This document shows, piece by piece, positions 1-64,000 of a DNA stretch of 64,000 nucleotides (position 1 is its first letter; each line of letters starts with the position of its first letter). The position numbers were made by a program, and so were the translations under genes. Below the pieces are notes generated by a model. It did not search any database. It was not told the origin of the DNA and saw only the letters and a list, made by a program, of their open reading frames with translations. Where the stretch lies: contig OX638326.1 of the NCBI GenBank assembly GCA_951812775.1, positions 1,810,335 to 1,874,334 of the forward strand, in the 5' to 3' direction. This DNA is from an uncultured Alphaproteobacteria bacterium (GTDB taxonomy: Bacteria > Pseudomonadota > Alphaproteobacteria > MPNO01 > UBA2964).

Positions 1-54
1 GTTTGGCATCCGCAAGCCTCGCACCTCAATTGGCTCAAACAACTTGGCGGCCAC
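1..54 (-). CDS. NADH:flavin oxidoreductase (Old Yellow Enzyme family), N-terminal fragment
   Basis: The first 18 codons of a gene that leaves the window on the left. Reading the minus strand from a GTG at 54 gives VAAKLFEPIEVRGLRMPN, which matches the very conserved N-terminus of Old Yellow Enzyme-type flavin oxidoreductases (LFxPixxrgLxxxNR). A good ribosome binding site (AAGGAG) sits about 7 bases before the GTG, which supports this start. Members reduce activated double bonds with FMN. It diverges from the broken Rieske gene to its right. Only the start is visible, so family membership is likely but the substrate is unknown. Confidence 0.7.
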   Translation of the reverse strand, partial: MAAKLFEPIEVRGLRMPN

Positions 55-187
55 GTCTTTCTCCTTATTTCATAAGGTGTTAGCTTGTCGTGCATTCAGA
101 TCGAATTCAAGGGTGGCCTCCTTGACAAACTTCGAAGGCGATTTTTATCCTTTGGCAAACAAATAAATCGCGCCCGCAGGGAGATAG

Positions 188-1384
188 ATGATGATCGATG
201 ATGAAGGGTCTGGTTACGGGCGCAACGCAATCGTTCCCGAAGAAAATACCCGACTGACCCATGTTGGCGCGGGCACCCCAATGGGCGAGCTGATGCGGCG
301 CTATTGGCATCCGATCTGCATGACCTCTGACCTCACTGATCTCCCCAAATATCTCAAGATCCTCGATGAAGAGCTGGTCGCCTATCGTGATAAATCAGGC
401 AAGGTTGGCGTGCTCGGTGCCCATTGCTGCCATCGCGGCACGTCACTTGAATATGGCCGGATAGAAGAAAACGGCATTCGCTGTTGCTACCATGGCTGAC
501 TATATGACGAAGAAGGCAAATGCCTTGATCAGCCAGGTGAACCAGAGGATAGCCCCTACAAACACGAGGTCCGGCAGCCTTGGTATCCCGCCGAGGAATA
601 TCGCGGGTTGGTGTTCGCCTATATGGGCTCCCTCGACAAGAAGCCGTTGCTGCCGCATTACGATATTCTGGAAGATGATGACGCGGAATATCTCGCCTAT
701 CGCAATTACAGCCGTGGCGCAGTGTCCGAATGTAACTGGCTTCAACTTCATGAAAACGCCGCCGACCCCATGCATATTTTTGCTCTGCATGGGATGAACG
801 ACAGCCTGTTCGATTTTGACGATGTGATGGGGATCAGACCACAAATCGACTTTGTGCATTCGGATCGGCATGTGTCCTATATCCGGACGACCGATGCGGA
901 GAACGGCAACCGGCTGATCCGTACCTCAACGATCTTTGTACCAACCGGCAAATGTATTCCGCCGCCTGATGTCACCGGCAAAAATCCCGAAGAGGAGACC
1001 GAACGCGCCCGCATGGTTGGTTGGTGGGTTCCGGTCGATAATGAACATACGATTGGCTATCACATCGAACGGATCGACCCTGGCAAACGGATATTTCAGC
1101 CACCAGATGGTGAGGTCATTCGCGATTATGAAGAGACCCAGCGTGTCCCCGATGATTGGGAAGCTCAGGTCAGTCAGCTTCCCATTGCGCGCCATGCCCT
1201 TGAACATCTGGCAACATCAGACCGCGGCGTAGTGATGTTCCGACGTCTGTTGAACGAGGCTATAGATGCCATGGAGCGTGGCGAAGACCCCCCCGGCACG
1301 ATCCGGGACCCCGCTGACCGGGTCGTTGTTGTGCCCTCAGGAAATGAAGTCATTGCGCCGGAAAACCTCACTCCTGTTTCATAG
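188..1384 (+). pseudogene. Rieske 2Fe-2S aromatic oxygenase (LigX/phthalate 4,5-dioxygenase type), interrupted by an in-frame TGA
   Basis: One continuous reading frame of 398 codons with a single internal stop (TGA, 497-499). The first part carries the Rieske ligands C80-x-H82 and C99-x2-H102. The stop replaces the Trp that normally follows the second motif (CCYHG then TGA), so TGG to TGA is the simplest explanation. Downstream, in the same frame, the protein continues without further damage: a region with NWLQLHENAADPMHIFALH holds the usual Asp and two His ligands of the mononuclear iron. The overall type resembles one-component-terminal oxygenases of the phthalate 4,5-dioxygenase/LigX group. 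TGA ends many intact genes here, so recoding is unlikely. The start at 188 follows a GGGAGAT ribosome binding site. No ferredoxin or reductase gene is adjacent. Confidence 0.85.
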
Positions 1385-1427
1385 CATTTGGGAAGAAGCG
1401 AGCGGCTGCCGGACAGGGGTTAGATGG

Positions 1428-2111
1428 TTAGTCGCCTGCCTCTGACTCGCACAGATACCAGATGCGTCCGAAGGGACCGCCTTTTAGCAACTCAACTTCG
1501 ATCTCTGCCATTTCTTCATCGCCGAGCACTTCATAGTCACCCATGGAGGCAGCAATGGCGGTGCGGCGGGCATTATCTTCCATAATAAACACCCCAGCGG
1601 TCATTTCTTCCACACTGCCACCCGTGACCACGATACCATGCGCGCGCAGCAAGGCGGCACGGTGGTTGCCAAGGGTTTCCGCCATGGCTTTGCCGCGCTC
1701 TTCCGTCAGGATCAGTCTGGAATCCGGGTGAACCGGAATGCCGTCGCGGAAGATTGATGCCAGAAAATATGTTGGCTTCAGATCATGTTCCGACATGCTA
1801 AAGCTGGTTGCGGAATGGCAATGAAAATGGGCCACCGACTTCACATCCGGACGGGCTTTATAAACCTCCAGATGGATCGGCAGCTCGCTGGGCAGTTTTA
1901 CGCCGTAGTCATCCTTGCCGCCATGAAGATCAATCTCGACAAAATCTTCCGGGCGAGAGTCCGCACTGAGCTCATGCGGCGTCATCAGAATTTTGTTGGG
2001 GTCGTCCGTGCGGGCGCTGACATGGCCGAACCCGTCGACATAGCCACGCTTGTAAAAAAACCGCCACGCCTTGTTGAGCTTTTCGGCCAGCCGCTGATTT
2101 GAGTTTCCCAT
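1428..2111 (-). CDS. class II aldolase/adducin family protein
   Basis: A 227-residue cytoplasmic protein of the class II aldolase family, which splits or epimerises sugar phosphates or decarboxylates related acids with a bound divalent metal. Visible features are GHVSAR near residues 29-34, the catalytic-site Glu in LPSELPIH (E76), the metal pair H97 and H99 in AHFHCH, and the third His in LLRAHG (H158). Length is normal for the family. It is convergent with the broken Rieske gene and divergent from the following SDR. In oxygenase clusters such proteins often act as decarboxylases or aldolases on ring-cleavage or sugar-acid intermediates, but the substrate cannot be read from sequence. Confidence 0.85.
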   Translation of the reverse strand: MGNSNQRLAEKLNKAWRFFYKRGYVDGFGHVSARTDDPNKILMTPHELSADSRPEDFVEIDLHGGKDDYGVKLPSELPIHLEVYKARPDVKSVAHFHCHSATSFSMSEHDLKPTYFLASIFRDGIPVHPDSRLILTEERGKAMAETLGNHRAALLRAHGIVVTGGSVEEMTAGVFIMEDNARRTAIAASMGDYEVLGDEEMAEIEVELLKGGPFGRIWYLCESEAGD

Positions 2112-2254
2112 AACCGTCTTTCTCCTGTTTCTTTAGTAGCCCCAGTGGGCGCACCGATATTGTTCAAAGCGACAGCTGCCTAAATTAGACATCGGGTCAG
2201 CCGCTCCATAAGATCACAGTAGAATAACGACGAACCGGCAAAAGGGGCACCCAA

Positions 2255-2986
2255 ATGCTGAAAGATAAAATCGCCATCGTGACCGGCAGTGCACAGGGTA
2301 TCGGCAAACATGCTGTCAAAACCCTGGCCCAGAACGGCGTCAAAATTGCCATTGCCGATATCAATCCGGAGACCGCCGAGCAGGCCGCTGCCGAACTCAG
2401 CGCGCATGCCGAAACAATCGCCCTAACACTCGATGTCCGTGACGAAACAGCTATTGAGCGCGGCTTTGCCGAGGTGGCAAGCAAGCTAGGCGGTATCGAT
2501 ATTCTGGTAAACAATGCCGGTATTGTGCCGCATTTTCGCTGGGGGTCGCCGCTCTGGCCGGCCGTTGCCGACATGCCGCATGAATTCTGGGACGACGTCA
2601 TGCAGACTAACCTGTACGGCACGTTTAATTGCACCAAACACGCCATCCCCCACATGAAGAACCGCCAGGGCGGCCATATCATCAACCTGTGGGGTGGCGG
2701 TGGTACGCGTGCGCTGGCTTATATGGTCACCAAGAACGGTATACGGACCTTCACGCACTATATCGCCGATGAAGTTAGAGACGACAATATTTGCGTGGTA
2801 ACGTTTTCGCCCCGCTTTGCGATCGCCACGGAAACCGCTCCCCAGGAAGCCAAAGACAGAATGCCGAGCCCGGAGGTTTTGGGCGACGGGTTCGTGCTGT
2901 CGGCAGAACTACCAATCGACGCCAGCGGAAAATGCTATGCCTTTGAAGACGGCAAGCTCGTCCTCGAAGAGGCAATGCCGGGATAA
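2255..2986 (+). CDS. short-chain dehydrogenase/reductase with an altered active-site loop
   Basis: A 243-residue SDR. The NAD(P)-binding motif TGSAQGIG is at residues 10-17, NNAG at 86-89, and the catalytic pair is Y156 and K160 (YMVTK). The usual catalytic Ser about 13 residues before the Tyr is not visible: that stretch reads INLWGGGGTRALAY and is shorter than normal. The protein may therefore be a catalytically weak or repurposed SDR. It stands divergent from the class II aldolase and is followed closely by the FkbM methyltransferase. Family assignment is secure; activity is uncertain. Confidence 0.85.
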   Translation: MLKDKIAIVTGSAQGIGKHAVKTLAQNGVKIAIADINPETAEQAAAELSAHAETIALTLDVRDETAIERGFAEVASKLGGIDILVNNAGIVPHFRWGSPLWPAVADMPHEFWDDVMQTNLYGTFNCTKHAIPHMKNRQGGHIINLWGGGGTRALAYMVTKNGIRTFTHYIADEVRDDNICVVTFSPRFAIATETAPQEAKDRMPSPEVLGDGFVLSAELPIDASGKCYAFEDGKLVLEEAMPG

Positions 2987-3021
2987 GTCATGTTATTGAA
3001 AGAAGCTGGTTAGAGACGTTT

Positions 3022-4001
3022 ATGTCCACTGGAGCTGGAAGCGGCCATTATCCGCAAGACGACATAATCAAAATCACGGCCAAACCACGCAAATTCATCA
3101 AGAGCACCACCTTACCGTTCTTGCCTCGATTGCAAATTCACGATCCCAACGACAGACCAAAAGGGATCAATCGCCTCAAAAAGAAGTTTGCTCAAAGTGC
3201 CGACCAGCTTTTGCATGGCTGGATGAGCTTTCCTGCTCAAGGAACCTTCATCATATCAATGGCTGATGGCACGTCTCGCAATCTGGCTTTCGATGCCCAC
3301 CAATCAGCTTACCTCGCCTTTGTAAGCAGGGATTTGCATGGCGGCTATGAGCCAACTGAGACTTTATTTCTGGAAGCTATGCTTTCCAAGGCAAACACAT
3401 TTTACGATATCGGCGCCAATTGGGGTTACTACTCCCTTCTGGCGACGACACATAATCAATTCAAGGGAGAGGTTTGCGCTTTCGACGTATCGGAACAAAT
3501 GAATTTTGCCCTGACGAACATGGCCGAAACATTGGCCTTAAGTTCACTAAAGATTGTTGGCTGTGGTCTTTCCGACCGATCAGGAAATGTGGTCATAGAT
3601 GCAGCTCAGGCAACACTCCTAACTAAAGTCGTCAGCGCCTCAACTAAACGTGCCCGCGGGACATGACGGCAAAGGTTGCAAGGCTCGATGATATTGATCT
3701 GCCTGCTCCTGATTTGATGAAAATTGATGTGGAAGATCATGAGATTGAGGTCTTGCGGGGAGGCGAAACCTTGTTGACGCAACATAAGCCTCTCATTCTC
3801 TTCGAAGATCGCACCGGAAATAATGGCGGTGAAGCTGGCAGATTTTTGCAATCGCTTGGCTATAATCTTTACTGCCTAACCGAGACAGCGGAGTCGGACT
3901 CCACGATCAACCTGATACCGTTAAATCCGACCGGTCAAACCGAACAGCAACTTAATCTCGTTGCTGTTCCAGCCAGCCACGAAGCGCGTTGGTTTAGCTG
4001 A
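3022..4001 (+). pseudogene. FkbM family SAM-dependent methyltransferase, split by a frameshift
   Basis: Two overlapping reading frames (3022-3666 and 3663-4001) together make one FkbM-type methyltransferase. The first half has the SAM-binding motif FYDIGANWGYYS, and the second has the conserved later motif LMKIDVEDHEIEVLRGG followed by a PLILFE strand. The two frames differ by one base (offset -1), and the downstream frame has a stop just before its ATG at 3663, so the lesion lies at about 3640-3665. The ATGA overlap could allow coupled translation of two polypeptides, but neither half alone would hold a full methyltransferase fold. FkbM enzymes O-methylate sugars or small metabolites. A sequence error is possible. 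Confidence 0.75.
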
Positions 4002-4027
4002 CAAACAACGAAGCAGGACAAACTTCC

Positions 4028-4096
4028 ATGAGCAAATCTCTGGAAAAAGACTCCATTATTCCATACGCCGACCCCGACAGCCTTATCCGCGATTAG
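4028..4096 (+). other. 22-codon micro-ORF, possibly a gene remnant
   Basis: A short frame begins with ATG at 4028 and ends with TAG at 4096. Its product starts MSKSLEKDSIIPYADPDSL, and the IPYADPDSL part resembles the N-terminus of carboxymuconolactone decarboxylase/AhpD-like proteins. It lies between the broken FkbM gene and the next SDR. I infer a possible truncated N-terminal remnant; it may also be chance. No further coding signal is seen in the gap up to 4152. Confidence 0.25.
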
Positions 4097-4152
4097 ACAT
4101 CGTCAAAGGCGGCTCATAAAATCCCGCCTGAATTTAATAAAGGGACGAAACC

Positions 4153-4929
4153 ATGACAGGCCGACTGGAAGGAAAGAAATGCGTCATCACCGGTGGCGGT
4201 GGTGGTATTGGCGGCGGCACAGGAAAGCTGTTTTGCGACGAAGGCGCCGAAGTCATATTGCTAGACCTCAATGAAGACGCGCTGGCCAACGCGGCCGGCG
4301 ACATAGCTGCCAACAACCCTGACGCCCGGGTCACAACCCTTAGCGCCAATATCGCCGAAGAAGACGACGCGATGCGCGCGATGAACGAGGCGGCAGACCG
4401 GCTCGGCGGCATCGATGTACTGGTCAATAATGCCGGCATCCGCAAATTCACTCATCTGGTCGATGCGACACCCGACTCCTGGCAGGACATCATTTCGGTC
4501 AATTTGCTGGGCACGGCCAATTGCGCCAAGGCGGCAATGCCGTATCTCCGCGAGTCTCCCACAGGCGCGATTGTAAATGTCTCTTCGGTTTATGGCGTGA
4601 TTGGCCGCAAGAATATGGGGCAGTATGACGCCACCAAAGCCGCCATCAATTCGATGACTCGCACCCTTGCCCACGAAGAAGCCGAACATGGCGTAAGGGT
4701 GAACTGTGTTTGTCCGGGCGGCACGCTGACCCCCTTTCACAAGGCACGCTTTGCGGCTGATGGCATGGACCAGGCGGCAATCGATGCCATTCAGGCCGAC
4801 GCCACCCTCATGCGGCGCTGGGCAGAAGTTGAGGAGATTGCTTATCCGATCCTGTGGCTCGCCTCAGACGAGGCCTCCTTTATCACCGGCGTCATCCTGA
4901 TGGCCGATGGCGGCAAATCGGCAAAGTAG
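4153..4929 (+). CDS. short-chain dehydrogenase/reductase
   Basis: A classical SDR of 258 residues. It has TGGGGGIG at residues 13-20 for NAD(P) binding, NNAG at 92-95, a Ser pair at 144-145, and the catalytic Y158 and K162 (YDATK). The C-terminus ends with the usual SFITGVILMADGG, typical of FabG-like oxidoreductases. A purine-rich AAAGGGACG precedes the ATG. It lies upstream of the ring-hydroxylating dioxygenase pair, separated by a palindromic repeat. A role in dehydrogenating a diol or alcohol from oxygenase action is plausible from context only. Confidence 0.9.
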   Translation: MTGRLEGKKCVITGGGGGIGGGTGKLFCDEGAEVILLDLNEDALANAAGDIAANNPDARVTTLSANIAEEDDAMRAMNEAADRLGGIDVLVNNAGIRKFTHLVDATPDSWQDIISVNLLGTANCAKAAMPYLRESPTGAIVNVSSVYGVIGRKNMGQYDATKAAINSMTRTLAHEEAEHGVRVNCVCPGGTLTPFHKARFAADGMDQAAIDAIQADATLMRRWAEVEEIAYPILWLASDEASFITGVILMADGGKSAK

Positions 4930-4942
4930 GGCTTATTTCTTT

Positions 4943-5014
4943 GTCATTGCCGGGCCTGACCCGGCAATCCAGCTTTTCGCGCAACTGGATGCCCGGATCA
5001 CGTCCGGGCATGAC
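4943..5014. repeat. intergenic palindromic repeat element
   Basis: Two neighbouring palindromes lie between the SDR and the dioxygenase. The left one contains TGCCGGGCCTGACCCGGCA (4948-4966), the right one TGCCCGGATCACGTCCGGGCA (4989-5010, imperfect). Both ends carry GTCAT/ATGAC, so the whole element is itself an imperfect inverted repeat (GTCATTGCCGGG at the left, CCCGGGCATGAC-like at the right) joined by a short linker. This is the form of the dispersed palindromic repeats common between alphaproteobacterial genes. In RNA it would fold into stable hairpins, which could also affect transcript ends. Confidence 0.7.
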
Positions 5015-5116
5015 GGGTTTTTACAAAGTCCAAATTGACCACAACACCCCTCACCTTCTCCTTTTCAGCGCCCCCTGCTATGCGGTATTGTCCGGCCAGA
5101 CTTAAGGAGTAGCACC

Positions 5117-6364
5117 ATGGATACCGCACAGATCGATCCCGGCACAGATTTTGTCTGGCCGTCGGAGGATGTCTCACAGATTCCGTTTCGGGTTTATACC
5201 GATCAGGACCTCTATGACCGTGAACAGAAAATGCTGTTTCAGGGCCCGACCTGGAACTTCCTGTGTCTCGATTGCGAGATCCCCGAGCCCGGCGACTACA
5301 AGATGACCTATATCGGCGATGCGCCCATCGTCGTGGTGCGCGACGAGAATGGTGACATTAACGCCATGGTCAATCGGTGTGCCCATAAGGGCTCACTGGT
5401 CTGTTACAAGCCGCGCGGCAATGTGAAGGAATTTGCCTGTATCTATCACAACTGGACATACGATTTGCGCGGCAAGCTGACCGGTGTGGCGTTTGGCAAA
5501 GGGGTACGCGGACAGGGCGGGCTGACCGAAGAATTCAAACATGATGAACATGGGCTGGAACGCATTCGGATTGAGAATGTGCGCGGCTTTATCATGGGCA
5601 CGTTTAGCGACGAGACACCAGCCTTTGTCGATTATATCGGCCAGGAGCTGATGGATAATATCGACCGGGTGTTTATCAAGCCGCTAAAAGTTCTCGGCTA
5701 TCACAGCCAGATCTTTCCGAATAACTGGAAGCTCTATGTTGAGAACAACAAGGACTCCTATCATGCGAGCCTGCTCCACGTTTTCCACAACACATTTGGT
5801 GTGGTTCGACCGACGATGACCGGAGGCATCCTGCTCAGCGACAGCCGCTGGCATCATCTGAGCTATACCCAGCGCGAAGAAATTGGCGACGACAATATTG
5901 CCAAAGAAAAAATCCGCTCGAAGCAGGATGATTACAGTCTCGCCGACACCCGAATGATGGAACATGTGCTGGAGCTCGGCGACAAGATCACCAACTCGAT
6001 TCAGACCGTCTTCCCGACCATGGTGTTACAGCAGATCCTCAACGCGCTTGCTGTACGGCAGCTTATCCCGCGCGGCGTCGATGAAAGCGAACTGATCTGG
6101 ACCATTCTCGGTTTTGAGGATGACGATGCCGATATGGATGAGTTACGGCTCCAGGTGAACAACCTGGTTGGCCCGGCCGGGTTTATCTCTATGGAAGATG
6201 GTTGTGTCGGCGGCTTTATCCAGACCGCTGCTAAGGCCAACGTTGATGCCCAAACCATCCTGCCGATGGGAGGTCGCAAGATCGAACCCAGCGACGGATC
6301 ACGTGTCACAGAATCCGCAGTGCGCGGATTCTGGAAGGGCTGGCGCGAATGTATGGGAGTGTGA
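5117..6364 (+). CDS. aromatic ring-hydroxylating dioxygenase alpha subunit (anthranilate/salicylate type)
   Basis: A 415-residue large subunit of a Rieske non-haem iron oxygenase, which adds both atoms of O2 to an aromatic ring with electrons supplied by a separate reductase chain. The Rieske cluster ligands are C88-x-H90 and C108-x2-H111, followed by NW. The catalytic iron ligands are seen in ENNKDSYHASLLH (D213, H216, H221). The pattern around GVRGQGG and the N-terminal WNFLCL resembles the AndAc/NagG group acting on anthranilate or salicylate. The matching small subunit follows 10 bases downstream. The substrate prediction is by resemblance only, and no ferredoxin or reductase is next to it. 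Confidence 0.9.
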   Translation: MDTAQIDPGTDFVWPSEDVSQIPFRVYTDQDLYDREQKMLFQGPTWNFLCLDCEIPEPGDYKMTYIGDAPIVVVRDENGDINAMVNRCAHKGSLVCYKPRGNVKEFACIYHNWTYDLRGKLTGVAFGKGVRGQGGLTEEFKHDEHGLERIRIENVRGFIMGTFSDETPAFVDYIGQELMDNIDRVFIKPLKVLGYHSQIFPNNWKLYVENNKDSYHASLLHVFHNTFGVVRPTMTGGILLSDSRWHHLSYTQREEIGDDNIAKEKIRSKQDDYSLADTRMMEHVLELGDKITNSIQTVFPTMVLQQILNALAVRQLIPRGVDESELIWTILGFEDDDADMDELRLQVNNLVGPAGFISMEDGCVGGFIQTAAKANVDAQTILPMGGRKIEPSDGSRVTESAVRGFWKGWRECMGV

Positions 6365-6374
6365 GCGCGATATC

Positions 6375-6869
6375 ATGACGACAACCACTGATCTCGACCG
6401 CGACCTTGCCATGCGACTGCGCATCGATGCGCTGGTCGCCGATTATATTCACTGCATTGATGAAGACCGGCTGGAGGAATGGCCAGATTATTTCACCGCC
6501 GATGGCCGCTACAAGGTCATCACCCGCGAGAATTATGACCTCGGCCTGCCGGTCGCGCTGATCTATTGCGACGGGCGCGGTATGTTTGAGGATCGTATCT
6601 CGGCCCTGCGCACTGCCAATATTTATGAGCCGCATGTCTATTGCCATATGGTCAGCGCGCTCAAAATTCTCGACAGCAGCGGACCCGACATTAAAACCCA
6701 GTCCAATTTCACCGTGACGCGCACCATGTCTGAAGGCGACATGATGACCTTCCTGTGTGGCAAAGTTTTTGACACAGTCACCGAAGTCGATGGTGAGCTG
6801 AAATTCAAGGAACGCACCGTGATCCTTGATTCGCGTCGGATCGATACATTGCTGGTTATCCCGGTTTAG
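6375..6869 (+). CDS. aromatic ring-hydroxylating dioxygenase beta subunit
   Basis: A 164-residue small subunit, which gives structure to the alpha3-beta3 oxygenase and has no cofactor. Recognisable family features are the acidic helix IDEDRLEEWPDYFTADGRY near the N-terminus and the C-terminal KERTVILDSRRIDTLLVIPV. The ATG at 6375 is chosen, although the frame stays open upstream into the alpha gene, because it lies 10 bases after the alpha stop and starts the usual beta-subunit N-terminal helix. It is surely cotranscribed with the alpha subunit. Confidence 0.88.
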   Translation: MTTTTDLDRDLAMRLRIDALVADYIHCIDEDRLEEWPDYFTADGRYKVITRENYDLGLPVALIYCDGRGMFEDRISALRTANIYEPHVYCHMVSALKILDSSGPDIKTQSNFTVTRTMSEGDMMTFLCGKVFDTVTEVDGELKFKERTVILDSRRIDTLLVIPV

Positions 6870-6887
6870 AACCCGCCGTCCGCTCCG

Positions 6888-7412
6888 ATGATTTATTCCC
6901 TCGGCGATATGACGTTCACCACGGCGAGTGACGATTATTACGTTACTGACAGTGCTGACCTGATTGGCGCCGTATATCTCGGCGATAAGGCGAGCGTTTG
7001 GTGGAATGCGGTGCTGCGCGCCGACAATGAACCGATCACCGTTGGCAACAACACCAATATTCAGGACGGCAGCGTGCTCCATACCGACCCTGGCTTTCCG
7101 ATGGATATCGGCGCCAATGTCTCGGTTGGTCATATGTGTATGCTGCATGGCTGCACGATTGGCGAGGGCTCGCTCATCGGCATCGGCAGCATCGTTCTCA
7201 ACGGCGCAAAAATAGGTAAGAACTGCCTAATCGGCGCCAACTCGCTAATCACCGAAGGCAAGGAAATTCCGGACAACTCATTGGTCATGGGCTCCCCCGG
7301 CAAGGTCATCCGCGAGGTCAATGAGGACGCCATCGCAATGATGGCGCATAATATTGAGTCCTATGTGAACCGGTCGGCACGCTATCGTGCGGAGCTGAAA
7401 CCCGTAAGCTAG
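6888..7412 (+). CDS. gamma-carbonic anhydrase-like hexapeptide-repeat protein
   Basis: A 174-residue left-handed beta-helix protein of the gamma-carbonic anhydrase/PaaY/YrdA family. The three zinc His residues typical of the family are present at H65, H82 and H87 (SVLHTDPGF, VGHMCMLHGC), and hexapeptide repeats run from about residue 25 to 135, ending MGSPGKV. The gene follows the dioxygenase beta subunit by 18 bases and is probably in the same transcript. PaaY-like members act as thioesterases or carbonic anhydrases in catabolic operons, so a helper role for the oxygenase pathway is likely but unproven. Its stop overlaps that of the convergent MOSC gene by 4 bases (CTAG). Confidence 0.88.
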   Translation: MIYSLGDMTFTTASDDYYVTDSADLIGAVYLGDKASVWWNAVLRADNEPITVGNNTNIQDGSVLHTDPGFPMDIGANVSVGHMCMLHGCTIGEGSLIGIGSIVLNGAKIGKNCLIGANSLITEGKEIPDNSLVMGSPGKVIREVNEDAIAMMAHNIESYVNRSARYRAELKPVS

Positions 7413-8077
7413 CTAGTCTTCGCCACTCGCTCTTCCAACGACCCGCGCCAGCCGGGGGACAATGCCTCGATTTCCAACGCTTTCTTCGCGCCCTCGATAT
7501 TATCAGGCTCGAAATACAACAGATGCATCATATCGCGCACTGATATACGGACCGGGCCTTCACCGGCTCGTTCGATCGCATCGCCTGCACCAACGTCGCC
7601 TTCTTCTAGAACCCTTAGGTAAAACCCGGTACGGCAGGCTGCCGCGAATTGTTTCTGAAAACCTTCAATGCCCATCAAAATGCCAAGCTTAAAACAAGGC
7701 ACACGGGGCTGCGTAACCCCGACCAAGGCACCCCCAATGCGGAACCTGTCGCCGACGCACACCTCTGCATCTGACATGCCCTCAACTGTGAAGTTCTCCC
7801 CGAACTGTCCGGCATCAGCGAAATCATCTCGTCCCAGCTCGGTCGCCCAGAAGTCGTAATTCTCCCTGGTATAGACGTAGACGGCCTTATCAACCCCGCC
7901 ATGCGCTTCGAGATCAGCCTGCCCATCGCCGTCTAGATTGGTGCGCCGCAACATCACGCGATCATCGACAGGCGCCTTAAAAATGCCCGTTGTCGTGGTC
8001 AGTTCACGGCCCTTGCGGTCAACATAAGCAACCTCTTTCGGGGTGCCGATACTGACCGAAAGTAACTTCATAGCCAT
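7409..8077 (-). CDS. MOSC domain protein (YiiM-like)
   Basis: A 222-residue MOSC domain protein. MOSC domains carry sulfur or molybdenum-cofactor chemistry on a conserved Cys. Visible family marks are the LEAHGGVDKAVYVY segment (residues 57-69), QFGENF (91-96) and the probable sulfur-carrying Cys in QPRVPCFKLG (C128). The frame stays open upstream to 8263, but translation from ATG 8077 (or 8071) gives the usual MKLLSVSIG start and lies 4 bases after the stop of the upstream MetE-like gene, so the longer form is rejected. The pair is probably an operon. Confidence 0.85.
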   Translation of the reverse strand: MAMKLLSVSIGTPKEVAYVDRKGRELTTTTGIFKAPVDDRVMLRRTNLDGDGQADLEAHGGVDKAVYVYTRENYDFWATELGRDDFADAGQFGENFTVEGMSDAEVCVGDRFRIGGALVGVTQPRVPCFKLGILMGIEGFQKQFAAACRTGFYLRVLEEGDVGAGDAIERAGEGPVRISVRDMMHLLYFEPDNIEGAKKALEIEALSPGWRGSLEERVAKTS

Positions 8078-8081
8078 ACCG

Positions 8082-9116
8082 TTACTCAACCAGGTCCAGA
8101 GAAATGTCGAGCGCCGGTTCAAAAATGCCGGGATCGCCCCGCCCCATGCCGCACTCGGTAGCAACGCCTGAGATCGTCGCGTATTTTCGCGCCGTTGCCA
8201 GTTTCGCAGCGCTGCCAGCCCCGTCACCAGCGTGGACAAGGCCGAGATACAGTCGGGTATCACCCATCTCCAGGCCTGTCAGAGGTGCGAAGAACGCGTC
8301 TTCGTTGGAATCCTTGGGTACCGGCATGTGGATGTACTGCACCGGGCGCCCTACCGCTTTGACAATACCATTGGCCATATCGACCAGATTAGTCATGTCA
8401 TCCGGCAGGATCATATGCTCATCTTTGGGACTGCCGTAGCACAGGTGATATCCAAGATCGATATCATCCGGCACCATATCGCCAATACGTCCGAGAACCG
8501 AAAATATCTGCTCCTTATAGCCGGGCGCCTGGTCGTAATACCCTTCCCACATCAATACCTCCTGACACACGTCCCACTGATAGGAGATGCGGTCATGCGG
8601 CAGGGCCTCCTCAATACAGGCGAATTCAGCAGCAAGATGATCCGTATAGATTTCGATGAACGTCTCATAGATCGCCGGCACCATGAAGTTGTAGGTAATC
8701 GCCAGCGGCGTCGCCATGTCGATCTGGTATTTAACGTTCGCCGGAATATCGCCCGCCTTTTGTAATTTATCAAAGGTGGCAAAGTTGCGGATCGCATCAT
8801 CGGCATAACCCGTATCGAAGTTAATGGTTTTTGGATCGACACCGTCTTTTATGGTCAGGCGCGGAATCTCATAGACCACGGTGCCGTCATATTGCGTGAA
8901 CTGAAACGGCGGCAGGGATTGATCCACTTCAAAGGCGGGATTGGCCTTAAGCTGATCCATCACAAAGCTGATCCAGCGCTGACGCCGGCCCGTTTCGCCA
9001 TCGGGTATACGCTCCGCGTGATGGCCAACCCTTTGACCTAGCGTACGAAAAACGGTTTCCGCGTCCTCCAGGGGAATGCTGCCGACCATGTGAATGACTG
9101 GCTTGATCTGGTTCAT
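8082..9116 (-). CDS. MetE/UroD-superfamily protein of unknown substrate
   Basis: A 344-residue protein that I assign to the cobalamin-independent methionine synthase/uroporphyrinogen decarboxylase-like barrel group from features such as HMVGSIPLEDAETVF at the start, ERIPDGETGRR, and a late VATECGMGRG segment where MetE-type enzymes carry a zinc Cys. It is far shorter than MetE, so it is not a full methionine synthase. The start at 9116 has an AGAG-like site; an upstream in-frame extension to 9173 has no support. It is followed within 4 bases by the MOSC gene. Function is unknown; methyl or thiol transfer is only an inference. Confidence 0.6.
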   Translation of the reverse strand: MNQIKPVIHMVGSIPLEDAETVFRTLGQRVGHHAERIPDGETGRRQRWISFVMDQLKANPAFEVDQSLPPFQFTQYDGTVVYEIPRLTIKDGVDPKTINFDTGYADDAIRNFATFDKLQKAGDIPANVKYQIDMATPLAITYNFMVPAIYETFIEIYTDHLAAEFACIEEALPHDRISYQWDVCQEVLMWEGYYDQAPGYKEQIFSVLGRIGDMVPDDIDLGYHLCYGSPKDEHMILPDDMTNLVDMANGIVKAVGRPVQYIHMPVPKDSNEDAFFAPLTGLEMGDTRLYLGLVHAGDGAGSAAKLATARKYATISGVATECGMGRGDPGIFEPALDISLDLVE

Positions 9117-9217
9117 GTTTTCTCTGCCTATCCAATGCGCTGCGAAGGTTTGACCCGGTGCGCGCCGGTTCATATAACTAACTTATAAACACTAACGCGA
9201 TTACAGGGACCTCACAA

Positions 9218-10366
9218 ATGGCCGAGACAGAAACCAGAACCGATCAACCACCTTTCCTGCATGACAGCTATCTCGCCTGGTGCGAAGAGCAACCTGTGCC
9301 GGTCATCGAAGATTTCGGAATGGATTTGTCAAAGCTCACGACGGAGCCATGGGATCTGTACGGCATGAATGGAGCGATCTGTCTGCTCAAGGGTCGTGAT
9401 GACTACAATTCGATCTTTTGCTTCGAGTTAAAGCCGGGCGCCAAATCACGCGAACTGCATCATCTCTATGAAGAGATCATCTACGTCATCGATGGATATG
9501 GTTCGACCCAGATCGAAACCCCGGATGGTGACAAACACGCCTTTGAATGGGGCCGCAACTCGCTCTTTTCGGTGCCACTCAATGCCAAGTATCAGCATTT
9601 CAACGGGTCCGGCACGGAACCCGTTCGGCTGGCCTCGGTTCACAACTTTCCGTTCCTGATCAAACTCTTCCGGAACGAAGATTTTATCTTCAATACCGAG
9701 CAGAATTTCCCGGAACGCGCCGGCCCGAACGGGTATTTCAAGGGCGACGGTCAAATGATCGAAATCCGCCCCGGCCGCCATCAATGGGAAACCAATTTTG
9801 TCGCTGACATCACAAACTTCGAACTCAAAGACTGGGCGGCGCGCGGCAAAGGCTCTTCGAGCCTGCGTTGGGTATTATCCGACAGTACGATGGGCTGCCA
9901 CACGTCACAGATCGTGCCCGGCACCTACAAAAAAGCGCATCGCCATACCTGTGGCACGAACGTCTTCACCATCGATGGTGAGGGCTATTCGGTGCTGTGG
10001 TATGAGGGCAAGGAAGAGGAACGGGTGCGGATTGACTGGGATCATGGTGTCGTGGTCACGCCGCCGGAACAGATGTTCCACCAGCACTTCAATACCGGCA
10101 CGACGCCTTCGCGCTATCTCGCCGTGCAATTCGGCACGGTGCGTTACCCGATGATCTCCGCCAAAATGAAAAAATGGACGTCCGGCAACGACACGTCGGT
10201 TAAGGATGGCGGCAATCAGATTGAGTATGAGGATCAACCCGCTGACAACCACGCCATATGGCTGGAAGAGATGGACGGTAAAGGCTACCCCTCTGAAATG
10301 GGTGAAATCTTCGATGAAGAAGCTATTCGGTCATCTGGCTATGAACGAGCCGTCGTGAAAAAGTAG
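9218..10366 (+). CDS. bicupin domain protein
   Basis: A 382-residue protein with two cupin folds. The N-terminal cupin is seen in SRELHHLYEEIIYVIDGYGSTQIE (about residues 78-100, given as pattern HHxxEE), and the second around KKAHRHTCGTNVFTIDGEGYSV with metal-binding His residues and a late His pair in FHQHFN. The size and layout resemble ring-opening dioxygenases of the gentisate/1-hydroxy-2-naphthoate group, but the match is loose and many such bicupins are only called cupin proteins. It is divergent from the MetE-like gene and is followed by an amidohydrolase, as in some aromatic degradation clusters. Confidence 0.7.
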   Translation: MAETETRTDQPPFLHDSYLAWCEEQPVPVIEDFGMDLSKLTTEPWDLYGMNGAICLLKGRDDYNSIFCFELKPGAKSRELHHLYEEIIYVIDGYGSTQIETPDGDKHAFEWGRNSLFSVPLNAKYQHFNGSGTEPVRLASVHNFPFLIKLFRNEDFIFNTEQNFPERAGPNGYFKGDGQMIEIRPGRHQWETNFVADITNFELKDWAARGKGSSSLRWVLSDSTMGCHTSQIVPGTYKKAHRHTCGTNVFTIDGEGYSVLWYEGKEEERVRIDWDHGVVVTPPEQMFHQHFNTGTTPSRYLAVQFGTVRYPMISAKMKKWTSGNDTSVKDGGNQIEYEDQPADNHAIWLEEMDGKGYPSEMGEIFDEEAIRSSGYERAVVKK

Positions 10367-10469
10367 GAATTGCAACGGGGCGATCACTGTCGCCTTAGGG
10401 TTCAATTCACGCTAGACTTCTGGCAACGCAATTCGTCTGCGAGTCCGCAGACCTGCCAGGAGAATAGAC

Positions 10470-11498
10470 ATGGCTATAGATATGCACGCCCATTGGCGCC
10501 CTGCTGAACTCATCGATGCGCTACGCCAGCGCACGTCGGAACCACGGGTTTTCACCAATGACGACGGTGTTGAAGTTTACAAAGCGCGTAACGGCGAACA
10601 GCCCGTCGACCAGGCTTTTGACAATGTCGAAACCCGTCTTGAGGAGATGGACCGGCAGGGCATCAGTACCGCTGTATTATCGCTGCTGAGCGAGTTCACC
10701 TGGATTGAGCGCCTGCCGCTCGAAGAGTCGCTGCCTTTGGTGCAGCTCTATAATGACAGCATGTCAGCAATCTGCGCCGCGCATGAAGGCCGCTTTACCG
10801 CTCTGTGCGCCCTGCCGCTGGCGGACGTCAACGCCGCTGCCGCGGAGTTCGACCGCGCGATGAAGCTACCCGGTATGGTTGGAGCGCAGGCGCCCGGCAA
10901 TGCCTTCCTGACCTACAAGGAGGCTGATGCTTTCCGGCCGGTCATCGAGGCCGCCCATCGCAACAAGGCCGCGGTTCTTATCCATTTCGCCCCGATGCCC
11001 GATGACACCTGGCCCCGCGTGCCAAAGGGCACAGACAATGCCCGACGCCGCATGGGGACATTGGATATGCAAGCCAGCCTGTCCGCCAACAACGTCACCC
11101 TTACCATGACTGACATCATGGATGAATACCCAGATGCAATGATGATCCTCCATAATCTCGGCGGGAATATTCCGTTCGAGATTGAGCGCATGGATCACCG
11201 CTGTCTGCTAGACACGCCGGATGAGGAGCTGCCCTCGAAGCGTTTCCGCGAAGCCAACGTGTTTGTCGATTGCAATTCACTTGGCCCGCACGCGATTGAG
11301 GCGGGCGTCCGCCTTTATGGTGAAGACCGTATTCTGTTCGGCACGGATGGCACCGAGTTTGGTGGTAAATGGACCAACAAGGCACTGGCCGATGCCGATC
11401 TGAGCGATCACGCCAAGGACCAAATACGCCACGGCAATGCGGTGCGGATGTTGTCCCATCTGGCACCGCTGGCAAGCTATAGTCAGGCGGCTGAATAA
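10470..11498 (+). CDS. amidohydrolase family protein (ACMSD-like)
   Basis: A 342-residue metal-dependent hydrolase or decarboxylase of the amidohydrolase-2/ACMSD type. The first metal motif is DMHAHW (H6, H8), an internal VLIHFAP supplies the next His, and FGTDG near residue 292 supplies the Asp. Members remove CO2 or hydrolyse C-C bonds in aromatic breakdown. A purine-rich CAGGAGAAT precedes the ATG. It lies 104 bases after the bicupin. The substrate is not known. Confidence 0.8.
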   Translation: MAIDMHAHWRPAELIDALRQRTSEPRVFTNDDGVEVYKARNGEQPVDQAFDNVETRLEEMDRQGISTAVLSLLSEFTWIERLPLEESLPLVQLYNDSMSAICAAHEGRFTALCALPLADVNAAAAEFDRAMKLPGMVGAQAPGNAFLTYKEADAFRPVIEAAHRNKAAVLIHFAPMPDDTWPRVPKGTDNARRRMGTLDMQASLSANNVTLTMTDIMDEYPDAMMILHNLGGNIPFEIERMDHRCLLDTPDEELPSKRFREANVFVDCNSLGPHAIEAGVRLYGEDRILFGTDGTEFGGKWTNKALADADLSDHAKDQIRHGNAVRMLSHLAPLASYSQAAE

Positions 11499-11533
11499 GT
11501 TTAGAGGGAAGCCGGTCGGTTAAACCTGGCTCG

Positions 11534-12328
11534 TTAATCTTCTTCGCGCCGCCATTTCTTTTCGGCAATCGCGACGACAACACCGCGCAGGGTACGAACT
11601 TCCTGTTCGGTTAATAGTGCGCGGTTAAAGATGTTACGGATATTGCGGACCATCCGTGGGCGCTTCTCCTTCACCCGCAAAAAACCAGCCTTTTCCATCT
11701 CATCTTCGAGATGCTCATAGAAATCGATGATCTCGCCTTGACTGGCGAGTGCCGCCCCACGACCTTTGCGGCGAATTTCCGACGGGACTTCCGCACCTCC
11801 AGCCATTTGCCACTCATAGCCCATCAGCAGAACAGACTGCGCGAGATTGAGAGATGAAAAAGCGGGATTGGTTGGAACTGTGATCAAGGTATCGGCCAAC
11901 GCCAAATCGTCATTATGCAGCCCGACGCGCTCCGCCCCGAACAAGATGCCACACTGATTTCCTTCGGCAAATGCCTCGCGCATCGTGCCAGCCCAGCCAC
12001 GCGGGTCCTGAACGGGTTTGATCATGTCCCGCAGACGCGCCGTCGTCGCGCCAAGTCGATGCAGATCAGCAACCGCCTCCGCCGTCGTGTCGAAGATTTT
12101 CGCTTCCTTAAGCACGGCATGTGCTCCGGAGGAGGCATTGATCGCTTTGGCGTGTGGCCATTTGCATTTAGGGCGTACCAGACGCAGATCCGTCAGCCCG
12201 AAATTCATCATCGCGCGCGCGGTCATGCCAATGTTTTCGGCGAGGGATGTTTCAACCAGAATGATCGCCGGCCCGTCACCGGGTGTTTTAACGTCAGCGT
12301 GGCGCTTGGTCGGTTCTAGATTTGCCAT
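11534..12328 (-). CDS. trmJ: tRNA (cytidine/uridine-2'-O-)-methyltransferase TrmJ
   Basis: A 264-residue SpoU/TrmH-type RNA methyltransferase with a trefoil-knot fold. The three SPOUT motifs are seen as ETSLAENIGMTARAMMNFG, ILFGAERVGLHNDDLALAD and VPTNPAFSSLNLAQSV. The long C-terminal helical extension is typical of TrmJ, which 2'-O-methylates position 32 of tRNA. It lies at the 3' end of the minus-strand block nadE-cysS-cimA-trmJ, an arrangement seen in alphaproteobacteria. Confidence 0.88.
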   Translation of the reverse strand: MANLEPTKRHADVKTPGDGPAIILVETSLAENIGMTARAMMNFGLTDLRLVRPKCKWPHAKAINASSGAHAVLKEAKIFDTTAEAVADLHRLGATTARLRDMIKPVQDPRGWAGTMREAFAEGNQCGILFGAERVGLHNDDLALADTLITVPTNPAFSSLNLAQSVLLMGYEWQMAGGAEVPSEIRRKGRGAALASQGEIIDFYEHLEDEMEKAGFLRVKEKRPRMVRNIRNIFNRALLTEQEVRTLRGVVVAIAEKKWRREED

Positions 12329-12346
12329 CGAGTGAATACGGCCGGA

Positions 12347-13939
12347 TTATATGGCCGCGCCGTCGTGGAACAGCTTGTAGGTAATCGCGTCATTCAGGGC
12401 ATTGTATGAGGCGTCTATCACGTTGGCAGAAACCCCAACCGTCGACCACCGTCCACCATTGCCATCGACGCTCTCTATCATCACCCGGGTTATCGCTTCT
12501 GTACCACCGCCCGGCGTGAGAATACGGACCTTGTAATCCGTCAGTTTCATGTCTTCGAGCTGCGGATAAAGTGGATCAAGCGCTTTGCGTAGAGCATTAT
12601 CCAGCGCATTGACCGGTCCATTTCCTTCCGCGACCGTCATGAAGTCCTGATCGCCCACTTCGATCTTAAGCGTCGCCTCTGACAGGGTAATCAACTCACC
12701 CTTGGCATTCCAGCGGCGTTCATCCATGACGCGAAAGCTCTGTAAACGGAAATATTCCGGCACGTCCTCCAGTACCCGGCGGGCCAGCAACTCAAAGCTA
12801 GCTTCGGCACCATCATAAGCATAGCCCTCATGCTCGCGCTGTTTGACATCTTCCAGCAGGGTCGAAACCTTTGGGTCCTTGGCATCAATCTCGATACCGA
12901 TTTCGCGGAACCGCGCCAGAACATTTGACCTTCCTGCCTGATCCGACACGACGATATGCCGTTCATTGCCGATCATCGTGGGATCGACATGTTCATAGGT
13001 CTTCGGATCTTTCTCAATTGCCGACACGTGCAACCCACCCTTATGGGCAAAGGCCCTGTCACCAACATAGGCAGCGCTGGTATCCGACGGCCGGTTGAGA
13101 CGGTCATCGATAAAGCGCGACAGATGGGTCAGGCGACCAATATCCTCATCGGTCATGCCGGTCTCGTACCCCATCTTCAGCGCTAAAGACGGTATGATTG
13201 AAATCAGGTTGGCATTGCCGCAACGTTCACCAAGACCGTTAAGCGTGCCCTGCACCTGACGCGCCCCGGCACGCACAGCGGCAAGCGAGTTAGCCACGGC
13301 ATTTCCGGTATCGTCGTGGCAATGAATGCCGAGATGGTCACCGGGCACATGTTCGGCGACCTCGCCAACAATCCGTTCGATCTCGTCCGGCAATGTCCCG
13401 CCATTGGTGTCGCACAGAACAATCCAGCGGGCCCCGGCTTCATAGGCTGCCTTAACACAGGCCAACGCAAAATCAGGGTTTTCCTTATAGCCATCAAAGA
13501 AATGTTCAGCATCGAACACCGCTTCCTCAGCGCGGTCAGCCGCCAGCGCGATGCTGTCCTTAATCATCTCGATGTTCTCATCAAGCTCAACACCCAGCGC
13601 AACCTTGGCATGGAAATCCCAGGTCTTGCCAACGAGACAAACGATTTTGGTTTTGGCCCCAAATATGGCACTGAGCCCCGGATCGTTATCAGCACTGCGG
13701 CCTGAACGACGGGTCATGCCAAAGGCGCTCAACCGCGCACGCTTTAACGTCGGCGGATCACCGAAAAAGCTGTCATCCGTTGGGTTGGCACCCGGCCAGC
13801 CGCCTTCCACATAATCAATACCAATACGGTCGAGCTCCAGCGCAATTGCCGCCTTGTCAGCGGCTGAAAAATCAACACCTTGAGTCTGCGCTCCATCGCG
13901 CAGAGTTGAGTCATAGATATAGACGCGCTTATCGCTCAT
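12347..13939 (-). CDS. cimA: (R)-citramalate synthase
   Basis: A 530-residue enzyme that condenses pyruvate with acetyl-CoA to citramalate, giving a threonine-free route to isoleucine. The N-terminal barrel begins YIYDSTLRDGAQTQG (R14, D15), and the metal His pair is in GIHCHDDTGNA (H206, H208). The C-terminal regulatory LeuA dimer domain occupies roughly residues 400-530. The length and GGWPGANPTD motif fit the CimA type rather than 2-isopropylmalate synthase. It is followed by trmJ after 18 bases and preceded by cysS after 12 bases. Confidence 0.92.
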   Translation of the reverse strand: MSDKRVYIYDSTLRDGAQTQGVDFSAADKAAIALELDRIGIDYVEGGWPGANPTDDSFFGDPPTLKRARLSAFGMTRRSGRSADNDPGLSAIFGAKTKIVCLVGKTWDFHAKVALGVELDENIEMIKDSIALAADRAEEAVFDAEHFFDGYKENPDFALACVKAAYEAGARWIVLCDTNGGTLPDEIERIVGEVAEHVPGDHLGIHCHDDTGNAVANSLAAVRAGARQVQGTLNGLGERCGNANLISIIPSLALKMGYETGMTDEDIGRLTHLSRFIDDRLNRPSDTSAAYVGDRAFAHKGGLHVSAIEKDPKTYEHVDPTMIGNERHIVVSDQAGRSNVLARFREIGIEIDAKDPKVSTLLEDVKQREHEGYAYDGAEASFELLARRVLEDVPEYFRLQSFRVMDERRWNAKGELITLSEATLKIEVGDQDFMTVAEGNGPVNALDNALRKALDPLYPQLEDMKLTDYKVRILTPGGGTEAITRVMIESVDGNGGRWSTVGVSANVIDASYNALNDAITYKLFHDGAAI

Positions 13940-13951
13940 CGTCCCTACTCT

Positions 13952-15310
13952 CTAACCACGTTTCCAACTTGTCCCATCGGGACCATCTTCCAACACTATA
14001 CCGGCAGCAGCGAGTTCGTCGCGAATTCTGTCGCTCTCGGCAAAATCTTTTGCCGCGCGGGCCTCAACACGCTTTTGAATAAGCGTCTCGATTTCTATCT
14101 CATCGACGTCACCTACACCCTGCTTAAACCAGTCTTCGGGGTCCTGTTGCAGCAGTCCGAGCAAAGCACCTCCCGCAAGCAACGCCGCCTTCGCCTTGCT
14201 GTCGGACGGGTCGCGGTTCAGGGCAGATGCCAATGCATGCAATTCCGCCACAGCCTGGGGCGTATTGAGGTCATCTTCCAGTGCTGCCAGTACAGAGGTC
14301 GTTTCGGCATCATTTACCGCCGTGTCCGTAGCGGCGCGTAGCGCGGTATATAACCGGTCCAACGCGTTCTTGGCTTCATCCAGCGCCCGCAGACTGAAAT
14401 CCAGCGGTTGCCGGTAATGCGCCGACAGTAAAGCCAAACGAATAGCTTCGCCCGGTGTACGCTCAAGCAGGTCATGCACGGTGTGGAAATTGCCGAGCGA
14501 TTTCGACATCTTCTCGCCATTGACGGTGAGATAGCCGTTATGCATCCAGTACTTGGCGAAAGGCGTGCCGCCGTGGCTGCAGACCGATTGCGCTATCTCG
14601 TTCTCATGATGCGGGAAGATCAAATCCTGACCGCCGCCGTGAATATCAAAGGTCTCGCCGAGATGTTTTGCGCTCATCGCTGAGCATTCGAGATGCCAGC
14701 CCGGACGGCCTCGACCCCACGGGCTATCCCAACCCGGCTGCTCCTCAGAAGAAGGCTTCCAAAGAACAAAATCTGCCGCGTCCTTTTTATACGGCGCGAC
14801 CTCGACCCGGGCGCCAGCAATGAGCTCATCCCGCGAATGACGGGACAGCTTGCCGTAATCCTCCATCGTCTCGACGCCGAACAAAACATGTCCTTCCGCT
14901 TCGTACGCATGCTCCTTCTCTATTAGGCACTCGATCATCGACACCATTTCGCCAATATGATCGGTAGCGCGCGGCTCGATATCAGGCGGCAATGCGTTAA
15001 GCGCGGCCATATCCTGTCGAAAAATGTCGGCAAATTTGGTCGTGATATCGCCAATGTCGTCGCCAGACTTCTGCGACGCATCAATGATCTTGTCATCGAC
15101 ATCCGTGATATTGCGAACATATGTCACGCGGGGATAAAGCTGTTTGAGCAGCCGGTATAAAACATCAAACACCACCACCGGCCGCGCATTGCCAATATGC
15201 GCATAGTCATAAACCGTCGGGCCGCAGACATAGAAGCGGATGTGCTCCGGGTCGACCGGAACAAACTCCTCCTTCTGCCGCGACAAGGTATTGGTGACCC
15301 GCAAAGACAT
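13952..15310 (-). CDS. cysS: cysteinyl-tRNA synthetase
   Basis: A 452-residue class I aminoacyl-tRNA synthetase that charges tRNA-Cys. The HIGN signature is at residues 38-41, KMSKS at 267-271, and the catalytic zinc ligands are C29 ([10 protein letters not shown]), C209 and H234. The start is set at ATG 15310 (MSLRVTNTL), 1 base after the nadE stop, rather than at an upstream in-frame codon at 15331 that would overlap nadE. The close spacing suggests one transcript with nadE and cimA. Confidence 0.93.
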
Positions 15311-15311
15311 C

Positions 15312-16973
15312 TCAGGTCTCCCGGAAACCATCGGTTATCGGGTAGCGTCGATCACGGCCAAACGAGCGATGGGTGATCTTTACGCCGGGCGGGGCCTGGC
15401 GGCGCTTATATTCTGCCAGCAGCAACATGCGCCAGATGCGCTGAACCAGTGCAGGATCATAGCCCTCTTCGGTTGTCGCTTTGACGCCGAGATCTTTCTC
15501 AATCAGACATTCAAGAATGGCGTCGAGATCCTCATAGGGCGGCAACGTGTCCTGGTCGGTCTGGTCCGGTTTCAGTTCAGCCGAGGGTGGCTTGGTGATG
15601 ATCCGCTCTGGCATGACCGGGCCGCCCGGGCCTTTGGAACCGGCAGGGATGTTTTCATTGCGCCAGCGGCATAGCGCGAAGACCGTCATCTTGTAGACAT
15701 CCTTAAGCACCGAGAATCCGCCGCACATATCGCCATAAAGTGTCGCGTAACCAACGGACATTTCCGATTTATTGCCAGTCGAAACCACCATCGCACCGGT
15801 CTTGTTGGAAAGCCCCATCAAAGCCAACCCGCGCGAACGCGCCTGAATGTTCTCTTCCGTGGTATCGGGCAGCGCATCCCCAAACAGTGGTGACAGCATT
15901 TCATCGAAGGCGCCCATCGCCGGGCCGATATTAATCTCGTCGTGACGGCACCCCATCAACTTGGCCGCTGCTGCCGCATCATCCAGACTTTCCCGGGAGG
16001 TGTAAGGCGACGGCATCATCACGCAATGCACGCGATCAGGCCCCAAGGCATCCACTGCCACGGCCGCCGTCAGCGCAGAGTCGATACCGCCCGACATGCC
16101 CAGCAACACACCGGGGAAACGGTTCTTTTCAACATAGTCACGAAGGCCCAGCATCATTGCCGAATAGATACTCGACAAGCTGTCTTCGGGGGCACTGGTC
16201 TCGCCCTGCTCGCAAATCCAGTCATCGCCCTCCCGTTGCCAGCTCGTCACCTGCAGAGCGGGATACCAGTCGACACAGCGGGTGCGGAGCGTCCGGTCAG
16301 CATTGAGGACAAATGAGCCCCCATCAAAGACCAGCTCGTCCTGCCCGCCGACCTGATTGACATAGATCATCGGCAGTCGGGTTTCCGTCACCCGCTCGAC
16401 AGCGAGATGAAGCCGCTGGTCCCATTTATCCAGAGCGTAGGGCGAACCATTCAGGACGACCAGAATTTCCGCACCGGATTCTTCAAGACACTCAGCGACA
16501 TCGGGCTGCCACATATCTTCACAAATCATCACGCCAAGCCGAACATCCCGGAAATTGATCGGCCCCGGCATCGGCCCCGCCTCAAACACGCGCTTTTCAT
16601 CAAATACGCCATAGTTTGGCAGCTCATGTTTGAGCCGAACCGCCGCTACCTTGCCGCCCTCAAGCAGCAACGCCGCATTAAAAACCTGGCCATCCTCATC
16701 AACCCAGAGTGACCCCAGCAAAACGCCCGGCCCACCATCTGCCGTTTCTACAGCAATTGCCTCGACTGCAGCGGCACAGGCTTCCTGAAAGGATGGCCGA
16801 ATGACCAGATCTTCCGGCGGATAACCGGAAATCACTAACTCGCTGCACACCACCAGATCTGCCCCTAACGTAGCCGCCTGTTTGCGGGCATCACGCACCA
16901 GAGCCGCGTTGCCGTCGATATCACCGACAGTTGGATTAAGCTGCGCAAGGGCTATGGAAAGTTGATCTGTCAT
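15312..16973 (-). CDS. nadE: glutamine-dependent NAD+ synthetase
   Basis: A 553-residue two-domain enzyme making NAD+ from deamido-NAD+, ATP and glutamine. The N-terminal nitrilase-like glutaminase has its E45 ([10 protein letters not shown]), K115 (KHELPNYG) and C151 (MICEDMW) triad. The C-terminal synthetase has the ATP-binding SGGIDSA at residues 294-300. Length is usual for the long NadE form. It leads directly into cysS with a 1-base gap. Confidence 0.93.
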
Positions 16974-17062
16974 GAAAGATTTCTGCGCCGTTTTCTGCGA
17001 GATCGGACCAATCCGTCAAAGCAAACAGACTGAACCAATCTCTGGCGACGATGTGAAAAGAA

Positions 17063-18451
17063 CTATGCGATAGCCGCCGTTTTTGCCGATCCATTACCGG
17101 CAATCCGATCATCCTTGAGCATCTCGGCAATGAGGAAGGCTAGTTCGAGCGACTGATTGGAGTTCAACCGCGGATCACAATGTGTGTGATAACGATCCGC
17201 GAGCCCCGCTTCGGTAATCTCCTGCGCGCCACCAACACATTCGGTCACGTCTTTTCCGGTCAGTTCCAAATGAATACCGCCGAGATATGTTCCTTCAGCC
17301 TTATGAACACCGAAACAGCGCTCGACCTCATCACGGACCCGATCAAACGGGCGCGTCTTGTAGCCATTATCGGCCTTGATCGTATTGCCATGCATCGGGT
17401 CACAGGACCAAACGACGGTTCGTCCTTCACATTCAACGGCGCGGATCAATTTCGGCAAGTGTTCCTCAACACCATCATTCCCCATCCGAGTGATCATGGT
17501 CAGGCGACCGGCTTCATTTTCCGGGTTCAGTGTGTCGATGACTTTTAACAGCGAATCTGGGGCCATTGTCGGACCGCATTTGCAGCCAATTGGGTTACCG
17601 ACCCCGCGCAGGAACTCGATATGCGCATCTTCGGGATCACGAGTACGATCCCCGATCCACAGCATATGTGCGGAGGTGTCATACCAGTCGCCAGATGTTG
17701 AATCGACGCGGGTCATGGCCTCCTCATAGGCAGGCAACAGGGACTCATGTGAGGTATAGAACTCAGTCTCGCGAATTTGCGGTGTGGTTTCGGAGGTCAA
17801 CCCGCATGCCGCCATAAAGGCCAGAGAGTCATCCAGCCGTTCAGCTAAATCCTTGTAGCGATCACCCGCCGGGCTTTGATCAACAAACCCAAGCGTCCAG
17901 CGATGAACCTGATGCAGATCGGCATAACCGCCCTGAGCGAAAGCACGCAGCAGATTTAACGTTGCGGCAGACTGATTATAGGCCTGCACCATGCGTTGCG
18001 GATCAGGATTGCGCGCTTCTTCTGTAAATTCGATGGCGTTGACGGAGTCACCACGGTAGCTCGGGAGTTCGACATCTCCCTGTTTCTCTGTCGGTTCACT
18101 ACGCGGTTTCGCAAACTGGCCAGCCAGGCGGCCAACTTTAATCACTGGGCAATGCGCGGCAAATGTCAGCACGACCGACATCTGCAAAAGCACCCGGAAA
18201 GTGTCGCGAATATTATCGGGATGGAATTCGGCAAAGCTCTCGGCGCAGTCACCACCCTGCAACAAAAATGCCCGACCGGCTGCCGCCTCGGCCAGAGCCG
18301 ATTTTAGCGTACGAGCCTCGCCAGCAAATACCAGTGGCGGATAGCTTCTCAGCGTATTTTCCGCAGCTTCCAGCGCTGCCGGATCCGTATATACCGGCAC
18401 TTGCTTGATATTCTTTGCACGCCAGCTATTCGGCGCCCATTTTGCAGCCAT
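17063..18451 (-). CDS. 3-deoxy-7-phosphoheptulonate synthase, class II
   Basis: A 462-residue class II (plant-like) DAHP synthase, the first step of the shikimate pathway, joining phosphoenolpyruvate and erythrose 4-phosphate. Recognisable are [13 protein letters not shown], the metal-binding Cys in [11 protein letters not shown] (residues 64-73), [12 protein letters not shown], and the late [12 protein letters not shown] and [15 protein letters not shown] segments. The gene is intact and of normal length. It is followed by 89 bases before nadE. The 285 bases upstream (18452-18736) show no gene, only the likely promoter. Confidence 0.92.
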
Positions 18452-18736
18452 CAGACCAACTCCCAGTCAGGAACACATCTAGCCCAGCCCCAACGCGCCC
18501 GCGTCCGGTCCTCAATGACCCGCCACTGCTCGCCCAGCGGGGCCGGAAACTCCGTAAAATCAATTATTTAGGCCCTATCACCGGATTAGGCAATAGCCCC
18601 TGATACACTGATATCAATACGGAACGCATGGCTATACGCCCATTAGCACCATTTTTCCAGAAAAACGTGTTGCCTGATCAAGCGTTAGAGGACGTTTTTA
18701 AAAGCCCAAAAACCTAAAATCGTCCATCTACAGGGT

Positions 18737-19816
18737 TTACTTCTTTTTGCGTTTGCCTTTTCTTTTCGACGCTGCCCGGATCGCTGCCTTTACATCCGGC
18801 GCAACACTGGCAAGAAGGCCACCAACAAAACGCTGTGCGCTTTGTCCATCCACGAAATGATGATCGACCTTAAACCGGGCTTTACTTTCCTTCTTTACGG
18901 TCGCATTCGAGAACATATCGGCATAGGCCCTGCGAAGTGTCGCGACGACAGCCTTTGGTGTTTTTGGCGGCACCACAAACCCGAACTGTACATGATAGGC
19001 GCCGAGAACTGCTTTAATGGCCTTGAACTTGGCGGATTTCAATCCGGCAGGATTGGTTTCCCGAAGAGCCTCTTCCATCGTCGGCAATTGCGACAGGGCA
19101 GGCACACGCATGAATTTTTGCTGCGCATCCATGATGCCGCGTTGCAATACCGGTATGACGACACCTTCCTGACGGTAGCTGGCCTCGCGTGGCAGATAAC
19201 CGGAAATACCAAGATCAGTGATGTTGATTTCATCCCGACGTAACGCCTGAATCGCGCGGGCCTGACCGCGATAGCCAAATACGGCTTTGAACTTCACGCC
19301 CATCAATTCAAGAAACAAACGCGTATTGACGAAATTAGGATTGACCCCGGAGGTGCCATATACGAGTGGGGCTTTGGGTTTCAGCAAATCAGTCGGCTTG
19401 CTGACGCCCAGATTATTCCGCGCCACCAGAATTTGCGTCTGGGGCACAGCACCCAACCAGTTGAATTTAGTCAAATCATATTTGACTTTGCCTTTACTGA
19501 TGACCTGATTAGCGGCAATTCCCGCAAAGGTCCCGATGGTCAAACCGTCCGGCGTGGCGCGATTATACAGAAAGTTGGCCGCAACGATTCCAGCGGCACC
19601 GGGTCGGTTCTCGACAATAATCGTAGGCTTCCCTGGCACAAACTTGGAGAGGTAGGTTTGATAATGCCGGGCAAAAATATCGGTCGGTCCACCCGCAGCG
19701 AAGTTAATGACAATCCGGATTGTTTTCCCGGCAAAACTCGTTGTGTCGGCGGCATAAGAAGCCGGCGCACCCACCAAAACAGCAGCCGCGACCATCACAC
19801 CCGTTAGTATTCTCAT
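18737..19816 (-). CDS. TctC-family (Bug) periplasmic binding protein
   Basis: A 359-residue substrate-binding protein of the tripartite tricarboxylate transporter type. It has a signal peptide (MRILTGVMVAAAVLVGAPA, cleavage after SYA-A) and family marks IRIVINFAAGGPTDIFAR and IIVENRPGAAGIVAANFLY. The start at 19816 is backed by AGGGGAGAG upstream; an in-frame codon at 19861 lacks a signal sequence. The C-terminus ends in a very basic tail KRKGKRKKK. No membrane TctA/TctB genes are adjacent, so it is an orphan binding protein. It would bind a carboxylic acid in the periplasm; the ligand is unknown. Confidence 0.85.
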   Translation of the reverse strand: MRILTGVMVAAAVLVGAPASYAADTTSFAGKTIRIVINFAAGGPTDIFARHYQTYLSKFVPGKPTIIVENRPGAAGIVAANFLYNRATPDGLTIGTFAGIAANQVISKGKVKYDLTKFNWLGAVPQTQILVARNNLGVSKPTDLLKPKAPLVYGTSGVNPNFVNTRLFLELMGVKFKAVFGYRGQARAIQALRRDEINITDLGISGYLPREASYRQEGVVIPVLQRGIMDAQQKFMRVPALSQLPTMEEALRETNPAGLKSAKFKAIKAVLGAYHVQFGFVVPPKTPKAVVATLRRAYADMFSNATVKKESKARFKVDHHFVDGQSAQRFVGGLLASVAPDVKAAIRAASKRKGKRKKK

Positions 19817-20062
19817 TTTGTCTCTCCCCTTCATCCAACTTTTTTCAAACTCATAATTCACAGAATTCCGGATTAAGCCCCGTCAATCAATGCTATTTTT
19901 AGGGCAGGGTCGGAAGTTTATCGCCCCTTTTCCAGTCTCCGCTTCAGCCGTTTGATACCAAACACATTCGTCTGGCAATCGACGAATTTAGTCCAAGGAC
20001 CTTGAAAACACCTTTTAGTTGACTACGGTATACGAAAACATGTCATTGTTGAGGTTATCGAT

Positions 20063-21352
20063 ATGGATGAATCCACGCAAATGATCAACGTAGATCAGGT
20101 TTTTCTCGACCACGAGAATCCAAGACACGAACCGTATGAAGATCCAAGCGACGTTATCGACTACCTTTGCAAAGAGGAACAAGTCCTACAGATTGCAGAA
20201 GACATAGCAAAGTTGGGACTAAATCCACTTGAACTATTTGCGCTTATACCCGGAAGCGCCTCACCAAAATCGAAAAATGATACTTATATAGCTGCGGAAG
20301 GAAATCGGCGTCTTTGTGCGATTATGTTATTAAATGATCCCGACTTGGCACCGGCAGATAAACGCAAAGCCTTCGAAGCTGCTGCAATAAATTGGGAACC
20401 TATTTCAAAGATATTTGCCGTCGTGTTTGAAGATAGAGACTCTGTAAAACCTTGGCTAAATCGAATACACGGGGGTCAAGCTGGCGGCATCGGGAGAAGG
20501 TCATGGAACTCAGAACAAAAGTCGCGGCATAGCGGATATACCAAGAATACCCTCGCCCAAAATGTTCTCGACTACGCAGAAAAAAAGGGAATGATCACCA
20601 AAGAGAAAAGGAAGCGCAGACTGTCAACCGTGCAAAGGTTCTTAAGCAATCCTCTTATGAGAGACGCCATGGGCATTGATGCAAGTAGCGTCGAAGACAT
20701 AAAAATAATAAGGCCGCGTTCAGAATTTGACCTGATTTTAGAAAAATTTATGTCCGACACCGCAAATTTAAAAATTACCACTCGTGCTAAATTAAAGGAG
20801 ACGACCAATTATTCCCACGAGCTAAGAAATTTAGATGGGGTAACTGGAGCACCCGCCGAACCGCAACTATTGGAATCAGAGGAAACCGCCCAGTCCGCTG
20901 ATAAAACTCAAAAACGCAAAAAGAGGCCAAAGAAAATTCGTCATATCCCCTATGACGAAGACATTCATAATGCCCTCGAATCTTTGCAAAATTACAAGTT
21001 AGAGCATCTCTACTATTCCATATGTGATATTGACTTAACAAAGCACACGCCTCTTGTCTCTGTTGGCGTCTGGGCGTTTTTTGAAACCCTAACAGCGTGT
21101 GCAGGTAAGCCCGAAACCACTGATTTTCATTCCTATTTGAGTGCTCAGCGTCTAAACAACTTCGGATTAGGTGACAACAAAAAAACAAAATCAATCCGAC
21201 AAGCTGTAAAGAGAATTTCAGAGCATGGAAACACCACTAAGCATGATCAAACTTCGGCAGCCTTCAACGGCGACCAACTTGCAAATGACATGCAAACCTT
21301 GGCGCCAACGTTACTTAAACTGATCGAAATGGCCAAAAACCCTACACCCTAG
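20063..21352 (+). CDS. ParB-like domain protein of an AT-rich island
   Basis: A 429-residue protein. Residues 1-90 look like a ParB/sulfiredoxin-type domain: HENPRHEP near 17-24, a segment LQIAEDIAKLGLNPLELF, and the box AAEGNRRLCAI (EGNRRL at 79-84). The middle is rich in Lys/Arg and Glu (a basic stretch KTQKRKKRPKKIRH near residue 285), and the C-terminal part is helical and unrecognised. It is followed after 60 bases by a DNA adenine methylase; both are clearly more AT-rich than the genes around them. In known cases ParB-like domains bind or cut DNA or use nucleotides. A phage-derived or defence role is an inference from the pairing. Confidence 0.65.
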   Translation: MDESTQMINVDQVFLDHENPRHEPYEDPSDVIDYLCKEEQVLQIAEDIAKLGLNPLELFALIPGSASPKSKNDTYIAAEGNRRLCAIMLLNDPDLAPADKRKAFEAAAINWEPISKIFAVVFEDRDSVKPWLNRIHGGQAGGIGRRSWNSEQKSRHSGYTKNTLAQNVLDYAEKKGMITKEKRKRRLSTVQRFLSNPLMRDAMGIDASSVEDIKIIRPRSEFDLILEKFMSDTANLKITTRAKLKETTNYSHELRNLDGVTGAPAEPQLLESEETAQSADKTQKRKKRPKKIRHIPYDEDIHNALESLQNYKLEHLYYSICDIDLTKHTPLVSVGVWAFFETLTACAGKPETTDFHSYLSAQRLNNFGLGDNKKTKSIRQAVKRISEHGNTTKHDQTSAAFNGDQLANDMQTLAPTLLKLIEMAKNPTP

Positions 21353-21412
21353 CGCAATGTTTACCGTGCTGATAACTTGTCAAAAAGAAGTTGTTTGTAG
21401 GGCACAAAGCTA

Positions 21413-22291
21413 ATGTCAAACACGTGCTCGCCACTCCGATATCCTGGAGGAAAGTCTTGCTTACTTCCTATGGTATCAAAAATTATCAATATAAACCGTC
21501 TTCAGCGCGGCCATTATGCTGAACCTTACGCCGGCGGTTGTGGCCTCGCCCTTTCATTACTCTATGGTGGTTATGTAAGTGACATCCATATCAATGACCT
21601 CGACCCCTCTGTTTGGTGTTTCTGGAAGTCAGTACTGGACCACACCGACGACTTGATCAACTTAATAGAAACCTCACCAGTTTCTATTTCGCAGTGGCAG
21701 GTTCAGCGAGAAATTCAGCGAAAGGAAAATGTCTCTGACCCTGTCTCGCTCGGTTTCGCCACTTTTTACCTCAATCGAACTAACCGATCAGGAATAATTA
21801 AAGGAGCCGGTGTCATCGGAGGTTTCGCGCAAGACGGAAATTACAAAATGGATTGTCGTTATAATCGCACTGACCTAATACGGCGGATCAGACGCATCAA
21901 GAAATATCGGTCCCGCATTCATTTATACAATTTAGATGCCATCGAGTTTATGAATGGAAAAAACGACCTCCCTAAGAACACCTTCTTTTGCATTGATCCA
22001 CCTTATTTCAGCAAAGGGGCACGTCTTTATACGAGTTTTTATGGCACATCAGAGCATGGGGAGGTCGCTGATGCTGTCCAAAGACTAGAAACCCCTTGGA
22101 TTGTTACCTACGACAACACCGAAGAAATCACCAATCTATATAAACGGCGGCGCCAATTCATTTTTGATATTAAATATTCTGTTCAGACCAAGCGTGTTGG
22201 AAACGAGTTATTGATTGTGTCAAAAGGGCTTAAAATCACTCCCGAAATTAAATCTCGACAAATCCTCGAAAAAAAACCTCGAGCCGCTTAA
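21413..22291 (+). CDS. DNA adenine methylase (D12 class)
   Basis: A 292-residue N6-adenine DNA methyltransferase of the Dam/D12 class. It has the N-terminal PLRYPGGKS, the SAM-binding AEPYAGGCGLAL (36-47), the class-specific NRTNRSG (121-127) and the catalytic DPPY (195-198). It is AT-rich, pairs with the ParB-like gene upstream, and its stop overlaps the stop of the convergent EamA gene (TTAA, 22288-22291). No restriction endonuclease is recognisable beside it, so it is either an orphan methylase or the ParB-like protein is its partner. Confidence 0.88.
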   Translation: MSNTCSPLRYPGGKSCLLPMVSKIININRLQRGHYAEPYAGGCGLALSLLYGGYVSDIHINDLDPSVWCFWKSVLDHTDDLINLIETSPVSISQWQVQREIQRKENVSDPVSLGFATFYLNRTNRSGIIKGAGVIGGFAQDGNYKMDCRYNRTDLIRRIRRIKKYRSRIHLYNLDAIEFMNGKNDLPKNTFFCIDPPYFSKGARLYTSFYGTSEHGEVADAVQRLETPWIVTYDNTEEITNLYKRRRQFIFDIKYSVQTKRVGNELLIVSKGLKITPEIKSRQILEKKPRAA

Positions 22292-23217
22292 TTAAGACGT
22301 CGCGTCCCGGATGCCAGAAATACACCCGCGAAAATCAGTATCGTGCCAACACCGTGATACCAGAGCAGTTTCTCGCCAATAAACAGGAACGCCGCAGCAG
22401 CCGTGACGGGTGCAAGAAAATAGTGATAGGCCGCCGCTCGCCCCGGTCCGAGCCGGTCGATCCCATAGTTAAATAGTAAAATGGCAATCAGCGACGGAAA
22501 CACCGCGACATAAAGGATTGCCAGCGAGGTCTCGAGATTAAATGGCATCGGTATCCCAATCGCGAGCTCGTAGAAAAGAAACGGCAAATGAAATATCCCG
22601 CCCAGTCCGCAGAGGACGGTCAAGAACACCGCCGGGGCAGGCTTTTCGTCTATGCATTTATACATCACCGTATAGCCCGCAAGCGCAAATGCACTGCCAA
22701 GCAGGATCAGGTCACCAAAATTGAAATCGAAACTGGCAAGGATACGCCAATCGGCCTGAGCAACGATCCCAAAGACGCCGATTAGCGCGAGTATGATGCC
22801 AACTGCCTGACGCCCGCCAATACGCTCCAACCTGACCATCCAGGCGATCAGGATCACCAGTGCCGGGATCAGCGACTGAATGATCGCGCCATTGACCGCG
22901 ACGGTCCATTCCATCGCAACGAAGCTCACCAACGCCCCGGAGACCGGCATGAGAAACGCCATCAGCGCATAGATCCAGAAATTGCGCCGGATCATTGGCC
23001 ATTCAGCGATTACCCCGCGCCAGGTAAAACACAGCAAGAGGACCGCCGCCCCACCCCAGCGCCACAGCGACAACACCGAAGGCGGGTACTGCTCATACAG
23101 CGCCCGAACGATGACGAAGTTAATCCCAATAAAAAAAATCGCCAGAAAGGCGGCAATATGGGGAGAACGGAAAATCCCACCATTGGCGGCGGTGGGCACA
23201 GGCAAGGGATCAGACAT
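22288..23217 (-). CDS. EamA/DMT-family transporter
   Basis: A 309-residue inner-membrane protein with about ten transmembrane helices arranged as two EamA repeats, of the drug/metabolite transporter superfamily. Features include an early FIGINFVIVRALYEQYPPSVLSLWRW and a C-terminal repeat with YHYFLAPVTAAAAFLFIGE. Start ATG 23217 (MSDPLPV) is chosen; an in-frame upstream codon at 23244 adds a basic leader without support. It exports or imports a small metabolite, not identifiable from sequence. Confidence 0.85.
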   Translation of the reverse strand: MSDPLPVPTAANGGIFRSPHIAAFLAIFFIGINFVIVRALYEQYPPSVLSLWRWGGAAVLLLCFTWRGVIAEWPMIRRNFWIYALMAFLMPVSGALVSFVAMEWTVAVNGAIIQSLIPALVILIAWMVRLERIGGRQAVGIILALIGVFGIVAQADWRILASFDFNFGDLILLGSAFALAGYTVMYKCIDEKPAPAVFLTVLCGLGGIFHLPFLFYELAIGIPMPFNLETSLAILYVAVFPSLIAILLFNYGIDRLGPGRAAAYHYFLAPVTAAAAFLFIGEKLLWYHGVGTILIFAGVFLASGTRRLN

Positions 23218-23264
23218 CAGCCATTGTCGCGCGCGACGCCCCAAACGGAAAGGGCGATGGACCC

Positions 23265-24609
23265 TTAATCGAGATAATCTTCGAGATTGATATCGTCCCA
23301 GCCTTCGGGCCAGGCCAGTTCAAAATCCGAGGCGTCGTGGCGCCCTTTCACTGAGGCGTCGATTCCGACCTTTTCAACCACCCGATGGCCGATCGGATCT
23401 TCAGGAATTGGCGCGGCGGAGGGATCCCAGAGCGAGCCGCGGGTCCGGTCGACAATAAACATGTCTCGTGCCGGGTCGCAGCGTGTCGCGATGGCATGAT
23501 AGACCGATGCCGTCCCGCGGCACGTCCGCGAGCTGGAGAATACAGGACATCGCGCCGCCAAAGGCGGGGAAGCGGATATCTTCCACCGGCACCCCCATCT
23601 CGGTAACGCGGTTATAGAGCACGGCCTCATGACACAGACGCGGGATCACCTGGTGATCTGTCTCCGGTGTCGTTTGATAGTGACGATAGATCGGGCGATC
23701 CGCGCGCATGGTTACGGCAGTGAAATTGATTTGCGGCTGCAGGCTTTCGCGCGGAATTCTATACATCAACGGGGTCGGCCCGCCGCTTTGCAGCTCGCGC
23801 TGCTTAAGCTTAACCACGCCTTCCAGCACCATCTCGGCGTGGGCCGGCACCTCAAGATCAATGGTTTCGCAACGCACTGTCTCAAAATCCTGATCAAGGA
23901 TCGTGCCGAACATATCGGCTTCACCCCAGATATCCATGTGGAGCCCGGAAAAATTCGCCATGATTTCGCAGGCCGGTGGCACACCAATCACATAGGCAAT
24001 GGGCATATCTTCTTCACCACGATCAATCCACTTTTGCAAAATCTGGACGCAGTGCGGCGTCAGGAACAAGCCGTTGCCCGTATTGCGTCCTGTCACTGTC
24101 GTGTAGCAATGCATTGTGTTGTGAAAACCGGTGTCAGGATTCCGCATAAAGACCATTGTTCCCAATGCAGGCGCATCCTTGTCCGAATGTTTCATAATCG
24201 GCAGAGCAGTCAGATCAACATCATCACCCGTCAGAACCACCTCGCGGACCGGGCCATCATCGACGGTCTTGAACCCGCGTGCCGGCTGTCGCAACCGATA
24301 AGCCAGTGTTTTCAGATAATCCTCTTCGGCTACACCCAGGGCGCGCGCCTGCAAATCGCAATGTTTGAGCAAAATATCAACGGCGCGATAGCCCGGTTTC
24401 TCAATGATGTTCTCGAAAACGATCGGCCGCTCGCTCTTCGCCGCCAATACGCCGACATGTTCCGCGGAAACGGGTTTGCGGATTGTCGTTACGACATCGT
24501 CATTGGTTTCAAGATAGCTGCGCAAATCGCGATCAAGCTGGAAATTCCGGCGATTCGAGTTTCTGTTTAGCCATGGCTTCGATCCCGTTTCGCTTGGCGT
24601 TGCATTCAT
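23265..24609 (-). pseudogene. UbiD-family decarboxylase, broken by a one-base deletion
   Basis: A UbiD-like (prenylated-FMN-dependent) decarboxylase read in two frames. From ATG 24609 the protein runs through typical UbiD segments (KHSDKDAPALGTMVFMRNP, HNTMHCYTTVTGRNTG, AYVIGVPPACEIMANFSG) to LADVPRDGIG, after which the frame shifts. The other frame carries on with YHAIATRCDPARDMFIVD to a natural end at 23265. One lost base near 23504 explains the break (GGT then TCTATCAT where GGT GTC TAT CAT is expected). UbiD enzymes remove or add carboxyl groups on unsaturated or aromatic acids. The loss takes away the C-terminal ~80 residues. A sequence error is possible. Confidence 0.8.
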
Positions 24610-24758
24610 TCTTTACCTAATCACGCCAAACCGAAAGGATCATTTGAAAAAACCCAAAATCGAATGATCACCCCTAGCCACATTTCCCCTTTATTGGTAA
24701 CGTTTTCCATTAACCGATTTTAAATGTGTGATTTTAATAACTTCAGGGAGAGAGTTTC

Positions 24759-25808
24759 ATGCGAAAACGACTTGGTATCGTTGCCGGTCTTGCCGCGGCA
24801 GTGACTTTTGGCGCAACCGCGTCAATCGCGGCAGAAAAAGCTCCGGCGGAGTTCTACAAGGACAATGTTGTCACAATTATTTTGGGAGCTGGCCCTGGTG
24901 GCGGTTATGACCTGTACGCCCGTACGGTGATGAAGCATCTCGTCAAGCACATCCCCGGCAAACCAAACTACATTTTGCAATTTATGCCAGGCGGTGGCGG
25001 TCAGAAGGCGGCAGCCTATGTCTATAACGTCGCCCCCAAGGATGGCGCCAGACTGGCCAAGCTGTCTAACATGTTGCCAGCCTTCCAACTGCTGCGCGGT
25101 AACGTGAAGTACGATGTCTCGAAGATGAATTATATCGGGCGCGCGGCATCAATGCAGTATGTCACGATGGTGTGGCACACAACCGGCGTAAAAAGCCTGG
25201 CCGATGCCCAGAAAGCCAAGAAACCGATCATCTTTGGTGCCAGCGGTGTCAGCCAGTCCAATTACATCGTGCCAACTGTTATGGGTAAATTGCTCGGGCT
25301 GAATGTGAAGGTCGTTGCAGGCTATCCCGGCACCGCCGCGATTAACAAAGCTTTGGAACAAGGCGAAGTAACAGGCCGTGCCGGCGCATGGTCGAGCTGG
25401 ATTTCCCGTGCCGGACGTTTGATCGATAGCGGTCAGGTCGTTGCCATCGCGCAGTCCGGCCTCGAAAAATCCGGCGACATCAAGAACGGCTATGGGAAGC
25501 CAACGCCGTTGCTGTTGGATATGGCGAAGAATGACGACGAGCGCGCTATTTTGAAGCTATTTGCATCAGATGCCGCGGTTGGCCGGAACTTCTCCGTACC
25601 ACCGGGTGTGCCAAAAGCACGCGTCAAAGCGCTTTGCCGTGCTTTCGACGCAACGATGGCAGATCCTGCATTCCTGGCAGAGGCCAAAAAGCGTAAGCTC
25701 CTGGTTGAGCCGAAGACCTGCGAATGGTTGGCCAAGACAGCGGCAGAGGTTGTCGCCACACCGAAGCCTCTGGTCAAAAAGGCCCGAGCGCTGCTAGGCT
25801 GGAAGTAA
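24759..25808 (+). CDS. TctC-family periplasmic binding protein
   Basis: A 349-residue binding protein with a signal peptide (MRKRLGIVAGLAAAVTFGA, cleavage near IAA-E). Family features are VTIILGAGPGGGYDLYARTV, IPGKPNYILQFMPGGGGQKAAAYVYN and the later FGASGVSQSNYIVP. AGGGAGAGAG upstream supports the start. The next gene, a short TAXI-like binding protein, follows after 33 bases and both seem to share the terminator at 26431. No membrane subunits are near. A possible operator-like GGTAACGTTTTCC lies about 60 bases upstream. Confidence 0.85.
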   Translation: MRKRLGIVAGLAAAVTFGATASIAAEKAPAEFYKDNVVTIILGAGPGGGYDLYARTVMKHLVKHIPGKPNYILQFMPGGGGQKAAAYVYNVAPKDGARLAKLSNMLPAFQLLRGNVKYDVSKMNYIGRAASMQYVTMVWHTTGVKSLADAQKAKKPIIFGASGVSQSNYIVPTVMGKLLGLNVKVVAGYPGTAAINKALEQGEVTGRAGAWSSWISRAGRLIDSGQVVAIAQSGLEKSGDIKNGYGKPTPLLLDMAKNDDERAILKLFASDAAVGRNFSVPPGVPKARVKALCRAFDATMADPAFLAEAKKRKLLVEPKTCEWLAKTAAEVVATPKPLVKKARALLGWK

Positions 25809-25841
25809 CCACGATTTTAAACGCAAAAGGAGAGGCGTATT

Positions 25842-26405
25842 ATGAAAAACAAACTGATGAAATCCCTCACTGCATTGGCCGCTATCGTGGTCATTACGGC
25901 TTCCGGTCAACCCCAGGCAAACGCCGCGGACTTGGAACTCGTTCTTGGAACGGGCAACATTAAAGGCGAGCTGTTTGCCGCAGGCAACGCGATCTCTATC
26001 GCGTCCGTTCTGCAGGGCAAAGGCGTCAAGGTCTATAATTACGGAACCAAAGGCGGCAAAGACAATATCAAGCGTATTTCCAAAAAGAAGCGCGCGATCA
26101 ACTTTGGTCTGGTAACCGCCAAAGATCTCAGCAAAGCCAAGAAGAAGCAGCTGAAAGCCTTCAGCGGCATCATGGCCATTGGTAAAGCGAAAGGGAGTGA
26201 AATCCTGCTGATCGTCCGCAACAAAGCCCCCAAGAAGGTCAAAAAGGCTGATTATGCCGCCGCGGTCGCTCAGGTGGTCAGTATTCTAAAAAGCAAAAAC
26301 GCCATGGCACATATCAAAAAGGCCTGGAAGGGTTATTCACTCTCCTCTGGCGCTGCTGCGTTCAAGAAGGCTGGTGTAAAGCTGCACAAGGCAGCCATCA
26401 TGTAA
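25842..26405 (+). CDS. short secreted TAXI-like binding protein
   Basis: A 187-residue, very Lys-rich protein with a signal peptide (KSLTALAAIVVITASGQ, cleavage after NAA). The mature start LELVLGTGNIKGELFAAGNAISIASVL and YGTKGGKDNIKRISKKKRAINFGLVTAKDL look like the first lobe of TAXI-type TRAP binding proteins (GTGxxxGxYxxxG...T.GS..N...i..g..d.g). It is about half the family's usual length, so it may be a one-lobe version or a separate family. It is cotranscribed with the upstream TctC gene and ends before a clear terminator. AAGGAGAGG precedes the ATG. Confidence 0.65.
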   Translation: MKNKLMKSLTALAAIVVITASGQPQANAADLELVLGTGNIKGELFAAGNAISIASVLQGKGVKVYNYGTKGGKDNIKRISKKKRAINFGLVTAKDLSKAKKKQLKAFSGIMAIGKAKGSEILLIVRNKAPKKVKKADYAAAVAQVVSILKSKNAMAHIKKAWKGYSLSSGAAAFKKAGVKLHKAAIM

Positions 26406-26430
26406 AACAATATCTTCGGATATTGATCAA

Positions 26431-26463
26431 AGAGCCGCCGGAGAAATCCCGCGGCTCTTTTTT
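26431..26463 (+). terminator. rho-independent terminator
   Basis: The stem AGAGCCGC (26431-26438) pairs with GCGGCTCT (26451-26458) around a 12-base loop and is followed by a run of T. It ends the TctC/TAXI-like transcript and, read the other way, may also serve the convergent gor gene. Confidence 0.85.
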
Positions 26464-26471
26464 ATGACCGC

Positions 26472-27824
26472 TTAAGAAACCGGCTCGCGCATGGTGACGA
26501 ACTCCTCCGCCGCTGTCGGGTGAATACCAACTGTCGCATCAAACTGGGCTTTGGTCGCCCCCGCCTTGAGGGCAACACCCATCCCCTGGATAATCTCTCC
26601 GGCATCAGGCCCAACCATATGGCAACCGACAACCCGATCCGACGCTTTATCAACAATCAGTTTCATCAAAGTCCGTTCATCGCGACCAGTCAGCGTGTGC
26701 AGCATGGGCTTAAAGGTCGACTTATAGATATCGACATCGGCATATTTCTCGCGGGCCTGTTCTTCTGAAAGGCCTACCGTCCCGATATTTGGGTGGCTGA
26801 ATACAGCGGTTGGAATGTCGGCATAATCCGTACTCAGATCTTTGCCATCGAATAGATTGGCGGACAATACCATGGCCTCGGCAATCGCCACCGGCGTCAG
26901 CTGGAACCGGTCGATCACGTCGCCAAGCGCATAGATGTTATCGACGGAGGTCTTGAATTGGTCGTCAACGACAATTGAGCCGTCTTTTTCCATCTCAACG
27001 CCCAGCTCCTCCAATCCAATATTGCGTGTATTGGGCGCCCGGCCCGTCGCATACATCACCGTGTCGGCTTCTAGTGTTGAGCCGTCTTCCAGGGTTGCGA
27101 TCAGACCGCTATCGGTCTTTTCAAGAGAGGCAATATTGGCATTGAACCGTAGATCGACGCCTTGTTTCAGCATTTCTTCCGCGAGATGGCTCCGCAGATC
27201 CTGGTCAAAGCCGCGCAGGAACAGATCACCGCGATAGAGCTGTGTGACCTGCGCGCCGTAACCGTGCAGAATTCCGGCAAACTCAACGGCGATATAGCCA
27301 CCACCAACCATGATGACACGCCCCGGCAAATCCTCGAGAAAGAATGCCTCATTCGAGGTAATCGCATGTTCCTTGCCGGGAAAGTCTGGCACGGTCGGCC
27401 AACCGCCAGTCGCTACGAGGATTTTGTCCGCGGTTACCTCCTCACCGTCAACCAGCACGGTATTGGCGTCTATCAAGGTCGCACGGGCTTTGTGAATTGT
27501 GACATCGCTATTGCCCAGGATCGTCCGGTAGATTCCATTGAGCCGTTCGATCTCCCGGTTCTTGTTATCGATCAGCCGTTTCCAGTCGAGAGAATGCTCG
27601 CCGACATTCCAACCATAGCCCGCCGCATCTTCAAAGGCTTCCGGGTAATGTGACCCATATGAAAACAGCTTTTTCGGAACACAGCCGACATTGACACAGG
27701 TGCCACCGAGATAGCGTTCTTCAGCGACCGCGACGCGCGCGCCATAGCTTGCCGACATCCGTGCGCATCTGACTCCGCCAGAACCGGCACCGATGACATA
27801 GAGATCATAATCATATTCAGCCAT
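26472..27824 (-). CDS. gor: glutathione-disulfide reductase
   Basis: A flavoprotein disulfide reductase of about 450 residues that regenerates glutathione with NADPH. The FAD motif [13 protein letters not shown] is at the start, the redox pair C43 and C48 lies in [13 protein letters not shown], the NADPH site is [14 protein letters not shown], and the C-terminal active-site HPTAAEEF supplies the His and Glu. The start MAEYDYD (27824) fits the family; an in-frame ATG at 27836 adds four residues and cannot be excluded. Confidence 0.9.
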
Positions 27825-27936
27825 TTCAAATCTCATTCCCTACTGCAAAAATCAGGTCCTAAAATTTAGCGCTACCCTCAGAAAACTTAAGGGTAACGCC
27901 AAATTTCTCAGTTCAGTTCTAGATAGGTTGTTCGAT

Positions 27937-29412
27937 CTATTTGTCGATCCCACCCATCAGGGCATATTTGATTTCGACAAAATCATCGATCCCGTATTTC
28001 GATCCTTCGCGGCCTATACCGGATTCTTTTACGCCACCAAATGGCGCAACTTCTGTCGAGATGATCCCTTCATTGACACCCACGATGCCATATTCAAGCG
28101 CCTCCATTACCCGCCAGACCCGGCCAATATCACGGCTGTAAAAGTAAGACGCCAATCCGAACTCTGTATCATTCGCGTATTTGATGACTTCTTCTTCGGT
28201 TTTGAATGGGAACAAAGGCGCGACCGGGCCGAAGGTTTCTTCCTTCGCCACTTTCATATCCTGGGTCACGTTGGTGAGAATGGTCGGCTGGAAGAAATTA
28301 CCACCAAGTTCGTGACGTTCACCGCCAAGAGCAACCGCCGCGCCATTTTCGACCGCGTCGGCAATGTGTTCTTCGACCTTTTCGACAGCAGCAGGTTCAA
28401 TCAAAGGTCCCTGTTGGGTTTCCCCCTTAAGGCCATCGCCCACTTTCATCGCTGAGACTGCTGCGGAAAGTTTTTCAGCAAAGGCGTCATAGACACCTTC
28501 CTGGACATAGATGCGGTTAGCGCAGACACAGGTCTGGCCGGTATTGCGGAACTTGGAGGCCATGGCCCCCTGCACTGCGGCATCAAGATCGGCATCATCG
28601 AAGACAATAAACGGGGCGTTGCCGCCAAGTTCCATCGAAACCTTCTTCACAGTCCGGGCACATTGTTCCATCAGCACCTTGCCGATTTCGGTTGAGCCGG
28701 TGAAGGTCAACTTGCGGACGATGGGGTTCTCCGTGATCTCGCCACCAATCGCGCCAGCACTGCCAGTCACGACATTGAATACGCCCTTCGGCATCCCAGC
28801 ACGCTCGGCAAGCTCTGCCTGTGCGAGAGCCGAGAACGGTGTCATCGAGGCCGGTTTTAAAACCATCGTGCAACCCGCCGCCAGGGCCGGGCCCGACTTG
28901 CGCGTAATCATCGCCGCCGGAAAATTCCATGGCGTAATCGCCGCGACAACGCCAATCGGCTCTTTGACCACAACGACCCGCTTATCCGGAGCAAAAGTCG
29001 GGATGGTATCGCCATAGAGCCGTTTACCTTCTTCGGCGAACCACTCGATGAAAGACGCGGCATACACCACTTCCCCCATCGACTCGGCCATCGGCTTCCC
29101 CTGCTCTGCCGTCATCAATGTCGCGAGATCCTGTTGGTTCTCCAGCATCAACTCGTACCATTTACGCAGAATGGCGGCGCGTTCCTTTGCCGTTTTAGCG
29201 CGCCAGGCCGACAGCGCCGCATTGGCCGCCTCAATGGCCCGGCGGGTTTCATCACTACCCATCTTAGGCACGGTGCCAAGAACCTCACCGGTTGCCTTGT
29301 TGGTAACCTCCATGGTGTCACCGCTATCAGCATCGACCCATTTTCCGTCGATATAACATTGCTCGCGGACAAGGCTGGAATCGCTGATTGGCATCGTCAA
29401 ATCGCGTGGCAT
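27937..29412 (-). CDS. gabD: succinate-semialdehyde dehydrogenase (NAD(P)+)
   Basis: A 491-residue aldehyde dehydrogenase. It has the NAD(P)-binding FTGSTEIGKVL, the general-base Glu in MELGGNAPFIVFDD, the catalytic Cys in NTGQTCVCANRIYV, and the end region FGGVKESGIGREGSKYGIDDFVEIKY that marks the GabD group. It oxidises succinate semialdehyde to succinate. AAGAGGGAG precedes the ATG at 29412. It lies 112 bases upstream of gor on the same strand. Confidence 0.9.
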   Translation of the reverse strand: MPRDLTMPISDSSLVREQCYIDGKWVDADSGDTMEVTNKATGEVLGTVPKMGSDETRRAIEAANAALSAWRAKTAKERAAILRKWYELMLENQQDLATLMTAEQGKPMAESMGEVVYAASFIEWFAEEGKRLYGDTIPTFAPDKRVVVVKEPIGVVAAITPWNFPAAMITRKSGPALAAGCTMVLKPASMTPFSALAQAELAERAGMPKGVFNVVTGSAGAIGGEITENPIVRKLTFTGSTEIGKVLMEQCARTVKKVSMELGGNAPFIVFDDADLDAAVQGAMASKFRNTGQTCVCANRIYVQEGVYDAFAEKLSAAVSAMKVGDGLKGETQQGPLIEPAAVEKVEEHIADAVENGAAVALGGERHELGGNFFQPTILTNVTQDMKVAKEETFGPVAPLFPFKTEEEVIKYANDTEFGLASYFYSRDIGRVWRVMEALEYGIVGVNEGIISTEVAPFGGVKESGIGREGSKYGIDDFVEIKYALMGGIDK

Positions 29413-29509
29413 GATTTTCTCCCTCTTAAAGGCAATTAGGTGCCGGGGTCATCCGGCGCTGGCTCGGTATATAATTCTGTCGATAATATAGGGCGGGAAA
29501 GTGCTGCTG

Positions 29510-30796
29510 TTAACCGGCAGTGGTCGCTTTGTCTTCCGGCAGTTTTTCGGTCTCAAGTTGCTGCACGTGGCGACGTCCCTGAAAATGCGCCCATACCCAG
29601 AAAATCAACGCAATTGCTGCGCCCCAGGCGATGGTCGGCTGCATCCCAATTCTGGATGCCACCCAGCCCGCAACCAGCGCGCCAAAAGCCGGCATGCCCC
29701 AATTCAATAAAATAAAGAAGCTTACCACCCGGGCCCGCATTTCCGCGCTGGCGGAGCTCTGAATAAGCGATTGCGCCGCGGTGCCGGTGACCAGCATTAG
29801 GAAGCCAATCAGGAACAACGGCAGGATCGCGACAAGCAGATTCTCGATAAAGGTGAAGATCAGCAGAACCAGGGCCAGCCCCGCGAAGGAATGGGTGCAA
29901 AGGCGGGTTAGCCCTTCGGTGCGCCCGCGCCGTGCGAGCCACAAACAACTCAACATGGCCCCGCCACCAATTGTCGACAAAATGGTTCCCAGCGCCTCTT
30001 CAGGCAGACCAAAGATCAGATCGGCATAGCCGGAGGCAAGCTCCATAAAGGGTCGAATAAACAGCCCTGTCATTCCCAGGATCAACATCAGAAACCGGAT
30101 GCCTGAACTCCGCCAGACATAGCGCGCGCCATCCGCCATATCGCGCAGCAATTCGAGAGACACCTTACCCTCGCCGCCGGCCCCTTTGGCTGGCAGAAAG
30201 AACACAACAATATAGAGCTGCAGGAAGGCCAGCGTCGCGATCCCGAAAACCAGATCGGCGCCGATCACACCTTCCTTGACCAGAACCAGCAGGGCACCGC
30301 CAATTCCCGGCCCAATTAACCGACAGCCGTTAAATGTCGCCGAGTTCAGCGCGACGGCCGATGACAGCTCATCGCGCCCCACCAGCGCATTGACCAGAGC
30401 CAGTCGCGGCGGGGTCGACATGGCTTCAGTGATGCCATGGCAAATTGTCAGCGCCAGGCACAGATAGATGGTCATGGCATCGAAATAGAGCAGCAGGGTA
30501 AATCCGGCGCCAACGGCGATATAGCAAAGCTGCATGGCCTTGATGACGCGGATATAGCCAATCCGGTCAGAAATCGCCCCGGAGAATACCGACAGCGCCA
30601 CCATCGGAAAGACGTCCGCGAACGCCATTATGCCGAGCCAGGTCGCATCTTTCGTCAATTGCCAGGTTAGCCAAAGCACCGCTGTCCGGTATATCCAGCG
30701 CCCGACGGTCGATAATCCATTGGACATCCACCACATTCGATAGGCCGGGTTTGCCAGCGCTGGTCCGATTCCACCAAGGAGAGAGGAAATTTGCAT
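29510..30796 (-). CDS. MFS transporter
   Basis: A 428-residue major facilitator protein with about 12 predicted transmembrane helices and the conserved loop between helices 2 and 3 (SGAISDRIGYIRVIK). The early helix region PAYRMWWMSNGLSTVGRWIYRTA resembles the EntS/DUF894 exporter branch. It follows the dehydrogenase gene at 30805 after 8 bases and is probably cotranscribed. The substrate is unknown. Confidence 0.85.
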   Translation of the reverse strand: MQISSLLGGIGPALANPAYRMWWMSNGLSTVGRWIYRTAVLWLTWQLTKDATWLGIMAFADVFPMVALSVFSGAISDRIGYIRVIKAMQLCYIAVGAGFTLLLYFDAMTIYLCLALTICHGITEAMSTPPRLALVNALVGRDELSSAVALNSATFNGCRLIGPGIGGALLVLVKEGVIGADLVFGIATLAFLQLYIVVFFLPAKGAGGEGKVSLELLRDMADGARYVWRSSGIRFLMLILGMTGLFIRPFMELASGYADLIFGLPEEALGTILSTIGGGAMLSCLWLARRGRTEGLTRLCTHSFAGLALVLLIFTFIENLLVAILPLFLIGFLMLVTGTAAQSLIQSSASAEMRARVVSFFILLNWGMPAFGALVAGWVASRIGMQPTIAWGAAIALIFWVWAHFQGRRHVQQLETEKLPEDKATTAG

Positions 30797-30804
30797 TGCT
30801 GCGT

Positions 30805-31695
30805 TTAACTGTTTCGGCCGAGTTGTTCAACCAGTTGCGCGAGCGTATCCGCAGAAGTTCGCTCAGGATCAATCTCATCACGTCGCTGCGATGCCAATGG
30901 CGACGCGCTCAACAACTCAAACAGCTCAGCCGCTCCCTGATGAATATTGGCTGGCAGGCCGATTGACGCGAAAGTTTCAGCGATCTGTTCCATTTCACCG
31001 ACATACCGTTCCGACAGCGTCGGCAGCCGAATGATGGCTTCGTCCAGCCGCTCGACGGTTCCAGCATGGCTATTGGGCAAACGTTCCCGCAGAAAATCTG
31101 CAAATCCGTAATGTTCTGCCGCCAGCATCACCGTCGTATAGAGCGCAAACGCGCCTTTGTTATAGGCGCCATTGCATATCTTGATGGCGGACCCCTGTCC
31201 CACCTCAGGACCGATATAACGTATCTTCACACCTTTACCGTCGAGCTCATCAAGCAAGCCGGCATCAGCACCAGAGGTACAAAAATTCGGAAAGTTATCC
31301 CGGCGCGTCGGTGCGCCGCCAATAATGCCAACATCAATGAATTTACCGCCAGCCCCTTCAATCAACCCCTGAAGTTGTTTCGCTGTTGCCGGAGACGTCG
31401 CATTGCAGTCGGCATAAGTCGGTCGCGCGCCAGTTCTGGCCATTGCCTCGGCAACATGTTCAGCAATCAGCACCGCTTTCCCCGGATCGAGAATGGACAA
31501 TACCAGCTCAGCTTCATTGACCAACCCGTCCAAAGAGGGAACGTCACGAAACCCCGCTTCTTCAGCCTTGCGCTTCGTATAATCAGAGCGCCCCGCGAGA
31601 CAGGTAAGGACGTCATATCCCGAAGCACCAAGCTGTGCCCCGACGGCAGCCCCCATATTACCCGGACTTAAAATAGCAATTTTATCAAACACCAT
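30805..31695 (-). CDS. NAD(P)-dependent 3-hydroxyacid dehydrogenase-like protein (DUF1932)
   Basis: A 296-residue protein of the 6-phosphogluconate/3-hydroxyisobutyrate dehydrogenase superfamily. The N-terminal Rossmann motif is IAILSPGNMGAAVGAQL; the middle YADCNATSPATAKQL and IDVGIIGGAPTR match the family, and the C-terminal helical part fits the DUF1932 subgroup. GAGGAG before ATG 31695 decides this start over an in-frame codon at 31722. The MFS gene follows. Confidence 0.85.
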   Translation of the reverse strand: MVFDKIAILSPGNMGAAVGAQLGASGYDVLTCLAGRSDYTKRKAEEAGFRDVPSLDGLVNEAELVLSILDPGKAVLIAEHVAEAMARTGARPTYADCNATSPATAKQLQGLIEGAGGKFIDVGIIGGAPTRRDNFPNFCTSGADAGLLDELDGKGVKIRYIGPEVGQGSAIKICNGAYNKGAFALYTTVMLAAEHYGFADFLRERLPNSHAGTVERLDEAIIRLPTLSERYVGEMEQIAETFASIGLPANIHQGAAELFELLSASPLASQRRDEIDPERTSADTLAQLVEQLGRNS

Positions 31696-31778
31696 GTGAT
31701 GCTCCTCACAGAATGAAACCACAATATATAGTAGTTTCCTTCAGCAGGGTGAAATAGAGTTTCAGAAAAGGTAGCCGG

Positions 31779-32351
31779 ATGGCAATTCCGCGAAATCAGG
31801 ATGGTTCGCTGGAGAGCTTCAATAACAACCCCGATCTGGTGTCGTTGAAATTCTGCGTCGAGCGCAATGAAGCTCGTCGCCATCGTACCTATTTTGATAG
31901 CGAGAATATTCCGACGGTAGGCATTGGTTTTAATCTGAAACGCCGAGATGTACGCGGGAAAATCGAGGCTCGGGGTGTTGATTATGATCAGCTGTGTAAT
32001 CAACAGCTGGAATTAACCGATGAACAGATTGACATATTGCTGATGGCCGATCTTGCGACAGCGATAAAAGATGCCGCCGATCTGTTTCTCAACTTTGAGG
32101 ACATTACCCCTGCCAGACAAATTGTCCTGGTGGATATGGCCTTCAATCTCGGCAAAAGCCGACTCTCTGGCTTTCGCAAGACCATCGCGGCTGTAACTGC
32201 AGAAGATTGGGATGAAGCCGCTAATCAGATGATCGATTACGCCTGGTACCGCCAGGTCAAATCGCGCGGCGAACGCAATGTCGAGGTAATGCGCACCGGT
32301 GAACTCGTCACCGACTATCTGCCCGCCGGAATTTCAGCCGCGATTGTTTGA
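31779..32351 (+). CDS. T4-type lysozyme (glycoside hydrolase 24)
   Basis: A 190-residue muramidase. The T4 lysozyme triad spacing is kept exactly: E31, D40 and T46 (NEARRHRTYFDSENIPTVG; E to D 9, D to T 6). It is followed by GIGFNL, and the C-terminal half has VLVDMAFNLGKSRLSGF and AWYRQVKSRGERN. No signal peptide or transmembrane anchor is seen, and no holin, spanin or other phage gene lies nearby. It is thus a lone endolysin-like gene, probably a phage remnant or a domesticated enzyme. It is divergent from the dehydrogenase gene. Confidence 0.85.
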   Translation: MAIPRNQDGSLESFNNNPDLVSLKFCVERNEARRHRTYFDSENIPTVGIGFNLKRRDVRGKIEARGVDYDQLCNQQLELTDEQIDILLMADLATAIKDAADLFLNFEDITPARQIVLVDMAFNLGKSRLSGFRKTIAAVTAEDWDEAANQMIDYAWYRQVKSRGERNVEVMRTGELVTDYLPAGISAAIV

Positions 32352-32410
32352 ACGCGCATAATTCGTCAAAAAACCGGTTGTCGGCGCGCGGACGCTTAGC
32401 ACCAGCCCCT

Positions 32411-34234
32411 CTATTCCGCCGTCACACTTTTCGCCAAATTTCGCGGTTGATCAACATCAGTGCCTTTGAGAACGGCGGTGTGATAGGCCAGCAGCTGCAC
32501 AGGAATCGTGTAAAGGATCGGGGCGACAAAAGCGTCGACCGTTGGCAGTTCAATCGTCGCCGCCGCCATATCGCCGAGTTTCGCGACGCCGTCACTGTCC
32601 GATAAAAAGATCACCCGGCCGCCACGCGCGATCACTTCCTGCATATTGCTCGCCGTTTTGTCGAACAGGTCGTCAGAGGGTGCAATCACAATGACCGGCA
32701 CATTGTCATCAATCAGGGCAATCGGCCCGTGTTTCATTTCACCTGCGGCATATCCTTCGGCATGGATATAGCTGATTTCCTTGAGTTTGAGCGCCCCTTC
32801 GAGTGCTATCGGAAAGCCGGTACTGCGACCGAGATAAAGAACGTCGCGGGCATCCGCGACTTCTTCGGCCAGTGTAGCAATTGCCTCATAATGCACCAGC
32901 ACGTCATTGGCCCGTGACGGCACTTCTGTCAGCGCATGGCAATAGGCCGCCGAGCGTTCATCGTCGATAGCGCCACGATCTTTCGCGGCGGCGATCGCCA
33001 GACAGGCAAGAACGGTGAGCTGTGTTGTAAAAGCCTTGGTCGATGCCACACCGATTTCCGGTCCGGCATGTGTCAGAAAAATGGCATCGGCTTCGCGCGC
33101 CATGGAACTCTCTGCAACATTGACGACCGCCAGCGTGTGCTGGTTCTGGGATTTCACATAGCGCAAGGCGGCCAACGTATCCGCGGTCTCGCCTGATTGA
33201 GAAATAAATATCGCCAGGCCGTTCTTCGGCATATCAACGGCGCGATAGCGGAACTCGGAAGCGATGTCACACTCGACGGGCACTCGGGCGATCTGTTCAA
33301 ACCAGTATTTTGCCACCAGCCCGGCGTGATAGGAGGTCCCGCAGGCAATTACAGTAATACGTGAGATATCAGCGAGCGAGAATGGTAGATCCGGCAAAGT
33401 AACGTGCTGATCCCAGGGATTGAGCAAGCTATGCAACGTATCGCCGATGACCGCAGGCTGCTCGTAAATCTCTTTGAGCATAAAGTGATCGAAATTGCCT
33501 TTGCCGATCATCGCGCCTGAGGCCGCTGTCTGACGAACTGTCCGCTCGACAACCTTACCGGTTTCATCATGGACGATGGCACCTTCAGCTGAAATCTCTG
33601 CCCAATCCCCCTCTTCGAGATAGCAGATTTGTTGTGTCAGTGGGGCCAGGGCCAGAGCGTCAGAGCCAAGATACATTTCACCATCGCCAAAGCCGATAGC
33701 CAGCGGGCTGCCGCGACGGGCGCCAATCATCAAACCATCCTCACCGGCAAATAAAATTGCCAGGGCAAACGCGCCCTCCAAACGCTCAAGCGAAGCAGCG
33801 ACGGCCTCCTGTGGCGTTTTGCCTGCGGCAAGGTAGTTACTGACCAGATGCACAACGGCTTCAGTATCGGTATCGGTTTCAAACTGGTGACCTTTTTCGG
33901 TCAGCTCCTGCCGCAATTCCTGGAAGTTTTCGATAATGCCGTTATGGACCAGCACGACCCGCTCATCGGCATGCGGGTGGGCGTTGGTTTCACTCGGCCT
34001 GCCATGGGTCGCCCAACGCGTATGTCCTATGCCGATCAAACCGCCGAGCGGTTCGCCCTCTATCCGGGCTTCAAGATTGACAATTTTGCCTTCAGCACGG
34101 CGACGGTCAATTGTACCATCGACCAGCGTCGCGATACCGGCTGAATCATAACCGCGATATTCAAGCCGTTTCAGCCCATCAATCAGCAGCGGCGCAACAT
34201 CGTTTCGACCGATGATTCCAATTATGCCACACAT
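32411..34234 (-). CDS. glmS: glutamine-fructose-6-phosphate aminotransferase
   Basis: A 607-residue enzyme making glucosamine 6-phosphate. The N-terminal glutaminase begins MCGIIGIIG with nucleophile C2, and two SIS sugar-isomerase domains follow (ACGTSYHAGLVAKYW, SQSGETADT, and YLGRSTGFPIALEGALKLKEISYIHAEGYAAGE as separate blocks). The end DQPRNLAKSVTAE is typical. It lies 24 bases after glmU in the same direction, so the two form an operon for UDP-GlcNAc synthesis. No glmS ribozyme is seen upstream. Confidence 0.95.
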   Translation of the reverse strand: MCGIIGIIGRNDVAPLLIDGLKRLEYRGYDSAGIATLVDGTIDRRRAEGKIVNLEARIEGEPLGGLIGIGHTRWATHGRPSETNAHPHADERVVLVHNGIIENFQELRQELTEKGHQFETDTDTEAVVHLVSNYLAAGKTPQEAVAASLERLEGAFALAILFAGEDGLMIGARRGSPLAIGFGDGEMYLGSDALALAPLTQQICYLEEGDWAEISAEGAIVHDETGKVVERTVRQTAASGAMIGKGNFDHFMLKEIYEQPAVIGDTLHSLLNPWDQHVTLPDLPFSLADISRITVIACGTSYHAGLVAKYWFEQIARVPVECDIASEFRYRAVDMPKNGLAIFISQSGETADTLAALRYVKSQNQHTLAVVNVAESSMAREADAIFLTHAGPEIGVASTKAFTTQLTVLACLAIAAAKDRGAIDDERSAAYCHALTEVPSRANDVLVHYEAIATLAEEVADARDVLYLGRSTGFPIALEGALKLKEISYIHAEGYAAGEMKHGPIALIDDNVPVIVIAPSDDLFDKTASNMQEVIARGGRVIFLSDSDGVAKLGDMAAATIELPTVDAFVAPILYTIPVQLLAYHTAVLKGTDVDQPRNLAKSVTAE

Positions 34235-34236
34235 CT

Positions 34237-34274
34237 ATGTTAACCCGCCTTTTTTATGTTAACCCGCCTTTTTC
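34237..34274 (-). repeat. 19-bp tandem duplication at the end of glmU
   Basis: The unit ATGTTAACCCGCCTTTTTT (34237-34255) is followed at once by a second copy (34256-34274) with one mismatch at the last base. The second copy contains the glmU stop codon and last codons; the first lies in the spacer before glmS. A slip or unequal exchange during replication would make this. It changes the glmU-glmS spacing without harming either frame. Confidence 0.85.
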
Positions 34275-35638
34275 CCAGCGTTTTCCTTGGCGGCATCCTT
34301 TTCCGCCGTTTTACGCAGCCGGTACTTTAACGCCCAACCCGAGCGTTCTTCCTGCGGTGCGCGCGTAATTGCCAGCGCATCCTCTTCCACATCCTTGGCG
34401 ATTACCGACCCAGCGCCTGTAATGGCCCCAGCGCCAACTTTTACCGGCGCAACCAAAGCCGTGTTGGAGCCAATAAAGGCCCCGGCGCCAATTTCCGTTC
34501 GAGATTTAAAGAAGCCATCATAGTTGCAGGTGATCGTCCCGGCGCCAATATTGGCGCCTGCTCCGACCCAGCTATCGCCGACATAGCTCAGATGATTAGC
34601 CTTAGCACCTTCATCGAGGCGCGCTTCCTTGATCTCAACAAAATTCCCGATATGGACCTCTGGTCCAATGTCAGCGCCTGGCCGTAATCGCGCAAAGGGA
34701 CCAATGATCGCATTGTTATCAACGGCTGCTCCGTCAATATGGCAAAAGGCCCGTATTTCAACGTTATCGCCAATCGATACGCCTGGGCCGAACACAACGT
34801 TGGGACCAATTGATACGTCTTTCCCAAGTTCTGTGTCATAGCTGAACCAAACCGTGTCGGGGTCCTGCAAGGTCGCGCCATCCTCCATCGCCTGGAGCCG
34901 CAAACGGTATTGAAAAGCAGCTTCGGCCTCTGCCAGCCCGGTACGGGAATTTACGCCCATCACCTCATCGGGATCGTCCGTTTCCACCGTGACGCACCCC
35001 CAGCCCTTGGAGCGGGCCACTTCGACAATATCCGTGAGATAATATTCGCCCTTCGCATTGTCGTTGCTAACTTCATCAAGCAGAGCAAACAACCGCGTAC
35101 CATCGATCGCCATAATGCCGGCGTTGCATAGACCGATTTCCCGCTCAGCTTCGTTGGCGTCACGATATTCGACAATTTTTTCCAGCCCGCCATTGGAACC
35201 CGCAACCAACCGGCCATATTCCCCGGGGTCGTCTGGAGAAAACCCAAGAACGACAACCGCAGGATTGTTCTTACCGCGCCGCACTTCAACCATCGCCCGC
35301 ATGGTGTCTTCAGTAAGAAGGGGGGTGTCACCAAACAGGACCAGGACATCACCATCGAAATCTGCCAGCGCTTCACGCGCAGCCAGAACAGCATGGCCAG
35401 TCCCCAACGGCGGGTCCTGAATCGCGGTATCTGCGGGAGCCACAAAATCGGCGACCTCCGGCATACCGGGAGAGGTCACGACGACCGTGCGATCCGCACC
35501 GAACGCCGCAAGCCGATCAAGCAAGTGGCCGATCATTGGCTGTCCTGCGACAGGGTGTAACACCTTCGGCAAAGCCGATTTCATTCGTGTCCCGAGTCCT
35601 GCAGCCAGAACAACCGCGGCTATGTTGGTCCTTGTCAT
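34259..35638 (-). CDS. glmU: bifunctional UDP-N-acetylglucosamine pyrophosphorylase/glucosamine-1-phosphate N-acetyltransferase
   Basis: A 459-residue bifunctional enzyme. The N-terminal uridyltransferase has LAAGLGTRMKSALPKVLHP (residues 11-29); the C-terminal left-handed beta-helix acetyltransferase has many hexapeptides, GPFARLRPGADIGP, and the active segment KANHLSYVGDSWVGAGANIGAG (two blocks). It converts glucosamine 1-phosphate to UDP-GlcNAc, acting after GlmS and GlmM. The stop lies in a duplicated 19-bp unit. Confidence 0.94.
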   Translation of the reverse strand: MTRTNIAAVVLAAGLGTRMKSALPKVLHPVAGQPMIGHLLDRLAAFGADRTVVVTSPGMPEVADFVAPADTAIQDPPLGTGHAVLAAREALADFDGDVLVLFGDTPLLTEDTMRAMVEVRRGKNNPAVVVLGFSPDDPGEYGRLVAGSNGGLEKIVEYRDANEAEREIGLCNAGIMAIDGTRLFALLDEVSNDNAKGEYYLTDIVEVARSKGWGCVTVETDDPDEVMGVNSRTGLAEAEAAFQYRLRLQAMEDGATLQDPDTVWFSYDTELGKDVSIGPNVVFGPGVSIGDNVEIRAFCHIDGAAVDNNAIIGPFARLRPGADIGPEVHIGNFVEIKEARLDEGAKANHLSYVGDSWVGAGANIGAGTITCNYDGFFKSRTEIGAGAFIGSNTALVAPVKVGAGAITGAGSVIAKDVEEDALAITRAPQEERSGWALKYRLRKTAEKDAAKENAGKKAG

Positions 35639-35757
35639 TTCTCTGGAGTCATCTCTCTAGAGTCATCAATTGACATCGCCCGTTGAGGCGCCCGTATTTC
35701 TTCCAAAAGAATTATACGGAATTGCCCCAAAACACCACTTTATTGCCGAATCAGGTC

Positions 35758-37815
35758 TTAGCGGCCAAAGAGTCCTTTGAGCTGATTTACTGCATCCGGA
35801 ATTTTTATTGCTGGCTTATCGCCACCAGATTTTCCTGGAATAAGCTTTTTAAGAGAATCCAACGCTTTTGACGGGTCTTTCGCCAATCCGCCAATCGCTC
35901 CCGCAAGATCCGGCTTATAGCTAATATTGCTCCACGGACCAGAGACGATAACCGGCACCGAAATGCCTGGGGCACTGGTCGAACTTCCCTGGCCTTTCGC
36001 CGAGGCAACAAGCTTTGGCTCTATACGGTAATTCACCCGTTGTTTTGGCATATCGACGGTACCTTTACCTGACAGACGCAGTAAGGGAGACTTGAGCGAC
36101 AGATCAGTATTGCTCAGCACCCCGCGGCGAATGACGTAAATTCCGCCAAGCTCAGCAAAATCTGTTTTCTGGGCTTTTTTGGCATCGGGATCTAGAAAGG
36201 CGGACGCCACATTGCGGATCATAGCGGCCAGATTGATCCCCCGAATAGCGCCGTTGAGAAACTGCACCCGGCCTGATCCGTTCAGCGCCGACACCAATTG
36301 ACGTTGGAACCCACCCTGCGTGGTTACAGCCAGCTTGGCATTCGCCGTGCCTTCGACGCGGTCAAAATCCATCGCGTCAACCATGAAGGGGTGTGCCTGA
36401 AAATTAGAAAGATCGAAATTCAGCGCAACACGCGGCGTTCGACCAGAACCATTGGCCGTCAGCTTGGCTTTGCCGTTGCCACCATAGAGCGCCATCTTGG
36501 TCAGATCCGTCACCAGAACGCCATTCCGTAGGGCGACATTGACGTTCGATTGTCCGATCTTGATCTTGCGTACAAGAATTCCAGCAACTGCGAGATCGAG
36601 CTTGGCATTCACGGCTTTGAGGCCGCTGAGATCAATCGGATCATCACTCCAACCAGAAGCAGCAGCCTTGCCACTCGACGGAGCTGCTTTACCACCAGCA
36701 TTGTTTGACGAAGATGCACCGCTCGAGTTTGGCGCCGCCTTTTTGTCAGGCTTGACTTCAGGCGGCAAATACGGATTGAGATCGACCACACCCAAGGTCA
36801 GCTTTCCGGTTACGTTGGGTACGCGGCCGCCGCCGTCATAAGAAAAATCGCCCGACCCTTTAATTTTATCGACGGCGAGGGTCGCTTTGCGGAAGGCATG
36901 TTTTTGCCCATCCACGTCAACCTGCCCGGTGATCTTGAGAGGACCATAGGCCGAACCCGGTGCTGTAAGAGGTGATCCCGCCCAGGCCGCCAGCTTACGG
37001 ATCGAGGGAACATCCAGATCAAGAGCCCCCCCTGCTTTAATTTTGGTGGTTCGCGCCGCAGATCCTTTAAAGGACAGCTTCACCGGCGCCGCAGAAATTT
37101 TGGTTTCAATGTCTGTCTTTTTACCGTTCAGAAATCCGTTGGGATTGGAGAGCCCTAACAGAAGTTCAATCTTTTCCTTGTTCCAGGTAACCGCTCCTTC
37201 GGCCTTCATGGGATCATCCAACGACGGCAAAGAAATCTTCAGATTAATATCATCCAGTTTATGGACCACGCCGGTCTTTGCATCAGAATAGGAAACCCGG
37301 CCACCCACAAGACGGACATCGCCGAGCTTCAGACCGCTTAATCCCGGCCCAGCACCGGTTTCACTGCCAGCAGATTGTTTGGCTTTCGTTGGCGCTTTCT
37401 GCGCCTGCTTTCCGGATGCCACTGCCGCAGGACCAAATACCCAGTTGGGCGTACCAGCTTTATTCACTTCTAGATTAATGATTGGCTTCTCAAGGACGAA
37501 GACATCAATTTCAACGTTGCCGCCAATCAAAGGAAACAACGCCACCTGAATATTGAGCCTATCGACAGAAACCATATTCTTGGCCTTGCCACCTGGGGCA
37601 TTCGCAAACGAGACCTTGCCTGCAACGAACTCAACGCGCGGCAACAGGGCAACTTTGAAATCGCCATCAATTCTGGCATCGCGACCGGTCGCTGGTTTCA
37701 CTTGGGCCAGAAGCTCTGTCTTGACTGTCTCGGTGGGGATCAGAAAGGGCGCGGCCACAACGGCAGCGACAAGAAGGACGACAATGGCCCCAAGGCCAAT
37801 CGCAATCTTTTTCAT
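35758..37815 (-). CDS. AsmA family protein
   Basis: A 685-residue envelope protein with an N-terminal transmembrane segment (about residues 4-26) and an AsmA domain: VKPATGRDARIDGDF, RVEFVAGKVSFANAPGG, and a C-terminal repeat with LNGSGRVQFLNGAIRGINLAAMIRNV. A low-complexity Ser/Ala/Lys linker lies near residue 370. AsmA-like proteins bridge the periplasm and affect outer-membrane lipid or protein transport. It stands alone between glmU and a DUF3108 gene. Confidence 0.85.
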   Translation of the reverse strand: MKKIAIGLGAIVVLLVAAVVAAPFLIPTETVKTELLAQVKPATGRDARIDGDFKVALLPRVEFVAGKVSFANAPGGKAKNMVSVDRLNIQVALFPLIGGNVEIDVFVLEKPIINLEVNKAGTPNWVFGPAAVASGKQAQKAPTKAKQSAGSETGAGPGLSGLKLGDVRLVGGRVSYSDAKTGVVHKLDDINLKISLPSLDDPMKAEGAVTWNKEKIELLLGLSNPNGFLNGKKTDIETKISAAPVKLSFKGSAARTTKIKAGGALDLDVPSIRKLAAWAGSPLTAPGSAYGPLKITGQVDVDGQKHAFRKATLAVDKIKGSGDFSYDGGGRVPNVTGKLTLGVVDLNPYLPPEVKPDKKAAPNSSGASSSNNAGGKAAPSSGKAAASGWSDDPIDLSGLKAVNAKLDLAVAGILVRKIKIGQSNVNVALRNGVLVTDLTKMALYGGNGKAKLTANGSGRTPRVALNFDLSNFQAHPFMVDAMDFDRVEGTANAKLAVTTQGGFQRQLVSALNGSGRVQFLNGAIRGINLAAMIRNVASAFLDPDAKKAQKTDFAELGGIYVIRRGVLSNTDLSLKSPLLRLSGKGTVDMPKQRVNYRIEPKLVASAKGQGSSTSAPGISVPVIVSGPWSNISYKPDLAGAIGGLAKDPSKALDSLKKLIPGKSGGDKPAIKIPDAVNQLKGLFGR

Positions 37816-37940
37816 GAAACAATTCCTCTGTTTGCAATTCGCAGCTGGACCATCCCCATACCCCAGGACCAGAGGTTGTCTAGATACTATGCGACAGGTT
37901 CAAAGGCTACAAGTAAGGCGATTTGACCCAAAATTATCAT

Positions 37941-38774
37941 TTAACGCGATGCCGCGGGCAGGACGGTGAGTTGTGTTTTCTCACCATTCAAAATTTGCCG
38001 GGCACCGATCAAATGTGTAACCAGTCCACCAAACCCCGTATCCATTTCCAGCCGCACCAAAATTGGCGGTGCGCCTTCAAACGCCTGTGCAATCCAAACC
38101 CGTGCTAACCCGTTGGACACCCAACGAGAACGCGACGTCTTCGTACGGAAGCCAGCAATTTTCTCCAGCCGCAGCGTGCAACGCAGTGCCGGGCCCGAAT
38201 ATGGGGAATAGGTGTTCTTTCGCAGAGACACCTTCTTTTGATTTTCAAAGACCAGATTGTAGCGCCGCCGACCATCAAAAACCGGCTCTGACCGAACGCA
38301 GCTATCCTGCGATGTCATGGTGATCAAATAGGACAAGATCGCGCCTGCCAAATCACGTGTCCCGAGGCGCTTTTCCATTGGCACCGGCTTGCGCTCATCC
38401 AGCTTTGGCGCCGGCGTTACAACTGCCGTTGGAAACCCTTTCTCCGGAAAGACCAATCGGACGCTGCGCTTTTTGCCACGCCAGACGCTGTTATGACCGG
38501 CGCGTCTCGGTACAATTTCACGCTGCTCAATCTTGCCTTCTGAAGAGGCCCGCATCGTCCATTTGAACAGCCAATCGAGAAGCCCTTCACCTTTGAGGCC
38601 AAGCTTGATGTTGTATCGGTCAGCGCTGAGCGTTGTATCTAGATTGATGTCGATCATGCGAAAACCTCCAACATAGATCGCATAGTCGAGTTTGAGCATG
38701 CGTGCCGCTTCCGCCGAAAACGCCGTCGGCGTTGTCATCATATAAAAAAGGAGTGTTATGCCGATCATCCGCAT
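37941..38774 (-). CDS. DUF3108 domain protein, exported
   Basis: A 277-residue protein with an N-terminal signal sequence (TLLFYMMTTPTAFSAEA). The body matches DUF3108 proteins: LKLDYAIYVGGFRMIDINLD, an RRRYNLVFE strand, and the C-terminal WVSNGLARVWIAQAF. These are predicted beta-rich periplasmic proteins of unknown job. It is read toward the AsmA gene with a 125-base gap; both act in the envelope, but cotranscription is not certain. Confidence 0.8.
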   Translation of the reverse strand: MRMIGITLLFYMMTTPTAFSAEAARMLKLDYAIYVGGFRMIDINLDTTLSADRYNIKLGLKGEGLLDWLFKWTMRASSEGKIEQREIVPRRAGHNSVWRGKKRSVRLVFPEKGFPTAVVTPAPKLDERKPVPMEKRLGTRDLAGAILSYLITMTSQDSCVRSEPVFDGRRRYNLVFENQKKVSLRKNTYSPYSGPALRCTLRLEKIAGFRTKTSRSRWVSNGLARVWIAQAFEGAPPILVRLEMDTGFGGLVTHLIGARQILNGEKTQLTVLPAASR

Positions 38775-38943
38775 CGCAAATCACAATCCCTGAAAATTTT
38801 TATCAGATATGGAAATAGGACAGCATCGTTTCCGATACAATCCCTTTTCATTTAAACGCCCATTTCCAGCACCGCGCGCCTGCAGTTGCGTCGCTGAATA
38901 GATTGCTGTGTATTCACAGGTAGCACCGAAAACGGATCAAGCC

Positions 38944-39729
38944 ATGGATTACGAAAATATAGCGACCGAAACGGATGATGAGCTCCTCATCGTTACCTTG
39001 CACCGCCCCGAAAAGCTCAACGCCATGACCCACCAGATGCGAGTGGATCTGATGGACTGTGTACGACAGGCAGAAGAAAATAAGGCGGTTCGGGCCATCG
39101 TCTTCACTGGTCATGGTGACAGCGCTTTTTGTGCAGGTGCCAATATTCCCGAGCTCGCCGAACGCACCGTGGAATCAGAAATGGGCAATGCGGCAAACTT
39201 GCGCAAAGAATTGCCAACGACGCTGGAGCGGCTCGCGAAACCCACAGTGGCTGCGATCAACGGACATTGTTACGGCGCCGGGCTGGAGTTTTCGCTCGGC
39301 TGCACCATTCGACTTGCCAGCGACAATGCCCTTCTGGGCCAGCCTGAAATCAAGCTTGGGCAAATACCGGGCAGCGGCGGCACCCAACGTTTATATCGAT
39401 TTGTTGGGCTAGGCTGGGCTCAACAGATGGTCCTCACCGGGGAACCGGTGAATGCCCAAACCGCGCGCAAAATTGGGCTGGTAACGGAGGTAACATCGCA
39501 GGACGAGCTGCTAAACCGCGCCAAAGAACTGGCCAGGTTGATGGGGTCCCGTGCGCCACTGGCCTTCGTCGCCGGGCGTGATGCTGTTCTGAGGTCTACC
39601 GAGACAGGTATATTGTCCGGGATCGACGATGAACGACGGCTTTACGCTATGTTGATGGCAACGGAAGACCGGGATGAAGGGCTCGCCGCCTATCGCGAAA
39701 AACGCACCCCCGTCTATAAAGGCCGCTAA
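38944..39729 (+). CDS. enoyl-CoA hydratase/isomerase
   Basis: A 261-residue crotonase. The oxyanion-hole segments are AFCAGANIPE and NGHCYGAGLEF, and both catalytic Glu positions are kept (E115 in GAGLEF and E135 in GQPEIKLG, 20 apart as in classical hydratase), followed by IPGSGGTQRL. It hydrates enoyl-CoA intermediates. The ATG at 38944 fits the family N-terminus better than an in-frame GTG at 38908. The acyl-CoA ligase follows 6 bases later, so the two form a unit. Confidence 0.88.
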   Translation: MDYENIATETDDELLIVTLHRPEKLNAMTHQMRVDLMDCVRQAEENKAVRAIVFTGHGDSAFCAGANIPELAERTVESEMGNAANLRKELPTTLERLAKPTVAAINGHCYGAGLEFSLGCTIRLASDNALLGQPEIKLGQIPGSGGTQRLYRFVGLGWAQQMVLTGEPVNAQTARKIGLVTEVTSQDELLNRAKELARLMGSRAPLAFVAGRDAVLRSTETGILSGIDDERRLYAMLMATEDRDEGLAAYREKRTPVYKGR

Positions 39730-39735
39730 CCCAAT

Positions 39736-41352
39736 ATGAAGCCCTTTCTCGTTACACCTGACATTATCGAGGAATATATTGATGACGGACACTGGTCCCG
39801 TGAAACCATGGTGGATCGGTACCGCAAATTTGCCACGGAACATCCTGAAAAAATCGCCTGCCAGGACGGCAATGAGTGTTTCAGTTGGGCGGAACTGGAA
39901 GCGGTCTCGGATCGGATTGCCGCAAATCTGATCGATATGGGTCTGGAACGCGATGCCACGGCCCTGGTCCAGATACCATCGCGCTGTCGTGAAATTATCC
40001 TCCGGGTCGCGTTCAAAAAAGCCGGTATCATCGGGGTGTTTGCGCCGCTGCAATGGCAACAGAAAGAGTTGGCCTATGTCTGGGAGCGTATCAAGCCCAG
40101 CCTTGTTGTTATGTCCGGCGCCTTTCTAAAAAGCAACGTCGTAGGCTGGATGGAAGACGTTCTTGCAGATACCACAATTGCCTGCCATCGCATCGATGTT
40201 GAAAACGCTCAGGAGGGCAACTGGCTTAAATGGAACGACCTGCTGGATCGTATCCCCAGCGACAATACGGTCGCCCAACTTCCCGAACGTGCCTTCAAAT
40301 TCGACGAGGTTTCACTCATCACTGCTTCCAGCGGCACAAGCGGTCTCGCCAAGCTCTGCGAATGGCCGGAAGGTGCCCAGCTTTGCCAAAGCCGCGTCTT
40401 GTGCGAACGAATGGTGATCACCGCCAAGGACCGGCTGGGTATTTTCGCTCCAACCTCCGGTGCGGCTGGCCTCATGATGTGGATGATTTCATGGAGTGTC
40501 CCCTGCACCACCGTTTTTCCAAATGATTACAAGCCAACAACGATCCTTAATCTCATCAAGGCAGCTGAGATCACCGCAGGCACAACTGTGCCAGTCATTT
40601 TAGTGCGTCTCACACAGGAACCGCTGGAGCCTCGAAATCTTAGCTCGCTCCGAATGATGCGGGTCGGCACGGCAGCAGCGGATATGAGCGCGGCACAATC
40701 GTTTGAGGATCGTTCGGGCTGTCGGATGGTGATTGCATCAGGTTCTATGGAGTGCACAGGTTTCGGGCATGTTCATATCAATGAACCTAAAAGTGTCCGG
40801 TTGAACGGGTCGGTGGGCCTCCCATTGCGGGGAGGTCAGCTGCAGATCGAAGACCCAAAGGGCAATGTCCTTCCGCCAGGCACCTCCGGTGAACTTAAAG
40901 TCCGCGCTCCCTTTGCATCTTCGGGATATTGGCGGGACCCCGAGGCAACTGCAGAAGCTTGGTCAAACGGATGGTATGCGACCGGCGATATCGGCGTCCT
41001 TGATGGAAATGGGCGTCTGACTCTCCTGGGTCGGCTGAAAGACACCATCAATCGCAGCGGCCACAAAATCCTGCCAGCAGAAATCGAGCAGGAAATCGCC
41101 CGCAACAAGGATGTCGTTGAGTGCAGCGTCGTCGCCGCGCCAGACAAGGCATATGGCCAGGTGCCGTGGGCCTTTATACAGATGCGGTCAGGGTGTGACC
41201 TCGACCCTGCAAAATTCGCCAATGACCTAAAGGGCAGCGGATTTGCCAGTTACAAAATCCCCGCGCGATTTATCGAAGTTTCAGAATTCCCGCGTGTCAG
41301 CGACAACAAGGTCGACAAGAAGGCGCTATTGGAAACGGTTTCGGCGCCTTAA
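39736..41352 (+). CDS. AMP-forming acyl-CoA synthetase/acid-CoA ligase
   Basis: A 538-residue adenylate-forming ligase that activates a carboxylic acid as an acyl-AMP and then transfers it to CoA or a carrier. The phosphate-binding motif ASSGTSGLAK is at residues 197-206; the hinge motif TGDIGVLDGNGRLTLLGRLKD and the C-terminal Lys region SDNKVDKKAL are present. Overall it resembles the dihydroxybenzoate-AMP ligase/cyclohexanecarboxylate-CoA ligase branch. It follows the enoyl-CoA hydratase by 6 bases. Its stop overlaps that of the convergent PEP-CTERM gene (TTAA). Confidence 0.88.
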   Translation: MKPFLVTPDIIEEYIDDGHWSRETMVDRYRKFATEHPEKIACQDGNECFSWAELEAVSDRIAANLIDMGLERDATALVQIPSRCREIILRVAFKKAGIIGVFAPLQWQQKELAYVWERIKPSLVVMSGAFLKSNVVGWMEDVLADTTIACHRIDVENAQEGNWLKWNDLLDRIPSDNTVAQLPERAFKFDEVSLITASSGTSGLAKLCEWPEGAQLCQSRVLCERMVITAKDRLGIFAPTSGAAGLMMWMISWSVPCTTVFPNDYKPTTILNLIKAAEITAGTTVPVILVRLTQEPLEPRNLSSLRMMRVGTAAADMSAAQSFEDRSGCRMVIASGSMECTGFGHVHINEPKSVRLNGSVGLPLRGGQLQIEDPKGNVLPPGTSGELKVRAPFASSGYWRDPEATAEAWSNGWYATGDIGVLDGNGRLTLLGRLKDTINRSGHKILPAEIEQEIARNKDVVECSVVAAPDKAYGQVPWAFIQMRSGCDLDPAKFANDLKGSGFASYKIPARFIEVSEFPRVSDNKVDKKALLETVSAP

Positions 41353-42023
41353 CGCGACAGCCCCATGAACCCTACCAGCATCAGCGGTATCCCAATGGAC
41401 GGTTCGGGGATTGATGCCGGCGCATCTGCGAGCGTTGTGGTGCTGGCATTGAAAGTCAGGTCAGTGATGTATTCTTCCCCAAAATCAACATCAACAACTT
41501 GCATGCTACTCGGGTTAACGCCACCCGTATTGTTGGAGTTCTGAATTCTGCCGGTACCGTCGGCGTTGAGTTCAAACAAAGGCGGGTGATACCGGCTGGT
41601 ATTGACCACGCGCACGTTAAACACAAACACCGGCGCGCTACCAACCAGCTCAGAAACCTGTAGCCCATCAGCCAGATTTGCAGAGGCCGAGACCTCAAAA
41701 GACATTGAGCTGCCCTGGTTGATAAAATCGGTGCCGATGATTGAGCGAACCAGATTAAAAGCCGGAAAACCGGGGGGCGTCGCTGCAAGGAGGCCAAACA
41801 CATTATAGTCGACGCTATTGATGTCCGCCGCGGTATAGGTCGTGCCAGCGGTGAGCGGTCCTGCAACATCAATGCTGAATTCAAAGGTCGTCACATTGCT
41901 GAAGACTGTCGTCAAACCGAAGTCTGCGGCCTCAAAATTCAACACAAATGCTTGCGCTGAACTGAAATTCAGGTAAAGGCAGCAAGCCGCCACGGTTCGC
42001 AGGAGATATCTCTTAATCGTCAT
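41349..42023 (-). CDS. PEP-CTERM sorting-signal protein, exported
   Basis: A 224-residue secreted protein. It starts with a signal peptide (TIKRYLLRTVAACCLYLN, cleavage near AQA-F) and ends with IPEPSIGIPLMLVGFMGLSR, which has the parts of a PEP-CTERM sorting signal: PEP, a hydrophobic stretch and a final Arg. Such proteins are handled by an exosortase, which is not in this window. The middle is a beta-rich, Asn/Thr/Ser-rich domain I do not recognise. Start ATG 42023 is preferred to a codon at 42059 because it puts the signal peptide at the N-terminus. Confidence 0.75.
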   Translation of the reverse strand: MTIKRYLLRTVAACCLYLNFSSAQAFVLNFEAADFGLTTVFSNVTTFEFSIDVAGPLTAGTTYTAADINSVDYNVFGLLAATPPGFPAFNLVRSIIGTDFINQGSSMSFEVSASANLADGLQVSELVGSAPVFVFNVRVVNTSRYHPPLFELNADGTGRIQNSNNTGGVNPSSMQVVDVDFGEEYITDLTFNASTTTLADAPASIPEPSIGIPLMLVGFMGLSR

Positions 42024-42058
42024 CTGGTCTTTATAAAGTACAAATCCCGTGTGTGCCA

Positions 42059-42073
42059 ACGCTGATCCAGCGT
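42059..42073. promoter_or_regulatory. possible operator palindrome
   Basis: ACGCTG-ATC-CAGCGT is a perfect 6-bp inverted repeat with a 3-base centre. It lies in the divergent promoter region between the PEP-CTERM gene and the dioxygenase alpha gene, about 100 bases before the latter. Regulator binding is an inference. Confidence 0.3.
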
Positions 42074-42175
42074 CACAGCCTCTCCAAAGAATTGATTTAC
42101 GCTGGTTTTAGAGCCAAGCTGCAATCTCGATTAAATGGATGACACGATAATAATAAAGAGATTGGCGAGATTAGC

Positions 42176-43498
42176 ATGAGCTGGACCACCGAACAGTTAG
42201 CGGGACTGGTTGAACCTGACCGGGCACACCGCAAGGCCTATACCGATCCCGAAATCTTCGATCTTGAGATGGAGCGTATTTTCGAACGCACCTGGATTTA
42301 TGTCGGGCATGAAAGTCAAGTTAAGAACCCCGGCGACTACTATCTCGCGCAGGTGGGACGGCAACCCGTGGTGATGGTTCGAGATCAACAAGACCAGGTT
42401 CATGTCCTGTTCAACCGCTGTCCACATCGCGGCGCACAGCTTTGTTCAGCCCGCCAGGGCAATGCCGGCAATCATTTCTACTGTTCCTATCATGCTTGGA
42501 CTTTTCACCTCGATGGCAAGCTCGAAAGCATGCCCGCGAAACATGGCTATGATGGCACTAATTTGGATTTCGAAGATCCCGAGTTTCATGTCTCGCGCCC
42601 AGCGCGAACAGACAATTATCGAGGTTTCTGGTTCGCCAGCCTGTCAGAAGAGGGCGTGGATCTAAAAACCCATCTCGGAGAGTCGGCAGCCGCTTTCGAC
42701 CAGTTGATCGACCGTGCCCCTGGAAAGGAAACAGAAATCGTCGGCAGCTGCTTCCGGATGATCCAGCAATCGAACTGGAAAATCTTTTTGGAGAACCAGC
42801 TCGACTCGTCCCATCCCGGCGTGACACATGAATCAATCGGTAAGGCAGCGCAGCATCTCGAAAATAAAATTCGCGAAGATGGCCGCGACGTGCCAATGGA
42901 GCTCGCCTTTCTGTCTGACTTCGCCCGGCTTGGCCATGACGGCTGGACCAAATTTGGCACGGTAGGATACCGCAACGGACATAGCAGTCTCGAAGGGTAT
43001 ATGGGGCTCCGCCCGGATGATCCCGACACCAATGAATATGTACGATTGATGTACGAGGCTTACGGCGAGGAAAAAGCCGAAGAAATTCTGGGTATCAATA
43101 TTCATCATATGCTGGTCTATCCCTGCATGTCGATCCAGCCACCGTTACAACAGCTTCGTTCAATCAGGCCTCTCGGCCCGGATCGGACGCTGACAGAGAT
43201 TTGGCATTTCCGGCTCAAGGATGCACCGGAAGCAATCTATCGCCGTTCACTTGCCTATTATTATCTCGTCAATTCGCCATCGACGATGGTCAATGCGGAT
43301 GATCTCTTTAATTGGTGGAAGTGCCAGCACGGGCTCGAATCCTCTGCCAGCGAATGGGTCAGCTTTCATCGCAATGCCGGACAGGATATCGACAAGGACG
43401 GCATCACCCATTCGGCACCGGAGAGCATGAGTGAGATGCCACTCCGCCATATGATGCATGCGTGGCGTGAGTACATGACTGCCGGGGCGGGAGACTGA
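42176..43498 (+). CDS. Rieske ring-hydroxylating dioxygenase alpha subunit
   Basis: A 440-residue oxygenase large subunit. Rieske ligands are C82-x-H84 and C103-x2-H106; the mononuclear iron ligands lie in ENQLDSSHPGVTH (D210, H213, H218). It resembles the benzoate/toluate/biphenyl-type aromatic dioxygenases and is clearly paralogous to the alpha subunit at 52964 (shared N-terminal LVxPDRxHRxxYxDPE and VGHxSQV patterns). The beta subunit starts 1 base after its stop. No reductase or ferredoxin is adjacent. Confidence 0.9.
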   Translation: MSWTTEQLAGLVEPDRAHRKAYTDPEIFDLEMERIFERTWIYVGHESQVKNPGDYYLAQVGRQPVVMVRDQQDQVHVLFNRCPHRGAQLCSARQGNAGNHFYCSYHAWTFHLDGKLESMPAKHGYDGTNLDFEDPEFHVSRPARTDNYRGFWFASLSEEGVDLKTHLGESAAAFDQLIDRAPGKETEIVGSCFRMIQQSNWKIFLENQLDSSHPGVTHESIGKAAQHLENKIREDGRDVPMELAFLSDFARLGHDGWTKFGTVGYRNGHSSLEGYMGLRPDDPDTNEYVRLMYEAYGEEKAEEILGINIHHMLVYPCMSIQPPLQQLRSIRPLGPDRTLTEIWHFRLKDAPEAIYRRSLAYYYLVNSPSTMVNADDLFNWWKCQHGLESSASEWVSFHRNAGQDIDKDGITHSAPESMSEMPLRHMMHAWREYMTAGAGD

Positions 43499-43499
43499 T

Positions 43500-44036
43500 A
43501 TGGCTGATATCGCTCAACTCCTCGCCGACCGTGACGCGTTGGCTATCGCCGACGTTAGCGCCGACACCCAACGTGCTGCCGAACAATTTCTGTACCGGCA
43601 GGCTGAACTCCTGGATGAAAAGCAATGGGACGAATGGCTCGCTCTGTTCACCGATGACGGTTTCTACTGGATGCCGGCAGAAGAAGATCAAACCGAGGGC
43701 GATGGTCAACCAAACATTTTTTGGGAAGACCAGGACTTGATGCTGATGCGGGTGGCCCGCAATGAGCATCCGCACGCCCACAGCCAGGCGCCGCATAACC
43801 GCCTTTGTCATGTCGTTTCCAATGTGCTCGTCGAAAGCGAAGAACCTAACGGCGACTTGATCGTTAGGTCCCGTTTTCACTGTGCCGAATATCTGCGCTA
43901 TGAGGTCCGAAACTTTACCGGCAAGTACCGGCATTACCTTCGCAAGACCGATGACGGCTTCAAGATCGCAGTGCAGCGGGTTGATCTCGTTAATCGCGAA
44001 GGGCCTTACGAATATGTTTTGCAGTGGTGGTTGTAA
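43500..44036 (+). CDS. Rieske dioxygenase beta subunit
   Basis: A 178-residue small subunit. Family marks are AEQFLYRQAELLDEKQWDEW, the GFYWMPA strand, PHNRLCHVVSNVLV and the end GPYEYVLQWWL. The ATG at 43500 directly follows the alpha stop (TGATATG), implying coupled translation. It is paralogous to the beta subunit at 54280. Confidence 0.9.
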   Translation: MADIAQLLADRDALAIADVSADTQRAAEQFLYRQAELLDEKQWDEWLALFTDDGFYWMPAEEDQTEGDGQPNIFWEDQDLMLMRVARNEHPHAHSQAPHNRLCHVVSNVLVESEEPNGDLIVRSRFHCAEYLRYEVRNFTGKYRHYLRKTDDGFKIAVQRVDLVNREGPYEYVLQWWL

Positions 44037-44148
44037 GGTGGCGATAGGACCAGCCGCAAAGTGCCCCGCCGCCTAGTGAATCATCACAGTACCCAGCAAT
44101 AACAATATACCTATTTTCAAATCGGACGCCGCCAAAGGCGTCAGCATT

Positions 44149-44961
44149 ATGATTTTAGGCGCTGGCGTGCTGTCGATGAACGACGACGCCTCGAAATATC
44201 TTGCCGAATCCTATCCGATGGGTCAGGTGCTCGCCCTTCGGCAAATTGCGGCGCTACTGATGATCATGGCCTATGTCTGGTGGACGAAATCCTGGAATGA
44301 TCTGCGGATCAATAATCGATCGGGGTATACCTGGCGCGCCGCGATACATGTTGGAAGCGCCATACTGATAATATGGGCCCTGACCCTGCTGCCCATCGCC
44401 ACGGTGACAACCATCGTGTTTTCATCACCGATTATCGTTCTGGTATTTTCGATGCGTGTCGTTGGCGAAAGCGTGTCCTGGTGGCGGTGGATCGCTGTGG
44501 TCATTGGGTTTGCCGGTGTGCTTATCATCATCCGGCCGGGTAGCGTCAGTTTCGAGTGGGCATTGCTGGTGGCCGTTGCTGCAGCATTCGTCAGCGGTTT
44601 CCGGGACCTGATGACGCGCCGTTTATCACGAACTGACACGTCAATCTCAATGTTGTTCTGGGCGTCGGTGTTATTGATTGTATTGTCGCTCTTCACGATC
44701 CCGCTCGGCTGGAAGCCACTCACCCTTGCGTCTTCATTCTGGTTCATTTTCAACGGGCTTTTGAACGCCAGTGCGCACTTTCTGATGATCGAAGCGCCCA
44801 GACTCGGCGACGCGGCGCTGGTGTCACCGTTTCGCTATACGGCCGTTTTGTGGGCCACGCTGACGGGTTTTCTTGTCTGGCACGAGTTTCCAGATTCGCC
44901 GCTGATGATCGGCGCAACGATGCTGATCATCAGCGGCGTTATGATCATCCGGCGGCAGTAA
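44149..44961 (+). CDS. EamA/DMT-family transporter, start uncertain
   Basis: A membrane protein of about 270 residues with two EamA repeats and some ten transmembrane helices. Marks include MNDDASKYLAESYPMGQVLALRQ and the second-half DAALVSPFRYTAVLWATLTGFLVWHEFPD. The coding pattern seems to extend before the first ATG (44149): the open frame upstream reads SDAAKGVSIMIL, where KG is a usual family start, but no ATG, GTG or TTG is found back to the stop at 44077. So either the N-terminus is slightly short, the start is unusual, or a small lesion lies upstream. Confidence 0.8.
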   Translation: MILGAGVLSMNDDASKYLAESYPMGQVLALRQIAALLMIMAYVWWTKSWNDLRINNRSGYTWRAAIHVGSAILIIWALTLLPIATVTTIVFSSPIIVLVFSMRVVGESVSWWRWIAVVIGFAGVLIIIRPGSVSFEWALLVAVAAAFVSGFRDLMTRRLSRTDTSISMLFWASVLLIVLSLFTIPLGWKPLTLASSFWFIFNGLLNASAHFLMIEAPRLGDAALVSPFRYTAVLWATLTGFLVWHEFPDSPLMIGATMLIISGVMIIRRQ

Positions 44962-44978
44962 CCGCGCGGAAACGCCTA

Positions 44979-45578
44979 TCACTCTGGCCGGCTCAGAATG
45001 AAGGATTGGCGCTTGAGTATCTCGACATACCATGACGCCAGCGCTGGATAGTCTTCGCGCCAGCCGGGAATAACATCGCGATATTCCATATAGCCCAGCG
45101 CACAGGCGACAGAGATTTCTCCCATCAGCGGTGGATCATTGAAGTCACCCGCCTGCTTGTCCAGCAAAGCCAGTGCGCCGGTCGCCTTACCCATCTGGCG
45201 GTCAATCACCCCCTGGGTTCGTTTGTCATCGGGCTTCTGACTTTCTTGTGAAACAGCAATGATCGCCTCGCCGAAACCATCCCCCATTGCTTCGAGGGTC
45301 AGAACGGCCCAGCGCGCGTCACCCTCTTCGGGAATCAGCTTGGAACCCTTATTGAGAGAATCCACATAGGCACAGATCACCGGGGAATCGAGCAGAACCT
45401 GACCGGAATCGAGCACCGCGACCGGCACCTTACCGAGCGGGTTAAATTCAGGAACAACTTCCGCCCGTTCTTCGCGGGTGAGCGTCATCCACTCCACCTC
45501 GTCTCCAAGACCAGTTTCATAGGCCGCGACACGCACCTTGCGGGCATAAGGCGAATTTCCGGTAAAATAACATTTCAT
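44979..45578 (-). CDS. glutathione S-transferase family protein
   Basis: A 199-residue GST. The thioredoxin-like N-domain starts MKCYFTGNSPYARKVRVAA, with the Ser-Pro-Tyr region where GSTs place their active residue, and has the FNPLGKVPV cis-Pro segment and the LLDSPVICAYVD glutathione-binding turn. The C-terminal helical domain follows. It may conjugate or isomerise breakdown products, as GSTs often do in catabolic regions, but the substrate is unknown. Confidence 0.87.
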   Translation of the reverse strand: MKCYFTGNSPYARKVRVAAYETGLGDEVEWMTLTREERAEVVPEFNPLGKVPVAVLDSGQVLLDSPVICAYVDSLNKGSKLIPEEGDARWAVLTLEAMGDGFGEAIIAVSQESQKPDDKRTQGVIDRQMGKATGALALLDKQAGDFNDPPLMGEISVACALGYMEYRDVIPGWREDYPALASWYVEILKRQSFILSRPE

Positions 45579-45640
45579 TTTTTCATCCTTGAATTTCTCA
45601 ACATGACTATCGCAAAGAACCGGCGCACAAACAACGCGAT

Positions 45641-47968
45641 CTAGTTACGTGCAGCAGCTCGCTGAATAGCTTGCCATACCTTCTGAGGCGTCGCCGGCAT
45701 ATCGATGGATTCGATGCCGAGCGGTGACAGCGCATCAACCACCGCATTCATGATGGCCGCCAGAGCGCCAACATTCCCGGCTTCTCCCGCGCCTTTGACG
45801 CCAAGTGGATTGCGCTTGGTTGGCACGGGGTTATTGGCAAGATCAAAGCTGCACATATCGTCAGCGCGCGGCATGCCGTAATCGAGAAAAGACCCCGTCA
45901 CCATTTGACCTTCCTCGTCATAGACAATCTGTTCACTAAACGCCTGGCCAATCCCCTGCCCGATCCCGCCATGAACCTGGCCTTCCAGCGTCAGCTCATT
46001 AATTACCGTGCCGACATCATCCGTCACGGAGTATTTCAAAACCTCGGTGACCCCGGTTTCAGGATCAATCTCGACCTCAACCACGTGACAGCCATTCGGG
46101 AAGGTCGGGATGCCAGGCTCAAACGTATCGGTGGCAAACAGCCCGCGTTCCATGTCGCCGGGCAGCTGATCGGGCCGATAGGCAGCGCGTGCGACCTCCT
46201 GGATGCCGATCTGTTTATCCGTCCCAACAACCGCAAAGGCGCCGTCGGCAAATTCAATATCCGCTTCGGCGGCCTCCAGCAGATGCGCGGCGATCTGCGT
46301 GCCTTTTTCGATTATCTTGTCCGCCGCCCGTCTTGTTGCCGAGCCGCCCAAAATAGCGGTCCGCGAGGCATAAGAGCCGCCACCAAACGGCAGATCATCC
46401 GCATTGCCATTGGACACCCGAACATCATCGGTATCGATCCCGAGCGCATCCGACACCAACACCTTATACATGGTGTCATGGCCCTGCCCCTGATCGGCGG
46501 AACCGGCGAGTACTGTTACCGTTCCGGATTGATCAAACTGGATCGCGACTGTTTCCCCGAACATTTGCGCCGTCTGTTCGATGAAATTGGCGATACCGAG
46601 CCCGCGCAGTTTGCCCTCATCGCGTGCCGCTGCCCGCCGGGCTTCAAAACCTTCATAGTCTGCCGCCGTCAGCGTCATTTCCATATTGGTGCCGAAGTCA
46701 CCGCAATCGAGCGTATAGACCAGACCGGTCTTGAACGGCATGTCTTCCGGCAAGACCATATTACGACGCCGAATTTCGGCGCGATCCATCTTCATCTCCC
46801 GAGCCGCATTGTCTATCAGACGCTCAATGACATACGCGGCTTCTGGTCGTCCCGACCCCCGGAAGGGCCCGTTGGGGCTGGTATTGGTAAACACCGCCGA
46901 CGATTGGGCATAGATCAGCGGTGTCTTATACGTCGCGGCGAGCCCGCCAAGATGGCTGACCGGTGAAATGGTGCCAAACGGGTCGAGCCACGCCCCGATG
47001 CTGCACACATTATTGACCTTCACCGCAAGGAATTCACCGTCCGCCGCGAGCGCCAGCGTCGCCTCGGTATATTGATCGCGGTCGTGATAATCGGTCATAT
47101 GGCCTTCGCTGCGATCCGACATCCAACGAACCGGACGGCCAAGTTTTCGCGCAGCCCACAGACAGGCATGGTTTTCCGGCGCGTGACCCTGCTTCATGCC
47201 GAAGCTGCCGCCAACATCCGGTGAGACGATATTCATCGCGGTTTCAGGCACGCCAAACACATCCGCCGCCAGGGCATTACGCACCATATGCGGCAGCTGT
47301 GTCTGGCCATACAGGGTAAAGCGATCAAATCGTTGATCGTAATCGCCGATGCAGCCACGTGGCTCCATGGTGTTGGCAGTGATGCGATTGATTGTGGTCT
47401 TTAAATGCGTGACGTGATACGCCGATTCTATCGCCGCTTCGACCGCTTCTTTATCTCCTGCTTCGTGATAATAGGCCTCATTGTCGGGACAGCCTTCATG
47501 CAGTTGCGGTGCACCATCCACCCTCGCGGCGACACCTTCAACCAGAACCGGCAACAGCTCGTAGTCAATAACGATATGTTCCGCCGCGTCCTTACCCTGC
47601 TCGATCGACTCCGCCACCACCATGGCAACAATGTCCCCGGTAACCCGGACGGTATAGGGTTCAATGGCGTGACGGGTTGGAACAAATTGAGGCTCTCCAT
47701 TGCGCCGGAAGCGCGGGATCATGAAGGAGTGCTGGCCATGACCATCCGCCACCCAGTCGGCACCAGTATAGATCGCGATAACGCCCGGCATGGCACGCGC
47801 CGCGTCAACATCAATGCTGACAATCCGCGCATGCGCATGTGGGGATCGCAGCATGAAAGCATGGCATTCATTCGGAAGCCTGATGTCGTCGACATAACGA
47901 CCGCCGCCCCGCAGCAGTCTTGGGTCTTCGGTTCGCGGGACGGACTGTCCCATTGAAAACTGTCCCAC
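45641..47968 (-). CDS. xanthine dehydrogenase-family molybdopterin-binding large subunit, orphan
   Basis: A 775-residue molybdenum hydroxylase large subunit (CoxL/aldehyde oxidase type). It begins with VPRTEDPRLLRGGGRYVDDI, has the molybdopterin-site blocks GGSFGMKQG, GPFRGSGRPEA and GSADQGQGHDTMY, and the catalytic Glu in VKGAGEAGNVG. The CO dehydrogenase signature loop (VAYRCSFR) is not seen, so CO oxidation is unlikely. A GTG at 47968 with GGGAGG 5 bases upstream is preferred to the ATG at 47953. No FAD or 2Fe-2S subunit genes lie beside it, which is unusual. Confidence 0.88.
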   Translation of the reverse strand: MGQFSMGQSVPRTEDPRLLRGGGRYVDDIRLPNECHAFMLRSPHAHARIVSIDVDAARAMPGVIAIYTGADWVADGHGQHSFMIPRFRRNGEPQFVPTRHAIEPYTVRVTGDIVAMVVAESIEQGKDAAEHIVIDYELLPVLVEGVAARVDGAPQLHEGCPDNEAYYHEAGDKEAVEAAIESAYHVTHLKTTINRITANTMEPRGCIGDYDQRFDRFTLYGQTQLPHMVRNALAADVFGVPETAMNIVSPDVGGSFGMKQGHAPENHACLWAARKLGRPVRWMSDRSEGHMTDYHDRDQYTEATLALAADGEFLAVKVNNVCSIGAWLDPFGTISPVSHLGGLAATYKTPLIYAQSSAVFTNTSPNGPFRGSGRPEAAYVIERLIDNAAREMKMDRAEIRRRNMVLPEDMPFKTGLVYTLDCGDFGTNMEMTLTAADYEGFEARRAAARDEGKLRGLGIANFIEQTAQMFGETVAIQFDQSGTVTVLAGSADQGQGHDTMYKVLVSDALGIDTDDVRVSNGNADDLPFGGGSYASRTAILGGSATRRAADKIIEKGTQIAAHLLEAAEADIEFADGAFAVVGTDKQIGIQEVARAAYRPDQLPGDMERGLFATDTFEPGIPTFPNGCHVVEVEIDPETGVTEVLKYSVTDDVGTVINELTLEGQVHGGIGQGIGQAFSEQIVYDEEGQMVTGSFLDYGMPRADDMCSFDLANNPVPTKRNPLGVKGAGEAGNVGALAAIMNAVVDALSPLGIESIDMPATPQKVWQAIQRAAARN

Positions 47969-48029
47969 AACACCTCCCTTATTTCTTTTATTCGGGGATT
48001 GTCTCGTTCCAGGCGGGAATGATCAACCG

Positions 48030-49076
48030 TCAGAGCATCTTGCAGATCATCTTGGCCAGCAATGGTCCGGTGACGATCACGACGAACAGCCGCACGGTTT
48101 GCAGCGCCAGGACGAATGAGATGTCCGCATTGCTGGATACGGCGATAATGGCGACAGCCTCAAGCGCACCGGGCACGGTCGCGAGAAACGCCGTTAGCGG
48201 GTCCGCATCCACCAGCCACACCAGCATCACCGCCGATAGACCACACAGGGCAATCAACGCTAATGTCCCGACCAGCATGATCGGCAAAGCACGCAACGCA
48301 TAAAGGACGGTTTCCTGGGTAAACCGTAGCCCCACCCACAAACCGATAAGCGCAAAGGCAATGATTAACAGCCACGGCGGCAGGACAATCGTCAAAAAGC
48401 CAAACCCCTGAAGCAAACCGGTGCAAATTAACGGCACGAACACGGCACCGGACGGGACTCTCAACACACGCGCGCCAATTGCACCGATCACAATCACCCC
48501 AAGCGTTTTCAGAAAATCCGGCAGCTGATCGGTAAAGGATTGCACCTCTTCAGCCCCGGGCTGCGTCGCTGTCACATCAAAGATAAACCGCGATACAAGC
48601 GTTGCCACGACCATTACCATCGTCACCCGCAGGAACTGCATAAAAGCGACGAGCCTCGGGTCCGCCCCAAATGCTTCGGCCATCGCCACCATGCCGGTTG
48701 CCGCCCCTGGCGAGCAGCCCCAGGCCGCTGTTGTGCCCGGCAACAGCCCCGTCCGCGCAATCATCCAGCCGGCAAAGGTGCTGGCAGCAACGGTTGTCGC
48801 CACGACCAACGATATCGCGGCCCAGTCATTCGACAACGCGACGAGAACGGAGGGGTCCAGCGAGCTCGCGACCAGCACGCCAACAACAGCCTGCGATCCA
48901 ATCAGATAGGGCCGCGGCACATGAAGCTTTGCGCCCCGCACGGAAAACACCATCCCGACCAGCATCGGGCCAACCAGAAAGGATGCGGGAAATCCGGCGA
49001 GATGCAGCAGAACGCTGACAATCCCGGACACCACGATGACGGCAAGCCAGAGCTGGAGGGATTTAAGAGATGTCAT
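48030..49076 (-). CDS. AbrB family membrane protein
   Basis: A 348-residue inner-membrane protein with about ten transmembrane helices in two AbrB-duplication repeats (FPASFLVGPMLVGMVFS and LRVPSGAVFVPLICTGLL mark them). The conserved WGCSPGAATGMVAMAEAFGAD block is present. The family (putative ammonia monooxygenase regulators) is poorly understood; members are sometimes linked to uptake of organic acids. It is read in the same direction as the molybdopterin hydroxylase and divergent from the AT-rich HTH gene. Confidence 0.85.
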   Translation of the reverse strand: MTSLKSLQLWLAVIVVSGIVSVLLHLAGFPASFLVGPMLVGMVFSVRGAKLHVPRPYLIGSQAVVGVLVASSLDPSVLVALSNDWAAISLVVATTVAASTFAGWMIARTGLLPGTTAAWGCSPGAATGMVAMAEAFGADPRLVAFMQFLRVTMVMVVATLVSRFIFDVTATQPGAEEVQSFTDQLPDFLKTLGVIVIGAIGARVLRVPSGAVFVPLICTGLLQGFGFLTIVLPPWLLIIAFALIGLWVGLRFTQETVLYALRALPIMLVGTLALIALCGLSAVMLVWLVDADPLTAFLATVPGALEAVAIIAVSSNADISFVLALQTVRLFVVIVTGPLLAKMICKML

Positions 49077-49208
49077 TTGGGCTTTTATGACACAAAACGG
49101 TCGTCGTCACAGGAACGATTCCTATTTTCGTAGATGCCATGGTGTTAGATTAAAAGTCGAAATTCTGACCAGCCCAAAGGTATTTCTATTTATTCTTCCC
49201 GGCCTCAT

Positions 49209-49255
49209 ACACAACAAAAATGATGTTCTTATTGACAACAACAATTTTGTTGTGT
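49209..49255. promoter_or_regulatory. operator-like repeats and promoter of the HTH/peptidase gene
   Basis: ACACAACAAAAAT (49209-49221) and AATTTTGTTGTGT (49243-49255) form a 13-bp inverted repeat with one mismatch. A third, direct half-site ACAACAACAAT starts at 49235. A perfect -35 box TTGACA (49232-49237) lies inside, with a weak -10 TTAGAA 17 bases later. Placement just before the HTH gene suggests autorepression. The predicted transcript start is next to the ATG, so a leaderless message is possible. Confidence 0.55.
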
Positions 49256-49267
49256 TAGAAGATTCTT

Positions 49268-50557
49268 ATGTTTAACGGAATTATCCTCAATGAAAAGGAA
49301 CTGCACCGGGCAAAAGCACGCGTCGAATTGCTTTCAAACCGACTTTCTTCCAAAGGTCAACTTGACCAACTCGTAATTGGACTCCCACCTGAAATTGTCA
49401 ATCAAGTAACGGAAATGATGATAATTGAGGGGAAGGAGCTGACGAGGGCGATTGATGCATATGAGTCTACAAAAAATACCCACAACCCAGCTAAACTCGT
49501 TGAACTTGCTCATAATAATCCCGGACTTACCTTAATTATCGCGCGAATCGCTATCGGACATTCGCAAAAACAACTTGCTTGGCGCTTAGGGGTCAAAGAA
49601 CAACAAGTTCAACGATATGAGGCCGACCGATATAGCTCTATTAGTATGAAAAACTATACTCGAATAGCTGCACTTTTGGGCGTTCGCATTGAAGCTACAA
49701 TTACCAAAGACCACGCGTTCAGAGGTCTAGACGAAGTGATCGACGATGTCTCGAAAACAGATATCAAAAAAATTCTTAAACATGGCCGCAATAGTTGCTG
49801 GTTTTCCGACGAGATGGACGAGGCCAAACTACGTCAAAACATTGCGGAAAACCGAATTCAGTATGGAAGCCCCTCACTTTTACGTACTGGCATAAATGTT
49901 AAAGACCACAGCGAAGACGTTCTGCTCCACGCTTGGCGTGCTCAAGTTTCAAAGATAGCGCGCAATGTGATCTCTTTAGAACCGCCAATTGAATTTGATC
50001 CTCTGGAAATTCGCTGGCTACCAGACTTAGTTCGCTTAAGCATTCACGATGACGGTCCCGTACGAGCTATGGAAATGCTTAAGAAATATGGAATTTTGCT
50101 TATTTATGAGCCACAGATTCCTGGCTTAGCTATAGACGGCGCGACCTTTTTAGAAGCTGGTGTTCCAGTCATCGCTATGACCCTTAGGAAAGACACAATC
50201 GATAATTTTTGGTACACATTGTTCCACGAACTTGGTCATACGATCCTGCATTTTAGGAAGGGTCTTGAAGCAGGTTTTTTTGATCAGTTAGAAGCCGATT
50301 CTGCCGATAAGATAGAGAAAGAAGCAGACCTTTTCGCTTCTAACATATTAATTTCAGAAGAAAGATGGCACCGGTCAACTGCCCGGATTGCTCGAAAGCC
50401 TTCTATAATCGAAGCCTTCGCGAGGGAGGTTGGAATTCATCCTGCAATTGTCTTCGGGAGAATTCGCAAAGAACAAGAAAACTACGCAATTTTCTCGAAT
50501 AAATTAGGGAGAGATACCGTACGCAAACAGTTTTCAGGGCTAAACTTGAAAGGATGA
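49268..50557 (+). CDS. HTH (XRE) regulator fused to ImmA/IrrE metallopeptidase
   Basis: A 429-residue protein. Residues 1-85 are helical and unrecognised; an XRE-type helix-turn-helix spans about 86-140 (SQKQLAWRLGVKEQQVQRYE is its core); a linker follows; the C-terminal third is an M78 peptidase with HELGH at 320-324 and a third acidic ligand in EKEADLFASNIL. In known cases such proteins repress their own operon and cut a partner when triggered. The gene is AT-rich, unlike its neighbours, is preceded by inverted repeats, and is followed 4 bases later by a beta-family gene. The ribosome binding site is weak. Confidence 0.85.
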   Translation: MFNGIILNEKELHRAKARVELLSNRLSSKGQLDQLVIGLPPEIVNQVTEMMIIEGKELTRAIDAYESTKNTHNPAKLVELAHNNPGLTLIIARIAIGHSQKQLAWRLGVKEQQVQRYEADRYSSISMKNYTRIAALLGVRIEATITKDHAFRGLDEVIDDVSKTDIKKILKHGRNSCWFSDEMDEAKLRQNIAENRIQYGSPSLLRTGINVKDHSEDVLLHAWRAQVSKIARNVISLEPPIEFDPLEIRWLPDLVRLSIHDDGPVRAMEMLKKYGILLIYEPQIPGLAIDGATFLEAGVPVIAMTLRKDTIDNFWYTLFHELGHTILHFRKGLEAGFFDQLEADSADKIEKEADLFASNILISEERWHRSTARIARKPSIIEAFAREVGIHPAIVFGRIRKEQENYAIFSNKLGRDTVRKQFSGLNLKG

Positions 50558-50561
50558 TCCG

Positions 50562-51677
50562 ATGCTCCCTTATTTTGTAGGACTACGCTTTAAGCAGGGG
50601 GAAATTGCCGCTTCCAACAAACTCCCGGAACAAATCCGGTCTAATTTCACACCTTATTTTATTATCCCGCCTCCTAAGGAAGCAGATAAGGAAGCAGAGG
50701 GTGGTCTCAAGTTACCATATATTGAAGATAAAATTGCCTACTCTATTGGCGAGAAAATAGGAAAATATTGGCATTCTCTGCCAGGATTTATTGATACTCG
50801 TTTTGGTTCAGAATATCTGAACCAAGAAGACATCGCACAGGTTTTCGTTCAGGCTCAACACCGAAACCCAAACCTTGCCCCGGTAGTTTCAAGCGCGCAA
50901 CTCTCCAATCGATTCTACCAAAGTTTTGTTAATCCAGCACGTTCAGGACTAGGAATTCGGGTCGATTATGATGACATCGACGTCGGAGACATTCTAACAA
51001 GAATTCATACCCTGAATTGTTCTCCTGAGGATTGCGTTATATTTATAGATTTTACGGGTGCGAATATTACTCCTGAGTTGGCAACGGGTTCGGTCACGGG
51101 AATAATAGATGATCTTGGAGATGCTGCAGCCTGGCGCCGCATAGTTCCACAATTCTCGGACTTCCCACTAGCCAACCCAGCTAAACCAGACAGCAGTGTC
51201 TTCATACCACGGGACGGTTGGAAAACGTTCCTTGCCTCGTTAAACGAGTGCTCGGTTCCCAAAAACACACTCGGGTACGGTGATTTTGGCGCTGATTGCG
51301 GACATTTTAAGTTCCCCAAAAAGTCTGGTGGTAAAGCAATTCGACACCTACGCTATACAACAGAAACTGATACTTTGGTTCAACGAGGACCAGATATCGG
51401 GAAACACGCTGTTGCCATGCAAGCCGTATGTCAAAAAATAATTGAAAACAGCGTGTATGCTGGCTCGTCATTCTCTTACGCTGATCGACAAATCATGCGG
51501 ATTGCAAATGGCCTCGAAACTTGTGGCAATCCCTCAAATTGGAGGGAATGGAATACCGCCCACCACATTACTCGAGTTGTCCATGACCTGAGTATGATGT
51601 TTGGGACAACGTACGAGACAGTTCCAAAAGAGGAGTACTTGGAACAGGCTACGCTCTTTGCAGAGAAAATAGACTAG
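50562..51677 (+). CDS. beta-family protein (T4-like Beta_protein), putative partner or effector
   Basis: A 371-residue protein that I match to the beta protein family: the start YFVGLRFKQGEIAASNKLPE plus TPYFIIPPP resembles the family opening (ilKwKxGE..AL..L...i.PlieiPP), and the end has NWREWNTAHHITRVVHDL, where the family has a conserved nHHlt. The RYTTETDTLVQRG segment also fits. AAAGGA precedes the ATG, 4 bases after the HTH/peptidase stop, so the two are cotranscribed. Biochemical function is unknown. Its stop (TAG, 51675-51677) directly abuts the stop of the convergent oxidoreductase gene. Confidence 0.7.
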   Translation: MLPYFVGLRFKQGEIAASNKLPEQIRSNFTPYFIIPPPKEADKEAEGGLKLPYIEDKIAYSIGEKIGKYWHSLPGFIDTRFGSEYLNQEDIAQVFVQAQHRNPNLAPVVSSAQLSNRFYQSFVNPARSGLGIRVDYDDIDVGDILTRIHTLNCSPEDCVIFIDFTGANITPELATGSVTGIIDDLGDAAAWRRIVPQFSDFPLANPAKPDSSVFIPRDGWKTFLASLNECSVPKNTLGYGDFGADCGHFKFPKKSGGKAIRHLRYTTETDTLVQRGPDIGKHAVAMQAVCQKIIENSVYAGSSFSYADRQIMRIANGLETCGNPSNWREWNTAHHITRVVHDLSMMFGTTYETVPKEEYLEQATLFAEKID

Positions 51678-52880
51678 TCATTTGTTCGAGCCCACCACCA
51701 CCTGATGGCTGAGCCTCACCTCGCCACCGCCTTCGGCTGATCTGTAAACCGCTTCGCAGGCCTCAAACGTTGCCCGGCCCCACTCTCCCGTGTGCACTGA
51801 CGCAACACCATCAAGGATCGCGGCGCTGAGTTCATCAATCACTTCAGCGCGGGGCACGGTTGGCGGGTCGAGCGGATGTTCGATGATCTCGTCATTGGCG
51901 TAGACCCGCACGCTCTCTGGCATCGGCCGGATATCAGCGTCGCGGCAGCTCAGCATGAACAGGCCGAAATGTTCGTGCGACAGGCCTTGCGGCGGCTGTG
52001 TTGGGAAAGGTGCTGCCGACGGTCCGCCATAGCCTCGGTCCGCTTTGAATTGGCCTTCGTCTTCCATGGTCGCGAGATCACGGATTGACCGGCGGGCCGT
52101 GCCGTAATTGGCGGGATTCTTTTGGCCTCCGGTTTCGCCACGCCAGTTGCAGAACTCATCAGAATCAAAATGGCCGTAGCCTGAAAAGGTAAGGTTGGCG
52201 ACAGCACCGCTAGCGAATTTCAGCATGGCACTATAGGCGCCTTCGGTCGGACGCTTGGGATCATAATTGCCGGTCGTCGCGTAAATTGTCTCGATCATCC
52301 CGCCCGCCAGGTAGCGCGCGACATCAATCTGATGCGCCGCCTGGCTATAGACCACGCCACCGCCTTGCGAACTGTCAAGTTCATCGGGTCGCCGGGGTCG
52401 ATAGATAAAATCGGTGTAGTTCAACCCGGTAATCATGTGCAGCGGCCCGAACTCGCCGCTTTCTATAATCTGTCGGGCTTTCACGATGGGCGCGTCATAG
52501 CTGTGGCTGGGACCGACCAGCAGATGGGTTTTAGCCGTTGCCGCGGCGTCAATCATCCTGGTGCAATCTGCGATGCTGAGCGCCATGGGTTTTTCGACCA
52601 GCACATGTTTGCCCGCCTGCGCCGCAGCGACGGCATGATCAGCGTGGCAAAAATGCGGTGTGGCGATATAGACGGCATCGATGTCGGCGCCCGCACACAT
52701 TGCCTCGACGGATTCCAAGGCCTGACCGCCAAAATCGGCCGCAAAGCGCTCTCTGGCCTCGGGCCGGGCATCCGCAGCGGCGACAATTTCGAGACGCGGA
52801 TGAAAGGCGAGAGTCGGTAGCAGGACCGTAAATCCCCTTCCCAGCCCGACAACGCCCAGTTTTAATTTACGGTCCGCCAT
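51678..52880 (-). CDS. Gfo/Idh/MocA family oxidoreductase
   Basis: A 400-residue NAD(P)-dependent oxidoreductase. The Rossmann motif VVGLGRGFTVLLP opens the protein; YIATPHFCHADHA and the family EKPMA (residues 96-100) follow, then a C-terminal beta-sheet domain. It resembles the phthalate 4,5-cis-dihydrodiol dehydrogenase type within the family, which would fit the divergent dioxygenase pair beside it: a diol from the dioxygenase could be oxidised here. That pathway link is inferred. Confidence 0.87.
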   Translation of the reverse strand: MADRKLKLGVVGLGRGFTVLLPTLAFHPRLEIVAAADARPEARERFAADFGGQALESVEAMCAGADIDAVYIATPHFCHADHAVAAAQAGKHVLVEKPMALSIADCTRMIDAAATAKTHLLVGPSHSYDAPIVKARQIIESGEFGPLHMITGLNYTDFIYRPRRPDELDSSQGGGVVYSQAAHQIDVARYLAGGMIETIYATTGNYDPKRPTEGAYSAMLKFASGAVANLTFSGYGHFDSDEFCNWRGETGGQKNPANYGTARRSIRDLATMEDEGQFKADRGYGGPSAAPFPTQPPQGLSHEHFGLFMLSCRDADIRPMPESVRVYANDEIIEHPLDPPTVPRAEVIDELSAAILDGVASVHTGEWGRATFEACEAVYRSAEGGGEVRLSHQVVVGSNK

Positions 52881-52963
52881 TCAATAACTGCCATTTGCGA
52901 TTTTGACTCACCATAGTTAGTAATTAGGATGATGGTCTATAGGTCAAATATCAGGTTTCGATT

Positions 52964-54268
52964 ATGACAGCATATGACACCAACACCCTGCGCGGACTTG
53001 TTCAGCCTGATCGCGTCCATCGCGATTTCTATATCGACCCGGAAGTCTTTGATATTGAGATGGAACGGATCTTTGGCCGCATCTGGCTGTTCGTCGGCCA
53101 CACCAGCCAGGTCCCGAATAATGGCGATTACCTGACAACCACCGTTGCGCGCCAGCCCGTCATCATGTCCCGCGACCGGAACGGCGACGTCCATGTCATG
53201 TTTAACCGCTGCACCCATCGCGGTTCGCAGGTTTGCCTCGAACAGTTTGGCAATACCAAGCGATTTGAATGCCCCTACCACGCCTGGGTCTTCAATACCG
53301 ATGGCAGTTTCGCCGGTGCGCCCTACCCGAAAGGCTATGAAGAGGGTTTCCTTGAAAAGGAGAAACTCGATCTCGTAAAACTGCCCCGCATGGAAATTTA
53401 TCGCGGCTTTGTCTTTGTCAGCCTGAGCACAGACGTCCCCGATATCGATGAATTCCTCGGCCCGATGAAGGATCATATCGACGCCTTTTGCGACCGCTCG
53501 CCAGTGGGCGAAGTAGAGGCCTGCGCCGGGGTATTCCGCTACCGCTATGACGGGAACTGGAAGCTCCAGATGGAGAACCAGACGGACGTCTATCACATCA
53601 TGTTCACCCATGTGTCGACGACGGACGAAGACGGCAAGCAATTCCGCCGCGAAGGCGCCGAAGAGGATGAAGCCGGTAAGGTCAAAGTACTGGCCAAAAA
53701 TTCACGGCTCGATGATCAGTGGGAGGAACATCCGCTCGGCGGCCATCGTCACGGTCACGTCTATATGGGCCGGTTCGCGATGGATAAGAAAAACAGCGGT
53801 CCCGTATATGACCGCTACAAGGCTTCAATGGAAGAAGCCTATGGGGATCGGGCCGAAGAGAATATGACGGTCCGCACCCATAACAGCATTTTTTATCCGC
53901 ACTGGTCGATCCAGCATCTGACACAGCATATCCGGGTGATGAATCCAATCTCGGTCGATCGCACGGAGAACATCATTATTCCGCTCAAGCTCAAGGGTGC
54001 GCCGGAAGAGATGTGGCATGCGGCGCTGCGCAGCAACAATAACAGCCACTCGCCGTCCGGCATGGTGATGTCAGACGATATGGAGGTCTGGGTGCGCTGC
54101 CATGAGGGCCTCAAGACGCAAAGCACCGACTGGGTGGTTCTCGCTCGCGGCATGAATGAGAAATTCACCGGCGATAATACGGGGACCTATGAATCCCATG
54201 GCACTTCGGAATCCGGCGCCCGCAATCAACAGCTCGCCTGGGTTGATTATATGTGTGGTGAAAGCTGA
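52964..54268 (+). CDS. Rieske ring-hydroxylating dioxygenase alpha subunit
   Basis: A 434-residue oxygenase large subunit with Rieske ligands C83-x-H85 and C103-x2-H106, and iron ligands in ENQTDVYHIMFTH (D208, H211, H216). It is a paralogue of the alpha subunit at 42176. Its beta subunit follows at once, and the Gfo/Idh/MocA dehydrogenase is divergent with an 83-base gap, an arrangement that suggests joint regulation. No electron-transfer genes are adjacent. Confidence 0.9.
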   Translation: MTAYDTNTLRGLVQPDRVHRDFYIDPEVFDIEMERIFGRIWLFVGHTSQVPNNGDYLTTTVARQPVIMSRDRNGDVHVMFNRCTHRGSQVCLEQFGNTKRFECPYHAWVFNTDGSFAGAPYPKGYEEGFLEKEKLDLVKLPRMEIYRGFVFVSLSTDVPDIDEFLGPMKDHIDAFCDRSPVGEVEACAGVFRYRYDGNWKLQMENQTDVYHIMFTHVSTTDEDGKQFRREGAEEDEAGKVKVLAKNSRLDDQWEEHPLGGHRHGHVYMGRFAMDKKNSGPVYDRYKASMEEAYGDRAEENMTVRTHNSIFYPHWSIQHLTQHIRVMNPISVDRTENIIIPLKLKGAPEEMWHAALRSNNNSHSPSGMVMSDDMEVWVRCHEGLKTQSTDWVVLARGMNEKFTGDNTGTYESHGTSESGARNQQLAWVDYMCGES

Positions 54269-54279
54269 AACAGGACTGG

Positions 54280-54756
54280 TTGATCGTGCTTGCTGACGTC
54301 GAAAAATATTTGTACCGCGAAGTTCGTCTGCTTGATGAACGCCGTTTCGAGGAATGGACCGACCTGTTTACTAAGGATGGCTATTACTGGGTCCCGGCCT
54401 ATCCCAATCAGACCGACCCTTTTAAAAACGTCTCAATCTTTTTTGATGATCGCGAGGTCATGCGGACAAGACTCTCACGCCTCGATCACCCCAATATTCA
54501 CGCCCAAAAACCTCATAGCCGGACAGTGCATATCGTTTCCAATATTGAGATCGATGAAAAGCACGATGTCGAAGGTGAAATTCTGGTGCATTCAACACTC
54601 CAGATGATGGAGTTCCGCCTCGACAAGCAGACACATTATGGCGGCCGCGCCCAGCACTTGCTGGTTAAATCGGGTGACGGATTTAAACTCAAATGGAAAC
54701 GCGTCGATCTGATCAATTGTGACGGCGCGTTCGAACCGCTGGCGATCCCGTTTTAA
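54280..54756 (+). CDS. Rieske dioxygenase beta subunit
   Basis: A small subunit of 156-158 residues. ADVEKYLYREVRLLDERRFEEW, DGYYWVPAYPNQTDP and SRTVHIVSNIEI are typical. There is no ATG: the start is TTG 54280 or GTG 54286, both after AGGA at 54272-54275. GTG 54286 has the better spacing. It follows the alpha gene by about 11-17 bases and is paralogous to the beta subunit at 43500. Confidence 0.87.
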   Translation: MIVLADVEKYLYREVRLLDERRFEEWTDLFTKDGYYWVPAYPNQTDPFKNVSIFFDDREVMRTRLSRLDHPNIHAQKPHSRTVHIVSNIEIDEKHDVEGEILVHSTLQMMEFRLDKQTHYGGRAQHLLVKSGDGFKLKWKRVDLINCDGAFEPLAIPF

Positions 54757-54847
54757 GACCGGACTTTTAAAGACAAATTCAAGCTTGCCTTACAATACTG
54801 CGCCCTCTTGTCGGGAACCCGGCCCGACCTAGTTCAACGGTGCAGAC

Positions 54848-56272
54848 ATGGATATCTCAGATGCCCGCAACGCGTTAAATAAAAAACCACGTCAGTGGAC
54901 AATCGCCCACAAAATCGGTGGGATCGCCTCTGTTCTCATCCTATTTATCCTGGCACTTCTCCTGTACTCGATCATCACCTTGCGTGATATTCAGGGCGAG
55001 CTAAAGGAAATAGCCGCGCTTGATGTCCCCCTGACAGAATTGACCAACAAAATCGAGATTGAGCAGCTCGAAACCCAGATCACCCTTGATCAAATTCTGT
55101 TACTGGCGCAACGCAAGCATACGGCGGAGGTCGACAAGAAACTGGCCGACGCAAAAGCCCGGCTGCGTCTCCATTCCGACGCACTCGACAAACATATCAC
55201 AAAGGGTATCAAACTGAGCACTACCGGGTTCACTGAACATGCGAAACCAATGTTCAAAGAAATCAGCAATGCCCTGCGTGATGTCCAGAAAGATGCAGCC
55301 GTCCTCCACTCAGTTCTCTTCAGTTTTGTAAAAAATGTGGAAACCGGCGCCTTTCCGACGAACACGGAAATCGACAGCCTGCTAACAAAGGAAGTCATTC
55401 TCGATAAGAAACTCCTCACTCTCATTAAGAAAATCGAGCAATTCACAAATCGAGAAATCCACACACTGCAGAACCACGAACACATCTTTCTGATGGTCAA
55501 CACTTCTCTCGGGGTTGCCGGCGTCCTGCTTGGAATCTTTCTCAGCACGATGATTATCATCGGCATTCGCACCAACCTGTTCCGCCTGACGCAACGAGTG
55601 ACGGAGGTGACGCAAGCCATTGCCGAAAACCGGGCCATTACAGGCCCAGTGACTGATATCGAGAGCTCTGATGAGTTCGGTCAGTTGGCGCAGAACCTTG
55701 ACAATATGATCGGTGATGTTTCAACGGATCTTCGGAAACGCGACGATCTCGCCCGACATCTTCAGCACATGGCGACAACGGATCGGCTAACTGGCGCCTT
55801 TAACCGCTTAAAATGGGAAGAATATCTCGAACGCGAAGTCGCCCGTATCGGTCGTAGTCACGAGGATCTTTCGATGATCATCTTCGATATCGATCACTTT
55901 AAGAAAGTCAATGACACCTATGGCCATGATGCCGGGGATCATGTGTTGATCGAGGTCGTCAAAACCGTCAGCGATAATTTGCGGGCGGCGGACGGTTTTT
56001 ACCGCATTGGCGGGGAAGAATTTACAATACGCGCCCCTGCAACCACCATCGACCAGGTTTCGATCCTGGCTGACAAAATCCGCAAAAGCATCGAGCGACA
56101 TAGCTTCAACACCGTCGGCCAGATTACGATCAGTATGGGCTATGCGCAATTTTGGGGGTTGAGCGACGACGGTGCCAAGATGCTCAAACGCGCTGATCAG
56201 GCCCTTTACCGCGCTAAGGAAAGCGGTCGCAACAAAGTTTGCCTTGAAGCAGAAGAAGTCGTCGACGCCTGA
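54848..56272 (+). CDS. membrane-bound diguanylate cyclase
   Basis: A 474-residue protein making cyclic di-GMP. Two transmembrane helices (about residues 23-45 and 213-240) enclose a helical, receptor-like periplasmic sensor domain; a HAMP-like segment (240-293) leads to a GGDEF domain whose signature is GGEEF at 388-392. The inhibitory RxxD site (R379-A-A-D382) lies five residues before it, so product inhibition is expected. No EAL domain. It stands alone; its signal is unknown. Confidence 0.92.
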   Translation: MDISDARNALNKKPRQWTIAHKIGGIASVLILFILALLLYSIITLRDIQGELKEIAALDVPLTELTNKIEIEQLETQITLDQILLLAQRKHTAEVDKKLADAKARLRLHSDALDKHITKGIKLSTTGFTEHAKPMFKEISNALRDVQKDAAVLHSVLFSFVKNVETGAFPTNTEIDSLLTKEVILDKKLLTLIKKIEQFTNREIHTLQNHEHIFLMVNTSLGVAGVLLGIFLSTMIIIGIRTNLFRLTQRVTEVTQAIAENRAITGPVTDIESSDEFGQLAQNLDNMIGDVSTDLRKRDDLARHLQHMATTDRLTGAFNRLKWEEYLEREVARIGRSHEDLSMIIFDIDHFKKVNDTYGHDAGDHVLIEVVKTVSDNLRAADGFYRIGGEEFTIRAPATTIDQVSILADKIRKSIERHSFNTVGQITISMGYAQFWGLSDDGAKMLKRADQALYRAKESGRNKVCLEAEEVVDA

Positions 56273-56289
56273 CTGGGCAAGCCGCTACC

Positions 56290-56886
56290 TTAACCCGCGT
56301 GCTTGCCGACTTCCCACCCTTTGCCGCCGATTAGGCTCTCCGCTTTGGCGCGCGGCTTTTCTTCGAGCTCACTGGCCATAGTGTCGTTCCAGCGATTGAT
56401 AAATGCGCCAAGCGACAACACCGCACCCATTTCGACAATTTGGTCGTCCGAAAAGTGTTTCCGCAATTCGTCAAAATCTTCGTCAGTCACACCGTTCGGC
56501 ACCATTGCCGATGACTGGGCAAATCTCAGCGCGGCTCGTTCAGCATCGGTGTAAAGCGGGCTGGTTTCATACTCCCAGATCGCATCCAACTTTTCCGCAG
56601 AGACATCCGGATCTGCCGCGATGGTATTAATCGAATGCGCCTGACAATAACGGCACCCCGCTTCGTAGCTCATGATGTGAAACATCAAATGACGCAGCGT
56701 TTTGGGAATCGTCAGCGATGTCATAACCGCATTGCGCAGCTCATCATACGCCTTTGCGACCAGCGGTCGTCGCGCCATGGTACGAAATGAATTTGCGACA
56801 TAGCCACCGCGCTCCAGATACGCCTGAACGGCAGGCTGAAGGTCTGAATCGATATCTTCAATGTCTAAGGGCTTAATCCGGGGCAT
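56290..56886 (-). CDS. carboxymuconolactone decarboxylase/AhpD-like protein
   Basis: A 198-residue helical protein with the redox motif GCRYCQAHS (C78, C81, H84) of the AhpD-like alkylhydroperoxidase family. The opening IDSDLQPAVQAYLERGG and the FSDDQIVEMGAVLSLGAFINRWND region are typical. The CxxC suggests peroxidase or disulfide chemistry rather than lactone decarboxylation. It lies 39 bases from a TAXI gene fragment. Confidence 0.85.
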   Translation of the reverse strand: MPRIKPLDIEDIDSDLQPAVQAYLERGGYVANSFRTMARRPLVAKAYDELRNAVMTSLTIPKTLRHLMFHIMSYEAGCRYCQAHSINTIAADPDVSAEKLDAIWEYETSPLYTDAERAALRFAQSSAMVPNGVTDEDFDELRKHFSDDQIVEMGAVLSLGAFINRWNDTMASELEEKPRAKAESLIGGKGWEVGKHAG

Positions 56887-56925
56887 AATTTACTTTCGAT
56901 TGAGTTTGAAAAAACAGAGGCAGCA

Positions 56926-57345
56926 TCAGTCTGCGCCGCCAGTTGCAATAGGATCACCGGGATCAGCACCACCGGCATCAATGCGGCGCCGTAGAAAATC
57001 GATATGAAGACGTAGCGTGTAGGCACTCGCCGCAAAGGCGGCGGGCACCGACACCTCTTCTACAGCGCGTTCAATTCGGTCGAGCTCGACCGTCGCATCG
57101 GCCTGAGAAATTTCCTGACTCCGCACCTTGTCATCGAGCTTCTGGACATCCTTGTACCAGCGATTGACCTTGGTCCGCATGCGCCAGCTATAGGCGGGTG
57201 GCAGGACCTTGAACAGCGGATAGAGTAAGGTTAGCAGCGGCAAAATCATGACCTTGAGCCGGTCAATCAGATTAGCCGCCCAAAATGGCAAAAAGCGCTG
57301 CAGAAAAGGCGGGCCCTTGTCATAGAAACGCTGTGCCGCGGGTTC
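56926..57345 (-). pseudogene. C-terminal fragment of a TAXI-type TRAP binding protein
   Basis: The last 140 or so codons of a TAXI-family protein of the kind with a C-terminal membrane segment. The fragment starts [22 protein letters not shown] and runs through LLPLFKVLPPAYSWRMRTKVNRWY-like sequence (helix, then WYKDVQKLDDKV) to a normal stop. The binding domain is missing; upstream, in the same frame, the sequence becomes the antisense of a chemotaxis receptor, so a recombination joint lies near 57345. It cannot act alone. Confidence 0.75.
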
Positions 57346-57711
57346 CAGTTGGCCCTCAACGCGACAATCGAAGCAGCGCGCGCCGGCGATGCTGGCAAGG
57401 GCTTCGCCGTTGTCGCCTCTGAAGTAAAATCGCTGGCCACGCAAACCGGTAAGGCCACTGAAGAAATCGCCGCCCAGATCAACTCGATCCAAGGGGCCAC
57501 CGGCGAAGCGGTTGAAGCTATTCAGGGTATTGGAACAACCATCGGCGAGCTCGGCGAAATCGCCACCTCTGTCGCTGATGCGGTAACCGAACAGGGCGCC
57601 GCGACGCGCGAAATCGCCGGGTCCGTTCAGCAAGTTGCAACAGGTACACAAGAAGTATCGAGCAACATCGCGCAAGTGACTGAAGCCGCAAACGGCACCG
57701 ATCACCCTTGA
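57343..57711 (+). pseudogene. chemotaxis receptor (MCP) signalling-domain fragment
   Basis: About 120 codons of the cytoplasmic hairpin of a methyl-accepting chemotaxis protein. It opens [19 protein letters not shown] followed by [14 protein letters not shown], the invariant tip, and runs to [15 protein letters not shown], after which a stop follows at 57709-57711. The N-terminal sensor part is replaced by the TAXI fragment on the other strand, and the natural C-terminus is found 1.7 kb away (59432-59503). Confidence 0.85.
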
Positions 57712-57757
57712 CCTCGCCGCCTTCAAATTTCCACCACTTTCGAGACACAACCCGACC
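57712..57757 (+). repeat. 46-bp direct repeat, left copy
   Basis: CCTCGCCGCCTTCAAATTTC begins a 46-base stretch that matches 59383-59428 in the same orientation at roughly three quarters of positions by eye. The right copy is the outer end of the IS256-type element. The two copies border the 1.7-kb block inserted in the chemotaxis receptor gene. Confidence 0.55.
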
Positions 57758-57991
57758 ATATCCATAACCTGTGAAACCCTGGTCTTCCGGGTGATACTGA
57801 AGGACATCTCGCCACCCCAAAAACCCCCAAGAAACGAACACATAAACCAACTTGAACCCAAAAGTCAGTCCCATATAGTCCTCACCCCAAAAGACAGGGA
57901 ACAACCACCTGACCACTTGTGGAACCGCAATAACCAACGACACGCAGATTATTGTATTGGTGAAGAAACGAAGCAATAAACTCCGGTCCAT
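57714..57991 (-). pseudogene. small membrane protein, 3' end lost
   Basis: A frame starting at ATG 57991 (MDRSLLLRFFTNTIICVSL) behind AGGGGGAAAG codes for a small protein with about two hydrophobic helices and a WGEDYMGLTFGFKLVYVFV core. It has no stop of its own: after about 90 codons it runs through the repeat at 57712 into the antisense of the receptor fragment. It fills most of the gap 57712-58103; the rest of that gap shows only the likely promoter of the Sel1 gene. Not recognised as a known family. Confidence 0.4.
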
Positions 57992-58103
57992 TATCTTTCC
58001 CCCTACGACCCAAGTGCCCGATAGACCGATGCGCTACGCTCCCAAAAACCATCACACCCCATTCTCTCTACCCATTCCGGACATTCCCTGCTAGACTTTC
58101 CGT

Positions 58104-58645
58104 ATGAACAGATTACTCATCCTTCCTGTCCTGCTCCTGACCCTGTTGGTGGGAACATCTGCGTTCTCTGCTGATTACCAAAAGGGTGCTGCCGCATACG
58201 AGAGTGGTGACTACGCAACTGCTCTGCGTGAATTGGAACCTCTTGCCGAACAGGGGGATGCCCGTGCCCAGTACAATCTGGGTTGGATATACGCCGAAGG
58301 ACGAGGTGTTCCCAGGATTACAAGACTGCGGTGAAGTGGTGGATGCTTTTTGTCGAACATGTGGGCCCGAAAACGTCAAGGCGTTCAAGGGTGAAGTGGT
58401 GGAAACTTGCTGCCGAACAGTATGCCGATGCCCAGTTCCTTGTAGGTGCTATGTATGCCCTTGGAAAGGGAGTACTAAAAGATTATGTCCGTGCCCATAT
58501 GTGGGGAACTATCGCTGCGACGAATGGAAATAAGTTAGGTACGGTGTTGAGAGATTTCGTTGCGGAGGGAATGACCCCCGCCGACATCTCTGCTGCACAG
58601 AAACTTGCCCGTGAATGTGTCCGTAAGAAATACAAAGGGTGTTGA
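58104..58645 (+). pseudogene. Sel1-repeat protein, frameshifted
   Basis: An exported Sel1/TPR-like protein in pieces. The first frame has a signal peptide (LPVLLLTLLVGTSAFSA) and the repeats GDYATALRELEPLAEQGDAR and AQYNLGWIYAEGRGV. Then the frame is lost near 58312 and goes on in another frame with QDYKTAVKWW, KWWKLAAEQ, AQFLVGAMYALGKGVLKDYV and a normal end KYKGC. The middle repeat is also damaged. Such proteins mediate protein contacts. Both ends look genuine, so this is a decayed gene. Confidence 0.75.
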
Positions 58646-58652
58646 GTAGAAT

Positions 58653-58727
58653 CTAACCGAGGGCCCGATAAACACTCGCCCGACCTATTCCCATCTCTTT
58701 TGCTATTGCTGACGCCCCTAAACCACT
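58653..58727 (-). pseudogene. C-terminal tail of a serine recombinase (resolvase/invertase)
   Basis: Reading the minus strand gives GSGLGASAIAKEMGIGRASV then YRALG and a stop at 58653-58655. This is the DNA-binding helix-turn-helix that ends Tn3-type resolvases and invertases. The catalytic domain is missing; directly upstream the sequence becomes an IS256-type transposase, so the two remnants are joined near 58727. Too short to function. Confidence 0.75.
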
Positions 58728-58729
58728 GC

Positions 58730-59323
58730 CCATCCCGGCGCACGTCAATGGCGGCCAGCACCGGGATGTTCGTGGCCTTTCGATCCGACCGGGTCTTGAC
58801 GACGGTGCCGTCCAGGATCAGCCGGACAATGTCCTCGTCGATCAGGCTGCGGGCGCACCAGGCGTCCCGGTCGAGCTTCACCTTGCGCCACCACGTCTTT
58901 GCTGACCGCACCCTGAAATAGCCCGTAGAGCGCCCGCTTCACCCGACGCGTGTTAGTCCCCGCAAGGTAGACCGAGGCGATCAGGGCCTCGGCCTTCTTC
59001 GTCAGCCTGTGATAACGTGGCAGAGCCTTCGAACGCCATTCCGTGGTCTTGCCGTCTTCGGTGGCGACGCGGGCGCGTGGGACGCTCACCGTTGCCGTTC
59101 CGAACGTGCCAATCAGTTGGCGCTCGCGATGTCCGTGACGATAGCCGGCGGTCTTCTCGTCGTCCCGGCCATAGCGGCACCGGCCAAGAAACCGGGCAAG
59201 CCCCTCTTCAAAAACCGCCTCGATCGTGGGGCGGATATTCTCCCGCAGCCGATCCCCGATCGGATCATAGCCGGCCTCGTTGGTCAGTAGCGAAAGCGCG
59301 GAAGTCTCGGTATTCCCGTTCAT
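58730..59323 (-). mobile_element. IS256-family transposase, 5' fragment with a frameshift
   Basis: The N-terminal part of a mutator/IS256-type DDE transposase. From ATG 59323 it reads through YRHGHRERQLIGTFG, VSVPRARVATEDGKT and LYGLFQGAVSKDVV, then shifts frame near 58890 and continues KVKLDRDAWCARSLIDEDIV, including the first catalytic Asp region LILDGTVVKTR, to VRRDGQ, where it is cut off. The rest of the catalytic domain is missing. The element's outer end is the 59383-59428 repeat. Not active. Confidence 0.85.
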
Positions 59324-59382
59324 GGCGTGATCTCCATGGCGGTTGCAGCCGCCGGTTTGAGTGGGTTTCTTTCACCCGGAGA

Positions 59383-59428
59383 TTACGCCGCCTTCAGATT
59401 TCCACCACCTTCGCAACACGACCCTGCC
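59383..59428 (+). repeat. 46-bp direct repeat, right copy (outer end of the IS256-type element)
   Basis: TTACGCCGCCTTCAGATTTC begins the stretch between the transposase start region and the chemotaxis receptor C-terminus. It corresponds to the left copy at 57712-57757. Its place just outside the transposase 5' end and next to interrupted host sequence fits an insertion-sequence terminus. Confidence 0.55.
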
Positions 59429-59431
59429 AAG

Positions 59432-59503
59432 GGGCTTACCAGACAAAGTGACGACCTGCGCAGTCAGGTCGATGAATTCCTGCAGGCAATCAGAGCCGCC
59501 TGA
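59432..59503 (+). pseudogene. chemotaxis receptor (MCP) C-terminal fragment
   Basis: The frame ending at TGA 59501-59503 reads LTRQSDDLRSQVDEFLQAIR then AA, a typical last stretch of alphaproteobacterial chemotaxis receptors. It completes the fragment at 57343-57711, lacking about a dozen residues between them. So the receptor gene was split by the block 57712-59428. A terminator follows at 59526. Confidence 0.75.
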
Positions 59504-59525
59504 CCACCCGATATATCCAAAACAA

Positions 59526-59557
59526 GCGGCGGTCCTCTTATGGGCCGCCGTTTTTTT
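59526..59557 (+). terminator. rho-independent terminator of the split receptor gene
   Basis: CGGCGG (59527-59532) pairs with CCGCCG (59545-59550) around a 12-base loop and is followed by seven T. It lies just after the receptor's natural stop, further evidence that 59432-59503 is the true 3' end of that gene. Confidence 0.8.
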
Positions 59558-59687
59558 ATCTCCGAATTTTTCAAGCCGTTATTTCCGTTGCTCGGCTTGG
59601 ATATTGGGCAAAAATCAGTATGCTGGCGCGGAAATCACCAACATCTGAGTCCTGACAAACAGAACCAGATCAAGCAGGGAGAATACA

Positions 59688-60737
59688 ATGGCCACGATTG
59701 ATGCCGATGCCCATGTGCTGGAAACGCCAATCACCTGGGAATACATGGACCCGGAACACAAGAAATACACGCCGATGGTTGTTACGCAATCAACCGGGGA
59801 GGAAATGAAGGGTTCCAGCGGCAATGTCCAAAAGGAATTCTGGGTCGTCGATGGCCGGATCCATAACAAGCAATTTAATGTCGGCCTTGATACAGCCGCC
59901 GAGTCGCGTGAAATGCGCGATGTTCAAGCACGTATTGATCATATGCACGAGCTGGAAATCGACGTTCAGGTTCTCTACCCGACCTTGTTCCTGCGTCCGC
60001 TGACGACAAATGCGGAAATCGATTACGCCTTGTGCAAGGGCTATAATCGCTGGCTCGCCGAAATCAACAAAGCAGCACCGGAAGAATTGCGCTGGGTTGT
60101 GTGCCCGCCGCTCCATGCGATGGACGAAGTTCGTGAAGAACTGAAATTCGGCAAAGACAATGGCGCCTGCGGCATCTTTGTCCGCGCCATGGAAACCGAC
60201 CGCTTGCCTTCCAACCCGTATTTCTATCCACTTTACGAGATGGCCGAAGAGTTTGATTTGCCGATCTGTCTGCATTCTGGCATCGCGAGTTTCGCCATTC
60301 ACGAAGCTTACAGAACCGACCCCGGCTTTAACCGGTTCAAACTCTCGGGCGTCGGGAGCTTCCATGATCTGTTGTTTAATGACATTCCCGGCAAATTCCC
60401 CAATGTGCGTTGGGGTTTTGTAGAGCTGAGCGCGCAATGGGTTCCCTACGCCCTGAATGACCTGGAGTTGCGCATAAACCGGCATGGACGGGAGCTCTCT
60501 TCGGACCCGCTCGGCGACAATAATATGTTTATCGCCTGCCAGGTTACCGATGATTTGGATTACATTCTCGATTCTGTTGGCGACGATAATATTGTCGTTG
60601 GCACAGATTATGGCCACAGCGATACCTCGACCGAGATCGAGGCGCTACGCAAGCTTCGGACTGATGGCAAAGTCAAGGAATCGTCGGCTGACAAGATTCT
60701 GGACGCTAACGCGAAACGGCTATATGGGCTGAGCTAA
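59688..60737 (+). CDS. amidohydrolase family protein
   Basis: A 349-residue amidohydrolase-2 type enzyme. It opens TIDADAHVLETP, where the first metal site is Asp-x-His rather than His-x-His, has LCLHSG-like LPICLHSGIASF for the next His, and VGTDYGHSD near residue 315 for the Asp. Length is normal. AAGCAGGGAGAA precedes the ATG. It is followed by two TctC genes on the same strand, so uptake and hydrolysis or decarboxylation of one compound is plausible. Confidence 0.82.
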   Translation: MATIDADAHVLETPITWEYMDPEHKKYTPMVVTQSTGEEMKGSSGNVQKEFWVVDGRIHNKQFNVGLDTAAESREMRDVQARIDHMHELEIDVQVLYPTLFLRPLTTNAEIDYALCKGYNRWLAEINKAAPEELRWVVCPPLHAMDEVREELKFGKDNGACGIFVRAMETDRLPSNPYFYPLYEMAEEFDLPICLHSGIASFAIHEAYRTDPGFNRFKLSGVGSFHDLLFNDIPGKFPNVRWGFVELSAQWVPYALNDLELRINRHGRELSSDPLGDNNMFIACQVTDDLDYILDSVGDDNIVVGTDYGHSDTSTEIEALRKLRTDGKVKESSADKILDANAKRLYGLS

Positions 60738-60822
60738 CCTGCCCTGATTTTGCCATTAATCGTTGACACGATTGTGGCTGGCAATCAGCGCGAGAGTCTG
60801 CTTATCATATACTGATAATGAA

Positions 60823-60832
60823 CAAACGTTTG
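60823..60832. promoter_or_regulatory. possible operator palindrome CAAACGTTTG
   Basis: A perfect 10-bp palindrome 30 bases before the first tandem TctC gene. Its AACGTT core also occurs about 60 bases before the TctC gene at 24759 (24699-24704). A LacI-type regulator would be a reasonable guess, but nothing else supports it. Confidence 0.3.
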
Positions 60833-60862
60833 CGGTAAGTAAGATTGAATTAGGAGGTATTA

Positions 60863-61920
60863 ATGAAAAAGACACTGATGGGCGCGGTAGGCGTCGTTAC
60901 TGCCCTGACGGTTGGGATGGCGACTGCCCAAGCCCAGGATGCCATGAAAACCTATAAAGACCGGACCGTAACTATTTTGGTCGGGTATGGCGCTGGTGGC
61001 ACCTATGGCCAAACGTCTTTGTTGATTTCCCGTCATTTTGGCAATTTTATTATTTTGGCAATTTTATTCCCGGGAATCCTAACGTCATTGTCCAACATAT
61101 GCCGGGCGCTGGCGGCCTCAAAGCAACGAACTATGCCGCAAAAGTTATGCCCAAGAACGGTAAGAACGTTTTGATGCCCCCCGAAATGACAGTGGTATCC
61201 CAGCTTCTACGTCCTAAAAAGATCAAGTTCGACGCCCGGAAGTTCACTTGGCTTGGTCGTGTTTTTGGTGCCAATCAGGTCTTCGCTGTACGAAGTGATA
61301 CCGGTGTAAAGAGCCTTGACGATCTCAAGAAGAAATCCTTGGTCGTAGCCTCTACAGGCACGGGATCTCCAACATTTCTCGTTCCGGCCATGATGAACGG
61401 CATTCTGAAAACCAAATTCCGGATCGTCACCGGCTACAAAGGATCAGCCAAGACATCATTATCTGTCGAACAGGGTGAAACCTTTGGCATGTCAAACTCC
61501 TGGGTGTCCTGGAAAAAGAACCGCCCGCACTGGTTCAACAAGCCAAGCAAGAACTTCCTTCTGAGCCTGGTTCAAGTCGGGTACACCAAAGAACCCGATC
61601 TCCAGAATCTGCCTCTCCTGACAGAACTCGCGACTAATGCTGATGACAAGGCAGCCGCAGCGATGTTGTCGACAGCTGCTGTTCTCGGTCGGGGTCTCGC
61701 ATTCCCACCAAGGGTGCCTGCGGGTTTGATTAAACCTATCCAGGACGCTTTCTGGAAGACAGTCAATAGCGCAAGCTTCAAAGCTGATGCCAAGAAGCGC
61801 CGTCTGCCGGTAACCCCGATGAAGGGGCCCGCAATTCAGAAAATTGTTAACGACTCTCTAGGGATGTCAAAAACCGCAGTAGCGAAAGCCCGGAAACACA
61901 TTTTTGGTCGCAAAAAGTAA
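60863..61920 (+). pseudogene. TctC-family binding protein, broken by a 17-bp tandem duplication
   Basis: A binding-protein gene with a strong ribosome binding site (AGGAGG, 60852-60857), a signal peptide (LMGAVGVVTALTVGMATA) and the family's TVTILVGYGAGGTYGQ. A perfect 17-bp tandem repeat at 61035-61068 shifts the frame after SRHFGNFI. Taking out one copy restores IPGNPNVIVQHMPGAGGLKA and an intact protein of 346 residues ending RKHIFGRKK. It is closely related to the intact gene that follows, which may have relaxed selection on it. As given, the product is a short truncated peptide. Confidence 0.88.
61035..61068 (+). repeat. 17-bp perfect tandem duplication inside a TctC gene
   Basis: ATTTTGGCAATTTTATT occurs at 61035-61051 and again at 61052-61068. 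Seventeen bases is not a multiple of three, so it breaks the reading frame. The paralogue at 62007 has one copy of the matching region. Confidence 0.9.
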
Positions 61921-61943
61921 TTGTGATACGGGTGAATTAAAAA

Positions 61944-61964
61944 GGGCCGGGAACTTCCCGACCC
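61944..61964 (+). other. hairpin between the two tandem TctC genes
   Basis: GGGCCGGGAA and TTCCCGACCC form a nearly perfect stem with hardly any loop. No T run follows. It may reduce read-through or protect the upstream message, while the second gene has its own strong GGAGG site. Confidence 0.4.
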
Positions 61965-62006
61965 TCTATGCATAAATTAAGGAAAAAATTTCAACTGGAG
62001 GAAAAT

Positions 62007-63041
62007 ATGAAAAAGTCTATTTTACTTGCTACGATTGCGGGTACTGCCGCATTCGCTATGGGCACCTCGGTTCACGCCCAGGATATTTCAAAAATCTATA
62101 AGGATCGCACAGTCACCATCCTCGTCGGCTATGGCGCCGGTGGTACATACGGGCGGACATCTCTGCTTTTGGGCACCCATTTGGGAAAAGTGATCCCAGG
62201 CAAGCCGAATGTTGTGGTTCAGCATATGCCCGGTGCCGGTGGACTGAAAGCAACGGCATATGCCTACAACGTCATGCCGAAAAGCGGCAAGAACCTGCTT
62301 ATGCCTCCAGAGATGATTGTCGCCTCAAAGCTGTTGCGGCCCAAAAAGGTTAAATATGACGTCAACAAGTTCACCTGGCTTGGACGGGTTTTCGGCCAAA
62401 ACAGCACACTTGCTGTTCGCGCTGATAGCGGCGTCAAGACTTTCAGTGATCTGAAAGGAAAAGAGGTCATCGTCGGCTCAAGCGGTAAGGGGTCACCGAC
62501 CTTTCTGATTCCCGCCATGCTGAATGCCTTGACCGGCAGCAAGCTCAAAATCGTCACAGGCTATCGGGGCTCGCGCAAAATGCAGCTGGCCATGGAACAA
62601 GGCGAAGTGCAGGGCCTTGCCCTCGGCTGGACCGCCTGGGAATCCGCCAAAGCAGATTGGTTCAAGGGCAAAAAACAGTTCGCCTATGCTCTCGTTCAGA
62701 GTGGGTATGGGCCGCAAAAGGGTATCGAAAACGTGCCTATGGTAAGCTCATTGCTTAAGAACGATGAGGACAAAGCTGTCGCACGGATGCTGGCTTCAGC
62801 ATCGGTTATCGGACGTGGTCTCGTATTGCCACCTGGCGCTTCCAGTACGCTCGTTGCACCGCTTCGGGCTGCCTTTGCCATGATCACCAAAGACGAGGCT
62901 TTCATTAAGGATGCCTATAAGCGTGGCCTGCAGGTCAATCCGCTTACCGGCAAACAGATCCAGAAAGTTGTTAGTGATCTGATGGCTATTCCAGAACCCA
63001 TCGTCAAACGGGCTCGTGGAATTATCTTTGCTAAGAAATAA
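62007..63041 (+). CDS. TctC-family periplasmic binding protein
   Basis: A 344-residue binding protein with a signal peptide (SILLATIAGTAAFAMGTS, cleavage at VHA-Q). Marks are VTILVGYGAGGTYGRTSLLL, IPGKPNVVVQHMPGAGGLKA and FGQNSTLAVRADSGVKTFSD. The ATG at 62007 is backed by GGAGG at 61997-62001 and by the signal peptide; an in-frame ATG at 61968 is rejected. It is a tandem paralogue of the broken gene upstream and ends in a basic tail. Ligand unknown; no TctA/TctB nearby. Confidence 0.88.
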   Translation: MKKSILLATIAGTAAFAMGTSVHAQDISKIYKDRTVTILVGYGAGGTYGRTSLLLGTHLGKVIPGKPNVVVQHMPGAGGLKATAYAYNVMPKSGKNLLMPPEMIVASKLLRPKKVKYDVNKFTWLGRVFGQNSTLAVRADSGVKTFSDLKGKEVIVGSSGKGSPTFLIPAMLNALTGSKLKIVTGYRGSRKMQLAMEQGEVQGLALGWTAWESAKADWFKGKKQFAYALVQSGYGPQKGIENVPMVSSLLKNDEDKAVARMLASASVIGRGLVLPPGASSTLVAPLRAAFAMITKDEAFIKDAYKRGLQVNPLTGKQIQKVVSDLMAIPEPIVKRARGIIFAKK

Positions 63042-63066
63042 TTCTGATCTTACCAAACCTAAATAG

Positions 63067-63096
63067 AAAGGGCTGGCCATTGACCGGCCCTTTTTT
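63067..63096 (+). terminator. rho-independent terminator
   Basis: AAAGGGCTGG (63067-63076) pairs with CCGGCCCTTT (63084-63093) with one G-U pair, followed by more T. It ends the tandem TctC transcript and may also serve the convergent hydantoinase gene. Confidence 0.8.
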
Positions 63097-63113
63097 ATCG
63101 CCCGCGCAACGGT

Positions 63114-64000
63114 TTAGCCGTCATAGCCGTAATCGCGCTTCGCCCCTTCCGGTGTAATATAACCTTCCGCGATATCGCGCTTAATAGCTTCCGGGTCTCG
63201 CTTCGCCGGGTCACCGAACCCCCCACCGCCCGCTTTTTCCATATAGAAGCCTTCACCGGCGGTCATTTCATACTTACCCGCGGCCTCCAGCTCTGTTTCA
63301 GAGCCGTTATGATTGATCTTGATAAACTTGCTGGCCTGACCGTTCTTGCCACCATCGACACCACCTGCGGGGAACTTGGCCCGTTCATAACGCCGCACGA
63401 CAATGGCATCCTGCAGCAGCTCATAGCGCCGCCGGAATATAACACCACCGCGGAATTCACCAGCACCGCCTGAATCAGGGATGACGGACATTTCTGTTAC
63501 TCGGCAGGGATATTCGGATTCCAGTATCTCAATCGGCGTGATGTGCAAGTTTGAAAGATGTGTCGCGGTCATCGAACACCCGTCATGTCCATAGCCACCG
63601 CCATAGGCGGAACCCATGATTTCGTACTGCATGGTCGAATGTCCTGGACGTCCACCACCTTGCCAGGAAATCAGCAACGACCCGGATGATCCCGACCCGG
63701 CAATCGCCCGCGTCGGCGTAAATTTCGACATGGCATCAAGGATCACATCAACCAGTCGGAGATTGGCTTTTTGATAGGACGACACTGGTGCGGGAGGACT
63801 GGCATTGGTCACCGTATTTGGTGCAAATTTCAATTCGACGACATCCCCCATGCCACCATTGTAATGCAATTCATGCGGCCCAAGGGCACCGACGAGGCAA
63901 TAAAAGGTGCAGGCTTCAACCATGGCCGGGCGCAAATTAACCGGCCCCCTCGCCTGCGGACCGCTATCGGAATAGTCAAAGGTTGCCTTGTCACCCTCAA
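63114..64000 (-). CDS. hydantoinase B/oxoprolinase family protein, C-terminal part
   Basis: The C-terminal part of a HyuB-type ATP-dependent hydrolase subunit, which opens hydantoin, oxoproline or related rings together with HyuA, or in related complexes carboxylates acetone or acetophenone. The frame is open to the right edge (reading in with DYSDSGPQARGPVN), so the start is outside. Marks are GAGEFRGGVIFRRRYELL, YEIMGSAYGGGYGHDG and the end KAGGGGFGDPAKRDPEAIKRD. The gene is convergent with the TctC pair. Confidence 0.9.
   Translation of the reverse strand, partial: EGDKATFDYSDSGPQARGPVNLRPAMVEACTFYCLVGALGPHELHYNGGMGDVVELKFAPNTVTNASPPAPVSSYQKANLRLVDVILDAMSKFTPTRAIAGSGSSGSLLISWQGGGRPGHSTMQYEIMGSAYGGGYGHDGCSMTATHLSNLHITPIEILESEYPCRVTEMSVIPDSGGAGEFRGGVIFRRRYELLQDAIVVRRYERAKFPAGGVDGGKNGQASKFIKINHNGSETELEAAGKYEMTAGEGFYMEKAGGGGFGDPAKRDPEAIKRDIAEGYITPEGAKRDYGYDG

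Follow-up and report, generated by a model that had tools for sequence, protein, structure and literature searches.

The locus and its composition

Two genes, here called A and B, lie side by side on the forward strand of the window, the whole stretch of 64,000 nucleotides that was analysed. Gene A (20063..21352, +) is assigned to PD-lambda-5_A by PADLOC, alignment and structure models, and encodes a protein of 429 residues with a ParB/Srx-like N-terminus, a helical middle and a HEPN-like C-terminus. Gene B (21413..22291, +), assigned to PD-lambda-5_B by PADLOC and alignment, encodes a D12-class adenine-N6 DNA methylase of 292 residues. In the list of open reading frames both genes are intact and free of internal stops, and the gap between them is 60 bp.

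The GC content is 0.435 (43.5%) in A and 0.438 (43.8%) in B, compared with 53.6% for the whole window, and the GC3 values are 0.42 and 0.43. The 46 long open reading frames of the window, which served as the reference, have a mean GC of 0.54 (sd 0.04) and a mean GC3 of 0.59 (sd 0.07). Only one other part of the window, a cassette at 49.3-51.7 kb, is equally AT-rich. The flanks carry a DAHP-synthase-like gene, a TctC-like gene and an EamA-type transporter, all named from their sequences. There is no restriction enzyme gene adjoining the pair, no tRNA was found near it and no sigma-70-type promoter was matched upstream of A. The first-pass annotation, which had described two AT-rich genes amid metabolic genes and accompanied by no restriction enzyme, is thus borne out. 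The TctC-type solute-binding protein beside the pair has 29 matches in the source genome, and genes of this type are numerous in relatives too.

The insertion and the empty site

The inserted DNA extends approximately over 19862..22304, as judged by comparison with the congeneric genome G007, in which the flanks are adjacent. The left flanking gene occupies 18737-19861, and the right flank starts at 22305. The flanking proteins of G007 are 85% (left) and 83% (right) identical to those of the window, and their matched parts are 97 bases apart with no A-B pair between them; the DNA similarity ends at window position 19741 and picks up again at 22305. In two more genomes, G003 and G002, position 18669 is joined to 22310 and 22307, respectively, within about 30 bases, which means that the TctC-like gene is missing there as well. 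A scan of 60 related genomes, 8 of them of the same genus, gave no match to A, and the three same-genus genomes searched for B gave none either. The pair is a compact gain in this lineage, because the flanks adjoin without it in G007, because the DNA to either side is joined without it in G003 and G002, and because A is missing from the relatives. The transferred unit proposed by the first-pass annotation is supported by the empty site in G007. The 2.4 kb insert and its immediate surroundings hold no integrase and no recognisable phage gene, and no 9-base repeat is common to both of its ends, so that no mobility signature was found.

The second AT-rich cassette (49268-51677, +; GC 0.43-0.45) is located 27 kb from the pair and is PD-lambda-2-like. 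Its Xre-ImmA/IrrE protein matches PD-Lambda-2_B (E 7.6e-66) and its Beta_protein matches PD-Lambda-2_C (E 9.2e-26); a HigB-like A gene was not seen upstream of them. In the PD-lambda-2 system of E. coli, the B protein alone is toxic and the A protein rescues. The flanks of this cassette lie 16 bases apart in G007, where the cassette is absent. Just upstream of 49268, a TTGACA box is overlapped by the palindrome-like sequence ACAACAACAATTTTGTTGTG, which could possibly be an autoregulatory operator.

Family assignment

Protein A matches the PADLOC profile PD-Lambda-5_A (PDLC04000) with an E-value of 8e-177, its residues 1-425 aligning with positions 1-425 of 428, and protein B matches PD-Lambda-5_B (PDLC04018) with an E-value of 1.5e-121, residues 1-284 aligning with positions 1-284 of 291. 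Searches of Pfam and NCBIfam with A returned no family, and a PDB sequence search with the A profile returned nothing. By its profile matches, the A-B locus is a member of the already described PD-lambda-5 anti-phage system, and by the empty site it was acquired horizontally. PD-lambda-5 was discovered when a genomic library of E. coli was put through a functional selection against lambda-vir (Vassallo 2022, PMC9519451); its broad anti-phage protection in E. coli was shown experimentally, and its authors regard it as an RM+Abi system in a compact prophage version. Of the interpretation given by the first-pass annotation, horizontal transfer and the option of a defence system stand, the latter supported by the full-length match to a system that is experimentally anti-phage in E. 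coli, but the system was not recognised as one already named. New here are the genomic setting, the empty site and the proposal, made at the level of domains, that A has a non-canonical HEPN-like domain.

Homologous loci

The survey of neighbourhoods, advised by the first-pass annotation, was run by scans with A alone and gave 38 genome and 25 IMG/VR loci; the A reading frame was recovered in 60 of these, which are not all independent because some duplicate one another (e.g. L029/L067 and L072/L073). B lies directly downstream of A on the same strand, forming an A-B unit, in 53 of the 60 loci. B is 351 bp away in L077 and convergent in L086; three loci (L062, L075 and L078) are cut off by the end of the contig or of the available stretch, and no B is seen in L041 and L058. 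The A frame is broken in three loci (L045, L047 and L048). Locus L041 carries two intact tandem A genes (8371-9648 and 9953-11278), and its close relatives L043 and L068 retain B. Since no B was detected in the whole draft genome of L041 either, A seems to be tolerated without B, at least at the resolution of a draft genome, and the tandem pair speaks against B being strictly an antidote.

The hosts are Alpha-, Beta- and Gammaproteobacteria, Actinomycetota, and metagenome-assembled genomes of Acidobacteriota and Zixibacteria. Copies on phages and plasmids are found in Paracoccus phage Pkon1, a Pseudomonas phage and a conjugative Kosakonia plasmid, and a homologue of A in a Vibrio phage carries the label PD-Lambda-5_A in its record. 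Viral contigs gave no relative in a single-sequence scan and 25 in an alignment-based scan. Taken together, the reading frames that surround the pair in 16 genome loci of the survey are of mixed kinds: head-tail adaptors, in small number, and a head protease occur, and so do ABC transporters and purine biosynthesis genes. Confinement to ordinary prophages, which the first-pass annotation had taken to speak against its reading, was rejected because the pair is also found outside prophages, in the chromosomal cassette described here and on the Kosakonia plasmid, and because the flanks are mixed.

The phage and prophage copies and the 25 IMG/VR contigs speak for the proposal that the pair is a phage-derived methylation module, in which B would shield phage DNA from host restriction, A would be a regulator or an anti-defence factor, and the local copy would be the relic of a degraded prophage. 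A copy in E. coli is situated beside the antiterminator Q, and methylase fusions of the ParB-CTPase fold are over-represented in prophages (PMC12704722). This origin is nevertheless improbable: no other recognisable phage gene accompanies the insert, the empty site is clean, the E. coli system is anti-phage when cloned alone, and a further copy resides on a conjugative plasmid.

Protein B

Protein B has the motifs of a D12/Dam-type adenine-N6 methylase, namely PLRYPGGK in the motif I region and DPPY, the catalytic motif IV (residues 195-198; 21995..22006, +), which is invariant in the B alignment. Together with the full-length homology and the intact reading frame, these motifs agree with the complete adenine methylase described in the first-pass annotation. 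B also aligns with the solved adenine methylases 7m6b and 2dpm. The NCBIfam dam model (TIGR00571) matches B with an E-value of 1.3e-13, a match too weak for the cut-off of the model, and a Pfam search with B gave no match.

Mrr attacks methylated DNA. No Mrr-type nuclease was found in this genome, and there is therefore no sign that methylation is self-toxic via Mrr. For the published work, PD-lambda-5 was cloned and studied in a strain from which the mrr region had been removed (PMC9519451), which in the reading of the present analysis fits a real methylation activity.

Two E. coli loci that resemble mobile elements or prophages (L115, 6930-9579, and L116, 3924-6636) encode an adenine methylase and an AAA/OLD-like ATPase, and no A. 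The methylase of L115 is a full match to PD-Lambda-5_B (E 2.6e-122). The two loci suggest a partner exchange of the methylase, and B is not dedicated to A, because it occurs in E. coli beside this ATPase without A.

Protein A: the N-terminal and middle parts

A model of the whole protein, obtained with AlphaFold2 on 33 homologues, has a mean pLDDT of 88.6 but a pTM of 0.52, so that it gives no reliable picture of how the domains lie towards one another. The N-terminal ParB-CTPase/Srx-like domain comprises about residues 1-144 (20063..20494, +). The VIA-align match of residues 4-144 to CTPgammaS-bound ParB (7bnr) has a Z-score of 9.7, over 95 residues at 2.3 Å. Two short motifs of this domain are invariant in all 33 homologues. 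NPR (residues 19-21; 20117..20125, +) is, by analogy with ParB, likely Box I, or the C motif, of the nucleotide pocket, and EGNRR (residues 79-83; 20297..20311, +), the ParB-type box already noticed in the first-pass annotation, is likely Box II, or the P motif. A thus combines the ParB-CTPase fold with both nucleotide-binding boxes of the ParB/Srx group. NTP binding by other ParB-fold proteins depends on the Box II arginine (PMC12704722).

The central helical region (about residues 150-257; 20510..20833, +) is defined by the helices of the model and by looser structural matches to ParB, Noc and KorB, which reach residue 254-263. As in those three proteins, it is possibly the DNA-binding part. 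Structural matches of A other than those to ParB/Srx and HEPN proteins are weaker or resemble generic helical bundles.

The fold and the box might also be those of a plain ParB partition or nucleoid protein that happens to stand next to an unrelated methylase. No parA partner is found beside A, whose neighbours are the TctC-like gene, B and the EamA-type transporter, and in the homologous loci, too, the neighbour is B and not ParA; a canonical partition ParB was rejected on these grounds. The HEPN-like C-terminus, the absence of A from the relatives and the full-length PD-lambda-5 match leave the partition function, which the first-pass annotation had named as an objection to its own reading, with hardly any credibility.

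Protein A: the C-terminal domain

Structure prediction of the C-terminal half, another check advised by the first-pass annotation, produced a helical, HEPN-like domain at residues 298-429 (20954..21349, +; domain-only model, pLDDT 91.3, pTM 0.86). The 12 best VIA-align matches are all of the HEPN fold (Z 7.5-6.3), as are 18 of the best 19; they include HepT (Z 7.5), AF_0298 (Z 7.3), YutE, SO_3166, sacsin and Csm6, and the first clearly non-HEPN entry has a Z-score of 5.3. The model thus makes a HEPN fold probable, short of certain, because the Z-scores are below 8 for a helical bundle and the Foldseek E-values, 0.5 or worse, are insignificant alone. A search of a viral structure library with this domain gave nothing significant.

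The segment GNTTKH (residues 389-394; 21227..21244, +) is the topological equivalent of the HEPN motif RNxxxH with Gly replacing Arg, an equivalence set by topology and sequence pattern without residue-level superposition. G389, T392 and H394 are conserved in 33 of 33 homologues, K393 in 32, N390 in 31 and R384 in 29, and position 341 is Glu or Asp in all 33. The canonical Rx4-6H motif is thus incomplete: the His and the Asn that follows the Arg are retained, and the Arg itself is Gly in all 33 close homologues, which makes HEPN catalysis, or RNase activity, of A doubtful. HEPN domains that have lost the motif exist and may act by RNA binding (Anantharaman 2013, PMC3710099). In a second C-terminal subtype, an RxxLE-like motif in place of WxxxE, together with a conserved His, is found in 20 of 22 diverged homologues, so that the Glu and His equivalent to E341 and H394 are conserved there. 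When profiles are compared, the two subtypes are linked across the entire C-terminal domain with an E-value of 1.1e-4 and a probability of 56%, and as whole proteins with a probability of 100%.

It is tentatively proposed that A is a non-canonical HEPN-like effector, which has lost the Arg of Rx4-6H and kept E341, K393 and H394, and that at least two C-terminal subtypes (GNxTKH and RxxLE...H) are combined with one conserved ParB sensor and one methylase. If true, A would be an effector gated by its ParB part and a nucleotide, and its mode of stopping infection would be new or non-catalytic.

The missing arginine is also compatible with A being a direct DNA-targeting restriction factor, whose ParB/Srx domain would nick unmethylated phage DNA while the HEPN-like domain just dimerises and the cell survives. 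A paper of 2026 (PMC12839542) credits proteins of the ParB/Srx superfamily with the ability to nick single-stranded DNA and describes ATP binding as their negative switch. No nuclease motif was identified in A, however, and the strong conservation of E341 and H394, with equivalents in the second subtype, is more than a mere dimeriser needs; direct restriction is therefore rather unlikely.

Proposed mechanism

The best explanation, which is considered probable although far from secure, is that the system follows the logic of restriction-modification with an abortive, HEPN-like effector in place of a DNA-cutting enzyme: B marks self, and A senses unmarked DNA. B would methylate adenines at a fixed motif of the host chromosome as the self mark. 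A would bind an NTP via its ParB/Srx fold and DNA via its middle part, and unmethylated phage DNA, incoming or replicating, would turn it active. The target of the C-terminal HEPN-like domains would then be RNA, which they would either cleave with a non-canonical active site or bind, and phage production would be halted, probably with the loss of the infected cell. Such a division of labour, with A as sensor and effector and B as the self-marking enzyme, fits the anatomy suggested by the sequences and models.

The sensor-plus-effector reading is favoured because of the full-length PADLOC matches, the protection by PD-lambda-5 in E. coli, the mrr-deleted strain used there, the A-B linkage, the ParB-like N-terminus, the HEPN-like C-terminus, the ParB-HEPN combinations listed in 2013 (PMC3710099) and the empty site. 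Against it stand the loss of the HEPN Arg, the low HEPN scores, the occurrence of A without B in L041 and that of B without A in E. coli. The domain assignment makes the mechanism of PD-lambda-5 testable: does a ParB-type NTP switch read the methylation status and fire a HEPN-like effector?

Comparison with known systems

The locus shares with PD-lambda-5 (PMC9519451) the nearly full-length likeness of both genes and the side-by-side arrangement of a ParB-like A and an adenine methylase B. The known system belongs to an E. coli prophage, whereas the present pair is an isolated cassette in the chromosome of an alphaproteobacterium, has a clean empty site for comparison and adds to the settings in which PD-lambda-5 is found. 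The E. coli copy used for comparison (L128), a ParB/Srx protein with a DNA adenine methylase, is the prophage homologue beside antiterminator Q and not the founding protein. It carries the same PADLOC family names as the window pair, but it matches the PADLOC models of the other, diverged group, whereas the window A is of the GNxTKH subtype. The A proteins are just 33% identical over 96 residues and the B proteins 45%, and B is convergent to A in L128 and on the same strand as A in the window.

The E. coli pairs of L115 and L116 have a methylase of the same family, but an OLD-like ATPase takes the place of the ParB-HEPN protein. The SspE/GmrSD/BrxU-type ParB(DUF262)-HNH restriction enzymes have a ParB-like sensor domain fused to an effector. 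They contain an HNH nuclease and no dedicated methylase, in contrast to the HEPN-like domain and the methylase of A-B. In GmrSD, the fusion of the ParB-like domain to the effector is described in PMC12839542. A ParB fused to HEPN (Saro_3948) and a HEPN protein (MAE_28990) in an operon with ParB and a DNA methylase were listed in 2013 (PMC3710099), and these fusions and operons show the same domain combination as A-B. The Saro_3948 type is listed as mostly active, with the motif present, whereas A has lost the motif arginine.
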